This document shows positions 1 through 64,000 of a DNA stretch of 64,000 nt, piece by piece. The translations under genes and the position numbers were made by a program. The notes below the pieces were generated by a model that was given only the letters and a program-made list of their open reading frames with translations, was not told the origin of the DNA and searched no databases. Numbering within the stretch: the first letter of the stretch is position 1; each line of letters opens with the position of its first letter. The stretch comes from an uncultured Pseudohongiella sp. GTDB lineage: Bacteria; Pseudomonadota; Gammaproteobacteria; Pseudomonadales; Pseudohongiellaceae. The DNA lies in the NCBI GenBank assembly GCA_902531515.1, contig CACAEJ010000001.1:124001-188000 (forward strand), read 5' to 3'.

Positions 1-1781
1 GTGGGAAAACAAGTTTATTTCGGGCTATCCTAGACGAGATCCATCTGGAAAGCGGCAACATTGATAAACCTTCTGACTTGCGCCTCTCTCTGATGGAGCA
101 AGAAACTCCTGGAATTGATAGATCAGCAATTGATTTTGTTATTGATGCCCACATTGAATATCGTTTTTTAGAAAAACAACTACTGACTGCTGAAGAGCTC
201 GACGACAATGAAGCGCTGACCGATGTCCTTTACAGGTTAGATGCAATAGAAGGCTACAAAGTAAAAAACACAGCGCAACAGATTTTAACGGGGCTAGGAT
301 TTTCTTCTAAAGATTATAAAAATCCTGTAAAAAGTTTTTCTGGGGGTTGGCGCGTGAGACTCAACTTGGCAGCATCACTGCTCTGTCCTTCGGATTTGTT
401 GATGTTGGACGAACCAACAAATCACTTAGATCTTGAAGCCACAATTTGGCTGGAGCAGTGGCTGTTACGATATAAAGGGACTCTATTGTTGGTCTCACAC
501 GATCGGACGTTTTTAGACAGGATCATTGATCATGTGATTAGTTTTGAGTATTGCCAACTTAAGATGTATGTAGGTAATTACAGTGCTTTTGAGCGGCAGC
601 GAGCAGAGAGACTTGCTCTGGAGGACTCTCTCTACAAAAAACAGCAGGTAAGGAAAAAGAGAATTGAAGAGTTTGTTCGCCGTTTTCGTGTGAAAGCTTC
701 AAAAGCGAAACAAGCGCAATCAAGATTGAGGGAACTGAATCGAATGCAAGATATTTCACCAGCGCATGTTGATTCGCCGTTTCAATTTAGATTTCCTAAG
801 CCTAGATCTAAGCCAAATTTTCTCATGCATTTGAATAAATTATCGTTTGGCTTTGACGCCCCCCTTGCAAGTCAAGTAAATCTCTCCGTGTTATGTGAGT
901 CAAGGATCGGGTTACTCGGTTTTAATGGTAGCGGTAAATCTACTCTAATTAAGGTTTTAGCGGGTCAGTTAGATCCCCTATCTGGAGAATTGAGAAAGTC
1001 AAAAAACATTAAACTTGGTTACTATGCTCAGCATCAAGTAGATGCACTAGATCTAGAGAAGACGCCCGTGCAGCTGATCACTGAAGTTCAGACACGGGTT
1101 AGAACCTCAGCTGCGAAAAAAGAACAGGAAATTCGGGATTTTCTTGGCGGTTTTGATTTTCGAGGTTCTCGAGCTGATGAGGCAATTAAAAATTTTTCTG
1201 GAGGTGAGAAAGCTAGGATGGCTTTAGCGATAGTGGTGTCATCTGAGCCGAATTTGTTACTTCTAGATGAGCCGACAAATCACCTTGACTTAGAAATGTG
1301 TCATGCTTTGGAGCTTGCTCTTCAAGAATATGAGGGCGCGATGATCGTGATTTCTCATGATCGCCATCTACTAGCAAATACTGTTGATGAATTTTATGCA
1401 ATAAATAATAGTAATTTTTCGGAATTTTCAGGGTCTATTCATGATTATGAAGCTCGGCTTAGAGAAAGTGAAAGTCTTCTGTACGATAGTGATAGTAAAA
1501 TTAGTAGAACTGACAGAAAGGAGGCTCGAAAAAAGGCCGCGGAAGAACGGGAAAGAATGACCCCTTTAAAGAAGCAACTCAAGTTACTAGAAACGGAGAT
1601 CGAAAAGATATCAAGTGAACTGAAACTCATCGAAAAAGAGTTACTAGATGAAAGTATTTATGGTCTAACTCATAAAAACCAATTGAAGCTTACATTAGAA
1701 AAGCAAGGTAGATTGAAATCTTTATTAGTAAAGAAAGAAGAGGGTTGGTATGAAATCCAAAAAAAGTTGGATTTCTACTAA
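1..1781 (+). CDS. yheS: ABC-F family ATPase YheS, 5' end outside window
   Basis: Soluble ABC-F protein with two ATP-binding cassettes and no membrane domain; ABC-F members act on the ribosome or translation, and the exact role of YheS is not settled. The reading frame is open from base 3, where the end of the first Walker A motif (GKTSL) is visible, so the gene begins left of the window and the first internal ATG (78) is not the start. Cassette 1 has SFSGGW and LLMLDEPTNHLDL, the linker has the charged segment FRVKASKAKQAQSR, and cassette 2 has Walker A GFNGSGKSTL, NFSGGEKAR and LLLLDEPTNHLDL. The C-terminal 120 residues are charged and probably coiled coil, as in E. coli YheS. Family assignment rests on motifs VNQ/EQETP and PAHVDSPF that I recall from YheS. 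Confidence 0.92.
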   Translation, partial: GKTSLFRAILDEIHLESGNIDKPSDLRLSLMEQETPGIDRSAIDFVIDAHIEYRFLEKQLLTAEELDDNEALTDVLYRLDAIEGYKVKNTAQQILTGLGFSSKDYKNPVKSFSGGWRVRLNLAASLLCPSDLLMLDEPTNHLDLEATIWLEQWLLRYKGTLLLVSHDRTFLDRIIDHVISFEYCQLKMYVGNYSAFERQRAERLALEDSLYKKQQVRKKRIEEFVRRFRVKASKAKQAQSRLRELNRMQDISPAHVDSPFQFRFPKPRSKPNFLMHLNKLSFGFDAPLASQVNLSVLCESRIGLLGFNGSGKSTLIKVLAGQLDPLSGELRKSKNIKLGYYAQHQVDALDLEKTPVQLITEVQTRVRTSAAKKEQEIRDFLGGFDFRGSRADEAIKNFSGGEKARMALAIVVSSEPNLLLLDEPTNHLDLEMCHALELALQEYEGAMIVISHDRHLLANTVDEFYAINNSNFSEFSGSIHDYEARLRESESLLYDSDSKISRTDRKEARKKAAEERERMTPLKKQLKLLETEIEKISSELKLIEKELLDESIYGLTHKNQLKLTLEKQGRLKSLLVKKEEGWYEIQKKLDFY

Positions 1782-1921
1782 ACTGGATTGATGTCTGCGG
1801 GAGGATTGCCAATGATTTAATCATTCTTCTGAAACGAGCAATGGTCTTGAAACGCGCAAAATCGATCCCATTTAATAATTCCAGCCACTAACAATATAAC
1901 GACATTAAGAGGTTTATGGAC

Positions 1922-2992
1922 ATGAGGGTACTTCAAAACCTGCTAATCACATTGACAATAATCTCTTCTCCGTCCTTGGTTATGGCTCAGGATCTCAATT
2001 ACCGTGAGTTTAAGACCAATGACGAAGAAAACAACATTGAAATCTTCAAGCTTGCGAGTCCCTCGGTGGTTCATATAACTAACTCTAGATTGGTCAGATC
2101 GTTTTATTCGCTTAACCCTCAAGAGGTGCCACAGGGAACAGGGACTGGTTTCATCTGGAATAAAGAAGGTTATATCGTCACAAACTTTCACGTTGTCCAA
2201 CAGGCAAACGTTGTCACAGTAACTATGCAGAATGGTTCCAGTTATGACGCTGTACCCATCGGCTCGGATCCTGACAAAGACCTAGCAGTTCTCAAAATTG
2301 ATGCGGAAGCCGCAGATTTAAGTCCAATTACCTTGGGTGATTCCTCGTTACTTGAGGTAGGCAGGAAAGTAATTGCTATTGGCAATCCGTTCGGCTTGGA
2401 TACGACGATGACCGTAGGAGTTGTCAGTGCCCTTGGTCGAGAGATTGACTCAGTGAGCCGCCGAAAGATCAGAGATGTAATCCAGACGGATGCTGCAATT
2501 AACCCCGGCAACTCAGGCGGCCCACTGCTAAACTCTCTCGGCCAGTTAGTAGGGGTAAACACAGCAATTTATAGTCCTAGCGGAGGTAGTTCAGGTATAG
2601 GCTTTGCTATTCCGGCCAATACTGTGGAACGTATAATTCCAGAACTTATTACCTATGGGCAAGTACAGACACCAATTCTTGGGATTATTCAGATTCCCCA
2701 GCCTGACTACTATAGAGATCTATGGAATATCGAAGGGGTGATTGTCTTGGATGTTGTTCAAGGCACCGGTCCTGAAAAGTTTGGTATGCGCGGGTTGCAA
2801 CGAGTCCAAAGAGGACAAATACAACTAGGAGATGTAATTTTTGAAATTGACGGACAAGCTGTCGATAACGAAGATGACTACGCAAATGTTATGGAGCAAC
2901 ATAGGGCAGGAGACGTAGTTAGTGTCAAGACTCGGCGCGATAATCGCGTCATGGAATACAATATTGAGTTGCAAGCTCCTCCAAGCCGGTAA
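1922..2992 (+). CDS. HtrA/DegS-type trypsin-like serine protease with PDZ domain
   Basis: Predicted periplasmic quality-control or regulatory protease. Counting from the ATG at 1916, the triad is His92 (in TNFHVV), Asp122 (in DPDKDLAVL) and Ser200 (in GNSGGPLL). A short N-terminal hydrophobic segment ending in VMAQ looks like a signal peptide, and one PDZ domain occupies roughly residues 255-350. One PDZ and about 356 residues match DegS/AlgW rather than two-PDZ DegP. The AAGAGG ribosome site (1906-1912) is only 3 bases from the ATG at 1916 but 9 from the one at 1922, so I prefer 1922. It is a single gene convergent with argH. DegS-type anti-sigma cleavage is possible, but no rseA-like partner is in the window. 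Confidence 0.88.
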   Translation: MRVLQNLLITLTIISSPSLVMAQDLNYREFKTNDEENNIEIFKLASPSVVHITNSRLVRSFYSLNPQEVPQGTGTGFIWNKEGYIVTNFHVVQQANVVTVTMQNGSSYDAVPIGSDPDKDLAVLKIDAEAADLSPITLGDSSLLEVGRKVIAIGNPFGLDTTMTVGVVSALGREIDSVSRRKIRDVIQTDAAINPGNSGGPLLNSLGQLVGVNTAIYSPSGGSSGIGFAIPANTVERIIPELITYGQVQTPILGIIQIPQPDYYRDLWNIEGVIVLDVVQGTGPEKFGMRGLQRVQRGQIQLGDVIFEIDGQAVDNEDDYANVMEQHRAGDVVSVKTRRDNRVMEYNIELQAPPSR

Positions 2993-3002
2993 GAAGTTGG
3001 GA

Positions 3003-4406
3003 CTAACGTTGGTCTAGAAGGATTTTTGCATCGTTCACAGCATTCAAAACCTGCTCCGGTGAAGTTCCGCCAAAATGGTTACGGGCATGAACTGATCCGT
3101 CTAAAGTAAGTATTGTGAAAACATCCTGCTCAATATTTGGAGCAAACTGGATTAACTTATCTAAGGGAATTTCTGTCAAGAGAAGTTGCTCCCGGATCGC
3201 ATAAGATACAACATTACCCACAATTTCATGCGCATCTCGAAAAGAAGTGCCTTTTTTTACCAAATAGTCAGCAAGATCGGTAGCGGTGGCAAAACCTTTG
3301 GAGGCTGCATTTTCCATGGCATCCCTATTGCATTTAATCGCTGATACCATTTGACCATAAGCATACAAACAGTCCTTAATTGTTTCAATTAAATCAAAAA
3401 GAGGCTCTTTGTCCTCTTGGTTATCCTTGTTGTAAGCTAGCGGCTGAGATTTCATTATGCTAATTAGTGCAGTATGAGCGCCGGCTACTCGACCGAATTT
3501 TCCTCTAATAAGCTCTGGCACATCGGGATTTTTCTTCTGAGGCATAATTGAGGAACCGGTGCAAAAGCTATCAGGCAGCTCAATAAAATTAAACTGCGTG
3601 GAAGTCCACAGCACTATTTCTTCTGAAAATCTTGATAGATGAGTCATTAATAGCGTTCCGGTTGAGGCTAATTCAATAACAAAGTCTCTATCGCTTACTG
3701 CATCGAGAGAGTTGGCGCAGGGAGAATCAAAACGCAACCGCTCTGAGGTGTAATTTCTGTCTATAGGAAAAGTTGTGCCAGCCAGGGCGGCGCTACCTAG
3801 TGGCGATCGATTCACTCTTTTTCTGCAGTCTTGAAAACGACCAAAGTCTCGATTGAGCATTTCAAACCAAGCCATCATATGATGACCGAACGTCACAGGT
3901 TGGGCGGTTTGTAAATGAGTAAAGCCTGGTAAAATAGTGCTTGCCTCTTTTTCAGCAAGTTCTATTAATGCTTTTTGAAATTTGGTGATTAACTCACAAA
4001 TCTCATCTATTTGACTTCTCGCGTACAGTCTAAGATCTGTCGCGATTTGATCATTTCTGGACCTTCCTGTATGAAGTTTCTTGCCAGCTTCGCCTATTCT
4101 GTCTGTCAGAGCAGATTCGATGTTCATATGAACATCTTCAAGCTCTGTAGACCAATGAAATTTCTGATCAGCTATTTCTTCCTGAATTTCTTCTAGGCCT
4201 CTGACGATGTCTGCAACTTCTCCTTCCGTCAATATACCCACTTTTCCAAGCATTTTCGCATGCGCAACAGATCCCTCAATATCGTATTGATATAGGCAAT
4301 TATCAAACGACACGGAAGCGGTAAATCGTTCAACAAAAGGCGATGTGGTTTCCTCGAACCTACCACCCCAAAGCTTTTTGTTCTTATCAGATTTTTTATT
4401 AGACAT
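3003..4406 (-). CDS. argH: Argininosuccinate lyase
   Basis: Cytosolic last step of arginine synthesis: argininosuccinate to arginine plus fumarate. The fumarase/aspartase superfamily signature [12 protein letters not shown] and the conserved TGRSRNDQ substrate loop are both present, and 467 residues is the usual length. The start is the ATG at 4406, followed by a short Lys-rich leader ([17 protein letters not shown]) before the conserved WGGRF motif; no strong ribosome site is visible. It is transcribed away from hemC, with about 165 bases between the two starts, an arrangement reminiscent of Pseudomonas, where argH also lies near hemC. Confidence 0.97.
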
Positions 4407-4570
4407 ACCGTTGATCTAGTTTTTAGTAATTGTTATTCAATTATAGCAGGATAGTTAGTATCAAATAACCTGATAATTACTTTATGAAAATAAGGAATAA
4501 GAGAGAAAGAAACGCTAAAATAAAAAAGAGTAAATCAAAAACTCTGAAAAATTACCAAAAAATCAAAGTT

Positions 4571-5497
4571 ATGAGCAGAAAACTGAGAATCGCGACTAGA
4601 AAAAGCCCGCTAGCACTCTGGCAAGCAAATTTCGTGCGTCAATCACTGGAAAGAATTGACAGGGATTTACAGATTGAGATCTTGCCAATGAGCACTCAAG
4701 GCGACCGGATTCTCGAAAGCCCACTCGCGAAAATTGGAGGTAAAGGTTTATTTGTAAAGGAACTTGAAAAAGCGTTACTGCAAGATAAGGCTGACATAGC
4801 GGTTCATTCAATGAAAGACGTCCCAATGGAATTTCCTAGCGGGCTTCATCTTGCTGGAATCTGCGAGCGCGAAGATCCTAGTGATGCTTTTGTATCTAAT
4901 AAGTTTCGTAGACTCGAAGACATGCCGAGAGGCAGTAAGATTGGAACTTCGAGTCTGAGAAGACAATGTCAATTAAGTTTTCTCCGCCCAGATCTGGTTA
5001 TTACAGATCTTAGAGGGAATGTTGGGACTCGCTTACTAAAGTTAGATGAGGGGAATTATGACGCAATAGTCCTTGCAACCGCAGGGTTAATTAGATTAAA
5101 ACATAGCGATAGGATTAGTAGTCGTCTAAATTTCCGGGAGTGTTTACCAGCAGCAGGTCAAGGAGCGGTTGGAATTGAGTCGCGCGTAGATGACAGAGAT
5201 ACCCAAGACATTATCAGTACAATAAATCACGATGCGACCGCCACTTGTGTTCTCGCAGAACGCACCGTGAATAAGTGGCTACAGGGAAGTTGTCAGGTGC
5301 CAATCGCAAGCTACGCTGAATTATATAAAAACGAAATCAGACTGCGTGCTTTAGTTGGGAGAGTGAATGGTACTCAAATAGTTAGAAGTGAGCACAGCGA
5401 TGGTTGTGATTTAGCTGGTGAGCTTGGAGTAAAGGTCGCAAAAGATTTACTTTCTAAAGGTGCCGGCAACATTCTTGACGAGTTACGGAATGCGTGA
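4571..5497 (+). CDS. hemC: Hydroxymethylbilane synthase (porphobilinogen deaminase)
   Basis: Condenses four porphobilinogens to hydroxymethylbilane in haem synthesis. Starting at ATG 4571 gives 308 residues ([18 protein letters not shown]), and the dipyrromethane cofactor Cys in [11 protein letters not shown] falls at 241, next to Cys242 of E. coli. The frame is open back to an ATG at 4484, which would add 29 mostly Lys/Arg/Asn residues; this extension is not expected in the family and neither ATG has a clear ribosome site. First gene of hemC-hemD-hemX-hemY, with hemD 9 bases downstream. Confidence 0.96.
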
Positions 5498-5506
5498 ATC
5501 AAGGAT

Positions 5507-6322
5507 ATGACACACTCTGAATCTTTAAGTGGTTTAAAAGTACTGATAACGCGCCCTAAGCAACAATCAGAAACTTTAGCATCAGCAGTAAGAAATCTCG
5601 GCGGAGATACTTTCGATTTCCCACTGTTAGAGATTAGTGCGATTAAAGATGAATTTAAAGTGAGTGCACTGGAACAAAAAGTTAAAAACCTTGATGGCTA
5701 TGATAAATTAATTTTCATCAGCAAAAACGCAGTTGTGTATGGAGCAGAAGTTATAAACAAGAATTGGTCAGACCTACCAACCGTGAGCGAAGTAATTGCT
5801 ATTGGCCCTAGCACAGCAAAGCTGGCAACCGATTTTTTCGGCTGCGAAGTTGTGCACCCCAATTCTGGATCTACAAGTGAGGACCTAATCGCCTTACCTT
5901 GCCTGGCTAATGTCACACAAAAGAGAATTGCAATATTTAGAGGGGAATATGGTCGTGAATTTTTGGCGGACAGTCTGATAGATCGTGGCGCTGAGGTAGA
6001 ATATTTAGATGTCTATCAACGAAGCGCCACAAAGCGGCGCGGTCGCGAGCTTCTAAAAATAATAAGTGAGAATCATGTTAATGTGTTAACTATTACGAGC
6101 GGTGATTCCCTCAAAGTACTAAATAGACTGTTCTTGGAAAGCAGAGATAGATGCTCCGAGTTATTTTCCATACCTATTATAGTGCCTTCTGCTCGAGTAA
6201 ATCGGCTAGCAGAGGAACTTGGATTCGAACAAGTCAGTCTTGCACAAGGAGCTGATACAGGGGCCACGGTTTTCGCTCTCCACGAAATTGCCTCGGAGAA
6301 CGATAAAAGAAATGGTAACTAA
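5507..6322 (+). CDS. hemD: Uroporphyrinogen-III synthase
   Basis: Cyclises hydroxymethylbilane with inversion of ring D to give uroporphyrinogen III. The sequence is divergent, as usual for HemD, but shows the N-terminal LKVLITRPKQQ strand, FISKNAV, IGPSTAKLA and the late ITSGDSLKVL motif of the two-lobed fold. It is 271 residues, slightly longer than E. coli HemD. The AAGGA element (5501-5505) is almost against the ATG, and no better start exists because the conserved N-terminus begins at once. Identity rests on motifs plus position between hemC and hemX. Confidence 0.93.
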   Translation: MTHSESLSGLKVLITRPKQQSETLASAVRNLGGDTFDFPLLEISAIKDEFKVSALEQKVKNLDGYDKLIFISKNAVVYGAEVINKNWSDLPTVSEVIAIGPSTAKLATDFFGCEVVHPNSGSTSEDLIALPCLANVTQKRIAIFRGEYGREFLADSLIDRGAEVEYLDVYQRSATKRRGRELLKIISENHVNVLTITSGDSLKVLNRLFLESRDRCSELFSIPIIVPSARVNRLAEELGFEQVSLAQGADTGATVFALHEIASENDKRNGN

Positions 6323-6369
6323 AGAGGAACTTGATTTAAGATAATATATAAACAAGTAGAGGGCTTTGA

Positions 6370-7458
6370 GTGACAGACAAGTCGGAAACACCGAAAATAC
6401 TAGAGGAAATCTCTCAAGCTGGCGCTAAAGGTAGCAGTCGACCAAGGAATCAAAAGAATGCTAGACGTCGACTCTTTATTGTTACGTTGTTGTTAGTTCT
6501 CCTAATTACTACTATTCCCTATCTGGGGTTTCAGCTCCGCGAGCTCCGGAAAGAGATTGCTGATACGAATGCTCAATATGATGGATTAAGAGTTACAGTA
6601 TCTGATCAAAATACACGCATACAAGTGTTGTCTTCTGAATTAGAGCAATATAACGGGGTCGAGTTTGCAGACCTAACTTTGGTTGAAGATTTGAGAAGAA
6701 TGGATTCAGAGATTGAAGAATTAAGATCTCAGGGATTGGTTCAACTGACTGAACCTGATTCATATTGGAGTCTTCGAGAGGCCGAATTCCTGCTGAGTTT
6801 GGCCAACCGTAAGCTAATCTTAGAGAAAGATATTCCCTCAAGTATCGCGTTAATTGAGGATGTCGATTCTTCAATTGTTGCCTCCGGCCATCAAAATGTT
6901 ATTCCCTTAAGGGAATCATTATCAAGAGCATTGTCTAATCTTCGCGCCTTAGGAGAAATAGATGAAGGAGGAATTTTTGTTCAAATCGAGTTGTTGAAAG
7001 CTGCAGTAGATGAGATAAAAGTGCAAGGTTTGAAAAATCCTAATACTCCTGCTGTGGGTGTAATCACGGATTTTGAGGATTTCGAATACTCAACCAAGAG
7101 GTTTAACTCGCTATTAAGCTTTTTATCAAATATCTTCGTTTGGAGAGAGTGGGATCATACATCAGATTTAATTTTGAAGGCCGATGAGAGGGCTATAGCC
7201 AAGCAGAGATTATATCTATTGTTGGAGCAAGCCCAGCATGGACTAATATCCCAAAATGGCGTCGTTTATAAGCAAAGTTTAATGGGAGTTAAGGAACTAT
7301 TTACTGTCTTAGCAATCGAAAATTTTGTTTTGGGCGGCGCATTAAGCGCTGAATTAGACAACCTTATCGCAATAAACATCGATCCAGAGTTACCTTTACT
7401 GGATGAGCCTCTCCGACTAATGAATCAACTAACATATAGATTACGCGAGATGAAATGA
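6370..7458 (+). CDS. hemX: HemX-like membrane-anchored protein
   Basis: HemX family protein of the hemCDXY operon. HemX has been annotated as a uroporphyrinogen methyltransferase, but no methyltransferase motif is visible here and its function is uncertain. About 30 basic residues precede a single transmembrane helix (about 34-53, FIVTLLLVLLITTIPYLG); then comes a predicted coiled coil (about 55-120) and a helical domain containing the family-typical YWSLREAEFLLSLANRKL. The start is a GTG with TAGAGGG just upstream. The last codon overlaps the hemY start by 4 bases (ATGA), so the two are probably translationally coupled. Confidence 0.88.
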   Translation: MTDKSETPKILEEISQAGAKGSSRPRNQKNARRRLFIVTLLLVLLITTIPYLGFQLRELRKEIADTNAQYDGLRVTVSDQNTRIQVLSSELEQYNGVEFADLTLVEDLRRMDSEIEELRSQGLVQLTEPDSYWSLREAEFLLSLANRKLILEKDIPSSIALIEDVDSSIVASGHQNVIPLRESLSRALSNLRALGEIDEGGIFVQIELLKAAVDEIKVQGLKNPNTPAVGVITDFEDFEYSTKRFNSLLSFLSNIFVWREWDHTSDLILKADERAIAKQRLYLLLEQAQHGLISQNGVVYKQSLMGVKELFTVLAIENFVLGGALSAELDNLIAINIDPELPLLDEPLRLMNQLTYRLREMK

Positions 7459-8696
7459 TAAGGTTATTTTTGCTTTGTCTCGCGATGAGTATTTTCGGGC
7501 TATGGTTAACTCTTTTCCTAGGATTTCCTGGCGATGCTGGATATCTCTTGATCGCGTTTGGCAACTATACTTTTGAAACAAGCCTATTTGCTCTCCTAGT
7601 TTTATCAGGAGTAATTTATTTATTATTTCGTATTCTGAAGTTAATTTTCAGCTGGGTTGACTTGCCAAGGCTGCTGCGGATTAAGGAGTTATATGATAGA
7701 AAACAAAAAGAGAAAGCATATAACGCAACAACTGAAGGTTACATACAGTTTTTTCTGGGAAACTGGCCAACATGTTATAAATCTTTGGTAAAAGGATTAG
7801 AAGCTAAAGATGTAAACATCGTAAACTACTTAGCGGCGTCCTATGCGGCTTTCAAAGGCGCGGAATCCGGAAAATGGGTGCGTCATCTTGCTGATGCGGA
7901 GAAAAAATTTCCTGCTCATAAACCCACGATTGAATTAATGAGAGCGCAGTTTCTATTTGAGACTGATCAATTAGAAGAAGCTAAAGAAATTATTGAAAAC
8001 CTGAAAAAAAATGCATCATATGATTCTAGGCTAATGCTTCTTCTTAAAGACTATTACTTGGAGATCGAGGAGTGGTCGTCCTTAAAAGTGCTGCTTCCAC
8101 AATTAGAAAGAAATAGGCTTATTAAGCCGGGTGAATTGGAAGATTTAAAGATACAGTGTGTAAAGTCCGAAATTACAACGCTTTCTGGAAAAGTCGGTAG
8201 TGGAGGCGACAAAGAATCAATTAAGACTTTAATGTCATTATGGAAAAAAACATCTAACAAAGTATGCGAGGATGAGGAATTAATTCTATTTTATGCCAAT
8301 ACCTTGATCACGCTGGGTGGAAATCGCGAGGCACTGAATGCGGTAGAAAAGGTGATGACAAAAAAATGGAGCGATCGGCTTGTTCGCTTTTATGGTGAGA
8401 ACGACTTTGGTAGAAATTCCCATCAAATGGTAACTGCTGAAAAGTGGTTAAAAATAAAAGCAGATAGTAGCGTTCTTTTTTTAACCCTAGCGCGGATTTC
8501 ACTAAGAAATGAACTTCCGGAAAAAGCAATGAAGTATTATGAACTAAGCATTGCTTCTTCCCCATCAGCAGAAGCCTACCTTGAACTTTCAATATTGCTG
8601 GGCAGGGTAGGTGACGAAGATGCTAGCTTTGTGAATCTGAAGCACTATTACAAACTTATAGCTGTCGATACGATGAATTTGCCCTTGATTTCCTAG
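7455..8696 (+). CDS. hemY: HemY-like TPR inner-membrane protein
   Basis: HemY of the proteobacterial hemCDXY operon (not the Bacillus protoporphyrinogen oxidase of the same name). Two N-terminal hydrophobic helices (about 2-25 and 42-66) anchor it in the inner membrane, followed by YDRKQKEKAYNATTEGYIQF and a long helical TPR-like domain, 413 residues in all. In gammaproteobacteria it is linked to late haem synthesis, but no enzymatic residues are recognisable. It overlaps hemX by ATGA and ends 5 bases before the end of convergent ubiD; no terminator hairpin was seen between them. Confidence 0.86.
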   Translation: MIRLFLLCLAMSIFGLWLTLFLGFPGDAGYLLIAFGNYTFETSLFALLVLSGVIYLLFRILKLIFSWVDLPRLLRIKELYDRKQKEKAYNATTEGYIQFFLGNWPTCYKSLVKGLEAKDVNIVNYLAASYAAFKGAESGKWVRHLADAEKKFPAHKPTIELMRAQFLFETDQLEEAKEIIENLKKNASYDSRLMLLLKDYYLEIEEWSSLKVLLPQLERNRLIKPGELEDLKIQCVKSEITTLSGKVGSGGDKESIKTLMSLWKKTSNKVCEDEELILFYANTLITLGGNREALNAVEKVMTKKWSDRLVRFYGENDFGRNSHQMVTAEKWLKIKADSSVLFLTLARISLRNELPEKAMKYYELSIASSPSAEAYLELSILLGRVGDEDASFVNLKHYYKLIAVDTMNLPLIS

Positions 8697-8701
8697 GAGA
8701 T

Positions 8702-10180
8702 TTATTTAACCTTGTCGATCCCCAAATCCGTCCAAATTTCATCTATCCTTTGTTTTACTTCGTCAGTCATCTCTATTGGTGTGCCCCAATCGCGGTTTGT
8801 TTCTCCGTCCCATTTGTTGGTAGCGTCCAAGCCCATTTTTGAGCCGAGTCCAGATGTGGGTGAGGCAAAGTCTAAATAGTCAATAGGTGTATTGTCGATC
8901 ATGACCGTGTCTCGTATCGGATCTATGCGGGTAGTTATGGCCCAAATAACATCTTCCCAGCTACGTATATTTATTTCCTCGTCAACGACTACGATAAATT
9001 TTGTGTACATAAATTGACGTAGGAATGACCAGACACCCATCATGATCCTTTTGGCATGACCAGGATATTGCTTTCTAATGCTTACTATTGCCATGCGATA
9101 AGAGCAACCTTCAGGAGGCAGATAAAAATCCTGAATTTCAGGGAATTGTTTCTGTAGAATAGGAACGAAGATTTCGTTTAATGCGACCCCCAGCATTGCT
9201 GGCTCGTCCGGCGGACGACCTGTGTAAGTGCTGTGATAGATTGGTTCTCGTCTGTGGGTTATTCTAGTTACAGTATATACAGGAAATTTGTCTACTTCGT
9301 TGTAGTATCCAGTATGATCGCCAAACGGCCCTTCCTCGGCAAGCTCATCACAATCGATGAAGCCTTCAAGAATTATCTCAGCACTTGCTGGAACTTGTAA
9401 CTGATTTGTCTGTGATTTTACAACATTAGTTTTGCTACCGCGTAATAGACCTGCGAAAGCATATTCTGATAGTGAATCAGGAACAGGGGTAACAGTTGCA
9501 AGAATCGTTGCTGGGTCTGCTCCAATTGCGACTGAAACGGGGAAGGGCTTACCAGGATGCTTAATCTTCCAATCTCTAAAATCCAATGCTCCTCCTCTAT
9601 GCGACAGCCATCGCATAATTAACTTGTTCTGACCGATTTGCTGCATTCGATAAATGCCGAGGTTCTGCCGGTCTTTGTCGGGGCCTTTTGTAATCACTAG
9701 AGGCCAAGTTATTAGCGGGCCTGCGTCACCGGGCCAAGAAGTTTGTATGGGGAAAATGGATAAGTCTACCTCTTCGTCTTTGATCACCACTTCTTGGCAT
9801 GGAGCGGAACGTTTTACATTGGGTGAAATGTTCAGAACACTTTTGTAATTTGGAAGATTCTCCCAAAGGTCTTTCCAGCCAGAAGGGGGTTTTGGTTCTT
9901 TGAGGAAAGCTAAAAGTTTTCCGACGTCTCTGAGACCATCTAAGTTGTCCTGACCCATTCCTAGTGCAATTCTGCGAGGACTTCCAAACAGATTGGCTAA
10001 CAGGGGAATTGAAGACCCTTTTATATTCTCGAATAGAAGTGCGGGTCCTTGGGATTTCAATGTGCGGTCAGATATTTCTGTAACTTCAAGATGAGAGCTA
10101 ACTTCAGTGCTGATTCTTTTAAGTTCACCTTCCTTTTCAAGGGCAGCGATGAAGTCTCGTAAATCTTTAAATATCATCAA
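8702..10180 (-). CDS. ubiD: UbiD, 3-polyprenyl-4-hydroxybenzoate decarboxylase
   Basis: Decarboxylates the prenylated 4-hydroxybenzoate intermediate of ubiquinone synthesis, using prenylated FMN made by UbiX (not in this window). It is 492 residues, the normal length. Recognisable family stretches include the N-terminus [37 protein letters not shown] and [10 protein letters not shown]. The double ATG at 10180/10177 leaves the exact start open by one codon. Downstream of rho on the same strand with 55 bases between, matching the trxA-rho-ubiD order remembered from Pseudomonas. Confidence 0.96.
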
Positions 10181-10235
10181 GCAAATCTTATTTAAAAGTT
10201 TCTAACGCAATAGACAAAGAAGCTGACTAAAGATA

Positions 10236-11495
10236 CTAATTCCTCTTCATAGAATTGAAAAATTCATCATTAGTTTTGGTGCCTTTTAATTTATCTAAGA
10301 TAAATTCAGTAGCTTGCACATCTTCCATTGAGCTGAGCAGTTTTCGTAATATCCACATTCGTTGAAGTTCTTCCTCTGTAGTGAGTAAATCTTCTCTTCG
10401 AGTTCCTGACCGCCGGACGTTTATAGCAGGATAAATTCGCTTTTCAGCTACCTTGCGGTCAAGGTGGAGCTCCATGTTGCCTGTCCCCTTGAATTCTTCG
10501 TAGATCACCTCATCCATTTTTGAGCCAGTTTCAATCAAGGCGGTAGCGATTATTGTCAGTGAGCCGCCTTCTTCTAGATTTCGGGCTGCACCAAAAAATC
10601 GCTTAGGTCTCTCAAGCGCATGAGCATCAACACCGCCGGTGAGCACTTTTCCAGAGGAAGGGATTACGGTGTTATAGGCTCTTGCGAGACGGGTTATAGA
10701 ATCCAATAAGATGACCACATCTTCTTTATGCTCCACTAATCTTTTTGCCTTCTCAATTACCATGTCTGCGACTTGGACATGTCTCGAAGGCGGCTCATCA
10801 AATGTACTAGCAACAACTTCGCCCCTCACAGATCTCTGCATTTCGGTAACTTCTTCGGGTCGTTCATCAATCAGCAACACAATTAAACGAACTTCAGGAT
10901 TATTTTTGGTGATTGACTGCGCTATATTTTGCAAAATTAGTGTCTTACCTGCTTTTGGAGGAGAGACTATCAAACCTCTTTGACCTTTACCTATCGGGGA
11001 AGTTAGATCGATCACTCTCGCGCTTAAATCTTCCGTACTGCCGTTACCCAACTGAAGTTCTAATCTATCTTGTGGGAATAGCGGTGTAAGATTTTCAAAT
11101 AAAATCTTGTTTTTGGAGCTTTCAGGCTTGCTGAAATTAATCTCGCTAATCTTGAGTAGTGCAAAATACCTCTCGCCATCTTTGGGAGGTCTTATTTTTC
11201 CTGCAACAGTATCTCCTGTTCTTAAGTTAAACCTCCGAATTTGACTAGGGCTGACGTAGATATCGTCAGGGCCCGCTAAGTATGATGAATCTGCTGAACG
11301 CAGGAAACCGAAACCGTCTTGAAGTATTTCAAGAACACCGTCTCCATAAATGTCGGCTCCATTTTTTGCATGCCGTTTGAGGATTACGAAAATGATATCC
11401 TGCTTTCTGGATCTAGAAACATTTTCTAGTCCCATATCGTTAGCTGTTTCAAGAAGTTCTGCGATTGGCTTTTGTTTAAGTTCAGTTAAGTTCAT
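10236..11495 (-). CDS. rho: Transcription termination factor Rho
   Basis: Hexameric RNA-dependent ATPase that ends transcription. The N-terminal helical domain begins [18 protein letters not shown]; the cold-shock-like RNA-binding domain has GFGFLRS; and the ATPase has Walker [12 protein letters not shown], Walker [17 protein letters not shown] and the Q/R-loop region. Length of 419 equals E. coli Rho. It follows trxA with a 392-base AT-rich gap, fitting a long leader. In E. coli rho is autoregulated by attenuation in its leader; whether that holds here cannot be told from sequence. Confidence 0.98.
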
Positions 11496-11887
11496 AGTTA
11501 TAGTTGTAGATTAGTGGGGATTAAAATTTCATGTGTTTATTATGGAAAATTATTCAATGAATGCGACGAGCACGTTGAACGAAAATAAAGGTTAAAGGTT
11601 AGGTTTGATTATCGAATAAATAAGAATTTTAAAAATTTTATAGGTTTGTAGGGTAGAGACGCTCTCTTTCTTATCTACTAATTAAATTAGAATTAAAGTA
11701 ACGAATCTTTTGTAAGTAATCTCCGAAAAGCTATTTTCTTGTTTCAAATTCACGTTATTTGTATGCCTACTAACAGCCAGACTAATGGGTTTACTCAATT
11801 TACGAGGACTGGGAGCTTAGTAATATTTAGCAGAAAACCTGTCAACAAGGGGCTCACGAATGGGCAAGCACTCTCATTAAACGCAAT
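11496..11887 (-). other. AT-rich trxA-rho intergenic region, likely rho leader
   Basis: The only stretch over 300 bases without an assigned gene. Read on the minus strand it is AT-rich, with no convincing short ORF having a ribosome site, no strong terminator and no tRNA-like fold. By analogy with the long untranslated rho leader of E. coli it probably holds the rho promoter and leader. One promoter candidate is listed separately. Confidence 0.5.
11817..11845 (-). promoter_or_regulatory. Candidate sigma-70 promoter for rho
   Basis: On the minus strand a perfect -35 box TTGACA (11845-11840) is followed, after 17 bases, by the weak -10 TACTAA (11822-11817). It would give a leader of about 310 bases ahead of rho. 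The -10 matches only three of six consensus bases, so this is tentative. Confidence 0.3.
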
Positions 11888-12214
11888 TTACATGGCGCTG
11901 TCAATAAACTCTGACATCTGCGTCTTAGACAATGCGCCCACTTTTGTTCCCGCAACATCTCCATTATTGAAAAGAATTAGAGTTGGGATGCCCCTTATGC
12001 CGTATTTTGGGGCTGTATTGGGATTGGCATCCACGTCCATTTTACAAACTTTTAGTTTTTCTGCGTACTCACTTGCTATTTCTTCCAGAACTGGCGCAAT
12101 CATTTTACAAGGTCCGCACCATTCTGCCCAAAAATCAACCAAAACGGGTCCTTCTGCTTCCAATACGTCTTTGTCAAAACTACTGTCTGAAATGTGAACG
12201 ATATTGTCGCTCAT
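11888..12214 (-). CDS. trxA: Thioredoxin 1
   Basis: General cytosolic disulfide reductase, 108 residues like E. coli TrxA, with the active site WCGPC at Cys33/Cys36, the conserved [10 protein letters not shown] strand-helix and the cis-proline loop RGIPTLILF. No signal peptide. The ATG at 12214 is preceded by an AGGAA ribosome site. Encoded upstream of rho on the same strand, a conserved gammaproteobacterial pairing. The plus-strand open frame covering most of this gene is its antisense shadow. Confidence 0.98.
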
Positions 12215-12381
12215 AAATTATTCCTTGTGTAATTTTATCTTTTTTAGCTATTACTTAACTTGAAGCCTTTCAATTGTCTAGATCACGCACGTTCTTATAA
12301 TAAAGAGAAATATACAGTATTCAAGGTATAGCAAGAATTAATTCTTCTTATACTTCCTGAAGAAGGGCAGAGATTAAATCT

Positions 12382-13419
<1,038 letters not shown>

Positions 13420-13576
13420 TCATAAGTATTATATTGATTCTCGCTTTAGACCTTAAGCTTAAATAACTCACATGGGACAGTCTTATAACATATTAGGCTG
13501 AAAAAAAAGAAGAATTAGTCTTGTTAATTATTCAAACCTCTATCAAGTTTCAGATTGTTCGATTAAAGGAAGGTAA

Positions 13577-14257
13577 GTGAACTGGAAAAGAATTATCGTC
13601 GCAGCTTTTATCTTTTTAGGCATAGGCAGCTATTTTTACTTCGGACTCAGTAAATTCTTCGACCTGAGTTTTGTGAAAACTCAGCTAGAATCCATCCAAA
13701 GCTTTACGAGTGAAAATTTTGAATTGTCTTTACTACTCTATTTCGTTATTTATTCTCTCACTGTGGCGCTATCTATTCCTGGTGCGGCGATATTAACATT
13801 ACTTTGTGGGGCCGTTTATGGTGTTTTCTGGGGCACTTTGGTGGCTTCATTTGCGAGCAGTATTGGGGCAACAATAGCGTTTTTTGTCTCACGGATTTTG
13901 TTGCGAGATTGGGTTTTAGGTAGTTTCGGAAAATACTTTGAAGCTATCAATAGAGGTATTGAGCGTGAAGGAGTTTTTTACCTATTTGCTTTAAGGATGG
14001 CTCCGTTGTTTCCGTTCTTTGTAGTGAATTTATTGATGGGGTTAACCACCATTAGAGCAACTTCTTTTTACATTGTTAGTCAAATTGGAATGCTTCTAGG
14101 CACAGTAGTTTACGTCAATGCTGGATCACAGCTAGCAACAGTAAATAGCTTGTCCGGTATAATCAGCCCCACAGTGGTTTTATCTTTAGCATGTGTAGGG
14201 TTAAGCCCGATTGTTGCAAAATACGTATTGAGCGTAATAAAAAAGGGAAGAGCGTGA
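13577..14257 (+). CDS. TVP38/TMEM64 (DedA-like) membrane protein
   Basis: Polytopic inner-membrane protein of the VTT/SNARE-associated family; members are linked to membrane and lipid homeostasis, with no assigned reaction here. Hydrophobic helices start at residue 5, and the family motifs GAAILTLLCGAVYGVFWGT and RMAPLFPFFVVNLLMG are present. 226 residues, beginning at a GTG with a strong AAGGAAGG ribosome site (about 13566-13573). Its stop overlaps the next gene's start (GTGA, 14254-14257), and the partnership of this membrane protein with a flavin disulfide reductase suggests a common redox-related job. Confidence 0.87.
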   Translation: MNWKRIIVAAFIFLGIGSYFYFGLSKFFDLSFVKTQLESIQSFTSENFELSLLLYFVIYSLTVALSIPGAAILTLLCGAVYGVFWGTLVASFASSIGATIAFFVSRILLRDWVLGSFGKYFEAINRGIEREGVFYLFALRMAPLFPFFVVNLLMGLTTIRATSFYIVSQIGMLLGTVVYVNAGSQLATVNSLSGIISPTVVLSLACVGLSPIVAKYVLSVIKKGRA

Positions 14258-15723
14258 AGAGATTTAAGAAGCCAAAAAAATTCGATGTAAATACTATTGT
14301 TATTGGTGCCGGAGCGGCTGGACTTGTTTCTTCAATTATTTTTGCCGGAGGTCAGGGCGAAGTTGTCCTCATAGAGCAAGGCAGGATGGGAGGAGATTGT
14401 CTTAATACCGGTTGTGTTCCGAGCAAGTCCCTAATCAGAAGTTCACGCCTAAATTTTGAACTCAATCATGCTAGTGAATTCGGGATTGAAATCGGACAGA
14501 AAAAGGTTAATTTCGAGAAAGTTACCGAACGAATAGACAGAGTAATAAAATCGATTGAACCGCACGATTCTGTAGAGAGGTTGACCTCCTTAGGAGTCAA
14601 ATGCATTCAGGGGTCGGCTAAAATTGAATCGCCTTATTTGGTATCAGTTAAGGGCGAAACGATTAGCACACGAACAATAATCATTGCAACCGGCGCTAGT
14701 CCAGTTTTACCGTCTATTAGTGGGTTAGAATCTATCGATTTTTTGACTTCAGAGTCGGTATGGAATCTGAAAGTTTTACCACAGCGATTGCTCGTTATTG
14801 GCGCAGGGCCAATCGGCTGTGAGTTGGCGCAGGCATTTTGTCATCTCGGAGCACAAGTTGTTCAGGTTGATATACAGCCACGTCTTTTACCAAAAGAAGA
14901 CCCTGAGATCTCGGATCTCGTCAGGCAGCAGTTTGAAAGAGATGGCATAAGTGTATTAACGGAACATGAACCGGTTAAAGTTGTACGAGAAGGCGACATA
15001 GATTACTTAGAAGCTCTCTACAACGGGAAAACTGTCCGTATTGAATTTGACAAAGTAGTCGTCGCCGTCGGAAGAAAACCGAATGTAGAAGATATTGGGC
15101 TCGAAGACTTGGGGGTTGAACTAACATCAGCCGGAGCGATCCAAGTGAATTGCGCAATGCAAACAAATGTTCGAAATATTTTTGCTTGTGGAGATGTTGC
15201 TGGTCCTTATCAATACACCCACATGGCTTCTTACCAGGCTTTCTATTCCTCAATTAATGCAATACTGAGTGGATTTTGGAAAATCCGAGGAAACTATAGA
15301 GCAGTGCCGTGGGCAACTTATATTAAACCAGAGGTAGCTCGAGTTGGTCTAATTGAGACTGATGCGAGGAAGCAAGGGATTGCCTTTGATATAACGAAAT
15401 ATGAATTTTCTAACTTAGACAGAGCTCGAATTGATGCAGAATCGCAAGGATTTATTAAGATATTAACTGTTCCTGGGAACGACAAAATCTTGGGTGTCAC
15501 AATAGTAGGACATCAAGCAAGTGAACTCATTGGTGAGTTTGTATTTGCGATGACTCATAATATGGGCTTAAGGAAAATTACTGATGCTATTCACGTTTAT
15601 CCAACGATGTATGAAGCAAATAAACTTGCTGCTAATGAGTGGCGAAAAAACCATCTGTCTAAAAAATATGTAGCATGGGGGGAGCGGTTTTTTGCTTGGC
15701 GACGCGGCTGTGGATGGTGGTAG
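14254..15723 (+). CDS. FAD-dependent pyridine nucleotide-disulfide oxidoreductase, mercuric-reductase-like
   Basis: Group I flavin disulfide reductase, about 489 residues. It has the N-terminal FAD dinucleotide motif (VIGAGAAGLVSS), the redox-active disulfide in GGDCLNTGCVPSKS, the NAD(P)H motif VIGAGPIGCELAQAF, the second FAD motif IFACGDVAG, and a C-terminal dimerisation domain with HVYPTMYEAN. It lacks the N-terminal HMA domain and the C-terminal vicinal Cys pair of true MerA, ending in RRGCGWW instead, so mercury reduction should not be assumed. I chose GTG 14254 because it overlaps the previous stop by 4 bases and gives a normal-length N-terminus. The physiological substrate is unknown. 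Confidence 0.86.
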   Translation: MKRFKKPKKFDVNTIVIGAGAAGLVSSIIFAGGQGEVVLIEQGRMGGDCLNTGCVPSKSLIRSSRLNFELNHASEFGIEIGQKKVNFEKVTERIDRVIKSIEPHDSVERLTSLGVKCIQGSAKIESPYLVSVKGETISTRTIIIATGASPVLPSISGLESIDFLTSESVWNLKVLPQRLLVIGAGPIGCELAQAFCHLGAQVVQVDIQPRLLPKEDPEISDLVRQQFERDGISVLTEHEPVKVVREGDIDYLEALYNGKTVRIEFDKVVVAVGRKPNVEDIGLEDLGVELTSAGAIQVNCAMQTNVRNIFACGDVAGPYQYTHMASYQAFYSSINAILSGFWKIRGNYRAVPWATYIKPEVARVGLIETDARKQGIAFDITKYEFSNLDRARIDAESQGFIKILTVPGNDKILGVTIVGHQASELIGEFVFAMTHNMGLRKITDAIHVYPTMYEANKLAANEWRKNHLSKKYVAWGERFFAWRRGCGWW

Positions 15724-15769
15724 GCCGATTCAAGGAAAGGCTTCTATTTGATTTTTCATAAAGAAATCG

Positions 15770-17338
15770 CTAGAAGTTATTCCACTGCTCGAGAAAAGTT
15801 TCAAAATCAATTGAGTCAGAGTTTTCGATATCTTGTTGATCAAGCAAAGACTTATTGCTTATGCTTTGCATATGCTCTAAGAAGGCCTCATCAATTTTAG
15901 CTTCTCTAAGAGTTCTTGAGTGTCTTTTAGAGTGTTCCATCGAAAATTCAAAGAAGGTAAGGTTTTCGCTTTTCATTTGATCAAGCATACGGCCAGATGG
16001 AGTGAGAGCTGGATTGTTAACTTTCTCCTCCTGCTTAACAATCGAAATAGAATACTCATTACTTTGATTTACATTGTCCAGAATGCACGCACTATGTTCA
16101 ATATCCCTCATCAACTCCATAGACCAGTCCTTTAAGCTCCTTTGTTTACCCTCACTAGAGAGTAGCAAATTAGGCTCTCTTCCTCGATTTACAACCAAGG
16201 TTAGATTATTGGCTACCTCAAAAAATTCATCCTTATTGCAATCGGGACTTTCGGCTAATAGGCAGTGCAATAAAAAAGAATCTAGAAAATGAATTTGCTC
16301 TCTATTTATTCCTAAAGGGGAATAGGGATCAAGGTCAAGTGCTCTAACCTCTATATATTCGATTCCTCGATTGGTAAGTGCCTCTAGAGGTTTCTCTCCA
16401 TTTTCAACATTACGCTTGGGCCGAATCGTAGAATAAAACTCATTCTCCAATTGGAGTAGATTAGTATTTATCTGTTGATGTTTTCCGTCTTTCGTATGGC
16501 CAATCTTTGCGTATTCCGGGAATGGCGTCTTTATAGCTTCACCTAAGCATTCTACGTAAGTCTCGAGATCGTTGTAGCAAACAAAAAGGGATTCTTGAGC
16601 TTCACTTTTGTAACCGAGGCTACCCATTCTTAAGCAGGTTGCATAAGGTTTGTATAAAGTAGATTTGTCTAATTCTGTTAGGTCATGTTCGCGCCCCTCG
16701 ACAAAACATTTGCATGCCGTTGGCGATGAGCCAAATAAATATGCAAGTAGCCAAGAGAATCGATGGAAATTCCTGATCAAATGGAGATACTTCTCCGTCT
16801 TAAAATTTTGAATTGAGCCTTCAAATTTGCGGTGCGTTTTGTACGATTCCCAAAATGAGTCGGGTATAGAAAAATTATAATGAATCCCGGCTATTGCTTG
16901 CATCAGACTGCCATATCTTTGGTGCAAGCCCTGCCGATACAGGGTTTTAAGTTTACCTATGTTGGATTTCCCGTATTGGGCGATTGGAATTTCGGTGTCA
17001 TTGCGCAGTGGGCAGGGCATACTCGTGACCCATAGGATCTCGTCATTTTCTATATTTTGTACCGTGTACCGATGAATGTTCTCCAGCTCTTGCAAACAGC
17101 TGTCGATAGTTCTGGACACTGGTGTAATTAACTCCAGTAACGCTTCAGAAAAATCAGTTGTAATGTAAGGGTTAGTTAACGCTGAACCTAGGGCTTTTGG
17201 GTGTGGCGAGAGCGATATAAGACCATCAGGTTTCACTCTAAGGCTCTCTTTCTCAATTCCTCTCTGGAGTGCACCCCACTCTTCCTTGAATACCGTTAGT
17301 TGGTATCTTTTGAGGCATTCATTAAATTGGTTGGCCAA
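15770..17338 (-). CDS. gshA: Glutamate-cysteine ligase
   Basis: First step of glutathione synthesis, ATP-dependent joining of glutamate and cysteine. 522 residues, close to the 518 of E. coli GshA, with GIEKESLRV, YSPTGI-like SPLGINREQ, EVRALDLDPYSPLG and the HYNFSIPDSFW substrate-site region. The start is a TTG at 17338 with AGGAG seven bases upstream; no ATG fits the conserved N-terminus (QRGIEKESLRV). Encoded after hslR/yrfG on the same strand with a 135-base gap. Confidence 0.96.
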   Translation of the reverse strand: MANQFNECLKRYQLTVFKEEWGALQRGIEKESLRVKPDGLISLSPHPKALGSALTNPYITTDFSEALLELITPVSRTIDSCLQELENIHRYTVQNIENDEILWVTSMPCPLRNDTEIPIAQYGKSNIGKLKTLYRQGLHQRYGSLMQAIAGIHYNFSIPDSFWESYKTHRKFEGSIQNFKTEKYLHLIRNFHRFSWLLAYLFGSSPTACKCFVEGREHDLTELDKSTLYKPYATCLRMGSLGYKSEAQESLFVCYNDLETYVECLGEAIKTPFPEYAKIGHTKDGKHQQINTNLLQLENEFYSTIRPKRNVENGEKPLEALTNRGIEYIEVRALDLDPYSPLGINREQIHFLDSFLLHCLLAESPDCNKDEFFEVANNLTLVVNRGREPNLLLSSEGKQRSLKDWSMELMRDIEHSACILDNVNQSNEYSISIVKQEEKVNNPALTPSGRMLDQMKSENLTFFEFSMEHSKRHSRTLREAKIDEAFLEHMQSISNKSLLDQQDIENSDSIDFETFLEQWNNF

Positions 17339-17473
17339 AATAACTCCTAATTGTCACGATATACTTCATATAGTTGGTTATTCTGTATCGTCGACGGAGT
17401 CGCATTATGTCAAATATCTACGAGACTTGGGAACATCCCATGGTGTCTCCCGGGCGTTCTAACCCATATTCTT

Positions 17474-17878
17474 TCAATTTCGCTGCTTAAACTCATGTAT
17501 CAAGCGCCTTTGTTTTTTATTTGGTTTCGAGGATGATGGCCAAAGTACTGGCTGCGCCTTTCGTTGGTCAGAAAGGACCTGACGTTTCTCGATGCTCTCC
17601 TGGGTTTCCTCAAACATTAGTTTTGCCTCTGAAAATGGTCTTCTTTGATCGTTTAGTGACTTCACTAAGACGGTCTTTTCATCAAACCCCTGTCTTAACC
17701 TAACTATTGCGCCTACTTCGATTTCCTTACTTGGTTTTGCTCTCTGCCCGTCTACCTGCACTTTCCCGCCCTCGATAGCTTGTTTTGCAATTCCACGAGT
17801 TTTAAAAAATCTGGCGGCCCATAGCCACTTATCTATACGGATCCGTGCGCTATTATAAGAGCTATTTGAGTTGGTCAT
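17474..17878 (-). CDS. hslR: Heat shock protein 15, S4-domain RNA-binding protein
   Basis: Small S4-fold protein that in E. coli binds stalled 50S subunits carrying nascent chains. The S4 motif is clear: RIDKWLWAARFFKTRGIAKQAIEGGKVQVDGQRAKPSKE. The C-terminus is basic. 134 residues. It overlaps the end of yrfG by 17 bases, so the pair is co-transcribed, as in E. coli. Confidence 0.94.
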   Translation of the reverse strand: MTNSNSSYNSARIRIDKWLWAARFFKTRGIAKQAIEGGKVQVDGQRAKPSKEIEVGAIVRLRQGFDEKTVLVKSLNDQRRPFSEAKLMFEETQESIEKRQVLSDQRKAQPVLWPSSSKPNKKQRRLIHEFKQRN

Positions 17879-18560
17879 ATCGGAGTCCGCTGATTTTGGT
17901 CGGAAAACATTGCTTAAAGTTATCGACTAAAGGAAACTCGGAAGATACTTGATTTTGTCGCTGACTATCAGGCCTTCTTATTCCCCATAAATATTTAAGA
18001 TGCTCAATTTTTGCCTGTCGCAGCACCGGCAGTGAATCATCAAATAGAATTGTTCGTTTTGGATCATACGGTTCGATCGTTTGCAGGCGCTTCCAGAAGC
18101 CAGGAGTTTCCTTTGCAAGTTTCAGGCTATGGGAGCTAATAAGCTGCTCAAAATAGTTAAAAATTCCGGTCTGTTCTACCTTTATCTGAAGAGTTTTTGG
18201 ATGCGCATTTGTCACTAGCAACAGCCGTTTGTTAAGTTTTTGCAGCTCCGATAAGAATAATTCAGCGTTAGGTCGCAGAGATATTTTATCTGCCACTGAA
18301 CGTTTTAAACTAGGAATATCGATTTTTAATCGTTCTGTCCAATAGTCAAGCGAGTACCAGTTCAATGTTCCTTGAACTTCTTTATAGAAACTCTTAATTC
18401 TCAAGAGTGATTCTTCTTTTGAAATTGAATTATTCTCTGCATAAGTCTCAGGGACTAAATCCAAGAAAAAGTAGTTGTCAAAACGAAGATCCAATAAGGT
18501 TCCGTCCATGTCGAACATAACTGTGTCAATTTCAGTCCAGGGAGGCGCTTTGAATTTCAT
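17862..18560 (-). CDS. yrfG: HAD-family GMP/IMP nucleotidase YrfG
   Basis: Haloacid-dehalogenase-fold phosphatase, 232 residues. Motif I is MFDMDGTLLDLRFDN (nucleophile Asp17, Asp19), motif II is LLVTNAHPKT and motif IV is TILFDDSLPVLR. The DLRFDNYFF variant after motif I is typical of YrfG, which hydrolyses purine mononucleotides in E. coli. Located directly upstream of hslR and overlapping it, the same linkage as in enterobacteria and pseudomonads, which supports the assignment. Confidence 0.9.
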   Translation of the reverse strand: MKFKAPPWTEIDTVMFDMDGTLLDLRFDNYFFLDLVPETYAENNSISKEESLLRIKSFYKEVQGTLNWYSLDYWTERLKIDIPSLKRSVADKISLRPNAELFLSELQKLNKRLLLVTNAHPKTLQIKVEQTGIFNYFEQLISSHSLKLAKETPGFWKRLQTIEPYDPKRTILFDDSLPVLRQAKIEHLKYLWGIRRPDSQRQNQVSSEFPLVDNFKQCFPTKISGLRYDQLK

Positions 18561-18665
18561 AACTATCTCTTGGCAAGTATGTCAGAGTAATGCAACATGT
18601 TTGTATTGACAAATGAGACCAAACTTATGAACTTCGGAATTATTCATTAACTATAGTCTTAACTT

Positions 18666-19508
18666 ATGTGGAAAGATGAACAACTCACAAACTTGCTGAA
18701 AATAGTAAGACAAGCTGGGGCAGAGATACTTTCTGTCTACTCGCATACAAACAATTATAATGTGAGTTATAAAGAAGATAATTCTCCGATAACTGAGGCT
18801 GATCGGCTCGCGAATAATTTAATTGTCAGCGCTCTGAAAAAACTACCATCTAACTTACCAATTTTATCCGAGGAGTCAGAGTATGTCCCGTTCAGTGAGC
18901 GCGAATCTTGGGAAGATTATTGGCTAATTGATCCACTGGATGGAACAAGAGAATTCATAAAACGGAACGGTGAATTTACGGTAAACATCGCACTTGTTCG
19001 AAAAGGAGTTCCTGAGATGGGTGTAGTTCATGTTCCGGTCAGTGGTGTGACGTATTTAGGTAAGAGGGGTGACGGGGCATGGAGAGTAGAACAAGACGAT
19101 ATAGTGAAAGAAATTCACTCGAGGGAGATAGAGCCACCTTGCGGTTTCCTTAAAATAGTCGCTAGTCGCAGTCATCATAACGATCCTTTGGCTAATTTAA
19201 TTCAAGATATTCCGAAAGAAATCCAAGTCGAGGTGGTTAGCATGGGGAGTTCTCTCAAAATATGCTTACTAGCTGAGGGCGAGGCAGATTTATATCCAAG
19301 GCTAGCTCCCACCTGCGAGTGGGATACAGCCGCAGCCCACGCAGTCCTGAAAGCCGCGGGTGGTGAGATTTTTGACACTACTTTTCAGCCGCTGAAATAC
19401 AACCAGAAAACGGATTTGCTTAACCCCCATTTCTTTGCAGTTGCTGATACAAATTTTGATTGGGAAAAGTTATTCAGCAATTATTCCTCTCTCTCAGACA
19501 CTCAATAG
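18666..19508 (+). CDS. cysQ: 3'(2'),5'-bisphosphate nucleotidase CysQ
   Basis: Inositol-monophosphatase-fold, magnesium-dependent enzyme that removes 3'-phosphate from PAP, a by-product of sulfate assimilation. Motifs: EDNSPITEADRLAN, LSEESE, WLIDPLDGTREFIKRNGEF and the late CEWDTAAAHAVLKAAGG metal/substrate site. 280 residues. There is no ribosome site before the ATG; a TATAGT box lies at 18652-18657, only eight bases upstream, compatible with a leaderless transcript, although no good -35 accompanies it. Transcribed away from yrfG. Confidence 0.94.
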   Translation: MWKDEQLTNLLKIVRQAGAEILSVYSHTNNYNVSYKEDNSPITEADRLANNLIVSALKKLPSNLPILSEESEYVPFSERESWEDYWLIDPLDGTREFIKRNGEFTVNIALVRKGVPEMGVVHVPVSGVTYLGKRGDGAWRVEQDDIVKEIHSREIEPPCGFLKIVASRSHHNDPLANLIQDIPKEIQVEVVSMGSSLKICLLAEGEADLYPRLAPTCEWDTAAAHAVLKAAGGEIFDTTFQPLKYNQKTDLLNPHFFAVADTNFDWEKLFSNYSSLSDTQ

Positions 19509-19627
19509 TTTTTAAAGCATCCTGTCAGAGAACGCTGGTTTTTAGGATGAGTGCTGTGAATCGCAATTCAGTGCTATTTCGAATAGAATCGCCAGTCCTT
19601 TATTGACAGGATTAGGGGGCCGTATTA

Positions 19628-20767
19628 ATGCACGATCGTGCGATATATAACAGCGACCACGAACTTTTCAGGGCTAGCGCTCGACGGTTTTTTAGGGAGG
19701 AGTTGGAACCCAATATTGATCATTGGGAAAAAGATGGGCTATTGCCAAAGGAATTTTGGTTGAAGGCTGGCGAAAATGGGTTTCACTGCTGCGGCGTCCC
19801 TGATGAGTATGGAGGTCCGGGTGCTGATTTTCTCTACAACATGGTTTTGTCTGAGGAAGTCGGTTTTGCGATTGGGGGAGCCAGTGTAGGCTTCTCGGTC
19901 TCCTCGGATATCGTTTCGTATTACCTTCTTCATGGAGGTAGTGAGGATCAAAAACGGCATTGGTTACCGAAGATGGTCTCAGGTGAGGCCATAGCTGCTA
20001 TTGGAATGACTGAACCAGGTTGTGGTAGTGATCTCAAAGCAATGAGAACTACGGCAGTTAAAGAAGGCGATGAGTATGTAATCAACGGGCAGAAAACGTT
20101 CATTACTAACGGACAAAATTGTGATTTTGTTCTCTTGGCATGCTCAACAGATCCTAGTGCGGGCGCTAAAGGGATAAGTCTCATCATTGTTGAGACAGAC
20201 CGCGCTGGTTTCAATAGAGGTAGAAATCTTGAAAAAATTGGCCAGAAGGCTGCAGACACCTCTGAAATGTTCTTTTCGGATGTTCGAGTCCCTGTTAAGA
20301 ACCTCCTTGGTAAGGCTGGAAGTGGTTTTGCTGTTCTTATGAATGAACTACCGAGAGAGCGGCTAACGATTGCTTGTCGGGCACTCGCAGAAGCGCAACG
20401 GGCATACGAGTTGACGGTTGATTATGTTAAGCAGCGGAATGCTTTTGGCAAACAAATTTATGAGTTCCAAAACACTCAGTTTAAATTAGCAGAGATTAAA
20501 ACTGATTTAGCTGTGGGTTGGTCATATATTGATCAGTGTCTCGCTAAAATCATAGATGGCAAACTGACTCCCGAGGAGGGTGCCATGGCCAAGTTATGGA
20601 CAACCGAAACAGGCAACAGGATTGTTGATACCTGTCTCCAACTCTTTGGTGGCTACGGTTACATGAATGAGTATCCCATATCTCGTTTATTCGTGGACTC
20701 GAGAGTGAGAAGAATTTATGGTGGCACCTCAGAAGTAATGAAAATAGTGATCGGCAGGACCATTTGA
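19628..20767 (+). CDS. Acyl-CoA dehydrogenase, long-chain/branched (LCAD-like)
   Basis: FAD-dependent alpha,beta-desaturation of an acyl-CoA. 379 residues with MTEPGCGSDLKAM, FITNGQNCD, KQRNAFGKQI and the C-terminal YGGTSEVMK. The position that holds the catalytic Glu in medium-chain enzymes (YEGT) is Gly here; the likely base is Glu244 in LPRERLTIA, the arrangement known from LCAD and isovaleryl-CoA dehydrogenase. This suggests long or branched substrates. It has a GGGGG-rich ribosome site and is the first gene of an eight-gene co-oriented cluster, 10 bases before the next gene. Confidence 0.92.
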   Translation: MHDRAIYNSDHELFRASARRFFREELEPNIDHWEKDGLLPKEFWLKAGENGFHCCGVPDEYGGPGADFLYNMVLSEEVGFAIGGASVGFSVSSDIVSYYLLHGGSEDQKRHWLPKMVSGEAIAAIGMTEPGCGSDLKAMRTTAVKEGDEYVINGQKTFITNGQNCDFVLLACSTDPSAGAKGISLIIVETDRAGFNRGRNLEKIGQKAADTSEMFFSDVRVPVKNLLGKAGSGFAVLMNELPRERLTIACRALAEAQRAYELTVDYVKQRNAFGKQIYEFQNTQFKLAEIKTDLAVGWSYIDQCLAKIIDGKLTPEEGAMAKLWTTETGNRIVDTCLQLFGGYGYMNEYPISRLFVDSRVRRIYGGTSEVMKIVIGRTI

Positions 20768-20777
20768 GAGGTAAGGC

Positions 20778-22217
20778 ATGATAGGCATTTCAGCACATAG
20801 TGTTTATATTCCTCGAGCGAGGTTGAGCAAAAAAACAATTGCTGAAGCAAACTCTTGGTTTGATGCGAACTTAAATTCTTTGGCAAAGGGCGAGCGAGCC
20901 ATTTGTAACTGGGACGAGGACACGATAACAATGGCGGTGGAGGCAGCAAAAAATTGCTTAGCATCGAGGAACGCTCCTTCCATCAAGTCTTTGTATCTCG
21001 CCTCGACAACGTTTCCGTTCACTGATCGGCAAAACTCTGTCGTGGTTGGTGAGGCCTTAAATCTCGAGAGCAGCATAAGGGCTATGGATATAGGAGCATC
21101 TCAGAGAGCGGCAACATCCTCACTTGTCTCATTACTTGAGTCTGGTACGAAGGGCGATGCACTTTTGGTTTCATCTGAACATAGAAGGAGCAAGGCTGGT
21201 TCGCGCTCGGAAATGCTTTGGGGAGATGCTTCCGGAGCGTTACTCATGAGCCATAGAAATGTGATTGCAGAATGTGTTGCAATAGAAACCTTATCAGTCG
21301 ATTTTGTTGACCATTATCGAGGAGAAGAATCAGATTTTGACTACGATTGGGAAGAGCGTTGGATAAGGGATGAAGGTTATTTGAAAACCATTCCACTTGC
21401 TGTTGAAAAATTAATTAAACGAGCAAATATATCCGTTGAACAAATTAAGCACTTTATTCTTCCAAGTGATCAGATTCGGACTCCAGGTGCTGTAGCAAAG
21501 AGTATTGGAATCGCCCAAGAGGCTATCGTAGACAATCAGATTGCGAGTGTTGGAGTTGCAGGTGCAGCTCAGCCTATCGTTCTATTGTCAAAAGTACTAG
21601 AAGTTGCCGGCCCTGGAGAGTACATCTTACTTTTGGGTTTTGGGCAGGGTTGTGATGCCGTGTTGTTTAAGACAACTAAAGAGATAGTTCAATATAAGCC
21701 GTCAATGGGTGTTGAAAAAGCAATCGCGAATCGTCGAGAAGAGACGAACTATAATAAATTCCTCAGTTTCAATAGTTTAATTGAAAAAGACATTGGCAAA
21801 CGAGGGGAGGTGGACAAGCAAACCTACCTTTCCGGGTACAATCGAAGAAAAGATCTGCTCACTGGATTTATAGGAGGTAAATGCAGAGTCTGCGGTACAG
21901 TTCAAATTCCAAGGGAAAAATACTGTGTAAATCCAGAGTGTAACGCCCTTGATAGCCAAGATGATTACTGTTTTTCTGACAAGCTTGGCACCGTTGCCAC
22001 GTGGACAGCTGATAGATTAACCTTTGATTGGAATCCACCCGCGTATTTTGGCATGGTACAATTTGATGGCGGCGGTAAAATTATGATGGATTTCACTGAG
22101 GTTGAGGAAGGTAAAATTGATACGGGCTCTCGGGTCTCTGTTCATTTTCGTGTAAGGCAGTTTGATTCTGTGCGCGGATTTAGAAAGTATTTTTGGAAAG
22201 CGATAATCAAGGACTGA
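20778..22217 (+). CDS. HMG-CoA synthase-like domain fused to DUF35 zinc-ribbon/OB domain
   Basis: Two-part protein of 479 residues. Residues 1 to about 330 have the thiolase fold of HMG-CoA synthase (MIGISAHSVYIPRARL start). About 340-479 is DUF35, with a zinc ribbon of four cysteines (CRVC, then CVNPEC) and an OB fold. Aligned by eye to HMG-CoA synthase, the catalytic Glu, Cys and His are all lost: STTFPF instead of a Glu motif, DIGASQRAAT with Gln where Cys is expected, and FILPSDQ where FHVP is expected. It is therefore probably a non-catalytic partner of the thiolase encoded next, as DUF35 proteins are for archaeal and steroid-degrading thiolases. Confidence 0.82.
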   Translation: MIGISAHSVYIPRARLSKKTIAEANSWFDANLNSLAKGERAICNWDEDTITMAVEAAKNCLASRNAPSIKSLYLASTTFPFTDRQNSVVVGEALNLESSIRAMDIGASQRAATSSLVSLLESGTKGDALLVSSEHRRSKAGSRSEMLWGDASGALLMSHRNVIAECVAIETLSVDFVDHYRGEESDFDYDWEERWIRDEGYLKTIPLAVEKLIKRANISVEQIKHFILPSDQIRTPGAVAKSIGIAQEAIVDNQIASVGVAGAAQPIVLLSKVLEVAGPGEYILLLGFGQGCDAVLFKTTKEIVQYKPSMGVEKAIANRREETNYNKFLSFNSLIEKDIGKRGEVDKQTYLSGYNRRKDLLTGFIGGKCRVCGTVQIPREKYCVNPECNALDSQDDYCFSDKLGTVATWTADRLTFDWNPPAYFGMVQFDGGGKIMMDFTEVEEGKIDTGSRVSVHFRVRQFDSVRGFRKYFWKAIIKD

Positions 22218-22303
22218 ACTCGATGATTTCTTAAATAATCGATCTTACGTGTTAGAAGATTGAGGTGTTTAACGTTAACAGTTAAAAGGGCGAGTAAAGA
22301 CAA

Positions 22304-23503
22304 ATGGCAAGCGGAATAAAAGATAAAGTTGTTATTCTAGGCATGGGCTGCAGTAAATTTGGAGAGCGTTGGGAGTCGAGCCCTTCTGAGCTCATGGTCG
22401 AGGCGTTCGAGGAGTGTATTCAGGATGCCTGTATCGAGAGGAATCAAATTGATGCAGCGTGGTTTGGTGCTGGTATCGATGCGTTTAATGTAGGTGCTTC
22501 GGCAATGCCACTTGCCATTGCCCTTCGATTGAACTATATCCCTGTCACAAAAGTGGAGAACATGTGCGCGACTGGGACAGAAGCATTTAGAGGCGCTGTC
22601 TATGCGGTTGCCTCTGGCGCCTGCGATATAGCACTCGCTCTCGGCGTAGAGAAATTGAAAGATACCGGTTACGGTGGTTTGCCTCAAAGGTCGAGAGGGT
22701 TGGAGAATGACATGTACTGGCCAAACCTATCTGCCCCCGGAGCATTTGCCCAGCTTGCTACCGGCTATCGAGCGAAGCACAACCATAACAAAGAAGATCT
22801 AAAACGAGCGATGGCCCACGTGTCAGTCAAGAGCCATGCAAATGGTGCAAAAAATCCTAAAGCGCATTTGCAGCGAGAGATTACTTCAGAACAAGCAGTG
22901 AACGCTCCCTATATTGCGGAGCCGATTGGCTTGTATGACTGTTGTGGAGTCAGTGATGGATCTGCATGTGCGATAGTTACGACGCCGGAGTTGGCAAAAA
23001 GCTTGGGCAAGGAAAATCTCGTCTCTGTAAAAGCTCTACAGTTAGCCGTTTCCAATGGAACCGAATCCAGTCATGAAAGCTGGGATGGATCCTATTTGAA
23101 AACGACTCGCATAGCCTCTCAGCGGGCTTACGATGAAGCAGGTATTCGTAAACCAAAGGAAGAAATAACCATGACAGAAGTTCATGATTGCTTTTCAATT
23201 ACCGAGCTTGTCACCATGGAAGATTTGCAGTTAGCAGAGGAAGGGAAGGGAGTTAGAGAAGTGCTAGACGGAAATTTCGATGCGGATGGAAAAACACCAT
23301 GTCAGATAGATGGTGGCTTAAAATGTTTTGGTCATCCAATAGGGGCGTCTGGTCTGCGCATGATCTATGAAAATTATCTACAACTGAATGGTAGGGCGGG
23401 AGCTAGACAGTTATCGGACCCGAAACTAGGTCTTAATCACAATCTGGGAGGCTTCCCGCACCAGAATATTTGTTCAATTTCAATAGTTGGTCCATACAAC
23501 TAG
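22304..23503 (+). CDS. Thiolase family protein (SCP2-thiolase-like)
   Basis: Acyl-CoA C-acyltransferase or retro-Claisen enzyme, 399 residues. The nucleophile is Cys88 in NMCATGTEAF and the catalytic His lies in FGHPIGASG; the C-terminus is NLGGFPHQNICSISIVG. It resembles SCP2/DUF35-dependent thiolases more than the classical FadA type, consistent with the preceding HMG-CoA-synthase/DUF35 fusion being its partner. Ribosome site AAGGGCGAG is well placed. Probably releases acetyl- or propionyl-CoA at the end of the beta-oxidation turn carried out by this cluster. Confidence 0.88.
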   Translation: MASGIKDKVVILGMGCSKFGERWESSPSELMVEAFEECIQDACIERNQIDAAWFGAGIDAFNVGASAMPLAIALRLNYIPVTKVENMCATGTEAFRGAVYAVASGACDIALALGVEKLKDTGYGGLPQRSRGLENDMYWPNLSAPGAFAQLATGYRAKHNHNKEDLKRAMAHVSVKSHANGAKNPKAHLQREITSEQAVNAPYIAEPIGLYDCCGVSDGSACAIVTTPELAKSLGKENLVSVKALQLAVSNGTESSHESWDGSYLKTTRIASQRAYDEAGIRKPKEEITMTEVHDCFSITELVTMEDLQLAEEGKGVREVLDGNFDADGKTPCQIDGGLKCFGHPIGASGLRMIYENYLQLNGRAGARQLSDPKLGLNHNLGGFPHQNICSISIVGPYN

Positions 23504-23567
23504 AAAGTATTCGGGGGTAGGATCAACTTAACCATCTAAATTCACCTAGATTTCATCGTAAATTCTC

Positions 23568-25247
23568 ATGCAGGCTAATACACTAACCATGCCGGTTGAT
23601 TCGACTTCTTCTTTAGATTCAGCAAAAAAAATTCTGGAGTCTGTTAATAACTTTGTCTCTCTGGGACTTCGTAACTTGAAGGTCACTTGCACTGTAAATC
23701 AAAGGTTAGAAGCAAAACTTTTAGATGACTATCAATTTGCGAGCTACCAGTTGGCCTTCTGTGCCGCAGAAATCAGCGCGGCAAGCTATTTTCTTGATTA
23801 CTGCAAAGATGGCAGCAAAAATTCCAACCAACGCGCTTTCGCCTTACTTTTCGCCGGGGATACGTTCCAAAGCGTTATTGAAAGGTTGAAAACAGCCAGT
23901 CACGACATCGGCATTGACTCTGAGGCCCTGAGAACCATAGAAAATAGCCCTGAAGCTAAAGCACTACTCTTAAAGACCCAGCCAAAAGCAGTCTCTGCGC
24001 TAGGTTCCGGCATAGTTGACGGAACGATAGGCAGATTACCTTCAGGGCTAGATGATGAGAAGGAGTTGGTCAGAGAGTCTTTTTCCCGTTTTGCTGATGA
24101 GGTTGTAGCGCCCCTTGCCGAAAAAATTCACCGTGAGGATAGAGATATTCCGGACGAAATTATTGAAGCTGCTGCGCAGCTAGGTTGTTTTGGAACTTGT
24201 ATACCAGAAAGGTTTGGAGGTCTTCAGCCGGACAAAGAATCTGATAGTGTTAGCATGATCGTTGTTACCGAGGAATTATCTAGGGGATCTCTGGGCGCGG
24301 CTGGAAGTTTAATAACTAGGCCAGAGATTGCTGCAAGGGCATTAATGGCTGGAGGTACAGAGCGCCAACAGCAAATTTGGCTGCCAAAGTTAGCGTCAGG
24401 TGAAATACTTTGTGCAATATCAATCACCGAACCTAATACGGGTTCAGATGTTGCCGCTGTCAGTTTAAAAGCAACAGCTGAGGAAAATGGTTGGATTTTA
24501 AATGGAAGCAAAACTTGGTGTACGTTTGCGGGTCGTTCTGAACTGATTGTAACTCTAGCCCGAACTAACCAAGATAAGTCCTTGGGCCATAAAGGCTTGA
24601 GTATGTTCCTTATCGAAAAACCAGCGTTTTCAGGCCATCAATTTTCACATTGTCAAGCCGGCGGCGGCAAGTTGAGTGGGAAATCGATAGCAACTCTTGG
24701 TTATCGTGGCATGCATTCTTTTGATCTATTTTTTGAAGATTATTTTGTGCCCGATGAAAATTTAGTCGGTGAAAATGAAGGAATAGGGCAAGGGTTCTAT
24801 TACACAATGGCTGGTTTTTCTGGCGGTAGAATTCAGACTGCGGCCAGAGCAACCGGTTTGATGCAGGCTGCTTTTGATAAGGCGGTAACATATTCGGTAG
24901 AGCGTAAAGTTTTTGAAAAGTCTCTTGGCGATTTCCAACTTACTCAAATAAAGCTAGCAAAGATGTTGGCGACGATAACGGCGTGTCGACAGTTTAGCTA
25001 CGCTGTCGCCGATCTTCTAGATAAAGGTCAAGGTCAAATGGAAGCCAGCTTAGTGAAATTGCTTAGCTGCCGAGCAGCTGAATGGTTAACACGAGAGGCA
25101 ATGCAGATTCACGGCGGTATGGGTTATGCAGAGGAGAGTGCAGTATCAAGATATTTTGTTGATGCTCGAGTGCTGTCAATTTTTGAAGGCGCGGAGGAAG
25201 TGCTTGCGCTAAAAGTGGTTGCAAGGGAGCTTATTGAAAAAGCATAA
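23568..25247 (+). CDS. Acyl-CoA dehydrogenase with N-terminal helical domain, methylsuccinyl-CoA dehydrogenase-like
   Basis: 559 residues: about 150 extra N-terminal, probably helical, residues (LLDDYQFASYQLAFCAAEIS) ahead of a standard dehydrogenase of about 400. The extra domain and the stretches SITEPNTGSDVAAV, LGYRGMHSFDLFFED, GRIQTAARATG and IFEGAEEV resemble (2S)-methylsuccinyl-CoA dehydrogenase (Mcd) of the ethylmalonyl-CoA pathway. The Glu in FEGA is the expected catalytic base. No crotonyl-CoA carboxylase/reductase or mutase genes are in the window, so the substrate may instead be another 2-alkylsuccinyl- or 2-methylacyl-CoA. An alternative start at 23589 cannot be excluded; neither has a clear ribosome site. 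Confidence 0.78.
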   Translation: MQANTLTMPVDSTSSLDSAKKILESVNNFVSLGLRNLKVTCTVNQRLEAKLLDDYQFASYQLAFCAAEISAASYFLDYCKDGSKNSNQRAFALLFAGDTFQSVIERLKTASHDIGIDSEALRTIENSPEAKALLLKTQPKAVSALGSGIVDGTIGRLPSGLDDEKELVRESFSRFADEVVAPLAEKIHREDRDIPDEIIEAAAQLGCFGTCIPERFGGLQPDKESDSVSMIVVTEELSRGSLGAAGSLITRPEIAARALMAGGTERQQQIWLPKLASGEILCAISITEPNTGSDVAAVSLKATAEENGWILNGSKTWCTFAGRSELIVTLARTNQDKSLGHKGLSMFLIEKPAFSGHQFSHCQAGGGKLSGKSIATLGYRGMHSFDLFFEDYFVPDENLVGENEGIGQGFYYTMAGFSGGRIQTAARATGLMQAAFDKAVTYSVERKVFEKSLGDFQLTQIKLAKMLATITACRQFSYAVADLLDKGQGQMEASLVKLLSCRAAEWLTREAMQIHGGMGYAEESAVSRYFVDARVLSIFEGAEEVLALKVVARELIEKA

Positions 25248-25303
25248 GAGCTTCTAGTTAACAGGAAGCATTTTAACTAAGACAATTTAATGAGGAGAAG
25301 AAA

Positions 25304-26221
25304 ATGGCGACACCACTTTTGCAGGATAAAGTTGTGATTGTCACTGGCGCTGGAAGAGGTATTGGTCGCGGTATAGCGCTGATGGCGGCCGCAAACGGAG
25401 CAAAAGTTGTGGTCAATGATCTCGGTGGATCAGAGGACGGATCTGGTGCCGACAGCAGCCCCGCGGACGAAGTCGTAGATCAGATAAAAGCTTCTGGCGG
25501 CGAGGCAATAGCTTCATATGCAAGTGTTACTGAATGGGACGCGGCCCATGAGATTGTTGAGGCTGCCGTTAATTATTTTGGTCGTATTGATTGTGTTGTG
25601 AACAATGCAGGTAATTTAAGAGATGCGATTTTTCACAAGATGACTGAAGAAGATTTTGATTCTGTCTTAAACGTGCACTTGAAAGGCACGTTCAATGTAA
25701 GCAGGGCCGCGGCAACCCATTTTAGAGCTCAAACCAGTGGCTGCTTCGTAAACATGACTTCGACTTCGGGGTTGATAGGTAATTTTGGTCAGGCGAATTA
25801 CGCGGCAGCAAAATTGGGTATCGTTGGTCTTTCCAAATCCATGGCATTGGATATGGGGCGCTTCCGCGTTCGGTCTAATTGTATCGCTCCATTTGCGTGG
25901 AGTCGTTTAATCGGAACAATTCCCACTAATACAGATGAGGAGAAAGCGCGAGTAGCAAAGATACAACAGATGACGCCGGAGAAAATTGCTCCTTTGGCAA
26001 TTGCTCTTTGTAGCGATGCGGCAAGTGAGGTTTCGGGACAAATATTTGGGGTAAGAAACAATGAGATTTTTCTTTTCAGTCAAAATCGACCCTTCCGTTT
26101 TGCCCATACTCAGAAGGGCTGGACAGCGGAAACTGTCTTAGACCGAGTCATACCAGCATTTAAGTCAGATTTCATTCCTCTTGAGAGGTCTGGAGATATT
26201 TTCAGTTGGGACCCAATCTAA
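25304..26221 (+). CDS. Short-chain dehydrogenase, MFE-2-type (3R)-hydroxyacyl-CoA dehydrogenase-like
   Basis: NAD(P)-dependent SDR, 305 residues: nucleotide motif TGAGRGIGRG (from residue 14), NNAG, catalytic Tyr166 and Lys170 in YAAAK, and Ser near 153-155. The VNDLGGSEDGSG insertion after the second strand is typical of the dehydrogenase domain of peroxisomal multifunctional enzyme 2. A roughly 50-residue C-terminal extension after the Rossmann fold is also seen in that group. With the next gene, a hydratase-2 protein, it gives a split version of MFE-2 that oxidises (3R)-hydroxyacyl-CoA. A strong GAGGAG ribosome site precedes the ATG. Confidence 0.87.
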   Translation: MATPLLQDKVVIVTGAGRGIGRGIALMAAANGAKVVVNDLGGSEDGSGADSSPADEVVDQIKASGGEAIASYASVTEWDAAHEIVEAAVNYFGRIDCVVNNAGNLRDAIFHKMTEEDFDSVLNVHLKGTFNVSRAAATHFRAQTSGCFVNMTSTSGLIGNFGQANYAAAKLGIVGLSKSMALDMGRFRVRSNCIAPFAWSRLIGTIPTNTDEEKARVAKIQQMTPEKIAPLAIALCSDAASEVSGQIFGVRNNEIFLFSQNRPFRFAHTQKGWTAETVLDRVIPAFKSDFIPLERSGDIFSWDPI

Positions 26222-26238
26222 AAATAAAAAGGTAAGTT

Positions 26239-27102
26239 ATGGCAATTGATCCGGAAAAGTTACTGAACAGAGAATTCGGTTCTGTTCGAGAGACCTACAA
26301 AGAAAAAGATTGCATCTTGTACGCTCTGGGTGTCGGCATGGGTCTCGACCCTCTTGATGAGGAGTGCCTTAGATTTGTATATGAGGATAATTTAAAGACG
26401 CTACCCAGCCAATCCGTGATCATGGCCCATCCAGGTTTCTGGGCAAAGGATGAAGATACTGACATTGACTGGGTTAAGGTATTGCATGCCGGACAAGAAG
26501 TTATCTTTCATAGTCCAATACCTACTTCGGGTACGGTTGAAGCAACAACCCGTATAACAGAAGTGACCGACAAAGGAGATAAGATTGGAGCTCTGATAAA
26601 TTCTGAGAGAGTTGTCCGGGATGTTGAGACAGGTAAGGATATTTGTACTTTAATCACCACAATTCTAGCTAGGGGGAATGGCGGTTTTGGGGAGCAACGG
26701 AAAGCATCAGCTACCAAACCGGATGCTATTCCAACGACTGAGCCAGACCAAATTTGCGATTTACCCACGTTGCCCCAACAGGCCCTAATTTATCGGCTAT
26801 CTGGGGACTTCAATCCGCTCCATGCGTCGCCTTCGATTGCTAAGAGTGCAGGGTTTAAGGCGCCTATTCTTCATGGCCTTTGTACCTTTGGAGTTATGAC
26901 TCATGCTTTGGTCAAGACTTGCTGTGGTTATGATCCAAGCCGTTTCTTAAGGATGAGGTTAAGATTTTCAGCACCCGTCTATCCAGGAGAAACCATACGA
27001 ACTGAAATCTGGAAAGATGGTAATGAGGTGGCTTTTCGTTGCAAATCAATTGAGCAGAACAAGATTGTTATAAACAATGGTTATCTGCTCATCAAGGACT
27101 AA
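26239..27102 (+). CDS. MaoC-like (R)-specific enoyl-CoA hydratase 2
   Basis: Double hot-dog hydratase of the MFE-2 hydratase-2 type, 287 residues. The second hot dog has YRLSGDFNPLHASP followed by GFKAPILHGLCTFG; catalytic Asp190 and His195 keep the five-residue spacing of hydratase 2. The N-terminal half (LYALGVGMG, LPSQSVIMAHPG) is the substrate-binding hot dog. It adds water to 2-enoyl-CoA to give (3R)-hydroxyacyl-CoA, which the preceding SDR would oxidise. The genes are 17 bases apart, and the CoA-transferase follows after 13 bases. Confidence 0.89.
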   Translation: MAIDPEKLLNREFGSVRETYKEKDCILYALGVGMGLDPLDEECLRFVYEDNLKTLPSQSVIMAHPGFWAKDEDTDIDWVKVLHAGQEVIFHSPIPTSGTVEATTRITEVTDKGDKIGALINSERVVRDVETGKDICTLITTILARGNGGFGEQRKASATKPDAIPTTEPDQICDLPTLPQQALIYRLSGDFNPLHASPSIAKSAGFKAPILHGLCTFGVMTHALVKTCCGYDPSRFLRMRLRFSAPVYPGETIRTEIWKDGNEVAFRCKSIEQNKIVINNGYLLIKD

Positions 27103-27115
27103 ATAGGAATCGCAA

Positions 27116-28333
27116 TTGCAAAATATACTCAAAGGAATGCGGGTGGTGGAAGGTAGCGCATTTGTTGCAGCACCCTCTGGAGGAATGACCTTGGCTCAGC
27201 TCGGAGCAGATGTGATTCGTTTTGATCAGCTAGGAGGTGGCATCGACTATAAGCGCTGGCCATTAAGCAACTCCGGTAAGAGTTTGTATTGGAACTCCCT
27301 CAACAAGGGGAAGCGTTCGATTGCTGTTGATTTTCGAAATCCGAAGGGTCGAGAGCTCATTCAAAGTCTAATAACAGAGCCGGGGGAAGACAGTGGACTT
27401 TTTGTCACGAACTTCCCAGCAAAAGGATTCTTGTCCGATGATGTATTGAGAGAAAAGCGAAGGGACCTTATTTATGTGAATTTGACCGGGGACAGGAATG
27501 GGGGAAGTGCGGTCGACTACACGGTTAACAGTCGAATCGGTTTGCCTTATCTGACTGGTGAGGGGCAGATACCTGTGAATAATCCTTTTCCTGTTTGGGA
27601 TGTCTTGGCGGGTCAGCAGATTGCTGTAGCTCTTCTAGCAGCTGAGCGCCACAGGTTAAAGAGTTCGCAAGGGCAGTTTGTAAAGCTTGCCTTAGCAGAT
27701 GTAGCGATGGCTACAATGGGACACCTTGGCTATATAGCTGAAGCGCAGCTTGTGAGCGAGAACAGACAAGCAATTGGCAACCACATATTTGGTACATTTG
27801 GTCATGACTTTGTTTGTAAGGATGGTTTTCGTGTCATGATCGTCGGCATAAGTCAAAAGCAGTGGGATGCTATAGTTAGAGTAACTCAAACTCAAGAGGA
27901 GATAGCCTCTCTCGAAAAAGAACTAAATCTGAATTTTTCCCGTGAAGGTGATCGTTTTTCTGCTCGAAAAAAACTGTGCGAACTTTTTATACCCTGGTTT
28001 GCAAAAATTCGATTCGCTGATGCAAAGAAGGCTTTGGACGAAGCAGGGGTCTGTTGGGGGCGTTATCAAACGGTCGAGGAATTTGTAAAAGATGATCCAG
28101 AGTGTTCGACAGAGAACCCACTTTTTTCGATGGTGGACCAGCCAGGAATAGGAGAGTACTTGACCCCTTCTCAGGCAATGAAATTTTCGGAATTTGAGCA
28201 TGAACCCCCAGGGCCGGCTCCTCTTCTAGGGCAACATACGGACGAGATACTTGCGGAAATACTTAACATGGGAAGTTTAGAAATCGCGAGGTTGCATGAT
28301 GAAAAAATTGTGGCAGGGGCTGAAGTAAATTGA
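27116..28333 (+). CDS. CaiB/BaiF family (class III) CoA-transferase
   Basis: Class III CoA-transferase or alpha-methylacyl-CoA racemase superfamily, 405 residues. The interlocked-fold landmarks GADVIRFDQLGGG and NKGKRSIAVDFRNPKG are present. The catalytic Asp aligns in QFVKLALADVAMA, after the GQ motif. Members move CoA between acids or epimerise the 2-methyl position; the latter would suit a branched-chain pathway but is not proven. The start is a TTG with AGGA seven bases upstream (27105-27108), since no ATG lies near the conserved N-terminus. Ends 3 bases before the ligase start. Confidence 0.86.
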   Translation: MQNILKGMRVVEGSAFVAAPSGGMTLAQLGADVIRFDQLGGGIDYKRWPLSNSGKSLYWNSLNKGKRSIAVDFRNPKGRELIQSLITEPGEDSGLFVTNFPAKGFLSDDVLREKRRDLIYVNLTGDRNGGSAVDYTVNSRIGLPYLTGEGQIPVNNPFPVWDVLAGQQIAVALLAAERHRLKSSQGQFVKLALADVAMATMGHLGYIAEAQLVSENRQAIGNHIFGTFGHDFVCKDGFRVMIVGISQKQWDAIVRVTQTQEEIASLEKELNLNFSREGDRFSARKKLCELFIPWFAKIRFADAKKALDEAGVCWGRYQTVEEFVKDDPECSTENPLFSMVDQPGIGEYLTPSQAMKFSEFEHEPPGPAPLLGQHTDEILAEILNMGSLEIARLHDEKIVAGAEVN

Positions 28334-28336
28334 AAA

Positions 28337-29932
28337 ATGAACGCAAAAGAATTTCAAGATAATTCGATCAGTAGTCTCTTGTTTCGTGCTGCCGATCAAT
28401 GGCCTGATAATCCTGCTATTACTTTTTTAGACGCTACTCAATCATGGCTGGAAACCAGAAATCGGTGCCATGCTGCCGCGACTTTATTTAATCGTTTAGG
28501 AGTTGATAGAGGGGATAGGGTCGCGTACTTGGGGTTAAACTCAAATGTGTGCTTTGAGAGCTACTATTCTCCAGCTTTAATTGGCGCAATATTTGTCCCA
28601 ATTAATCATCGATTGTCTATTCGAGAGATGGAGGAGTGTATTGAAGATTGTACTCCAAAAGTTTTAATCGTTGATGAGAACTTCACCGAGCAAGCTGAGC
28701 AACTTCTTAAGGCATGTGTCAGTTTGAAGGCAACACTTTATACAACCCAGTCTTCGCTCACTGAGGGCTCAGTCTCTTATGAGAAAGTTGTTCAAGAGGT
28801 TTTATCGTCTGGAGAGTATTGTGACTTATTGCCCAGTTCAGGCGACGAGGTCGCTACGTTGTTCTATACAGGGGGAACTACCGGTCGCGCAAAAGGCGTC
28901 ATGCTTACGAACAGTAACTTTATCTGTAATACTAATTGCACGATTCCTCTTTATCGGTTACAGCATCAATGGGCATTTGTAATCGTTGGTCCGTTATTTC
29001 ATTTGGCGGCGGGCTCAAGGGTTTTTAGTAGCACAGCGCTTGGCGGACATGCCGTTATACTGCCAAGATTTGATGTCGCTTCGCTGTTAGACGCGATACA
29101 AAGGTATGGGGTTAACTCAGCTACTTTAGTTCCTACCATGTATCAGATGATTCTAGGCCATCCAGATTTTGTTTCTTTTGATCTTACTTCTTTAAAAATG
29201 TTAGCGTCTGGAGCAGCACCATTATCGGCCGCACTGCTTCGACGTATTCTGGAAGCTTTCCCTGCAGCAGAGTTTTTTCAAACCTACGGAATGACCGAGG
29301 CAGCTCCTGTTCTAACCAGCTTAGATTCCAAATACCACGTCCTCAAGGGCCCAAATTCGGGTAAATTAGGCTCAGTGGGTCGTCCCGTAGAGCATGTTGA
29401 TCTTGTCATTGCTGACGAGGAAGATCGCGTGGTGCCTCCAAACACGACTGGACAAATTTTAGCGAAGGGGCCGAATATTATGAAAGGGTATTGGAAGTTA
29501 TCCGATGCTACCCAGGAGGCACTTGAGGGAGGCTGGTACCATACCGGTGACGCCGGATATTTGGACGAAGATGGATTTCTTTTTCTCGAGGGTCGAGTTA
29601 AGGACATGATTGTGTCGGGGGGTGAAAATGTCTATCCCATTGAGGTCGAAAACGTATTAGAGAACCACCCAGCTGTTCATCAGTGCGCTGTCATAGGAAT
29701 CCCACATGACACCTGGGGAGAAGCCGTTCACGCTATAGTTATTTTAAAAGACCGATGCGAGGCCAAAGAAGATGAGCTTATTCTTTTCTGTAAAGAAGCG
29801 ATAGCGGGTTACAAATGCCCAGTTAGTGTTACCTTCAGGCTAGACCCAATGCCACTATCACCAATCAATAAAATTTTGAAAACAGAATTACGGAAACCTT
29901 TTTGGGAAGGCCGAAAAAATAAGCTTGTCTGA
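28337..29932 (+). CDS. AMP-forming acyl-CoA ligase
   Basis: ANL-superfamily CoA ligase, 531 residues, cytosolic. ATP loop TLFYTGGTTGRAKGVMLT, A5 motif FQTYGMTEAAP, A8 hinge GWYHTGDAGYLDEDGFLFLEG-type region with GRVKDMIVSGGENVYP, and the C-terminal catalytic Lys in SPINKILKTELR. It would activate the free acid that enters this cluster's beta-oxidation. Last gene of the cluster that starts at 19628. Acid specificity cannot be read from the motifs. Confidence 0.9.
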   Translation: MNAKEFQDNSISSLLFRAADQWPDNPAITFLDATQSWLETRNRCHAAATLFNRLGVDRGDRVAYLGLNSNVCFESYYSPALIGAIFVPINHRLSIREMEECIEDCTPKVLIVDENFTEQAEQLLKACVSLKATLYTTQSSLTEGSVSYEKVVQEVLSSGEYCDLLPSSGDEVATLFYTGGTTGRAKGVMLTNSNFICNTNCTIPLYRLQHQWAFVIVGPLFHLAAGSRVFSSTALGGHAVILPRFDVASLLDAIQRYGVNSATLVPTMYQMILGHPDFVSFDLTSLKMLASGAAPLSAALLRRILEAFPAAEFFQTYGMTEAAPVLTSLDSKYHVLKGPNSGKLGSVGRPVEHVDLVIADEEDRVVPPNTTGQILAKGPNIMKGYWKLSDATQEALEGGWYHTGDAGYLDEDGFLFLEGRVKDMIVSGGENVYPIEVENVLENHPAVHQCAVIGIPHDTWGEAVHAIVILKDRCEAKEDELILFCKEAIAGYKCPVSVTFRLDPMPLSPINKILKTELRKPFWEGRKNKLV

Positions 29933-29981
29933 TGTAAAACTAACAAAAAAAATTATGAAAGTAGGAGTTTGATTCGATACG

Positions 29982-30584
29982 TCAGGAGTTGGTTCGTCTG
30001 TCAATAAAACGCTCAAGCATCTCATAGGGCTGACAACCTACTAACAGATTCTGTTTATACTGAAAAGTAGGAACACCAGTGATGCCAAATTCTCGGCTTT
30101 CTTGCCAATCCGCATCGACAAGAGATTTGAATGACCGCTTTTCTAATACCTCTTTCGCTTCTTGCTTATCGAAACCTGCTTTTTCAGCAATTCTTAACAA
30201 CTCATTTAGATCACTGATGTTTTTACCTTCGACGAAGTAAGCTCGGTAAATTAAGTTGTGTATGTCTGATTCGCCATTTTGGACATCAGCCCATTTTCCA
30301 AGTTCCTGAGCCAGGCGACTATTGAAAGTATGAGTGCGCTCTCCATAGTCAAGCCTGGCGTCACGCATTAACCTTTTCATCTTCTCTTTCATTGGGGTTA
30401 GATCCCTACCTGGAAATAGTTTCTCAAGGTTTGCCCCTTCAATCGGTGTTTCCGGATGCAGAGGGAAGTGGATTAAATGCACACCTATGGGATGATCAGT
30501 CTTCAATTTTTCAATACTTACAGTACTGAGGTAACACCATGGTCAGACGTAATCTATGAAAACCCTCAATAGATTGTCTTTCAT
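29982..30584 (-). CDS. FrnE/DsbA-like thioredoxin-fold protein with in-frame UGA: probable selenoprotein
   Basis: Conventional calling gives a 174-residue fragment from a TTG at 30506 that lacks the family's N-terminal strand and redox motif. The same frame runs upstream to ATG 30584 and is interrupted only by TGA at 30545-30543, giving 200 residues that start MKDNLLRVFIDYV-U-PWCYLS. Residue 14 is where DsbA/FrnE proteins have the first Cys of CPWC; Trp16 and Cys17 are intact. The remainder has the helical insertion and GITGVPTFQYKQNLLVGCQP with the cis-proline. A stable hairpin follows the TGA at bacterial SECIS distance. The ATG overlaps the upstream gene's stop (ATGA), supporting both start and expression. 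The likely role is thiol-disulfide or isomerase chemistry; no signal peptide is seen, so probably cytosolic. A nonsense mutation is the alternative. Confidence 0.82.
30511..30529 (-). promoter_or_regulatory. Bacterial SECIS-like hairpin
   Basis: On the transcript, UCAGUACUGUAAGUAUUGA folds into 8 base pairs (one G-U) closed by the loop GUA. The loop G is the first loop base and lies 22 bases after the UGA. Bacterial SECIS elements read by SelB have a short stem with a G at the start of a small loop about 16-37 bases after the UGA, so both form and distance fit. It lies inside the coding frame, as required in bacteria. Confidence 0.72.
30543..30545 (-). other. In-frame UGA, proposed selenocysteine codon
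   Basis: TGA replaces the codon for the nucleophilic Cys of the CPWC motif (context D-Y-V-UGA-P-W-C-Y). The same gene uses TGG for Trp, and neighbouring genes end in TGA, so a genome-wide reassignment of TGA is unlikely. Confidence 0.78.
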
Positions 30585-32137
30585 TCTTCAGCCTTACTAC
30601 TAGGGATTAGTGAGACAACCTTGCCGCCTTCACCATGCTCAAACAGCAGATAGATATTTCCATTTAAACCCATTTCCACGTCTCGAATGCGGCCTATGCC
30701 TTCAAAAAGAGTCTCTGTCTCGACAAAGCGGTTATTCTCTATATCGATCCGGAATAAGCTCCGCGATTTGAGAGATCCAACAATAAAGTCACCTTTCCAA
30801 TTAGGAAATTTTTTGCTCTGACTAATGATGAAACTGGAAACGGCGGGAGATGGTGTCATATCCACGACCGGCTGTGTTATGTCGGATAGCTCAAAAGCAA
30901 TTCCGAGGTCCAGACCATTCACTCGACTCCCGTCGTAGTGCAAACCTGTCGAGTAAAGGGGCCACCCATAATTTTCTGCAGGGAGTAACCGATTAATCTC
31001 GTCGCCCCCTCGAGGGCCGTGTTCACTTCCCCAAAGTTCGCCATTGTTTTGGTCATATTCAAGCCCTTGCGGGCTTCGATGACCATAGGTGTAAATACTT
31101 TCATAAACATTCTCAACGCCGAAGTATGGATTGTCTTCAGGAATGGAGCCGTCATCATTGACACGATGAATTTTGCCACATGGTGTAGCTAAATTTTGGA
31201 TACCTCCTCCTTGTCCGCCGCACTTCATACCTATTGAGAAGTATACATGACCCCTATTATCAAAAGTTATGCGGCCTCCGGCGCCAACGTCCCCAGCAAA
31301 AAAATAATCCTCTATCGGAGCCTGCCAAATTACTTCCTGATCTATCCAGTTAGTCCCATCCAATCTGCCTCGAACGAGTCTGTTCATGGAAACAGGCCTC
31401 TCCTCTCGACGACTTGCTTCATTGCAGTCTGTGCAGCGGTGGCTGTGATATAGGTAGATCCAGCCATTCTCAATATAATTCGGGTGAAGTCTGATATCAA
31501 ATAACCAGCCCATACCCCTTTCAATGTCAATTCGCGATTCTAGTCTGTATATGTCGTCGTAAGCTGTGGGAGTACCTTGGATGAGATCCGACCGACCGTC
31601 GTCTTGACGAATGATTCGTACCCCCTTAGTTTTTTCGGTGACGAGAATGTCACCGTTTGGCATCGGCTCGATTGAGAAGGGGAGTGGGTCGAGATCTTCA
31701 GCGACAATTTCTAAACTAAAGTTGTGCAAAGAGGTTTCGAAAACCTCGTCAGGTATAGTAAAGTCTGTGTCATAATTCGAAGTGACATAGCCCACATTAT
31801 TTCGCGTTTCCATCAAGTACATGGCCAAGCCACGGATTTCAGTCGGGCTGAAGATGTCTCGCCAACTTGGCATGCCTTGAACTTCATACCCGCTGGTTAT
31901 ACTAGTGACGATTGCTTCTATCGACTCTCCATGAATTAGGCTGCCCCGAAGCGTTGATCCTTGACCGGTGCCCTCTAAGTTTTCCCCGTGGCAAACTGCA
32001 CAATTATTTTGAAACATCAAGCGTGATTCAGTAACCCCGGAGTATGCTTCGGCCTCTTGCTGAGCTATCGATTGACCTGCTGACGATAACCCAAACGCCA
32101 GAAAAAGAAGATAAAGAACTAATTTGAGGGATTGCAT
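30581..32137 (-). CDS. Exported cytochrome c / PQQ-dependent sugar dehydrogenase-like fusion
   Basis: 518 residues. A signal peptide (about 1-26, ending SIAQ) is followed by a monohaem cytochrome c domain (Cys46, Cys49, His50 in NNCAVCHGENLEG, with GMPSW supplying the likely Met ligand), then a glucose/sorbosone-dehydrogenase six-bladed propeller with GDILVTEKTKGVRII, YGHRSPQGLEYD and SEHGPRGGDEINRL. The fusion should pass electrons from a quinone-dependent oxidation to its own haem in the periplasm. Substrate unknown; no PQQ synthesis genes are in the window. Its TGA overlaps the ATG of the FrnE-like selenoprotein gene by 4 bases. Confidence 0.88.
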   Translation of the reverse strand: MQSLKLVLYLLFLAFGLSSAGQSIAQQEAEAYSGVTESRLMFQNNCAVCHGENLEGTGQGSTLRGSLIHGESIEAIVTSITSGYEVQGMPSWRDIFSPTEIRGLAMYLMETRNNVGYVTSNYDTDFTIPDEVFETSLHNFSLEIVAEDLDPLPFSIEPMPNGDILVTEKTKGVRIIRQDDGRSDLIQGTPTAYDDIYRLESRIDIERGMGWLFDIRLHPNYIENGWIYLYHSHRCTDCNEASRREERPVSMNRLVRGRLDGTNWIDQEVIWQAPIEDYFFAGDVGAGGRITFDNRGHVYFSIGMKCGGQGGGIQNLATPCGKIHRVNDDGSIPEDNPYFGVENVYESIYTYGHRSPQGLEYDQNNGELWGSEHGPRGGDEINRLLPAENYGWPLYSTGLHYDGSRVNGLDLGIAFELSDITQPVVDMTPSPAVSSFIISQSKKFPNWKGDFIVGSLKSRSLFRIDIENNRFVETETLFEGIGRIRDVEMGLNGNIYLLFEHGEGGKVVSLIPSSKAEE

Positions 32138-32327
32138 TTTGTATCATTCCAGTTCACGGTTTTCCAAACCTACTCCTACTCAATTGTTTTTGCAATTTAC
32201 CAAACAAACTAGGATGACCGACATGATTAAGGGTATACTAATTAGCTATTTTTAAAGTTCTCCAATTTGCGGAAAACATCCAATCAAGTGGGGAAGTGGA
32301 TTAAATTCTTAATGTGAGGTGGGGTAG

Positions 32328-33998
32328 ATGCGCAGACTAATAGCACTATTTGGCGCGGCGTTTTTATTAATTAACGTATTTTCAAAGGCTTACGCTCAGG
32401 GAGATCAGAGGGCATTAGCCATTATTGTTCCGGGTGGGGGTACTTATAGCCGTACAATCTCTACGGATTCAGAAGAGGCCCAGGCCTTTTTCGATCAGGG
32501 GATTCGAATGGCATGGGGGTTTTATTTTCCGGAATCTATCGCCTCTTATCAGGAGGCAGCAAGGCTTGACCCGGACAGTCCCATGCCGCACTGGGGAATA
32601 GCCCATGCAGCAGGACCTAATCCAAATAGTAGGTATCAAGGTTTGCCTGATGACCCGCAGGGGGCCGGACTGGCGGCAATTCGCCGCGCGATGGAATTGG
32701 CTGATAATGGCTCACAGTTAGAGCGAGACCTGATAACTGCCACCTACGTACTTTACAATAAGGATGCGGTTTCGGATGATAGAGAGAGGGATTTTGCGTT
32801 TTTGGCCGCTATGCGCGAGCTCCACGATAAATATCCTGGTGATGCCGATATTGCTACGGTTTTTGGTGAGGCGTATATGAATACGACCCGCTGGGATTAC
32901 TGGGAGGCGGATGGTTCGGCAAAGTCAGGTACTGCGGAAGGCAAAGCGGCTCTGGAGGCTGCGATGGCCTTGGAGCACGATCACCCTGGAGCAAACCATT
33001 TGTATATTCATTTGATGGAGGGTTCAGATCAGCCAGAACTTGCGATGCCAGCCGCTCAGAAACTAGAGGGTACATTGCCCATTTCTGGCCACATGGTGCA
33101 CATGCCAGGCCACATTTACTTGCGGGTTGGCGAGTATGAGAAAGCTATTTTGTCAAATGAGCGGTCACAAATTGTGGATGACCAATTCGCCGAAATATGG
33201 GGAGACACTAATTTCCCTCTAATTGGCACTTATCCTTTATCACACAAAATTCATAAGCCTCATGCACTCGATTTTGTTCGCTATGCAAATATGCTGCAAG
33301 GGAACTATGAGGATGCCAGTGAGGCAGCTTACCGTAACTCAGGTCAAGGCATGGGAGCCCTTAGAGGAAGTAACAAGAATACAGCTCACGCCTGGATGAT
33401 GGATAAGGTCTTCGGCAAATGGGATAAAATACACGCAGCCAACGCAGAGAACAAAGAGCTGGCAGATAGCCCTTACCTTAAGGGTATGTGGGCTTATGTA
33501 ATGGGCAGTGCTCATGCAGCGATGGGCCACATAGGTCCTGCCGAGGCAGAATTGGCAATTATAAGAGAACAAATTTCAGCAGAAGGTGTGAACGGCTCGG
33601 GTGTTGGTCCGACGCCTGCGGATCACGTTCTCAGTTTAGCGATGCATGCACTCCTGGGAGAAATTGAACAGGCCAAAGGGAATCTTGATGGTGCCATTTT
33701 GCATTTTGGTCATGCGGTGGAGTTCCAAGATAATTTGAATTACACCGAGCCACCTGATTGGTCTCACTCAATCAGACTGTACCTAGGCGCTGCGCTGCTG
33801 GAAGCAGGACAAGCCGCTGAGGCTGAGAAGGTTTACCGCAAGGATCTAGAGTGGAATCAGCGAAATGGTTGGACAACCTTTGGACTTTATCAAGCGCTAG
33901 ATGCGCAAGGTAAAGATCAGGAGGCAATTATCGTGAACCGGCAGTTTGAAGAACTTTGGCGAAATGCTGACGTTGAGCTAGAACGTTCAAGGTTATAA
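32328..33998 (+). CDS. Exported TPR-repeat protein
   Basis: 556 residues with a clear signal peptide (MRRLIALFGAAFLLINVF...AYAQ) and helical tetratricopeptide-like repeats, the first around FFDQGIRMAWGFYFPESIASYQEAARLDPDSP. Histidine-rich stretches occur at HPGANHLYIHLME and SGHMVHMPGHIYLRVGEYEKA. No enzyme family is recognised; proteins of this type are widespread in marine proteobacteria and lack a known function. Strong GAGGTGGGG ribosome site. It diverges from the cytochrome/dehydrogenase gene with 190 bases between and is closed by a strong terminator. Confidence 0.75.
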   Translation: MRRLIALFGAAFLLINVFSKAYAQGDQRALAIIVPGGGTYSRTISTDSEEAQAFFDQGIRMAWGFYFPESIASYQEAARLDPDSPMPHWGIAHAAGPNPNSRYQGLPDDPQGAGLAAIRRAMELADNGSQLERDLITATYVLYNKDAVSDDRERDFAFLAAMRELHDKYPGDADIATVFGEAYMNTTRWDYWEADGSAKSGTAEGKAALEAAMALEHDHPGANHLYIHLMEGSDQPELAMPAAQKLEGTLPISGHMVHMPGHIYLRVGEYEKAILSNERSQIVDDQFAEIWGDTNFPLIGTYPLSHKIHKPHALDFVRYANMLQGNYEDASEAAYRNSGQGMGALRGSNKNTAHAWMMDKVFGKWDKIHAANAENKELADSPYLKGMWAYVMGSAHAAMGHIGPAEAELAIIREQISAEGVNGSGVGPTPADHVLSLAMHALLGEIEQAKGNLDGAILHFGHAVEFQDNLNYTEPPDWSHSIRLYLGAALLEAGQAAEAEKVYRKDLEWNQRNGWTTFGLYQALDAQGKDQEAIIVNRQFEELWRNADVELERSRL

Positions 33999-34017
33999 TT
34001 TAAACTTGCTTTATAAT

Positions 34018-34048
34018 AAAAATGCAGAGCTTTGCTCTGCATTTTTTT
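34018..34048 (+). terminator. Rho-independent terminator after the TPR gene
   Basis: AAAAATGCAGAGC (34018-34030), loop TTT, GCTCTGCATTTTT (34034-34046) and a T run to 34048: a perfect 13-bp inverted repeat with A and T tails, able to act in both directions. About 20 bases after the stop of the TPR gene. Confidence 0.93.
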
Positions 34049-34202
34049 ATATAGGGCGCCAGTTGGTCTAGAGCATAAATTAAGCCACCTGGACCCACTT
34101 GATGCTCCCTGTGGTCGATCTCAGGCTAGGCTTAGGTCAAGAGCGTCCGCCCATCAAATAGTGAGTTAATAATCTTAAAGCTTTTCCAGATTTCAAGAGA
34201 CC

Positions 34203-34754
34203 ATGAAAGAATTTGAATTTTCTTGCCGAGTGGCAAATAAGTCAGATGTAGCATCTATAACAGAGCTTATGAGGCTCTCGATTGAGATCAACATGAAAGC
34301 GTTCCTTAGTGCTGAACAAATAGAGGCTAATAAGGAGTCGATGGGTGTAGATCACACGCTGATCGAAGACGGCAGTTATTTCGTGGTAGAGACATCTAAA
34401 AAAGGTAAAAAAGTCCTGGTAGGCTGCGGGGGTTGGAGTAGACGCCGGACGTTGTTTGGTGGAAACCATACCAAAGGTCGAGACGACAGCTTTTCGGATT
34501 CGCAGAAAGAACCTGCAAGAATTCGTGCGATGTATACTCATCCGGACTGGACGAGGAGGGGGATAGGTTCTCTCCTTCTGCAAAAGGGTGAGCAGGCAGC
34601 GAGAGAGGCTGGCTTTAAGGTAATTGAATTAGGTTCGACCATCCCAGGGGAGCCTCTCTATGTCGCTAAAGGGTATACAGAGGTTTCAAGAAAGAAGAGA
34701 AAAGCGGCAAACGGGCATGTAAATACTATTATAAAAATGCGTAAAAGCCTTTAG
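34203..34754 (+). CDS. GNAT-family N-acetyltransferase
   Basis: 183 residues, cytosolic. The acetyl-CoA motif A reads ARIRAMYTHPDWTRRGIGSLLLQ (core RRGIGS), followed by a helix with GEQAAREAG and the late GYTEVSRKKR. Substrate not predictable. 32 bases upstream of a sirtuin gene on the same strand; acetyltransferase and deacetylase side by side suggests opposing roles, but this is inference from position only. Confidence 0.85.
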   Translation: MKEFEFSCRVANKSDVASITELMRLSIEINMKAFLSAEQIEANKESMGVDHTLIEDGSYFVVETSKKGKKVLVGCGGWSRRRTLFGGNHTKGRDDSFSDSQKEPARIRAMYTHPDWTRRGIGSLLLQKGEQAAREAGFKVIELGSTIPGEPLYVAKGYTEVSRKKRKAANGHVNTIIKMRKSL

Positions 34755-34786
34755 CGTTTAAAGGATTTCGGAATCTAAGTAATTCA

Positions 34787-35671
34787 ATGTTTCCATTGAG
34801 GTCAAATTTGTCAGAACAGACCACTGTAGAATCCCGTCTGGGGTCCGCGCTCCACTTAGCAGAATTTATCGAACAGTACCCAGAGCTTTTTGTTATTACA
34901 GGAGCCGGAATCAGTCATAACTCTGGCATCCAAACATATCGAGACGAAGTCGGTAACTGGAAAAGCAATAACCCAATTCAGCACTCTGAATTTCTAAACA
35001 AAGAGACGGCTCGCAGAAGATACTGGGCACGAAGCTTCGGTGGTTGGCCTAACGTCTCATCGGCGAAACCTAACGATGCGCATAGAGCCTTAGTCAAGTT
35101 GGAATCTAAAGGTTACGTTGCAACCCTAGCTACGCAAAACGTAGATAGGCTGCACCAAAAAGCTGGTCATAAAAAAGTCACAGACCTTCATGGGAGATTA
35201 GATCAAGTTGTTTGTATGAACTGTGGGCTATTGACTTCGCGAGAAGAAGTTCAAGCTTGGCTTTGTCAGCACAATCCTCAGTTAGCCCGCATGAAAACAA
35301 TAGAGACGGCGTTAAGACCAGATGGGGACGCAGAGGTGCAAGATGAATTTGTTCATGAAATTAAGGTTCCTAAGTGCCCTAGATGCAGCGGATTGTTGAA
35401 ACCAAATGTGGTTTTCTACGGGAGCACTGTTAATAAAGAAGTTGTTAACTATCTCTTCAATGGTTTACAGAAAGCTAAAGCGCTATTGGTGATTGGCACA
35501 TCACTAATGGTTTATTCTAGTTTTCGTTTTTGTAAGTATGCGAATGAGAATAAGATACCTATCGCTTGCATAAACCAGGGACTTACTAGAGGCGACAGTC
35601 TTTTTTCTCTTAAGGTTGGAGGAGATTGCTCAGAGGTTTTAAATCAATTGATCGGATGTTTGCTGGACTAA
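34787..35671 (+). CDS. Sir2-family NAD-dependent protein deacylase
   Basis: 294 residues, cytosolic sirtuin. NAD site TGAGISHNSGIQTYRDE (residues about 38-54), TQNVDRLHQKAG, catalytic His135 in DLHGRL, and a four-Cys zinc site (CMNC at 143-146, then CPRC). The GISxxSGIxxYR form with an E after the Arg resembles the SIRT4-like class II group. The N-terminal 25 residues before the Rossmann fold are poorly conserved, so the exact start is uncertain. A GNAT gene precedes it. Confidence 0.91.
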   Translation: MFPLRSNLSEQTTVESRLGSALHLAEFIEQYPELFVITGAGISHNSGIQTYRDEVGNWKSNNPIQHSEFLNKETARRRYWARSFGGWPNVSSAKPNDAHRALVKLESKGYVATLATQNVDRLHQKAGHKKVTDLHGRLDQVVCMNCGLLTSREEVQAWLCQHNPQLARMKTIETALRPDGDAEVQDEFVHEIKVPKCPRCSGLLKPNVVFYGSTVNKEVVNYLFNGLQKAKALLVIGTSLMVYSSFRFCKYANENKIPIACINQGLTRGDSLFSLKVGGDCSEVLNQLIGCLLD

Positions 35672-35756
35672 GGCTAAAAGGACCCCCACCAACGAAAACC
35701 CAGGCTGACGTTGGTGGAAGTCTTTAATCGAAGTTGATCAGTTCTTTGAACTTAAC

Positions 35757-36926
35757 TTACGATGTTCTGATGGTCCTTGGGAATTGTGCATAGTTCTCCC
35801 AACGGCTTGCTTTTTCCGGCATCTCTTCTGCCGTAAGCTGAACATGGCCGTTTACATCGGTGGCCCTCGAAACTAATGTATGCTCACCGGGAGTCGGGTT
35901 CCAATCCATTGTGAATAATTTCCAGGAATATTTGGTGGACCTCGGGTCGACAGCTGCTTCTTGCCAAACACCGTCATCGACCTTTACTTCGACGCTGCGA
36001 AGCGGAGTACCATCCGTCAGCACAAAACCGGTTATTTTGTGCTGATTGCCCAGTTTGGTTACTCGCACAACTGCAGATTTTAACTGAATCCTTGTGACCG
36101 AATTCTCGACCCATCGTTCTTCACCACCAATCATTTCTTTCTTTAAGGTAACGTAGTCCCGACCCATAAACCTGCCCATATGTCGTCTATCTTGGACATG
36201 TATTTGTGTTAACCATTTAACATTGGCGACACCGTAAAAACCGGGCACGAGAAGACGTACTGGCCGACCGTGGCCCTGAGGTAAATTTTCGCCATTCATT
36301 TCAAGAGCTAACAGGTTTTCCTCTCGCAATGCCTCTGCCACAGGAAGGCTTCTAGAAAAGGACTGCTCTACTTCGATGTCCCGATTTGGAATCTCCTCTG
36401 CTCCGCTATCGGCGCCAAAGAATACGACTTCAGTCCCTTCGCTTTTTACTCCACTTGCATTGAGCAAGTCTTGAAGTCTCACGCCTTTCCAATTCGCGTT
36501 ACCAATCAGGCCTTGGAACCTACCGGTATTATTTCCACCACACTCAAAACCAGCATCTATGCCGACTTGGTTCATGCCTTGCAGATTTGAGAGGCTGTAT
36601 TCCATCTCTCGATCGACTAACCCAGTTACTTTTAGGGTGTAATCGGAGAGATCTATCTCTGGTTGGCCGTAATGTTGTACAACATAAAAGTCCTGATTGT
36701 CGGTATAGAAGTCTGAGATCATTCTTGTGTCTAACCAGTGCGGTGCGCCCGGTCTTGCAGGTGGTCTGCTGTAATCTTCAGGCATATCAGTAAACAAAAC
36801 CAGTTCCTCTCCTTGCGCGAGAGCCGGGAGTATCCATTGGGGCATGCTTGCCAGTGTGCCAGCCGCCACACTTGTGTTGACTGTTTTTTTTATCGCTTCT
36901 CTTCGGGTAATCTTTTTGTCATTCAT
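35757..36926 (-). CDS. Tat-exported sulfite-oxidase-family molybdoenzyme
   Basis: 389 residues: twin-arginine leader (TRREAIKKT, cleavage near ALAQ), a molybdopterin sulfite-oxidase fold with molybdenum-ligand Cys129 in FECGGNNTGRF, and the C-terminal Ig-like dimerisation domain (RIQLKSAVVRV to RATDVNGHVQ). The family includes sulfite dehydrogenase SorA and sulfane dehydrogenase SoxC; motifs alone do not decide between sulfite and another substrate. Last gene of the mau-containing operon, 33 bases after a small cytochrome c gene that is the obvious electron acceptor, recalling SorAB or SoxCD. Must act in the periplasm. Confidence 0.87.
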   Translation of the reverse strand: MNDKKITRREAIKKTVNTSVAAGTLASMPQWILPALAQGEELVLFTDMPEDYSRPPARPGAPHWLDTRMISDFYTDNQDFYVVQHYGQPEIDLSDYTLKVTGLVDREMEYSLSNLQGMNQVGIDAGFECGGNNTGRFQGLIGNANWKGVRLQDLLNASGVKSEGTEVVFFGADSGAEEIPNRDIEVEQSFSRSLPVAEALREENLLALEMNGENLPQGHGRPVRLLVPGFYGVANVKWLTQIHVQDRRHMGRFMGRDYVTLKKEMIGGEERWVENSVTRIQLKSAVVRVTKLGNQHKITGFVLTDGTPLRSVEVKVDDGVWQEAAVDPRSTKYSWKLFTMDWNPTPGEHTLVSRATDVNGHVQLTAEEMPEKASRWENYAQFPRTIRTS

Positions 36927-36959
36927 AAGGCAGTCCTCGTTTAATCTTATAATTTGGTC

Positions 36960-37376
36960 TTAAAATTCGTAAGCTTTCCAATGATCTTCTCTGTACTTAT
37001 TTGGGTTTGCCAAAATCTGGGTTCTTGCTTCTGTTACTTCTCCAACGGTTAGTTTCCTAAAATTTTTTGGTAGTGTCTTAGCGTTGAATTCTTCTAATAA
37101 CCAATTCAAAACTTCAGTGAGCTCAGCATTTGAGATGGGGGCATGAGCCGAGCCTGGGACTCGCGCCAGATATCCTCGCATGGCATTTACATTCATCATA
37201 TGTCCAAGTTCATCGTGCAGAGTTGGGACATTTGGGGGTTTACCCTCGCCCATTGGGCGATGGCATCCGCTACAATAAAGTAAATAATTTGTTCGCGGAC
37301 TAGCAGCAAAAACTGCGTTGGTAGTTTGTAATAAGAGAAGGCCAAGCGATGTGAAAAGCACGAGTTTTTTTCGCAT
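36960..37376 (-). CDS. Small exported cytochrome c
   Basis: Taken from ATG 37376: 138 residues with a signal peptide (MRKKLVLFTSLGLLLLQTTNAVFA) and one haem-binding CSGCH (Cys35, Cys38, His39). The frame is open to an ATG at 37424, but that would overlap the mauA-like gene by 40 bases and put 16 Arg-rich residues before the signal. It probably takes electrons from the adjacent molybdoenzyme, and may also serve the amine dehydrogenase, since no amicyanin gene is present. The Met ligand may be one of the residues in GHMMNVNAMRG. Confidence 0.82.
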   Translation of the reverse strand: MRKKLVLFTSLGLLLLQTTNAVFAASPRTNYLLYCSGCHRPMGEGKPPNVPTLHDELGHMMNVNAMRGYLARVPGSAHAPISNAELTEVLNWLLEEFNAKTLPKNFRKLTVGEVTEARTQILANPNKYREDHWKAYEF

Positions 37377-37384
37377 GGTTTTGA

Positions 37385-37921
37385 CTACTCGTCGGCTGCG
37401 CCTAGCACTAACGAAACGGTGCAATGATAGCTTGTATTTTCAGTCCCAAAACACCAAAGCACAGTACTGCTATTGCTGTTGAAATAAACTGGTTTGTCAC
37501 CTTCCGTATTGTGGCAACCACATCGTGAGCAGACTGCCTTTCCACAACAGTCATTATATGACATCAGGTAGCTGCGCCCGTCTGCCGGATTAGTGCAAGT
37601 GCCAACCCAGGTGATAGGTGAAGCTTCAGAACCGGGAGGACAGGAAGTATATGTTCCTCCGCAACACGCACAAAGTGTCCCGCTCATGGCGCAGTATCGC
37701 CAGTAATCGCAGCTCTGTGGATCACCAATTTCTTGGACTGATTCCTGAGCAAACGATCGTGCTACAGGTAATAGCGGGAACGATGCCGCACCGGTCAGGA
37801 AAATACCCAGCTTAGAAATGAAGTTTCTTCGAGATAGCTTGCGAGCCATAGCTAAACTTGTGCGGCGCGCACTTTCATCTATCCAGTAGTAAGTTCTATC
37901 AATAATCCTGCCTATTCTCAT
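37385..37921 (-). CDS. mauA: Methylamine/aromatic amine dehydrogenase light chain (TTQ subunit)
   Basis: 178 residues with a long twin-arginine signal (SRRNFISKLG), as in MauA. The mature part is very Cys-rich (14 counted). The two tryptophans that form tryptophan tryptophylquinone are Trp105 (SPITWVGTC) and Trp156 (TVLWCFGT), 51 apart as in Paracoccus methylamine dehydrogenase (Trp57/Trp108 from memory). Asp124 in NDCCG matches the essential Asp76, but the position of Asp32 is Ser80 (CAMSG). Overlaps the mauD-like gene by 4 bases (ATGA). Oxidises a primary amine in the periplasm together with MauB; which amine is unknown. Confidence 0.9.
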   Translation of the reverse strand: MRIGRIIDRTYYWIDESARRTSLAMARKLSRRNFISKLGIFLTGAASFPLLPVARSFAQESVQEIGDPQSCDYWRYCAMSGTLCACCGGTYTSCPPGSEASPITWVGTCTNPADGRSYLMSYNDCCGKAVCSRCGCHNTEGDKPVYFNSNSSTVLWCFGTENTSYHCTVSLVLGAADE

Positions 37922-38565
37922 GACATATTTTCCGCTGCTGATAGTTTAGTTTTAGATTCTAATGGTTCAGACTTAGATTCCACATATTCTTGGACCGTAG
38001 CTATGCCTGTGGTCATTGATTCGATGAGACTCTCGAGGTGCTCCCTCGTGTTGACCAGTCCTTTACTTCTCAGGATTCCGTCACCATCAATTAGTACTGC
38101 GAAAGGCAGTTTACTCACTTGATAGTACATCCCGAGCGATTCGGATACAAAGTAAGGATAATTCTCAATGTCCAAGTCACGGATGTAATTTTCATGCTGT
38201 TCAATATTTTCGCCATCGCTTGCGAAAAACAATTTCATATCGTTCAACTCAGCCTTTGCTAATGATTTCGCTGTAGGTACCAACTCTTTGCACACTGGGC
38301 AAGTAGGAGAAATAAATAAGATAAAGGATGCTAGCTTTTCTTGTCTGCTTCCACCTAGTCGGATGGACTCTCCTTGCAGTGACGTAGCTTTTATCTCTTC
38401 GGTAATTTCACCTATTTTCGGCCCGGATGTTGGTTGCAGTGCTCCAGCCGGTGCCACTCTTTCGTGTAATATGCCGACTTGACGTGTGACCGCAAAGAGA
38501 AGGGTTGTCAGTGCAACTACGACTACCCATAAAATCACGTTTGAAATAATCAACGCTTCATTCAC
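37918..38565 (-). CDS. mauD: MauD-like membrane-anchored thioredoxin-fold protein
   Basis: 215 residues: an N-terminal membrane helix (about 5-27), then a periplasmic thioredoxin-like domain with redox motif CPVC (Cys89/Cys92) and a cis-proline loop KLPFAVLID. MauD is needed for light-chain stability and is thought to form or shuffle its many disulfides. Overlaps mauE by 8 bases and mauA by 4, so it is tightly coupled within the operon. Confidence 0.91.
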   Translation of the reverse strand: MNEALIISNVILWVVVVALTTLLFAVTRQVGILHERVAPAGALQPTSGPKIGEITEEIKATSLQGESIRLGGSRQEKLASFILFISPTCPVCKELVPTAKSLAKAELNDMKLFFASDGENIEQHENYIRDLDIENYPYFVSESLGMYYQVSKLPFAVLIDGDGILRSKGLVNTREHLESLIESMTTGIATVQEYVESKSEPLESKTKLSAAENMS

Positions 38566-39121
38566 TGACGTTTCTCCATGAATTAATTGCGTTATTATTT
38601 CGCAGTAATTGGTTGGCCGCCGCGTAAACTAATACGATACATAATAAGCTGAAAAACATACTCAAATAATCCAAGGTGCCAAGAATTCTTGAATTCGCCG
38701 GCAGAATTGATAACAGCATAAGACCGATCAGTGCAAAGTTCCTTATCACTAGCCCGAATGATAAATGGGGATTGGTTCTTTGGTTCAGAAGCTTGTCGAA
38801 TTTGGAAAAACTGCAGCCACAATCTATATAGTCCCTGCCACGAAAAAGATTGATGCTAATGGAAAGAGTATAAATACCTATTAGGGCAGCACTCAAAAGC
38901 GGAATCAAAGCAGACTGTGTTACAAGCCAGCCGACACAAAGTGTAATCTCCGTCATACCGAGTAGCAAAACCGCAACTTTTGTTAGGCTAGTAGGCAGTA
39001 GTCTGTAGTTGTCTATGATGCCTTGGAATTCAGCAAGGTTTGCCAGTTTGTGCATCCCGGCTATTAGGAATAGCAGGCTTGCACTGGCTGAAATCAGATA
39101 TTGAATGACGGGATCTATCAT
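38558..39121 (-). CDS. mauE: MauE/DoxX-like integral membrane protein
   Basis: 187 residues with several hydrophobic helices and the family motif YIDCGCSF with two cysteines near the membrane surface. In methylotrophs MauE works with MauD in maturation of the amine dehydrogenase small subunit, probably passing electrons for disulfide chemistry. Nine bases after mauB and overlapping mauD. Confidence 0.89.
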   Translation of the reverse strand: MIDPVIQYLISASASLLFLIAGMHKLANLAEFQGIIDNYRLLPTSLTKVAVLLLGMTEITLCVGWLVTQSALIPLLSAALIGIYTLSISINLFRGRDYIDCGCSFSKFDKLLNQRTNPHLSFGLVIRNFALIGLMLLSILPANSRILGTLDYLSMFFSLLCIVLVYAAANQLLRNNNAINSWRNVSE

Positions 39122-39130
39122 GTCTATTTT

Positions 39131-40228
39131 CTATAAGTCTTCAAAGGCGGTTGATCCAGGAATTTCGATTGATCGCTCATAACTCAGAGTTATAGCGTTG
39201 TAAACATGCGATCCTCCTTCACTATCGACTATCAGAAGTTTGGGATTGCTTTCCTGCGTTACCAGAACACTATTAGCAGAAGTATCTAATTCAATTTTCC
39301 CGATACGCCGTTTCGAATTTGAGTCTAGCACCCAAATTTCTGTCCCGGGCTCATGATGTGTGTCAATTGGCCCCTCATGCATAGCAACGAAAATTAGACC
39401 GGTCTCATGATGAGCGCTGATGATTTCATTTCGGCCTCCTGGGCGCCAATTTTCTTCACCTTCTAAACGCGGATTCCATCCGTCTTCAATTATTATTTCG
39501 TCATCGTCGGTTGAGGCGTGAAATATAGTCCCTGAATGTGTAATTAAAAACCAGCCAGTGTTGCTAGATGCAACACGGTCAAAAATAGCATCTTCCATCA
39601 CGCTAAAGAAAACGTCGCTGCGTACTCGATTTGCCTCAAAGCCACTAATATCGAGCTGGATCAACTGCAGTGTTCCATCACCACAAACCTGCATAAAATC
39701 GTTCTGAGCAACTGGCATTATTACTGCGCAGCCGGGCGTCGATGCTTCGTGGGCGAAAATTCTGTCTTCCACGTCTACTATGGACACGGAGTGGCCAGGG
39801 TTCATATTAAGTACCGCCAGGTGACGGCCATTGTTCAGCAGGCCCATGTGACTTCGAACCTGCAATCTGGCCATATAATTCGGGATTTCAATCTCTGCGA
39901 TAGGGCTAAGATTTGCATAGTCGTAAATGGCTACGATGTCCGTTCGCTCGCCATAAACACCCCGTGCTAGGTAAGACTCAGCAGCGTAAAATTCCCCTCG
40001 GGGTGGCCAGAAAGTTACAGCTGGAGTGTATCTTGACAGAGACAACATGCCCTTCATTTCACCATCCGTTGCGTCGAAAATGTAGCCACCGTTGCCAGTC
40101 TTACCAATAAACCAATTTTCGCCGCGATCGGGCGTAGTTTCGACACTAATTTCTTCGGGAACAATTTGTGCCACTGCGGAAGGGGCGACCAGTATTAGGA
40201 CTAGAGCCGCTCTAGTTACTAAGCCCAT
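39131..40228 (-). CDS. mauB: Amine dehydrogenase heavy chain
   Basis: 365 residues, signal peptide ending VAPSAVAQ, then a seven-bladed propeller typical of MauB: ENWFIGKTGNGGYIFD, YTPAVTFWP, MGLLNNGRHLAVLNMNPGHSVSIVD, GCAVIMP, and a late HHETGLIFVAMHEG. It forms the scaffold carrying the TTQ light chain. First gene of an operon of six minus-strand genes (mauB-E-D-A, cytochrome c, molybdoenzyme), with AGGAG well spaced before its ATG. It diverges from the sulfur-transporter gene across 217 bases that must hold both promoters. Confidence 0.9.
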   Translation of the reverse strand: MGLVTRAALVLILVAPSAVAQIVPEEISVETTPDRGENWFIGKTGNGGYIFDATDGEMKGMLSLSRYTPAVTFWPPRGEFYAAESYLARGVYGERTDIVAIYDYANLSPIAEIEIPNYMARLQVRSHMGLLNNGRHLAVLNMNPGHSVSIVDVEDRIFAHEASTPGCAVIMPVAQNDFMQVCGDGTLQLIQLDISGFEANRVRSDVFFSVMEDAIFDRVASSNTGWFLITHSGTIFHASTDDDEIIIEDGWNPRLEGEENWRPGGRNEIISAHHETGLIFVAMHEGPIDTHHEPGTEIWVLDSNSKRRIGKIELDTSANSVLVTQESNPKLLIVDSEGGSHVYNAITLSYERSIEIPGSTAFEDL

Positions 40229-40384
40229 TAGATCTTCTCCTTTTCGATTTCTTCTTTCGAGTTTAATGATGATAATCCTTTTCTTTTTCAGTGTATCTCA
40301 AATATCCCCGCGTGGCTTCAAATTCGTCGCTTAAAATTAAACACGGGAGCCTGTGAACATCGACAGATTTTTCATCAATCTATT

Positions 40385-40412
40385 CCTTGATGCTTAGGAA
40401 TCACTTTATACT
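40385..40412 (+). promoter_or_regulatory. Candidate promoter of the YeeE-like gene
   Basis: CCTTGA (40385-40390), 16-base spacer, TATACT (40407-40412), about 33 bases before the ATG at 40446. The -10 is good and the -35 only moderate, so this is tentative. Confidence 0.28.
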
Positions 40413-40445
40413 TGTGAGATATTGAATCAACATGGAGATCGGCGT

Positions 40446-41630
40446 ATGGAATCTAAGTCTGCAAGTACAGTAAATTCGCTTACCGCTTTCACGGGTCCCT
40501 GTATGTTGGCGACGATTCTTCTTTTAAGCGGATTTTTTTCACTTTTCTTAGTGAACTCTTTTGGCTGGCGTCAAGGTGCACTGTTTTCAGTTGGGCTTTC
40601 GGCTGGAGTCATCCTTTACCATGCCGCGTTTGGTTTTACCTCAGCCTGGCGTGAGGTAGTGCGGACCGGGCGAGGCGCTGGTCTGAGAGCTCAGATGATA
40701 ATGCTAGCTCTCACGGTCTTAGTCTTCACTCCGCTGATTGCTCAGGGAGAATTATTCGGTGTTAGTCTGAGGGGCTCCGTAGCTCCTTTAAACTTTTCAG
40801 TGGTCTGTGGCGCGTTTATGTTCGGTCTCGGCATGCAGCTGGGCGGAGGATGCGCATCGGGCACACTCTATACTGCTGGGGGAGGTAATACGCGAATGTT
40901 AATTACCTTGATTGCATTTATAGCCGGTTCGGTTCTAGGAACTTGGCAATGGTCTAGTTGGCAGGACACCATGGGCCTTGCACCTATATCTCTTTCCCAA
41001 AGCTTTGGTCTCGTTGGTGGGATATTCATCAGCTTCGTGATTTTTGCTGGGATTTGGTATGTATCCATTCTGTACGAAAAAAGTCGAAATGAATCCATCA
41101 TCACTGAGCCGCGGAGTGGTTTTTCAGCGCTTCGGGGTCCATGGCCTTTGCTTGCTGGCGCCTTAGCATTGGTTTTTATTCAGGTCGCAACATTGCTGCT
41201 CGCTGGAAGACCGTGGGGTGTAACTTCGGGTTTTGCGCTTTGGGGTGCAAAAGCGGTGGGTAGTATTGGTTTGGATGTTTCAGTATGGCCATACTGGAGC
41301 CGACCAGGGCCCCTAAACTCTCTGAATCAAAGTATCTTCAATGACGTCACTACGATTATGAATTTTGGAATAATTCTTGGCGCGGCGGCAGCTGCTAATT
41401 TGGCTAGAAAATTCTCGCCAGCACTAGCTTTGCCAAAAAAACAGATCATTGCCGCTGTGATAGGTGGTTTATTGTTAGGCTATGGAGCTCGAATAGCCTT
41501 TGGTTGCAATATAGGAGCTTATTTTAGTGGTATTGGTTCCACTAGTTTGCACGGATGGCTTTGGTTTCTATCTGCCTTTGTGGGAAGCATCCTTGGGACT
41601 AAACTTCGTCCTTGGTTTGATCTAAATTAG
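40446..41630 (+). CDS. YeeE/YedE-family sulfur-compound transporter
   Basis: About 394 residues, polytopic inner-membrane protein. Two signature loops with the conserved cysteines are clear: LGGGCASGTLYTAGGGN and FGCNIGAYFSGIGSTSLHGW. Members include the thiosulfate transporter TsuA, where such cysteines relay the sulfur compound. I chose ATG 40446, with GGAG eight bases upstream, over the TTG at 40422. It is the divergent neighbour of the mau/sulfite-oxidase-like operon, which hints at a shared sulfur theme. Confidence 0.87.
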   Translation: MESKSASTVNSLTAFTGPCMLATILLLSGFFSLFLVNSFGWRQGALFSVGLSAGVILYHAAFGFTSAWREVVRTGRGAGLRAQMIMLALTVLVFTPLIAQGELFGVSLRGSVAPLNFSVVCGAFMFGLGMQLGGGCASGTLYTAGGGNTRMLITLIAFIAGSVLGTWQWSSWQDTMGLAPISLSQSFGLVGGIFISFVIFAGIWYVSILYEKSRNESIITEPRSGFSALRGPWPLLAGALALVFIQVATLLLAGRPWGVTSGFALWGAKAVGSIGLDVSVWPYWSRPGPLNSLNQSIFNDVTTIMNFGIILGAAAAANLARKFSPALALPKKQIIAAVIGGLLLGYGARIAFGCNIGAYFSGIGSTSLHGWLWFLSAFVGSILGTKLRPWFDLN

Positions 41631-41696
41631 TTGGTGTCTTAAGAACTAGATCGGTAAACATAACTTTCCGTGAAGACTTAAACAAAGAGGATGAAT

Positions 41697-42764
41697 ATGA
41701 ACGGATCAATATTTAGATGGCTCCCTCTCGCAAGCATTCTGCTCGCCCTGAGTACTTTTGCGCAAGTACCTCAATATGAGCTCGATTTGCAATGGCCGCG
41801 TGTTCCAATGGGTGACAATTGGTTGACTGGTGGGATCGGTGGTATGTGTATTGACCGCCACGACCATGTTTACTTATTGAACCGTCAAAACGTTGTGGAT
41901 GCCGATCTCGATGGAGCTAAATTAGCGCCTCCAGTAATTGAATTGAATCCGAGAGGGGAAGTAGTTAGGGGGTGGGGAGATTCTGATACCTTGGGATCGC
42001 GGCTTCATGACTGTCACGTAGAGCAAGATGGAAGCATTTGGGTAGTTGCTGCTGGCACTGGATACATTCAGAAATATTCTAACGATGGCAGTGAGATGTT
42101 AATGCAAATAGGTCAAACAGGGACATATGACTCTTCAGATGGGTCACGCCAAGGATCTCCTCTGAATTCTGACCGAGCTCAATTCTTTCTTCCAGCAGCA
42201 GTTGATGTAGATAAAGAGACGGGAGATATCTACGTTGCTGATGGCGAGTTGCCGGAGGGTAATTCAAGAATAATTGTCATGAACAGTGAAGGACAATTCT
42301 TAAGACAGTGGTCGATGTTCAGAACAAATTCAGATCAAGACATAACTCCTTTACCGCACTGCTTACGACTGTCTAACGATGGATTAGTTTATGTTTGTGA
42401 CCGCCAAGCAGATCGGATTCAGGTATTTGACAGAGACGGTAATTTTCTACGAAACATTTTTGTGCAATTTTCGGCCGTATCTCCGACATTGGGTAGAAGC
42501 AGCGGCAGAAGGGGTTCGGCGGTAGTTTTAGCTTTCTCTCCGGACGAGGAGCAGGAATTCATGTTTGTGGTTAATCAAAATAGCGTAATGATTGATGTAC
42601 TAGAGCGAAAGTCGGGGCGTGTTGTAACAAACTTAGGTAATGGGCCGGGGCGTTACAGAGGCCAGTTTACTTTGCCGCATGGTATTGGAGTAGATTCTCA
42701 AGGAAATATTTACATAGCTGAGCAAGAAGGAAGACGTGTGCAGCGGTATAATTTGATGAACTAA
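41697..42764 (+). CDS. Exported NHL-repeat beta-propeller protein
   Basis: About 355 residues: signal peptide (MNGSIFRWLPLASILLALSTFAQ) then six NHL-like blades (GGMCIDRHDHVYLLNR, FFLPAAVDVDKETGDIYVADG, LPHCLRLSNDGLVYVCDRQADRIQVFDRDGNF, LPHGIGVDSQGNIYIAEQEGRRVQRY), resembling the peptidylglycine alpha-amidating lyase propeller. The bacterial relatives have no established substrate. AGAGG touches the ATG at 41691 but sits 6 bases from the one at 41697, so the latter is preferred. 60 bases after the YeeE-like gene and probably cotranscribed. Confidence 0.8.
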   Translation: MNGSIFRWLPLASILLALSTFAQVPQYELDLQWPRVPMGDNWLTGGIGGMCIDRHDHVYLLNRQNVVDADLDGAKLAPPVIELNPRGEVVRGWGDSDTLGSRLHDCHVEQDGSIWVVAAGTGYIQKYSNDGSEMLMQIGQTGTYDSSDGSRQGSPLNSDRAQFFLPAAVDVDKETGDIYVADGELPEGNSRIIVMNSEGQFLRQWSMFRTNSDQDITPLPHCLRLSNDGLVYVCDRQADRIQVFDRDGNFLRNIFVQFSAVSPTLGRSSGRRGSAVVLAFSPDEEQEFMFVVNQNSVMIDVLERKSGRVVTNLGNGPGRYRGQFTLPHGIGVDSQGNIYIAEQEGRRVQRYNLMN

Positions 42765-42768
42765 CTTG

Positions 42769-43977
42769 TCAAGTCGATAAGAATTTCTCCAGCTCATCAT
42801 CTTTGTAACCTGCCTCACGCAGAATTTCTTCAGTATGCTCTCCTAGTTTTGGGGCAGCACTTGGCTCGCGCTTGTCACTACCGCTGACATCGAACGGGCT
42901 ACTAATCGTCTTCATTGGCCCGTACTCTGGGTGATTAAAGGGTACAATTACTCCGTTCTCTATCTTCTGAGGGTCTGCAGCAGCCTCTTCATAAGTGAAC
43001 ACCTTTGAATGAGGAATGTCATATCTGGTAAGTCGCTCGAGCCAGAAGCCCATGTCTTCTTCCAGGAAGGCTTCACTGATTTCTTTAATTAGAAGGGGCA
43101 TATTTTCAATGCGCTGTTCTTGTGTTGAAAAGCGGTGATCAGTAATGAACTCCTCTCTTCTTAGTGCTTCGCAAAGCGAGTTCCAGTCACGCGGCGCATT
43201 CACAAGCGTTAATTTCAGTAGCAAATTATCTCTGGTCGTATAGTTTAAAGAGCTAAAGTTATATGTCTTATCGCGAGGCCTCTTCTCTCGAAATTCAGCA
43301 TTAGATAGTTGGGCTTGGAGCATTACTGAGTTTGACCATGCTCCGTTGGCGAGCAAGGAGGTAGTTACTTTGCAGCCTTCTCCAGTTCTCTGACGCTTAT
43401 AAAGCCCGCTCATTATCGAAGCAAACAGAGTCATTCCACTGGGGTGATCTCCAGCGCCAAAAGGGAAGTTATGAAGCCATCCCTCATAAGGGAAAATGTG
43501 ATTTTCGAACGCAGATCGGGTCCAATAACATATGGTGTCATAGCCAGGCTTATCTTTCTCAGCGCCTTTTTCACCATACCCAGTTGCAAGCGCATAAATA
43601 AGCTTAGGGTTAATGACACTCATAGACTCATAATCAATCTTTAGTCTGGAAATTGCGTCCAATCGGTAGTTTGTGATGAATACGTCAGCGTCCTTTACCA
43701 ATTTGCAAAGAGCCTCATGTGCATCACCGCTCTTCAGGTCGAGAACTAAACTTCGCTTGTTACGATTGGTCATCTGAAAAGCATAAGGGATTTCTGAAAT
43801 TGGCAATCCCGGTATTTTGTGCCAATTACGGTTCAGATCTCCTGTTACTGGAGGTTCGATTTTTATAACGTCGGCGCCGAAGTCACTTAAGACTACTCCC
43901 GCTGCTGGTCCAAAAACCATGGTCGTGAGTTCTAATACTTTAATGCCTTCAAGGAGGGTTGAGTTGTTTTCGGACAT
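42769..43977 (-). CDS. CaiB/BaiF-family protein, catalytic Asp not found
   Basis: 402 residues with the class III CoA-transferase fold: ELTTMVFGPAAGVVLSDFGADVIKIEPP, NRNKRSLVLDLKSGDA and the C-terminal LGEHTEEILREAGY. At the usual catalytic Asp the sequence is GEGCKVTTSLLANGAWSN, with Ala/Asn where Asp is expected. Some family branches lack this Asp, so it may act without the covalent aspartyl-CoA step, or be non-catalytic. It ends 4 bases beyond the NHL gene (convergent) and diverges from the enoyl-CoA hydratase gene. Confidence 0.82.
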   Translation of the reverse strand: MSENNSTLLEGIKVLELTTMVFGPAAGVVLSDFGADVIKIEPPVTGDLNRNWHKIPGLPISEIPYAFQMTNRNKRSLVLDLKSGDAHEALCKLVKDADVFITNYRLDAISRLKIDYESMSVINPKLIYALATGYGEKGAEKDKPGYDTICYWTRSAFENHIFPYEGWLHNFPFGAGDHPSGMTLFASIMSGLYKRQRTGEGCKVTTSLLANGAWSNSVMLQAQLSNAEFREKRPRDKTYNFSSLNYTTRDNLLLKLTLVNAPRDWNSLCEALRREEFITDHRFSTQEQRIENMPLLIKEISEAFLEEDMGFWLERLTRYDIPHSKVFTYEEAAADPQKIENGVIVPFNHPEYGPMKTISSPFDVSGSDKREPSAAPKLGEHTEEILREAGYKDDELEKFLST

Positions 43978-44140
43978 ATACTTAATATGCTTGCAGCTTA
44001 ATATCTAATCCAGTTAAAAAGGTGGGAGAGTATAGTTGATTGGTATAAGTATAAAAACTCTTATCTGAAATCCAATTTTTCAGCTATGCTATTTTTGGGT
44101 GGCTAGCCCAACGCTTTCATATACAGTAGAGGAGTATTTA

Positions 44141-44920
44141 ATGACCGAATTTTGTAAGGTTAGCAAATCAAATCGCATACTGACCGTCACTATTAACCGC
44201 CCAGAGCGTTTAAATGCTTTACATCCGCCGGCGAATCTTGAATTAGCAGAAGTTTTTAACGAATATGCCAGCGATGATGAATTATGGGTTGCAATAATCA
44301 CCGGGGAGGGGCGCGCGTTTAGCGCAGGGAATGATTTACGTTGGCAAGCTGAAGGAAATGTAAGACCATCCATGCCTCTCGGTTTTGCGGGACTGACTTC
44401 CAGATTCGACCTTGTAAAACCAGTTATTGCCGCTGTAAACGGCGTTGCAATGGGTGGTGGTTTTGAAATTGCACTCGCTTGCGATTTAATTATTGCTTCA
44501 GAAAAAGCTGTTTTCGCATTACCGGAACCCAAAGTAGGTTTGGCTGCTCTCGCAGGCGGACTTAATCGGCTACCACAGCATATCGGCGTTAAACGTGCAC
44601 TGGGAATGATACTAACTGGGAGACACGTGCCTGCCCGAGAAGGAGAGCATTTGGGATTCGTCAACGAAGTGGTTGATGATGGAAAAGCTCTGGAGCGAGC
44701 TCATGAAGTGGCAGAGGAGATTTTAGCCTGCTCGCCTCTATCAGTAAGAGCGAGTAAAGATGCAGTATACAGATCTCTTGATTTTGCCTCCTTAGAAGAT
44801 TCAATGAAGGGCATGCGAGAGGAATACGCGGCAGTGAGACAAATGATCGAAAGTGAGGATTTCATTGAGGGACCAAAAGCCTTCGCGGAGAAAAGACCGC
44901 CAAATTGGAAGGGCCGTTAA
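44141..44920 (+). CDS. Enoyl-CoA hydratase/isomerase family protein
   Basis: About 259 residues of crotonase fold. Oxyanion loops FSAGNDLRW and AAVNGVAMGGGFEIALACD, with Glu109 and Glu129 (in ALPEPKVGL) matching the two catalytic glutamates of classical hydratase. ATG 44141 is chosen because GAGGAG lies just upstream; the frame is open further back to 44099. Its TAA shares one base with the ATG of the next gene. Likely acts on a CoA thioester from the neighbouring CoA-transferase or ligase; substrate unknown. Confidence 0.9.
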   Translation: MTEFCKVSKSNRILTVTINRPERLNALHPPANLELAEVFNEYASDDELWVAIITGEGRAFSAGNDLRWQAEGNVRPSMPLGFAGLTSRFDLVKPVIAAVNGVAMGGGFEIALACDLIIASEKAVFALPEPKVGLAALAGGLNRLPQHIGVKRALGMILTGRHVPAREGEHLGFVNEVVDDGKALERAHEVAEEILACSPLSVRASKDAVYRSLDFASLEDSMKGMREEYAAVRQMIESEDFIEGPKAFAEKRPPNWKGR

Positions 44921-45540
44921 TGAAGCTATATCACTGCAAAAATTCGAGGTCGGTTCGCCCTATGTGGGCACTAGAAGAGCTTGGGTTATCATACGATCTT
45001 GTTGTGATGCCATTTCCTCCCCGGTCTGAATACAAGGGTTATCTGGACATTAATCCTTTAGGCACCGTTCCCACCTTCATCGACGGCGATACAGCAATGA
45101 CGGAGTCAACGGGTATTTGCCAATATTTAGTTGAGAAATACTCATCCAATGGATTGGGCTTGGACAAAAAAGACCCCGAATACGGGGCTTATCTGAATTG
45201 GTTATACAGGTCCGATGCAACCTTCACGTTCCCTTTGGCAATAGTTCTTCGTTACACTCGATTAGAGCCAGAGGAGCGGAGAAATCCTGAGGTTGCTAAA
45301 GACTACGCTATTTGGTTCCATTCTCGGTTGAGATCTGTTGAGACGGCTTTAGAAGGCAAAGAATTTTTGGTGGCAGGACGATTTACCATTGCGGACATTG
45401 TGGTTGGTTACGCCCTTCAGTTTGGTGATCGGCTTGGACTTAGCGATCGTTACAAAACTAACTGTAAACGTTATTTAGCGAGCCTGTATGAAAGACCTGC
45501 CTACAAATCTATGCTTGCAAAAAGTGGTGTGACGAATTGA
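44920..45540 (+). CDS. Glutathione S-transferase family protein
   Basis: 206 residues: thioredoxin-like N-terminal half (MKLYHCKNSRSVRPMWALEELG, NPLGTVPTFIDGD, MTESTGICQYL) and an all-helical C-terminal half with FTIADIVVGYAL. The Ser in NSRS is the probable glutathione-activating residue. The start overlaps the preceding stop (TAATG) and has GGAAGGG upstream, so it is translationally coupled to the hydratase. Substrate unknown. Confidence 0.9.
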   Translation: MKLYHCKNSRSVRPMWALEELGLSYDLVVMPFPPRSEYKGYLDINPLGTVPTFIDGDTAMTESTGICQYLVEKYSSNGLGLDKKDPEYGAYLNWLYRSDATFTFPLAIVLRYTRLEPEERRNPEVAKDYAIWFHSRLRSVETALEGKEFLVAGRFTIADIVVGYALQFGDRLGLSDRYKTNCKRYLASLYERPAYKSMLAKSGVTN

Positions 45541-45588
45541 AGATATTTAGGACGGGACTAATTTCTATATTGGCGGATTTTCTTTTTC

Positions 45589-45897
45589 ATGATTATCGAG
45601 CACTCTATGTCTAAATCAGTTGGCTTCGCCAAACGCTTATGCTGGGGACTTGCATTGGGAACAATGTTCATCAAATGTCAAACAACCGATACGCCCTTTC
45701 GTAAGATGACAGATGAAGAACTTATATCCTATAACTCGACTGTTCCCCTTGAGCAGAACGTAATTTGTTTTAGGGATCTTAGGACGGACAGCCACATTAA
45801 AAAGACTCGCTGCATGACAGTCATGGATATCCTAACCGAAGCAGAATCCAATGCCCGCATGGTTGACGCGTTGAATATCGGACCCCAACTTTTTTAG
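45589..45897 (+). CDS. Hypothetical small, probably exported protein
   Basis: 102 residues, not recognised. A hydrophobic stretch (FAKRLCWGLALGTMFIKC) near the N-terminus could be a signal peptide; a Cys follows but the lipobox is poor. The rest is polar with three further Cys (VICFRDL, TRCMTVMDI) and the repeated pattern of a short secreted domain. ATG 45607 would give a tidier signal than 45589. It sits between the GST and PQQ-dehydrogenase genes on the same strand. Confidence 0.55.
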   Translation: MIIEHSMSKSVGFAKRLCWGLALGTMFIKCQTTDTPFRKMTDEELISYNSTVPLEQNVICFRDLRTDSHIKKTRCMTVMDILTEAESNARMVDALNIGPQLF

Positions 45898-45990
45898 AAA
45901 AATAGATGAGTTGTTTCGGAGGTATAATAGGTAGTCGTCTGACCAAAGTTCTGATAGTTTGTGATGGTTGATAAGTAGAATCGAAGTCTT

Positions 45991-47946
45991 ATGCATGAAA
46001 AAAATTTACGGTTTCACCTATCTGCTATGAGAATGTTCACGAGAATAATAGTTGTTGTTTTAACTTTTCAAGCAGACGCGTCCTATGCTGCAGAGTCTGA
46101 AAATTACGACTGGGCGCACTACGGTAACGACCTTGGTCATAGTAAATACGCTCCTCTCGACCAGATTAATCAAAATAATGTTCACGAGCTTGAAGTTCGC
46201 TGGAATTGGGCTTCGATCGATAATCAATCAGTTATTGAAAGACCACAATTTATCCCTTCTGGGTTCAAGGCCACACCCATAACCAAAAATGGCATTCTTT
46301 ATGTAAGCACACCGCTGGGACATATTGCTGCGATAGATGCTCGCACAGGCGAGGAGAAATGGACATTCAGTACTAATACCTGGGAACACGGGAGGCCTGC
46401 CAATAATGGTTTTAATCATCGGGGAGTCACATTTTGGGATAAACCTACCGTTGATGGTTTTGAGCCACGAATAATTATGTCAACGGCGAATGCTTTCCTC
46501 TGGTCTATTAATGCGGAGACGGGGGAACCCGATGATAGTTTTGGTACAAACGGTAAAACTGATCTTACTGTAGGTCTTGGACGAGATGTTGATCGATCTA
46601 TGATAGCTCATTCCGCTGCAGTGCCTATTGTAGGAGATACAGTAATTATAGGTTCCGTTGTTTATGATCAACCGATGTTTGACATGACCCCTGAGAAGTT
46701 GACGGATCTTCCTCCCGGTCATGTTAGAGGGTTTGACCTTAGTACAGGTGAGCAGAAATGGATTTTTCATACCATTCCTCAGTCGGGTGAATTTGGCAAT
46801 GAATCCTGGTTGGATGATTCTTGGGCTGTGACAGGGGCCACTAATATCTGGACTATGATATCTGCTGATCCGGAGCTGGGTTATGTTTATTTGCCTGTTG
46901 GTAATCCTGGTAACGATTTTTATGGAGGGCAGCGTTTAGGAGACAACCTTTTTGGTACGAGTTTGGTTGCTTTAAATGCCTCTACTGGCGAGCGAGTATG
47001 GCACTACCAAATCGTTCATCATGAGCTGTGGGACTATGACCCACCCGCTGCCCCAACTATGGTTGAAATAAATCTAGATGGCAGACAGGTGAAGGCGGTA
47101 GCGATGGTTACCAAACAGGCTTTCGTTTACGTTTTTGATCGTTTAACGGGAGAACCGATTTGGCCAATCGAGGAAAGACCGGTTCCGGTAAGTAGTGTAC
47201 CTGGAGAGAGAGCTGCGCCGACACAACCATTTCCAACAAGGCCTCCGGCTTTCGATTTACAGGGCATTAGTGATACCACGCTTATCGATTTCACCCCCGA
47301 ACTTAGGCAGGAAGCGCTCCAAATTATTGAAGAATTTGATTATGGTGGCCTTTACACACCACCATCGCTAAACGGAACCGTTACCCTTCCGGGATGGACC
47401 GGCGGTGCTGAGTGGAGCGGTGCGGCTTATGACCCTGAAACTTCAATGTATTACATTCCATCCGTGACGAGTCCGATAGTGATTCAGCTAGAAGAGAATA
47501 ATCCCGCTGATACCCAATTTGCTTATCAAAGAGGTGGTGTAAGGACTATCAGTGGACCTCAAGGTTTACCTCTCACAAAACCGCCATATGGCAGGATATC
47601 GGCATTAAACCTGAACACGGCTGAGTACGATTGGATTCGGCCTAATGCCGAGGGTATCAGGCAACAGATTATCGATTTAGGGATTGAAGATCCGGGTCCA
47701 GTTGGTGTGCCGGTTGTGGCGCCTCTTATGGTCACCAAAACACTTCTATTTCAGGCGATTACGGACGGAGTACCCTTGCTCAGAGCTATGGATAAAGCGA
47801 CTGGAGAAACCATTGCAGAGATTGAATTGCCTGGAATTCCTCAGGGCGCACCGATGACTTACATGTTAGATGGTAAACAGTTTATCGCGATCGCTTGCGG
47901 TGGCGGCTCTGATGCCAGATTGATCTCTCTGGCTCTCCCAGATTAA
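45991..47946 (+). CDS. PQQ-dependent quinoprotein dehydrogenase, glucose/alcohol dehydrogenase type
   Basis: 651 residues, exported (hydrophobic segment MFTRIIVVVLTF ending in SYAAE). Eight-bladed propeller: WAHYGNDLGHSKYAPLDQIN, repeated tryptophan-docking motifs (ALDARTGEEKWTF-like IDARTGEEKWTF, FDLSTGEQKWIFH, LNASTGERVWHYQ) and the signature IVHHELWDYDPPAAP found in membrane glucose dehydrogenase. It lacks that enzyme's membrane domain and has no cytochrome domain, so a separate acceptor is needed. A start at 46027 is also possible. No PQQ synthesis gene is in the window. Confidence 0.9.
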   Translation: MHEKNLRFHLSAMRMFTRIIVVVLTFQADASYAAESENYDWAHYGNDLGHSKYAPLDQINQNNVHELEVRWNWASIDNQSVIERPQFIPSGFKATPITKNGILYVSTPLGHIAAIDARTGEEKWTFSTNTWEHGRPANNGFNHRGVTFWDKPTVDGFEPRIIMSTANAFLWSINAETGEPDDSFGTNGKTDLTVGLGRDVDRSMIAHSAAVPIVGDTVIIGSVVYDQPMFDMTPEKLTDLPPGHVRGFDLSTGEQKWIFHTIPQSGEFGNESWLDDSWAVTGATNIWTMISADPELGYVYLPVGNPGNDFYGGQRLGDNLFGTSLVALNASTGERVWHYQIVHHELWDYDPPAAPTMVEINLDGRQVKAVAMVTKQAFVYVFDRLTGEPIWPIEERPVPVSSVPGERAAPTQPFPTRPPAFDLQGISDTTLIDFTPELRQEALQIIEEFDYGGLYTPPSLNGTVTLPGWTGGAEWSGAAYDPETSMYYIPSVTSPIVIQLEENNPADTQFAYQRGGVRTISGPQGLPLTKPPYGRISALNLNTAEYDWIRPNAEGIRQQIIDLGIEDPGPVGVPVVAPLMVTKTLLFQAITDGVPLLRAMDKATGETIAEIELPGIPQGAPMTYMLDGKQFIAIACGGGSDARLISLALPD

Positions 47947-48010
47947 GATCGAGCCATCAAATAGTTACAAGCGAATAGGCTTAACCGATATATCAAGGCG
48001 TTAGAAAATT

Positions 48011-49705
48011 ATGACTTTGTCTGGAAGTTACGCGAGTGGTCCCTCAGATAAACCACTCTTGGGAAGCACTATTGGAAAGTTCTTCGATTATGCAGCCGGC
48101 CAATACGCCGATCTTGAGGCGGTCGTATCCATCCATCAGCAGATCAGATTTACTTATTCCCAACTTGCTGAACGTGTGAACACTTTGGCAAAGGCATTCA
48201 TTAGTGCTGGTCTTCAAAAGGGAGACAGGATCGGTATTTGGTCGCCTAACAACGTCCAATGGTTGATTACACAATACGCGACCGCTAAAGCTGGACTAAT
48301 TTTAGTGACTATCAATCCAGCCTACCGCTCTCATGAGCTGGCTTACGTACTTAGACAATCGGGTTGTAAAGGACTGGTCTTGCAAAATAACTTTAAGTCC
48401 TCCAATTACGAACAGATGCTATGTGAGCTCTGTCCAGAGTTGAAGAATGATTCAGCAGGAAAGTTAAAATCGAAAGAGTATGAGTGCTTAACCACCGTAA
48501 TTTCTACAACTGAGTCTTCTATCAGAGGAATCTATAGTTGGGCAGATTTTAATCATTTGTCGAAAGCTTCCAGTGATCAAGATCTTGACTCGAGGCTCAG
48601 CAGTCAGGATATGGATGATCCCATTAATATACAATACACCAGCGGCACTACAGGTTTTCCGAAAGGAGCAACTTTAAGCCATCACAATATTTTAAATAAT
48701 GGCTACTTCGTCGCCGAGACGATGAATTTTGACGAAAACGATCGACTGGTAGTCCCAGTGCCTCTTTATCACTGTTTTGGCATGGTAATGGCAAATCTTG
48801 GATGTCTCACTCATGGCGCATGCGCGATTTATCCAAGCGAAGCGTTCGAACCCGAGGCTGTGCTTAATGCAGTCCAATTAGAGAAAGCAACTGCTCTTTA
48901 TGGCGTACCAACTATGTTTATTGCCGAGTTGGCTCTTCCTAATTTTTCCGAATATGAATTGAAGACCTTACGAACAGGAATTATGGCGGGAGCTCCTTGT
49001 CCAGTAGACACTATGACTCAGGTCAATGAGAAGATGAACATGACAGAGGTTGAAATCGCGTACGGGATGACCGAGACAAGCCCAGTGAGCTTTCAAACGA
49101 GAGTCGATTCACCCTTTGAAAAGCGAGTGAGCACCGTCGGCAGTGTGCACCCACATGTCGAAGTGAAGATTATTAACCCGGACACGAACAAACTATGCGA
49201 AGTCGGTGAAATGGGAGAATTATGTACAAGAGGTTATTCGGTCATGCTGGGTTATTGGGAGAACCCGAAAGCTACCTCTCAAGCGATTGACGACTTCGGC
49301 TGGATGCATACCGGGGATACTGCGGTAATGGACGAGGATGGTTATGTAAACATTGTTGGAAGGATTAAAGATATGGTCGTTAGGGGAGGAGAAAATATTT
49401 ATCCAAGGGAAATTGAAGAGTATCTTATGGGCCATGCAGAAATTGAAGACGTCCAGGTGACCGGAGTGCCTGATGAGAAATTTGGTGAAGAGATTATTGC
49501 TTGGGTCAAACTAAAGGATAATAGTGATCTTTCAGAAAAAGATATTAAAGATTTTTGTAAAGGTAAAATCGCGCATTATAAAGTGCCACGTTATATCCGT
49601 TTTAGTAATGAATTTCCCATGACTGTGACTGGTAAAATTCAAAAATATAAAATGCGTGAAATGAGTATCGAAGAACTTAAACTGCAGGAGCAAGAAACAG
49701 CTTAA
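48011..49705 (+). CDS. AMP-binding acyl-CoA synthetase
   Basis: 564 residues. ATP loop [17 protein letters not shown]5 motif [13 protein letters not shown], hinge [17 protein letters not shown]-terminal catalytic Lys in [11 protein letters not shown]. The long form with this N-terminus ([20 protein letters not shown]) is typical of fatty-acyl-CoA ligases for medium or branched acids. 64 bases after the quinoprotein gene and 8 bases before the next gene, so probably cotranscribed with it. Confidence 0.9.
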
Positions 49706-49713
49706 CTATTCTT

Positions 49714-50415
49714 ATGATATATCCGCACGGAGACATTGAATCACTCGGCGCCGACATTTTTGCTATAAGGGGCAGTATTAGAATAAACCTTCTGATGAGA
49801 ATCTCGCGTAATATGGGAATTGTTCGCGATGGACCTGAGCTTACTTTGGTTAACCCTATCCGACTCAGGCCAGAAACCGAGCGCAAGCTAATGCAGCTCG
49901 GTGAAGTAAAAAACATAGTGAGGTTAGGAGCCTTTCATGGGATAGACGACCCCTATTACGTGAAAAAATTTTCAGCTCTATTTTGGAGTCAGCCAAATGG
50001 AAAAACGTATACTGAGCCATTAATTGATATCGAGATTGGCATGGGAGGGTTGACACCTACGTCCGATAGTGAATTCTTTGAGTTTCGAGGAACAAAGGAG
50101 CCAGAGTGTGCTTTGTTGCTTAAAAGAGGCAAAGGAGTTTTGTTAACTTGTGACGCAATCCAAAATTACGGCGACTATAGTTTCAACAGCTGGTTGGCTA
50201 AATTAGTGATGCCGAGAATGGGCTTTCTTAAAACAACGATAATAGGACCGATTTGGCTCAAGCTCATGACGCCGGAGAATGAAAGTCTAGAGTCGGAGTT
50301 TTTAAGAATATTAGAGCTTAAATTCGACAAACTCCTGTCGGCTCATGGCACATTCTTGGAACAGGGTGCCCATGAGGCAGTGCAAGTTGCAGTGCGAAGT
50401 GCTTTTTCGAGCTAA
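49714..50415 (+). CDS. DUF4336-like protein, possible metallo-beta-lactamase fold
   Basis: 233 residues, no signal peptide. The start (IFAIRGSIRINLLMRISRNMGIVRDGPELTLVNPIRL) reads like the opening strands of a metallo-beta-lactamase fold, and AFHGIDDPYYVKKF sits where the metal motif would be, but the HxHxDH motif itself is absent. GVLLTCDAIQNYG and LLSAHGTFL would match the later Asp and His. I therefore suggest a DUF4336-type relative with changed metal ligands; function unknown. Eight bases after the ligase gene. Confidence 0.55.
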   Translation: MIYPHGDIESLGADIFAIRGSIRINLLMRISRNMGIVRDGPELTLVNPIRLRPETERKLMQLGEVKNIVRLGAFHGIDDPYYVKKFSALFWSQPNGKTYTEPLIDIEIGMGGLTPTSDSEFFEFRGTKEPECALLLKRGKGVLLTCDAIQNYGDYSFNSWLAKLVMPRMGFLKTTIIGPIWLKLMTPENESLESEFLRILELKFDKLLSAHGTFLEQGAHEAVQVAVRSAFSS

Positions 50416-50578
50416 TTCAACGATAGTTCTTTCGAAAATCCGCGCTTCGAATTCGTGTTTTCGATCCGAACTGATTGAATTCTACTTACATCAGGCGCTA
50501 TGATGCGACCATCAAGACTTAAATATTTGAAAATACAACTCTATGAAATAGGTTCCGACGGAGCCACAGGGGAGCACG

Positions 50579-51727
50579 ATGAAAACTACTCGACGTGAAT
50601 TTGGAAAAGTGGCGCTGGGGACTGCTTTGGTGGGGGCAATGTCCGGGCAGACTCTAATGGGGAGTAAAGCTCAGGCGCAAACGCGAGCAGCTCACGCGTC
50701 AGGGGTCTATCATGATGGGATAATGCAGTTGAATCAGAATGAGAGCGCTCGGGGCCCAGGACCTAAAACCATGGAGGCGATTCATAACCACACGACTAAA
50801 CGTGTAGGAATGGGTTATTCACCGGATCACGTAAATGAACTTCGAGAAGGTATAGCCAATTATTATGGAGTGGGTACTGAGAATGTTTTATTGGCTACTG
50901 GGTCGACCCCAATATTGCGGGGTACTGTTCGAGCTTTTTGCAGTGCCAGTAAGGCTTTCGTCACGCCGATGCCAACCTATTCTACCAGCCTCCAGGAAGC
51001 TAATAGGATAAATATTCCGGCGGTTGAACTTTCCCTAGATAAAGGCCTGGGAGTCGACTTACGCTCGTTAGCAGAAACGGCTGATGGCGCTGGATTACTC
51101 TACGTTTGTAATCCTAATAACCCTAGTGGCACAGTTCATGGACCAGATACGATAGAGAGGTTTGTTAGAGCTGTAATGCGAGATAATCCAGAAGTGCGTA
51201 TACACATCGACGAGGCCTATATTAATTACACTAGACCGGGTGCAATGGAGACGGCTCTTCCGTTAGCGATGGAATTTGAAAATGTCTTTATCACGCGCTC
51301 ATTTTCAAAAGCTCATGGTCTAGCTGGTATGCGCATAGGCTATGCGCTTGGTCAAGAGCAGACATTAGATAAGATAGATCAAGCCTGGGGTATGGGTGAC
51401 GTAAATATGCTAGCCGCTGTCGCAGCATTAACCGCGTTGGAAGACAAAGAACATATAGCTTGGGAGGCTCAAGAAAACGCAGAGATTAGGGATGAAGTCA
51501 TTGGATTCTTTCGAAGTCGGGGCTATGAGGTTCCAGATTCGAACACAAACCATATTTTCGTTAATCTCGGCATGCCAGCTTCAAAATTTCGAGCCGCTTG
51601 TTTAGAGCACAATATACTGGTTGGTAGAGATTTCCCCCCACTTGAGCAAACGCATTGCCGCATTTCTCTCGGTAGTCGGGAGCAAATGAAAGAGGCTATA
51701 GAAGTATTTAAAAAAGCACTAGCATAG
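50579..51727 (+). CDS. Tat-exported PLP-dependent aminotransferase, HisC-like
   Basis: 382 residues: Tat leader TTRREFGKVALGTALVGA, then a fold-type I aminotransferase like histidinol-phosphate aminotransferase (MQLNQNESARGPGP, CNPNNPSGT, HIDEAYINY) with PLP Lys244 in TRSFSKAHGLAG and the substrate Arg in HCRISLGS. A twin-arginine leader on a PLP enzyme implies that it is exported already folded and loaded with cofactor. Strong GGGGAG ribosome site; a terminator follows. The reaction is unknown: biosynthetic HisC would be cytosolic. Confidence 0.86.
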   Translation: MKTTRREFGKVALGTALVGAMSGQTLMGSKAQAQTRAAHASGVYHDGIMQLNQNESARGPGPKTMEAIHNHTTKRVGMGYSPDHVNELREGIANYYGVGTENVLLATGSTPILRGTVRAFCSASKAFVTPMPTYSTSLQEANRINIPAVELSLDKGLGVDLRSLAETADGAGLLYVCNPNNPSGTVHGPDTIERFVRAVMRDNPEVRIHIDEAYINYTRPGAMETALPLAMEFENVFITRSFSKAHGLAGMRIGYALGQEQTLDKIDQAWGMGDVNMLAAVAALTALEDKEHIAWEAQENAEIRDEVIGFFRSRGYEVPDSNTNHIFVNLGMPASKFRAACLEHNILVGRDFPPLEQTHCRISLGSREQMKEAIEVFKKALA

Positions 51728-51751
51728 GCGGGTTTTTAGATTGATAGACTG

Positions 51752-51782
51752 AGGGCAGGCTGCAAAGTCTGCCCTTTTCTAT
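51752..51782 (+). terminator. Rho-independent terminator
   Basis: AGGGCAG (51752-51758), 10-base loop, CTGCCCT (51769-51775), then TTTTCTATTT. GC-rich stem with a T tail, 25 bases after the stop of the HisC-like gene. Confidence 0.85.
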
Positions 51783-51952
51783 TTCTCTAAATCATGATTT
51801 TGCCTCGGGTAAATTACGGTTTTACAAAGATTTGCTTTGCGAATTCCTTGCAATAAGCATATGCTGGCTTTGGATGATTATTTGACTATGTTGAATCCAA
51901 AGAAATTGCCAACGTGATTGCGGGTTGAGCGGGAATATTTAGGGGGAAGAAA

Positions 51953-53317
51953 ATGACCTTAAAAAATAAAGATACAGCTGGACTTGATCGCAGAAGTTTT
52001 ATGAAAAACGCAGGACTAGCCGCGTTGGCTGGAGGGGCTGTTGCGGCAGCAACCAACTCTGGTCTCGCTCAAGAGTCGTCTATCAGCATACCTAGGTTGG
52101 CCGGCGGCAAGTACGATTTTGATACGCCATATAATCGTGTTGGCTCCGACTGTGCTCGGTGGGATTCTCCAGCGCTTCGTTACCCCGACGGCACATTTAA
52201 ATTTGGCATGGGCGTAGCTTCCATGGATTTCGAGTGCGCACCATGCATAACCGAAGCACTTCAAGAAAGGGTTAAGCATCACAGTTGGGGATATTTGAGC
52301 ACCACAGAGGGTTTGCGCAACGGAATTCTTCGCTGGAATGGAGAGCGTCATGGGGTAGACCTCGATCCAGAATCTGTTGTCATTTCAGATGGAGTGTATC
52401 CTGGAATGATAGCCGCTATGAGAGCTTTCGTTCCGAGAGGAAGCAAGTTACTGCTTTCCACTCCGGCCTATTCAGGTTTCTACACAATGGCAAGAGCCGC
52501 AAATGTCGAAATTGTGGATAGTCAAATGGAATATAAAAATGGTCGCTATGAGATTAACTGGGATGATTTAGAGTCTAAAATGACTCCAGACGTCAGGGCG
52601 ATGATTGTTTGTAACCCTCAAAACCCGACCGGCAACGTTTGGCGGGAAGAAGAGTTGTTGCGAGTAGGAAGACTTTGCGTCGACCACAATATTGTTGTGT
52701 TATCGGATGAAATACATTCAGATGTTATTCGTTCAGGTCATAAGTTTACTCCGTTTGCGAGCCTACCGGACGAGGCCGTGGTTAACAATAGCCTTACATT
52801 TAATGCAATTAGTAAGACGTTTAATCTTGCAGGGATGAAGAACGCCTATTACTACTCAAAAAGTCCGATAACGCTGGGCCGGGTAAATCAGTACCACAGA
52901 GCTGAACTTAGCACGCTTGGTGTTGTAGCGAACGAAGCTGCATACAACGAAGGAGGTGATTGGTTCGACCAAGCTAATGCTTATATGGATGAGAACCACA
53001 CGTTCATAGAGAACTATGTGAAGCAGCACATGCCGACTGTCGGATATACTCGTAATGAAGGCACATACATGACATTTCTCAATTTTAGTAAAACAATGTC
53101 AGCAATAGGTGCTAAAGAGCAATACATGAGCCACGAAAAGGCAAGCCCAGAGCACTTTTTCCAGGACTGGTTGGTTAATAACTCTGGGGTGTATTTGAAT
53201 CCTGGTGTGGACTACGGCTCGGGAGGCGAAGGTAGTATGAGAATGAATATTGCTTCTTCGCGCTTAGTCATTAAAGAAGTCCTTGATGCAATGGCTGGAG
53301 TTGTCAACAAGGTTTAG
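51953..53317 (+). CDS. Tat-exported PLP enzyme, MalY/PatB-like aminotransferase fold
   Basis: 454 residues: Tat leader LDRRSFMKNAGLAALAGG with cleavage near GLAQ, then a fold-type I domain resembling MalY/PatB C-S lyases (FGMGVASMDFECAPCITEAL, CNPQNPTGNVW, LSDEIHSDVI) with PLP Lys288 in NAISKTFNLAGMK. The family does aminotransfer or cysteine-conjugate beta-elimination; export makes an internal biosynthetic role unlikely. Own ribosome site (AGGGGGAAG) and its own terminator, so it is transcribed separately from the other exported PLP gene just upstream. Confidence 0.85.
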   Translation: MTLKNKDTAGLDRRSFMKNAGLAALAGGAVAAATNSGLAQESSISIPRLAGGKYDFDTPYNRVGSDCARWDSPALRYPDGTFKFGMGVASMDFECAPCITEALQERVKHHSWGYLSTTEGLRNGILRWNGERHGVDLDPESVVISDGVYPGMIAAMRAFVPRGSKLLLSTPAYSGFYTMARAANVEIVDSQMEYKNGRYEINWDDLESKMTPDVRAMIVCNPQNPTGNVWREEELLRVGRLCVDHNIVVLSDEIHSDVIRSGHKFTPFASLPDEAVVNNSLTFNAISKTFNLAGMKNAYYYSKSPITLGRVNQYHRAELSTLGVVANEAAYNEGGDWFDQANAYMDENHTFIENYVKQHMPTVGYTRNEGTYMTFLNFSKTMSAIGAKEQYMSHEKASPEHFFQDWLVNNSGVYLNPGVDYGSGGEGSMRMNIASSRLVIKEVLDAMAGVVNKV

Positions 53318-53390
53318 TATTTTTTGAATACTATAACTTCGTCTAGGTCGGAGTTGATAAGTACGCCTGTCAACGGTTGTTTCGAGATAC

Positions 53391-53426
53391 AAAAGGCGGT
53401 GTTGCCTCGGTAACACCGCCTTTTTT
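53391..53426 (+). terminator. Rho-independent terminator
   Basis: AAAAGGCGGTGTT (53391-53403), 8-base loop, AACACCGCCTTTT (53412-53424) and T run to 53426: a 13-bp perfect stem, 73 bases after the PatB-like gene and only 21 bases before the ATG of the amidase gene. Confidence 0.93.
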
Positions 53427-53447
53427 AATCCGAGTAATCCTTTTTTT

Positions 53448-54860
53448 ATGGAAAACAATATTCATTTTGCCAACATTGGTAACCTCTCTCGGGAATTAAA
53501 AAACAAGACAATTTCGCCGGTGGAGCTGGTTGAACATATGTTGAGTCGCATAGAGAGTGTTGATCAACGGCTCAACAGTTACGCAACAATTTGTGTCGAC
53601 AGAGCAATCAGAGAAGCCAAGCAAGCGGAGAGAGAAATACTAGCCGGAGAGTACCGCGGACGACTTCATGGAGTGCCCTTGTCTGTAAAAGATCTCTGTT
53701 ACACTCGAGGCATCCGAACAATGGGTGGTCTCAAAGTCCGAAAGAACTTTATTCCCACTTTTGATAGCACAGTGGTTAAGAAGCTAGGTTTAGCAGGCGC
53801 CGTTCTGTTGGGTAAAAGTGGCTCAACTGAAGGCGCATTGTCAGGCTATAACCCAGAGTTTAAAATTCCAAAAAATCCGTGGGGAGACGAATTGTGGGCT
53901 GGCGTCTCTTCTTCAGGGTCAGGTGTAGCAGTTTCGGCGGGACTTTGTTTCGGTTCTATCGGAACCGATACCGGCGGCTCTATTCGTTACCCTTCAATGG
54001 CAAATGGTGTGGTTGGTTTAAAACCAACTTACGGTGCAGTTTCACGTTATGGAGTTATGGAGTTAGCTCGAACACTTGACCATGTCGGCCCGCTCGCGCG
54101 GAGTGTCGAGGACGTTGCAATTTTATTTGACGCAATCAGTGGTAGAGATGAATTAGATCCGACATCCTTGCGGCAAAATTTAGCTCCGATAAAGGATAGC
54201 TTGTCGTTGGATATCGAAGGTATGACGCTTGGCGTTGATTCCAACTATATTGAAAGTGGAACTGATCGCGGGTTGTTGTCGGCTATAGATGAAGTAATAG
54301 AGACTTTTAAGACACTTGGCGTGGGCATTGTAGAGGTTAAGATGCCAAGGTCAGACCCTCAAGAGTTGCGTGATTTATGGTTACCGATAGCAGCATTTGA
54401 AGCCGCGAAAGCCCATAAAGAGACTTTCCCTTCAAAGGCTGATGATTATGGAGATTATTTAAGAGAGGTACTGGAGCATGGTTTGGCTATGGAAGAGCGT
54501 GACTATTTAGATGCTCAGACGAAACGGAAAGAATACGCAATACACTTCGAAGCTCAATTAAAAAAGGTCGATGCGGTAATTTGCCCAGCTGGAGGTTTCG
54601 TCTTCGAGGTAGATGCTAAAGCGCAGTATGGAGATGAAGAAACAATGGCGAGTGTAATAAGGAATTTTCAGGGTCAGTTCACTATACCTTCGGATCTAAT
54701 TGGTTCGCCAGCTATAGTCGTTCCTTGTGGCTTTTCTGATGATAAAAGGCCTTACACTTTTCAGTTGCTTGGGCCTAAGGTTTCCGAAGGAACGCTATGC
54801 GCCCTTGGGTACAAGTACGAGCAGCAATACGAATGGAATTTAAGACATCCAGATTTCTAG
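53448..54860 (+). CDS. Amidase-signature family hydrolase
   Basis: 470 residues. The Ser-cisSer-Lys triad is Lys81 (LHGVPLSVKDLC), Ser154 (in AGVSSSGSG) and nucleophile Ser178 (GTDTGGSIR), with spacing matching peptide amidase and GatA relatives. Likely hydrolyses a small amide; substrate unknown, and isolation from gatB/gatC rules against tRNA amidotransferase. No signal peptide and no ribosome site: the ATG directly follows a T run just downstream of a strong terminator, so its promoter is unclear. Confidence 0.9.
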   Translation: MENNIHFANIGNLSRELKNKTISPVELVEHMLSRIESVDQRLNSYATICVDRAIREAKQAEREILAGEYRGRLHGVPLSVKDLCYTRGIRTMGGLKVRKNFIPTFDSTVVKKLGLAGAVLLGKSGSTEGALSGYNPEFKIPKNPWGDELWAGVSSSGSGVAVSAGLCFGSIGTDTGGSIRYPSMANGVVGLKPTYGAVSRYGVMELARTLDHVGPLARSVEDVAILFDAISGRDELDPTSLRQNLAPIKDSLSLDIEGMTLGVDSNYIESGTDRGLLSAIDEVIETFKTLGVGIVEVKMPRSDPQELRDLWLPIAAFEAAKAHKETFPSKADDYGDYLREVLEHGLAMEERDYLDAQTKRKEYAIHFEAQLKKVDAVICPAGGFVFEVDAKAQYGDEETMASVIRNFQGQFTIPSDLIGSPAIVVPCGFSDDKRPYTFQLLGPKVSEGTLCALGYKYEQQYEWNLRHPDF

Positions 54861-54901
54861 TAAATCTAAAAAATCATAAATCAAAAATAGGATAGAGTAT
54901 T

Positions 54902-55735
54902 ATGACCGACTATGTTCCACCCAACGTTTGGAAATGGGAAGAGCCGACTGGCGGAAAATTTGAGAGTATTAACAGACCGACATCTGGGTCACAAAGGACT
55001 GTTGAACTTCCGACAGGTGAGCATCCTCTTCAACTGTATTCTCTAGCAACACCAAATGGCATCAAGGTGACAGTCTTGCTGGAGGAACTATTGGAACTTG
55101 GTCATGAAGGTGCAGAATATGACGCGTACCAGATCCGAATTACAGACGGAGACCAATTTGGAAGTGGCTTTGTAGAATTGAATCCAAATTCAAAGATACC
55201 AGTATTACTCGATCGGACAACGAGTCCATCGACTCGCATATTTGAGTCAGGAGCAATACTCATCTACTTGGCAGAAAAATTCCAATCGTTTATACCCATC
55301 GATCTCGCTAGCAGAGCTGAGTGTTTATCCTGGCTTATGTGGCAGATGGGTTCCGCGCCTTATCTCGGAGGCGGGTTTGGACACTTTTATGCGTATGCGC
55401 CTAAGAAATGGCAGTACCCCATAGACCGCTATGCAATGGAGGTAAAACGGCAGTTGGATGTCTTAGATAAGAATCTAAGTGAGCGCAGCTATCTTTGTGG
55501 TGATGAATACAATATTGCAGATATTGCGAGTTACGCATGGTACGGAGCACTGGTACTTCACAATATTTATGAGGCGTCAGAATTTTTGGAAGTTTCCAGC
55601 TACAAAAATGTGGTTAGATGGGCGCGGGAAATAGAGCAGAGACCCGGTGTCATGAGAGGCAGAAGGGTGAACAAGACTTGGGGACCAGAGGAATTGCGGC
55701 TAAAAGAGCGACATAGTGCTGGTGATTTTGATTAA
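54902..55735 (+). CDS. yghU: YghU-type glutathione transferase / disulfide-bond oxidoreductase
   Basis: 277 residues, Nu-class GST. The N-terminal extension YVPPNVWKWEEPTGGKFESINRP, LQLYSLATPNGIKVTVLLEE, GDQFGSGFVELNPNSKIPVL and the helical GGGFGHFYAYAPKKWQYPIDRY match E. coli YghU very closely. That enzyme binds two glutathiones and shows disulfide-reductase and peroxidase activity. AGGA ribosome site; 41 bases after the amidase. Confidence 0.94.
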   Translation: MTDYVPPNVWKWEEPTGGKFESINRPTSGSQRTVELPTGEHPLQLYSLATPNGIKVTVLLEELLELGHEGAEYDAYQIRITDGDQFGSGFVELNPNSKIPVLLDRTTSPSTRIFESGAILIYLAEKFQSFIPIDLASRAECLSWLMWQMGSAPYLGGGFGHFYAYAPKKWQYPIDRYAMEVKRQLDVLDKNLSERSYLCGDEYNIADIASYAWYGALVLHNIYEASEFLEVSSYKNVVRWAREIEQRPGVMRGRRVNKTWGPEELRLKERHSAGDFD

Positions 55736-55837
55736 TCTTTACGACGGTCCAATATATCTGGACATGTTGGATATTTGAGGGTAATACTCATTATTACACA
55801 GATAGATACTAATACGTAAAAGGGGATAGGTTACAAA

Positions 55838-56596
55838 ATGAAAAGACATACACTTGTGATGACAGTTTTACTGTTTTTGTCGCCCGCAATTGCTTTCTCC
55901 CAATTTTCTTCGATTCAGAGGAAGGTGCAAGAGGTTATGGCAATGGACCATCGGACTGAGGCCGAATTAGCGAGAGACGCAGATAGAGATCCTGTGAATG
56001 CGATTGACTTTATGGGCTTGGAAGCGGATATGACCGTCATCGAATTCATTCCAGCAGCCCAAGCATATTACACTAAGATCCTGGGCCCGGTGCTTCGAGA
56101 CAATGGGCACTTGATGGCAATTGATACTCAGGGCACTTTCGATCGTTGGGGAGATTGGATAGAGATGCCAGAGATGGGTATGGTTCATCCAATACCAATT
56201 GATAATCAATATAATATGGATGAAGGTCGCTACATGCCCGGCGAAATCAACTTCGGGGTTCCTGACGGAACGGTAGATAAATTTCTTTATATTCGTGAGT
56301 ATCATAACTTTAATGCAGCAGACAAAGCGCGCATCAATGCGAAGGCGTTTGGGGCGCTTAAATCTGGTGGTGAGTATGTAATTATCGATCACACCAAGAG
56401 GCATATGGAGGTCGTGAATGGACCCAATGGCAGGCGAGAGGATCCGGTATCTGTCATCTATGAAGTGCAACAAGCAGGGTTCGTTCTCGACAGAGTGTCA
56501 GACATGTTCTACCAGGAGAGCGACGACCTTTCTCAGGAAGTTGGTCAAATACCGAACATGACTGATCGATTCTTTTTGGTTTTCAGAAAGCCATAG
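55838..56596 (+). CDS. Exported class I SAM-methyltransferase-like protein
   Basis: 252 residues: clear Sec signal peptide (MKRHTLVMTVLLFLSPAIAFSQ) followed by a methyltransferase-like Rossmann domain (AIDFMGLEADMTVIEFIPAAQAYYTKILGPVLRDNGHLMAID, ALKSGGEYVIIDH). The glycine-rich SAM motif I is degenerate (EFIPAAQAYYT). A periplasmic place with no SAM supply, plus the altered motif I, argues for a different activity. Similar secreted proteins are common in marine bacteria, with unknown function. Followed by a strong terminator. Confidence 0.78.
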   Translation: MKRHTLVMTVLLFLSPAIAFSQFSSIQRKVQEVMAMDHRTEAELARDADRDPVNAIDFMGLEADMTVIEFIPAAQAYYTKILGPVLRDNGHLMAIDTQGTFDRWGDWIEMPEMGMVHPIPIDNQYNMDEGRYMPGEINFGVPDGTVDKFLYIREYHNFNAADKARINAKAFGALKSGGEYVIIDHTKRHMEVVNGPNGRREDPVSVIYEVQQAGFVLDRVSDMFYQESDDLSQEVGQIPNMTDRFFLVFRKP

Positions 56597-56620
56597 AGAC
56601 GATTTTTATGTTGGTTCCGA

Positions 56621-56653
56621 AAGCCTTAATGTGATCTGCATTAAGGCTTTTTT
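56621..56653 (+). terminator. Rho-independent terminator
   Basis: AAGCCTTAATG (56621-56631), 7-base loop, CATTAAGGCTT (56639-56649), then TTTT to 56653. Perfect 11-bp stem, 24 bases after the methyltransferase-like gene. Confidence 0.93.
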
Positions 56654-56716
56654 GTTAGCGTAACAATTAGTCTCTCACGCAACCGGATAGTCTTTATCAC
56701 ACTTTGAGGTAATAAA

Positions 56717-57895
56717 ATGAGAAGAAGATCTTTTTTGCAAACAGCCGCGGTTGGACCGTTGTTTCTCAATCCGAGCGAGATATTTGCACAGGAATTCGAC
56801 CTAATAATAAGGGGTGGCAGAATAATTGATCCGTCATTGAATCTCGATACTGTTGCCGATATAGGCATTGTGAACGGGCAAATACATAGAATCGAATACG
56901 AGATTGGTGCAAATGCGAGTGAAGAAATTAATGCCGCTAACAAAATTTTAATGCCAGGTCTGCTTGATATTCATGCTCACTACGGCCAGGATGACCAGGG
57001 GCCTCATATATGTTTATCCGATGGTGTTACTGGGTGGGTAGATGCAGGGTCGGCCGGAGCCGACAACATCGAGGAAATTGTTGCAGTTGCGCGATCTGCA
57101 CCCCAACCAGCCCGTATTCTTTTGAATATTGGAAGGCGCGGTGTCATTCCAGAAGGTGATACGGCGGACATGTCTCTGGCGAATGTTGAGGTAGCGAAGG
57201 CGGCTATTGCCCGTAATTTAGATTATGTTGTTGGTGTTAAAGCACGTTTGACGAGTGGCGTGACAGCGAACGATATCATCGTAATACGGCGGGCACAGGA
57301 AGTCGCAAGCTATTTTGATTTGCCTCTCATGATCCACATGGGGCAATCGGACTCATCCATGGCGTCGTTATTGGCCGAGTTGAAGTCGGGAGACGTGGTG
57401 ACTCATATGTATGCCCCTCCACCTAACGCGATCATAGATGAAGAAGAGCGTATATTTCCGGAGGTGCTTGAAGCGAGGAGGCGGGGTATATGGTTTGATG
57501 TTGCCAATGGACGTTCCGATCACCTTCGCTGGGATACCTTTGACGCCATAATGGCAACCGGGTTTTGGCCAGATACCATCTCTACCGACGGATTCTCGAC
57601 AAGTCGAAGCGCGCCCAGTGTTCGTGACTATCCGAACGTTATGTCAAAATTTTTAAACTTCGGGATGGACTTAAATTCGGTGGTTGCAGCTTCCACACTT
57701 GCACCTTCAAGAGTTTTCCCTTTTTTGAGAGATAAAGGGACTTTGAATATTGGTGCTCCAGCGGATATAGCAATCCTTGAATTGCGAGACGGGAATTTTC
57801 AATTTGTTGATAATTATGAAAATGTGAGAAATGGCACTCACAGATTGTTTCCTTTTGAAACTATTTTAGCTGGAAGAAAGGTTCCCAGGGCATAA
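56717..57895 (+). CDS. Exported amidohydrolase (dihydroorotase/deacetylase-like)
   Basis: 392 residues: twin-arginine-like leader MRRRSFLQTAAVG with cleavage near IFAQ, then an amidohydrolase TIM barrel. First metal pair His86/His88 in LDIHAHYGQDD, the probable carboxylated Lys in VGVKARL, further metal His in LMIHMG and VVTHMY, and Asp in ISTDGF. C-terminal composite sandwich domain with NIGAPADIAILEL. Related to dihydroorotase-like and N-acyl-amino-acid deacetylase-like enzymes; substrate unknown. Strong GAGG ribosome site, behind a terminator, so independently transcribed. Confidence 0.86.
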   Translation: MRRRSFLQTAAVGPLFLNPSEIFAQEFDLIIRGGRIIDPSLNLDTVADIGIVNGQIHRIEYEIGANASEEINAANKILMPGLLDIHAHYGQDDQGPHICLSDGVTGWVDAGSAGADNIEEIVAVARSAPQPARILLNIGRRGVIPEGDTADMSLANVEVAKAAIARNLDYVVGVKARLTSGVTANDIIVIRRAQEVASYFDLPLMIHMGQSDSSMASLLAELKSGDVVTHMYAPPPNAIIDEEERIFPEVLEARRRGIWFDVANGRSDHLRWDTFDAIMATGFWPDTISTDGFSTSRSAPSVRDYPNVMSKFLNFGMDLNSVVAASTLAPSRVFPFLRDKGTLNIGAPADIAILELRDGNFQFVDNYENVRNGTHRLFPFETILAGRKVPRA

Positions 57896-58162
57896 CATGC
57901 CAATTAACTTTAATCCAAGAACTATTAAACACTATTACAGGAACAACAATTGTTTTGAAAGAAAGATCTATTAAGAGGTAATAAAAGTGAAGCTCGATTA
58001 ACAGAGCTGGTTGTTTGCTTCTTTGTGCTGTTTTTGAATCACCGGTAGTATCTAAATTTGATTCAAGGGGTATTAAAGCATTTTTCTACACTAATTAAGC
58101 CACAAAAACTGGCGTCTTTTGCAGGTTTTAGCTACTATTAAAAGAAAAAAGAGAGTAGGAAT

Positions 58163-60574
58163 ATGAGCCTACCTAATTTTAAAAAGTTCTTAATCTTCCT
58201 TGTTTTAGGGTTAATGGCATGCGGAAGTGATGAGTCTGCAGGCCCCAAATCGCCTGATACCTCTGAAATATCGATAGCCCCCCACTCAAACGAGACCGAG
58301 GATCTCCTGACTGCCGCCGATATTCAGGCCGTAATTAATCAGTATTGTGTTGTGTGCCATAATGGGGCGCTCGCAACAGCGGGATTGAATCTTGCAGAAG
58401 TAAATATAGAAAACGTCTCAGCAAACCCCGCAGTCCTCGAAAAAATCATACGAAAATTACGGGCAGGGACCATGCCCCCTCTGGGCATGCCGGCTCCCTC
58501 GGACTCTGATCGTTTTGCGATGATAGGTTGGTTAGAAAATAATCTGGACCAGTTCGCAGTGGAAAATCCGAACCCTGGTCGAACTGATACGCTGAGGCGC
58601 TTAAACAGAACAGAATATGAAAACGCGATTCGTGATTTGCTAGCACTTGAAATTGATGGCGCTGCTTTACTGCCTCCCGATGAAAGTGGGCACGGGTTTG
58701 ATAATGTTAACGTAGGGGATTTGCCTCCTGCTTTACTCGATCGTTATATTTCTGCTGCTCAAAGAATTGGTAAATTGGCTGTCGGAGCTACTCAATTGTC
58801 GGTGGATAGTGAAGTGATCAATGTTCCACCTGATCTAACGCAAGAAGATCACATAGATGGTTTGCCTATAGGCACTCGCGGAGGAATCGCATTTCCTTAC
58901 ACCTTCTCTAGAGACGGTGAGTATGATATCCAGGTTAGATTGGCGCGCAACAGGACTGGGAATATAGGTGGACTGCGCAACTCTAGAGCGCAACCTTTAG
59001 AGTTACTTGTGGATCGAGAGGTGGTAACAACATTTATGGTGGTTCCCCCGGAGGGCATCGATCACTCGCAAGTAGATAAGAATTTTATCTCTCGTGTTCC
59101 AATAACTGCGGGTCCTCACAAAATCGGTGTCACGTTTCCGAAAATTTCTGATTCACTCATAGAGAGCGAGCGGCAGCCACTAGAGGCACGTTTTAACGAA
59201 ACACGACACCCTAGACAAAACCCTGCAGTTTTCCAGGTGACGATTACCGGACCTTTTGAGTCAAAAAGTGCTGGAGATACACCGAGTCGGAAGCAAATAT
59301 TTTCCTGCCAGCCTGAAGCGACTTCTGAGGAGTTCGCGTGTGCGCAGGAAATTATCGCTACGATTGCTAGACGAGCATATCGACGAGTGATAACACAGGA
59401 GGATATTTTCACTCCTCTAACTCATTTCGAAGATGCTCGAAAGAGACTAAATTTTGACGAAGCGATTGGCAATTCTATTAGCGCAATATTGATGAATCCA
59501 AATTTTTTGTTTAGGGTTGAACTGCCGCCGGAAAATCTACAAGGCGGAGAGATCTATAGTATTAGCGATGAACAATTAGCGTCACGTCTCTCATTTTTCC
59601 TTTGGAGTAGCATTCCGGATAATGAGCTTCTCAGATTAGCTGAAGAGCGCAGGCTAAGTGACCCAGATATTTTGAGAGCGCAAGTCTTTCGGATGTTATC
59701 CGACAAGCGCTCTGAAAACTTGTCGAAAAACTTTGCGGGACAATGGCTACAGTTAAGAAATCTAGAAGCATTTAATCCCAATATTCGAGATTACCCAGAT
59801 TTCGATGATAATCTTCGGCAAGCAATGCGAAAGGAGACCGAGTTATTTATCGACTATATCGTAAGGGAAGATAAGAGTATCTTGGAACTTCTTCAGGCGG
59901 ATTATACATTTTTGAATGAAAGATTAGCTAAACATTATAGTATCGACAATATCTACGGAAGCCGATTTCGACGTGTTGAGCTGGGAAAAAACAGTGATCG
60001 AGGTGGATTGCTAAGACAGGGAAGTGTGCTGTCAGTCACATCTTTTGCCAATCGAACTTCACCGGTAGTAAGGGGAGTATGGGTTCTCGATAATATTTAT
60101 GGGGCACCTCCCCCTCCACCACCTCCGAATGTGCCGGCTTTAGAGGAGACTGCTGTTGCAGCTTCTCTGCCAATGCGAGAGCGACTAGCAGCGCACCGAA
60201 ACAACCCAGCTTGCGCGAATTGCCACAATAATATAGATCCAGTTGGTTTCTCGATGGAAAATTTCGATGCGGTAGGCAGATGGAGGGATAATGAGGGTGA
60301 TCACCCAGTGGATGTTGCTGGCGGTTTGCCTGGGACTGAACCTTTTGAGGGGATTGCAGGATTAGAAGCAGGGTTGCTTAGCAGGCCAGAGTTGTTTGCT
60401 GACACATTAACCGAAAAATTAATGACTTTCGCGTTAGGGCGCGGCACTGAGTATTTCGATGCGCCGGTCATACGACAAATTGTACGCGATGCTAAATCTA
60501 CGGGGTATCGTTTTTCTTCAATTGTATTAGGAATTATAGAAAGCACTCCGTTTCAAAAGAGGGTTTCTTTATGA
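58163..60574 (+). CDS. DUF1592-family lipoprotein with two CxxCH motifs
   Basis: 803 residues. Probable lipoprotein (signal with LGLMAC, Cys20). An N-terminal cytochrome-like domain with CVVCH (Cys62, Cys65, His66) is followed by the DUF1587 (RRLNRTEYENAIRDLL), DUF1595, DUF1592 (LASRLSFFLWSSIPD), DUF1588 (NRTSPVVRGVWVLDNIYG with CANCHNNIDPVGF) and DUF1585 (LTEKLMTFALGRGTEY) modules known from planctomycetes and marine proteobacteria. A proline run (PPPPPPPN) precedes the second CxxCH. Role unknown, presumably periplasmic redox or polymer breakdown. Overlaps the next gene by ATGA. Confidence 0.86.
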   Translation: MSLPNFKKFLIFLVLGLMACGSDESAGPKSPDTSEISIAPHSNETEDLLTAADIQAVINQYCVVCHNGALATAGLNLAEVNIENVSANPAVLEKIIRKLRAGTMPPLGMPAPSDSDRFAMIGWLENNLDQFAVENPNPGRTDTLRRLNRTEYENAIRDLLALEIDGAALLPPDESGHGFDNVNVGDLPPALLDRYISAAQRIGKLAVGATQLSVDSEVINVPPDLTQEDHIDGLPIGTRGGIAFPYTFSRDGEYDIQVRLARNRTGNIGGLRNSRAQPLELLVDREVVTTFMVVPPEGIDHSQVDKNFISRVPITAGPHKIGVTFPKISDSLIESERQPLEARFNETRHPRQNPAVFQVTITGPFESKSAGDTPSRKQIFSCQPEATSEEFACAQEIIATIARRAYRRVITQEDIFTPLTHFEDARKRLNFDEAIGNSISAILMNPNFLFRVELPPENLQGGEIYSISDEQLASRLSFFLWSSIPDNELLRLAEERRLSDPDILRAQVFRMLSDKRSENLSKNFAGQWLQLRNLEAFNPNIRDYPDFDDNLRQAMRKETELFIDYIVREDKSILELLQADYTFLNERLAKHYSIDNIYGSRFRRVELGKNSDRGGLLRQGSVLSVTSFANRTSPVVRGVWVLDNIYGAPPPPPPPNVPALEETAVAASLPMRERLAAHRNNPACANCHNNIDPVGFSMENFDAVGRWRDNEGDHPVDVAGGLPGTEPFEGIAGLEAGLLSRPELFADTLTEKLMTFALGRGTEYFDAPVIRQIVRDAKSTGYRFSSIVLGIIESTPFQKRVSL

Positions 60575-61914
60575 TTATTACTAAAAAAGCACTTCCGAGA
60601 CGTACTTTTTTGCGTGGAACAGGGGCAGCTATCGCTCTTCCTCTTCTAGACGCCATGATTCCAGCCGCAACGGCATGGGCCGATACACCGGCAAAACCGA
60701 AGTCAAGGTTGGGTTTTGTGTTTGTGCCTATGGGAACGGACCACGCTCGATGGACACCTCAAGGAGGAGAGATACTCGATCAGTTAACGCCTATATTGAG
60801 TCCATTGGAATCTGTGAAGGATAAAGTGACTGTGGTAAGTAACTTAGAGTTGCAACAGTCATATCCCGGCACACATGATACTTCAAATTCAGGTTTTCTA
60901 AGCGCCGCTTTTGCCAAGCATACGGAAAGTTCTGACTACCATTTGGGTACTACGGTAGATCAGCTTGCGGCAAAGCAGATTGGACAAGAGACTCGTTTGG
61001 CGTCTTTAGAGCTGTCAATGGATATTAATCCGTTAGCAGGTGTTTGCAACAATGGCTACGCTTGCGTTTATCAAAATAATCTCTCTTGGTCCTCGTCGAC
61101 TACACCATTACCTTCGGAAGCCCATCCTCGATTAGTATTTGAGAGATTATTCGGAGAAGGGGGAACTAGTCTAGAAAGAGCCGAGTTACTGAAATCTCGA
61201 GCTAGTCTCCTAGATAGTTTTAATGAAGACATCAGTAAGTTAAAACAAAAGGTTGGAGCCAGTGACAAGAACCGAGTGGATAAGTACCTTGAGACCATCC
61301 GAGAAATAGAGAGACAAATTCAGCGTACGGAGGCGACTGATACTGAGGAGTTTGTTTCTGATATTGAAAGTCCAGTCGGAGTGCCAGCTGAGTTTGGAGA
61401 TCACGCGCGTTTACTTTACGACATGCAGATCTTAGCATTGCAGGCAGACATAACGCGCGTAATAAGCTTTCAATTTACTCGGGAGTTAAATAACAGAACT
61501 TATCCTCAAATTGGGGTACCTGAGCCTCATCATCCAACAAGCCACCACGGAAATGATCCGGTGAAAGTTGAGAAAATCGCGAAAATAGGACAGTACCATA
61601 TGACTTTTTTTGCTGAATTTCTTGAAAAACTGAAGATGACCCCAGACGGAGATGGTTCGCTTTTGGATAATACAGTGTATCTTTATGGTAGCGGCATGGG
61701 CAATCCGAGCCTACATGATCATGTGAATTTACCTATTCTTGTTGCTGGGGGTAAAAACACAGGATTACGTGGCGGACGACATATTCGTTATTCTAAAGGT
61801 ACGCCTCTTGCTAACTTGCATTTGACGCTATTAGATCGAGTTGGTGTGCAATTAGAGTCATTTCAGGATAGCACTGATAAGGTAGAAACGCTGTTCGATT
61901 ACGTCCCCGTCTAA
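60571..61914 (+). CDS. DUF1552 family Tat-exported protein
   Basis: 447 residues with a twin-arginine leader (LPRRTFLRGTGAAIALPLL) and the DUF1552 body: GFVFVPMGTDHARWTP, GTHDTSNSGFLSA, ISFQFTRELNNRTYP, HHPTSHHGNDP and YLYGSGMGNPSLHDHVNLPILVAGG. The late His/Asp pattern resembles the alkaline-phosphatase-like/DUF1501 group, but no reaction is established. Translationally coupled to the DUF1592 gene, its almost constant partner. Confidence 0.87.
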   Translation: MIITKKALPRRTFLRGTGAAIALPLLDAMIPAATAWADTPAKPKSRLGFVFVPMGTDHARWTPQGGEILDQLTPILSPLESVKDKVTVVSNLELQQSYPGTHDTSNSGFLSAAFAKHTESSDYHLGTTVDQLAAKQIGQETRLASLELSMDINPLAGVCNNGYACVYQNNLSWSSSTTPLPSEAHPRLVFERLFGEGGTSLERAELLKSRASLLDSFNEDISKLKQKVGASDKNRVDKYLETIREIERQIQRTEATDTEEFVSDIESPVGVPAEFGDHARLLYDMQILALQADITRVISFQFTRELNNRTYPQIGVPEPHHPTSHHGNDPVKVEKIAKIGQYHMTFFAEFLEKLKMTPDGDGSLLDNTVYLYGSGMGNPSLHDHVNLPILVAGGKNTGLRGGRHIRYSKGTPLANLHLTLLDRVGVQLESFQDSTDKVETLFDYVPV

Positions 61915-61929
61915 CTATGGGAGATAGCT

Positions 61930-63468
61930 ATGTTAAATACTAAAAGCTATATTAAGAATGTCATATCAGTGATTCTTGCATCTTTGAGCCTTTATTGTTT
62001 TGCTGCATCAGCGAACGAGTCAAATCTAGCCGACGCCGTTGAATCTCAGGACCACCAAGTTATAGGTAGGCTATTGGATCGTCGGGCTGAGGTTAACTTA
62101 CCGCAAGTCGACGGTATGACGGCTTTGCATTGGGCCGTTTATTATGACGATCTCGAATTGGCTGGAAAACTCCTGTCAGCCGGTGCAAATGCTAATGCGG
62201 AAAACCGATACGGTGTTTTGCCTCTTAGCTTAGCTGCAATAAACGCAAACAATGAAATGGTGGAGCTTTTAATTTCCGGTGGAGCTGAAGTCAACAGCAC
62301 CATGGCTGGAGGTGAAACCATATTAATGATTGCATCAAGAACTGGCAACAGCGGAGCAGTTAACGCATTACTCTCAGCTGGAGCTGATCCAAATGCAGAG
62401 GACGAAAAAGAACAAACGGCTCTTATGTGGGCTGCTGCAGAGGGCCACAAAAAGGTGGTTGAGGTACTGATAGGGGCAGGTGCGGACATAAATCATATAT
62501 TAGGGTCGGGCTTTACGCCGCTGTTCTTCGCCGTTCGAGAGGGAAACATAGATGTTTCACTAGTTTTGATAGAGGCAGGTGCCGATATCAACGCTATTTT
62601 GAGTCGTCGGGCAGAGCGGACTCAACGTGCTGGTAATAATGCGAGTGAGCAAGCAGTCAATCAAGGTTTAAGCCCCTTACTTTTGGCTGTCCGCAATGGA
62701 CATTTCGAGCTTGCTATAGAGTTGGTAAAAAAAGGCGCTGACCCGAATGACATGCGCTCCGGCTTTACTCCTCTGCATACAATGAGTTGGGTAAGAAAGC
62801 CTGACTCAAGTGATAGAGGTGATCCTTCACCACTTGGTTCTGGAAATGTTAGCGCGCTCGAATTTGTTAAAGAGATTGTAGAACTGGGTGCTGATGTTAA
62901 TCTGCCGCTTAATGAGGGAGCGCCACGTCAACCTAATTCTGCATCGCGAATTGAGAGCGGTGGTTCAACGGCTTTTCTTTTGGCGGCTGATCGCGCAGAT
63001 GTTCCTTTAATGAAAGCATTGTTGCATCTGGGTGCTAACCCCTTCTGGACCAATCTTAATAGCACTACACCCTTAATGGCCGCGGCCGGCTTGGGTACTG
63101 CTGCTCCTGAAGAGGAAGCAGGGACGGAGGAAGAAGCTATTGAAGCGACTAAGCTGCTGCTCGAACTCGGTGCAGATGTAAATGCCATTAACGAAAGGAA
63201 TGAAACCCCGATGCACGGGGCCGCTATGGGAATGTTCCCAAGGGTGGCGACTTTGTTGGCAAAAAGTGGCGCAGATCCAGTACGCTGGGATGTAAAAAAC
63301 TATCGAGGGTGGACTCCCCTATTCATAGCTGAGGGTTATCGATATGGATTGCCCAGGCCTTCTCGTCCAACTATTGAAGTAATTTCAAATTTAATGAACG
63401 ATGCGGGCTTAGCAACAGACGGGGAAAGACCCGAGGTAATTGATATTTATGAGGCTCCGCCAGATTAG
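61930..63468 (+). CDS. Exported ankyrin-repeat protein
   Basis: 512 residues: signal peptide (ending FAASANES) and about nine ankyrin repeats (for example VDGMTALHWAVYYDDLELAGKLLSAGANANAEN, QTALMWAAAEGHKKVVEVLIGAGADINH) interrupted by a Ser/Arg-rich insert (RRAERTQRAGNNASEQ) and an acidic stretch EEEAGTEEEAIEA. A protein-binding scaffold in the periplasm. 15 bases after the DUF1552 gene, with GGGAG upstream, so probably part of the same operon. Confidence 0.88.
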   Translation: MLNTKSYIKNVISVILASLSLYCFAASANESNLADAVESQDHQVIGRLLDRRAEVNLPQVDGMTALHWAVYYDDLELAGKLLSAGANANAENRYGVLPLSLAAINANNEMVELLISGGAEVNSTMAGGETILMIASRTGNSGAVNALLSAGADPNAEDEKEQTALMWAAAEGHKKVVEVLIGAGADINHILGSGFTPLFFAVREGNIDVSLVLIEAGADINAILSRRAERTQRAGNNASEQAVNQGLSPLLLAVRNGHFELAIELVKKGADPNDMRSGFTPLHTMSWVRKPDSSDRGDPSPLGSGNVSALEFVKEIVELGADVNLPLNEGAPRQPNSASRIESGGSTAFLLAADRADVPLMKALLHLGANPFWTNLNSTTPLMAAAGLGTAAPEEEAGTEEEAIEATKLLLELGADVNAINERNETPMHGAAMGMFPRVATLLAKSGADPVRWDVKNYRGWTPLFIAEGYRYGLPRPSRPTIEVISNLMNDAGLATDGERPEVIDIYEAPPD

Positions 63469-63507
63469 CTCCTCGACCGATATGATGGAGTAAATGTCTC
63501 CTATCTT

Positions 63508-63921
63508 ATGAGAACAAATAAAAAGATTATTTTGCTGTTGATTGGATACATGGGGTCGGTTATCGTTTTTGAGAGCTTCCTTGGCCTAATTCAACCGCGC
63601 AGCGGAGATACCATGGTCATAACGACCTTTGAGATTGATGGAAAAGCAATCAATAGAGTGGTATCCCGCCTAGAACAAGGAAGTGATATCTTCGTCGCGG
63701 TTAATCATTGGCCAAGAGCTTGGGCTCGCAGGATAAGGCTGAACCCGAATGTTCAAATTACTTACAACGAAACCAAACTTAACTACAGCGCTGTCATTCT
63801 TGAAGGGGGAGAGCACGATAAGGCTGTTTCTGACTTCCCAGTTCCTCTTGCTTTTAGAGTTTTAACGGGTTTTCCGCCGCGTTATTTTTTTCGCTTCGAG
63901 TTACAAGAAGATGCTGGATAA
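63508..63921 (+). CDS. DUF385 / deazaflavin-type nitroreductase-like small protein with N-terminal helix
   Basis: 137 residues. One N-terminal hydrophobic helix (KIILLLIGYMGSVIVFESFLGL), then a split-barrel domain: GKAINRVVSRLEQGSDIFVAVNHWPRAWARRIRLNPNVQI, which matches the cofactor-binding core of the F420/DUF385 group. Whether F420 is made by this organism cannot be seen here; FMN or haem binding is also possible for this fold. Weak ribosome site. 39 bases after the ankyrin gene. Confidence 0.68.
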   Translation: MRTNKKIILLLIGYMGSVIVFESFLGLIQPRSGDTMVITTFEIDGKAINRVVSRLEQGSDIFVAVNHWPRAWARRIRLNPNVQITYNETKLNYSAVILEGGEHDKAVSDFPVPLAFRVLTGFPPRYFFRFELQEDAG

Positions 63922-63969
63922 CAAGTATTCACCACAAAGTATTGTCGGTTTTATTCTGAGGACATATTA

Positions 63970-64000
63970 ATGCGTATAAAAAATCACTTTTCCTACTTAC
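63970..64000 (+). CDS. Start of a further gene, cut by the window edge
   Basis: ATG at 63970 preceded by a GAGGA ribosome site (about 63958-63962); the ten visible codons read MRIKNHFSYL. Basic then hydrophobic, possibly a signal peptide, but too short to identify. Confidence 0.5.
   Translation, partial: MRIKNHFSYL

Follow-up and report, generated by a model that had tools for sequence, protein, structure and literature searches.

DsbA-like selenoproteins and FrnE

A DsbA-like selenoprotein appears in a 2005 study of the Sargasso Sea, represented by nine sequences assigned to COG2761, with a UXXC motif and a predicted SECIS element (PMC1088965). A family called DsbA 1 (pfam01323, UxxC, 63 sequences) appears in the 2008 GOS study, where it is reported as more abundant in marine samples (PMC2398784). 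A DsbA-like selenoprotein is also counted in surveys from 2006 (PMC1794560) and 2016 (PMC5029168), and the family is listed in reviews from 2022 (PMC9312934) and 2026 (PMC13188914), the latter using the name 'DsbA-like protein form 1'.

COG2761 is also the COG of frnE from Deinococcus radiodurans (PMC1978522). A study of D. radiodurans FrnE (DrFrnE) proposes that this protein acts as a disulfide reductase, with a C-terminal CX4C motif that helps to regenerate the active site, and states that the motif is missing from some other FrnE proteins too (PMC8945050). The word FrnE occurs zero times in the main text of the selenoprotein papers examined (e.g. PMC1088965, PMC2398784, PMC13188914), which may explain why the link to FrnE is easily overlooked. 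Our literature search for selenoprotein together with FrnE gave no title on a bacterial FrnE selenoprotein, and the search for selenocysteine together with Pseudohongiella found nothing.

Here we analyze a gene of this type from an uncultured Pseudohongiella, in a stretch of 64,000 nucleotides that we call the window. Judged by its sequence and that of its relatives, the window gene is a real member of the DsbA-like selenoprotein family known since 2005, and not a new kind. It shares with the UxxC proteins of COG2761/PF01323, as described in the literature, the Pfam domain, the UxxC motif, a SECIS element after the UGA and an occurrence in marine bacteria; the likeness is one of domain, motif and published descriptions, and on these we found no defining difference. 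The earlier note on this DNA was right that DsbA-like selenoproteins occur in marine metagenomes, while its doubt as to whether the FrnE type had been described with selenocysteine (Sec) is answered by the COG2761 UxxC family of 2005 and 2008. The finding therefore confirms the list of known marine selenoproteins and does not extend it.

A reading frame interrupted by a single UGA

The complete FrnE/DsbA-like selenoprotein gene lies on the minus strand (29982..30584) and is assigned by its match to PF01323 and by structure matches to FrnE. Its frame runs over 200 codons from an ATG at 30584-30582 to a TGA terminator at 29984-29982, and contains one internal TGA only, at codon 14 (30545-30543, minus strand), in the context DYV-U-PWCYLS. 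With this codon read as Sec, the translation is MKDNLLRVFIDYV-U-PWCYLSTVSIEKL..., with 200 residues before the terminator and the motif UPWC in place of CPWC. The mechanical ORF call reports a 174-residue frame from a TTG at 30506, which is 26 codons past the ATG. The earlier note had extended the frame by these 26 codons, broken only by the TGA at codon 14, and our analysis confirms this, on the minus strand.

We scanned both strands of the window for further read-through frames, with at least eight codons before a TGA, at least 60 after it and little overlap with longer ORFs. Five frames were left, and by eye only the codon-14 gene has family-like sequence on both sides of the TGA, which the note had described for this gene. 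Tryptophan 16 of the same gene is encoded by TGG, and 12 of the 46 window ORFs of at least 200 aa are terminated by TGA, which thus acts as a stop elsewhere; both points agree with what had been noted from the sequence.

The gene begins within the end of another one, as previously remarked: the stop codon of the upstream gene overlaps the start codon of the selenoprotein gene as ATGA (30581..30584, minus strand). This upstream gene (30581..32137, minus strand) codes for a protein with cytochrome c and glucose/sorbosone dehydrogenase domains (PF07995, 8.1e-85; PF13442, 3.7e-9). The arrangement is found likewise in the four nearest relatives (L022, L023, L024 and L025), in which the last codon of the upstream gene ends at the first base of the Sec gene. 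From the ATGA overlap, the two genes are probably co-transcribed.

Cysteine and selenocysteine codons in relatives

Relatives were collected from public genomes with six peptide patterns, and the best 80 of 178 confirmed stretches were aligned. Codon 14 is TGA in 49 of these 80, TGT in 18 and TGC in 13, and nothing else, so that the cysteine homologues anticipated at U14 do exist; one of the six patterns contains CPWC with a Cys codon, which makes 49:31 a biased Sec:Cys ratio, although relatives with any other codon 14 could still enter through the remaining five patterns. No further stop occurs in the aligned frame of the best 80, and among them TGA persists at codon 14 down to 49% identity, while D11, P15, W16, C17 and Y18 are identical in 80/80. 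The TGA forms include entries labelled as Gamma-, Beta- and Alphaproteobacteria, SAR324, Deltaproteobacteria and a Thermoanaerobaculia bacterium. On the evidence of these relatives, chance or sequencing error is excluded as the origin of the TGA at codon 14.

A quick tree of 81 rows, built without the Sec, hairpin and residue-184 columns, implies three changes between Sec and Cys versus a mean of 25 in shuffles, a result that gives the number of changes and not their direction. Because Sec and Cys members occur side by side in this family across so many bacteria, it lends itself well to asking what is gained by Sec over Cys. A plasmid search returned 371 records, all below 60% identity and uninformative on Sec.

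A SECIS-like hairpin downstream of the UGA

Immediately downstream, pair counts and folding delineate a SECIS-like hairpin (30511..30529, minus strand). Its stem begins 13 nt past the UGA and has seven pairs, formed by positions 17-23 with positions 29-35 (counted from the T of TGA), closed by the five-nucleotide loop UGUAA, in which position 2 is a guanine. We compared it between TGA and Cys forms by pooling 79 TGA loci, some from the same genome twice, into 65 distinct 60-base segments including that of the window gene, and 31 Cys loci into 29 distinct segments; 13 Cys forms from sister genera were added later. At least six of the seven pairs can form in all 65 TGA segments, and all seven in 63, versus at least six in 0/29 Cys segments; the guanine at loop position 2 is present in 65/65 TGA segments versus 5/29 Cys segments. 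Among the later sister-genus Cys forms, six of the seven pairs are found in one of 13 (L151).

Synonymous sites follow the same pattern. In the TGA set, codons 19-24, which hold most of the hairpin, have the six lowest synonymous entropies of 105 measured positions, and the serine codons are fixed: Ser20 is AGT in 64/64 and Ser23 is AGT in 46/46 of the sequences having that residue. Among the Cys forms, entropy was measurable for five of codons 19-24, and these rank from 31 to 65 of 100.

The case for the hairpin is one of sequence conservation, and neither of folding energy nor of covariation. In 49 distinct rows, 99.4% of cells are paired, versus 27-43% when the partner is slid. Compensation on both sides of a pair occurs once in these rows (L069), and in three further cases a change on one side leaves the pair intact; this covariation is weak: the observed score is reached by 17 of 500 shuffles, two of six slid structures (+1, 0.047; +3, 0.031) score above the true one (0.029), and the +2 slide likewise has one double change. 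The folding energy of the window's hairpin is ordinary with respect to shuffles (z -1.12), and no Rfam family matched the window at gathering thresholds.

In one homologue with a Cys codon (TGT; L055:1003-1062), the sequence following the codon resembles a decayed SECIS element, and this gene is a possible case of reversion from Sec to Cys.

In the mechanism that we propose, the SECIS hairpin would lie just after the in-frame UGA of the mRNA, and SelB bound to it would deliver the Sec-tRNA to this UGA. The product would be a 200-residue thioredoxin-fold protein of the FrnE/DsbA type with the active site Sec14-Pro-Trp-Cys17, in which Sec14 would act as the attacking nucleophile and Cys17 as the resolving residue, in order to reduce or isomerise disulfides.

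Selenocysteine machinery in the genome and its relatives

The assembly that contains the window consists of 81 contigs and is 67% complete. Both selA (520 bits) and selB (380 bits versus a cut-off of 242) are clearly matched in it, together on a single contig of 19 kb. In contrast to these two, no selD was found above the cut-off and no tRNA-Sec at the gathering score in this 67% complete assembly. Of the Sec genes that the earlier note had advised looking for in the same genome, selA and selB were thus detected; the failure to find the other two partly matches an outcome that the note had named as speaking against a selenoprotein. A 54-bit selD match was rejected, as its frame reads as ThiL from the translation and stands beside ribE- and nusB-like frames. 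Seven places matched tRNA-Sec, all under the gathering score, and ARAGORN calls the tRNAs at these places Leu, Ser, Gly, Trp, Tyr, Cys and Phe. The selB and selA genes (contig C24, L012:2095-11813) are separated by about 6 kb and lie on opposite strands, and the frames between them are permease-like, pyruvate phosphate dikinase-like and dehydrogenase-like, names that come from reading the translations.

The machinery is widespread in related genomes. Of the 84 genomes of the same genus, 79 have selD above the cut-off and 71 have tRNA-Sec, and in the family as a whole tRNA-Sec is above the cut-off in 86/137 genomes and selA in 93/137. For this family search, we defined the TGA form as a strong match with one TGA (67 genomes) and the Cys form as a match with E <= 1e-40 and no stop (13 genomes), and left out the other 57 of the 137 genomes, which have more distant matches, the decayed copy discussed below or no match. 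Among the 67 TGA-form genomes, 59 have selA, 55 tRNA-Sec, 63 selD, and 65 either selA or tRNA-Sec; in one of them (G115, 85% complete) none of selA, selD and tRNA-Sec was found. The gene selA is present in only 2/13 Cys-form genomes versus 59/67 TGA-form genomes (Fisher p 4.5e-7, kinship ignored, and genomes not listed with a match taken as lacking selA).

Because codon 14 pairs Cys with Sec among relatives, the hairpin is in all 65 distinct TGA segments and in none of the 29 distinct Cys segments, selA and selB are in the genome, and the TGA form co-occurs with the machinery in the family, the TGA is almost certainly read as Sec, as the earlier note had proposed. We therefore put the probability that the locus is a functional, SECIS-driven bacterial selenoprotein gene of the FrnE/DsbA type at about 95%, a figure derived from comparative sequence data.

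It could be argued that local decay of the Sec pathway has deprived this organism and its nearest relative of selD and tRNA-Sec, leaving the TGA as a dead stop in both. Like the window's own genome, that of the nearest relative (G066) has selA, while a search for selD and tRNA-Sec found neither in it, but the two assemblies are only 67% and 84% complete, respectively. A relative with 74% identity (G120), itself 66% complete, has selA, selD and tRNA-Sec, and two others (G055 and G070) have selA and selD. The two genes flanking the tRNA-Sec of G120 have no clear orthologue by protein search in the window's genome, G066, G055 or G070: one is unmatched, and the other gives 25-26% identity or nothing in the four genomes, while both match themselves in the G120 control. 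A DNA search for the same region in these four genomes, run without a positive control, came back empty. A gap common to all four assemblies would account for this absence, as might a true difference between lineages. Against local decay, TGA, hairpin and reading frame are all intact in the window's gene, and we regard such decay as very improbable.

A pseudogene, or a TGA due to sequencing error, from which at most a TTG-started downstream fragment would be translated, appears more improbable still. The failure to detect selD and tRNA-Sec in the window's own assembly would suit it, as would a decayed copy in one genome of the same genus (G077, L164:1498-1938), which has a second TGA and a deletion and has lost the second active-site Cys, although it keeps a hairpin-like sequence with six of the seven pairs. 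This copy is of the kind that, according to the earlier note, would speak against a selenoprotein if found in close relatives; against it stand 67 of the 84 same-genus genomes, which carry the TGA form, the remainder having no match (14) or a weak match only (G074 and G092). Moreover, a dead gene is not expected from the recurrence of TGA without other stops in the 49 of the best 80 relatives, nor from synonymous sites conserved exactly at the hairpin, and the TTG-started fragment would be left without the first strand and the active site. Least probable of all is a reading of UGA as tryptophan or another amino acid through a variant code or a suppressor, for which no support was found, and against which stand the Cys codons of 31/31 non-TGA relatives among the best 80, the TGG at W16, the 12 long window ORFs that stop at TGA, and the presence of selA and selB.

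Two observations concern selD itself in the genus. One match (L140, in genome G064) has one internal TGA and, from its sequence, is probably a selenophosphate synthetase that itself contains Sec. No internal stop interrupts the remaining 78 matches of the genus, and most of them belong to frames of about 750-800 aa, which suggests a fusion.

Fold and comparison with FrnE

The full-length protein matches PF01323 (DSBA) with 104.7 bits (cut-off 25.6; 7.1e-30) over residues 7-194. Among solved structures, its sequence matches DrFrnE (2.3e-13) and Streptomyces coelicolor SCO1869 (5.1e-10). We modelled the protein with AlphaFold from an alignment of 51 sequences and obtained a mean pLDDT of 93.8. 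When the model was searched with Foldseek against the PDB, its best five matches were entries of D. radiodurans FrnE (best 1.0e-13, TM 0.86 by query) and the sixth was SCO1869. In the model, residue 14 follows the first strand (5-10) and directly precedes the first helix (15-30), and hence sits at the place expected of the active-site motif. V171-P172, present in 80/80 of the best 80 relatives, is what we take to be the cis-Pro loop of the fold.

DrFrnE (DR_0659; PDB 5cnw, 5co3, 5coh, 5cp1, 5xwh) has CPWC at the place where the window protein has UPWC. The two differ in that the window protein has Sec for the first Cys, is 200 residues long versus 260 in the PDB chain, and has Cys184 instead of the C-terminal CX4C reported for DrFrnE (PMC8945050). 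Inspection by eye saw no signal peptide in the 200-residue protein, which is probably cytoplasmic by analogy with its homologue; we infer this location, as well as the substrate and the direction of the reaction (reductase or isomerase), from D. radiodurans FrnE.

In NCBIfam release 20.0, no model reached its cut-off on the full-length protein. The Rcas_1661 family thioredoxin-like (seleno)lipoprotein (NF041057) is also thioredoxin-like and, as its name implies, may or may not contain Sec; it was rejected as an assignment with 33 bits versus a cut-off of 190, over residues 108-196 only. Since the ORF call gives a 174-residue fragment without the active site and no NCBIfam model is reached, genes of this kind are easily missed. 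The same genome contains a second DSBA-family gene (contig C8, L001:1501-2079; 99.8 bits) with no internal stop.

A further cysteine in the gammaproteobacterial forms

Besides residues 14 and 17, the protein has a single cysteine, C184 (30033-30035, minus strand), in the motif VGCQP after the last strand. Among 30 gammaproteobacterial Sec forms, 28 share it, one has Asn and one does not cover the position; it is also present in 30/30 TGA loci of the family search, a set overlapping the gammaproteobacterial one; two further TGA copies (G134 and G135) have it as well. The other Sec forms have Cys at this position in 0/19, with Ala in 17 and Phe in two. Cys forms covering residue 184 lack the cysteine in every case (0/43, from 44 Cys forms in all): all 31 of the relatives set have Ala (Cys in 0/31), and the 13 from sister genera have Phe or Tyr in 12, with one not covered.

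On the 81-row tree, Cys at residue 184 requires two changes. It is thus the trait of one lineage, which precludes a statistical tie to Sec; its presence in Sec forms is possibly a new feature. One may speculate that the gammaproteobacterial Sec lineage has a three-centre redox protein, in which Cys184 would serve as an extra resolving or regenerating thiol for Sec14/Cys17, taking over the role of the CX4C of DrFrnE, and would be an adaptation linked to Sec and not a neutral mark of the lineage; we consider this unlikely. Cys184 is placed in the loop that connects the last strand with the last helix, presumably the place of the substrate-facing Val-Gly-Ala loop of thioredoxin.
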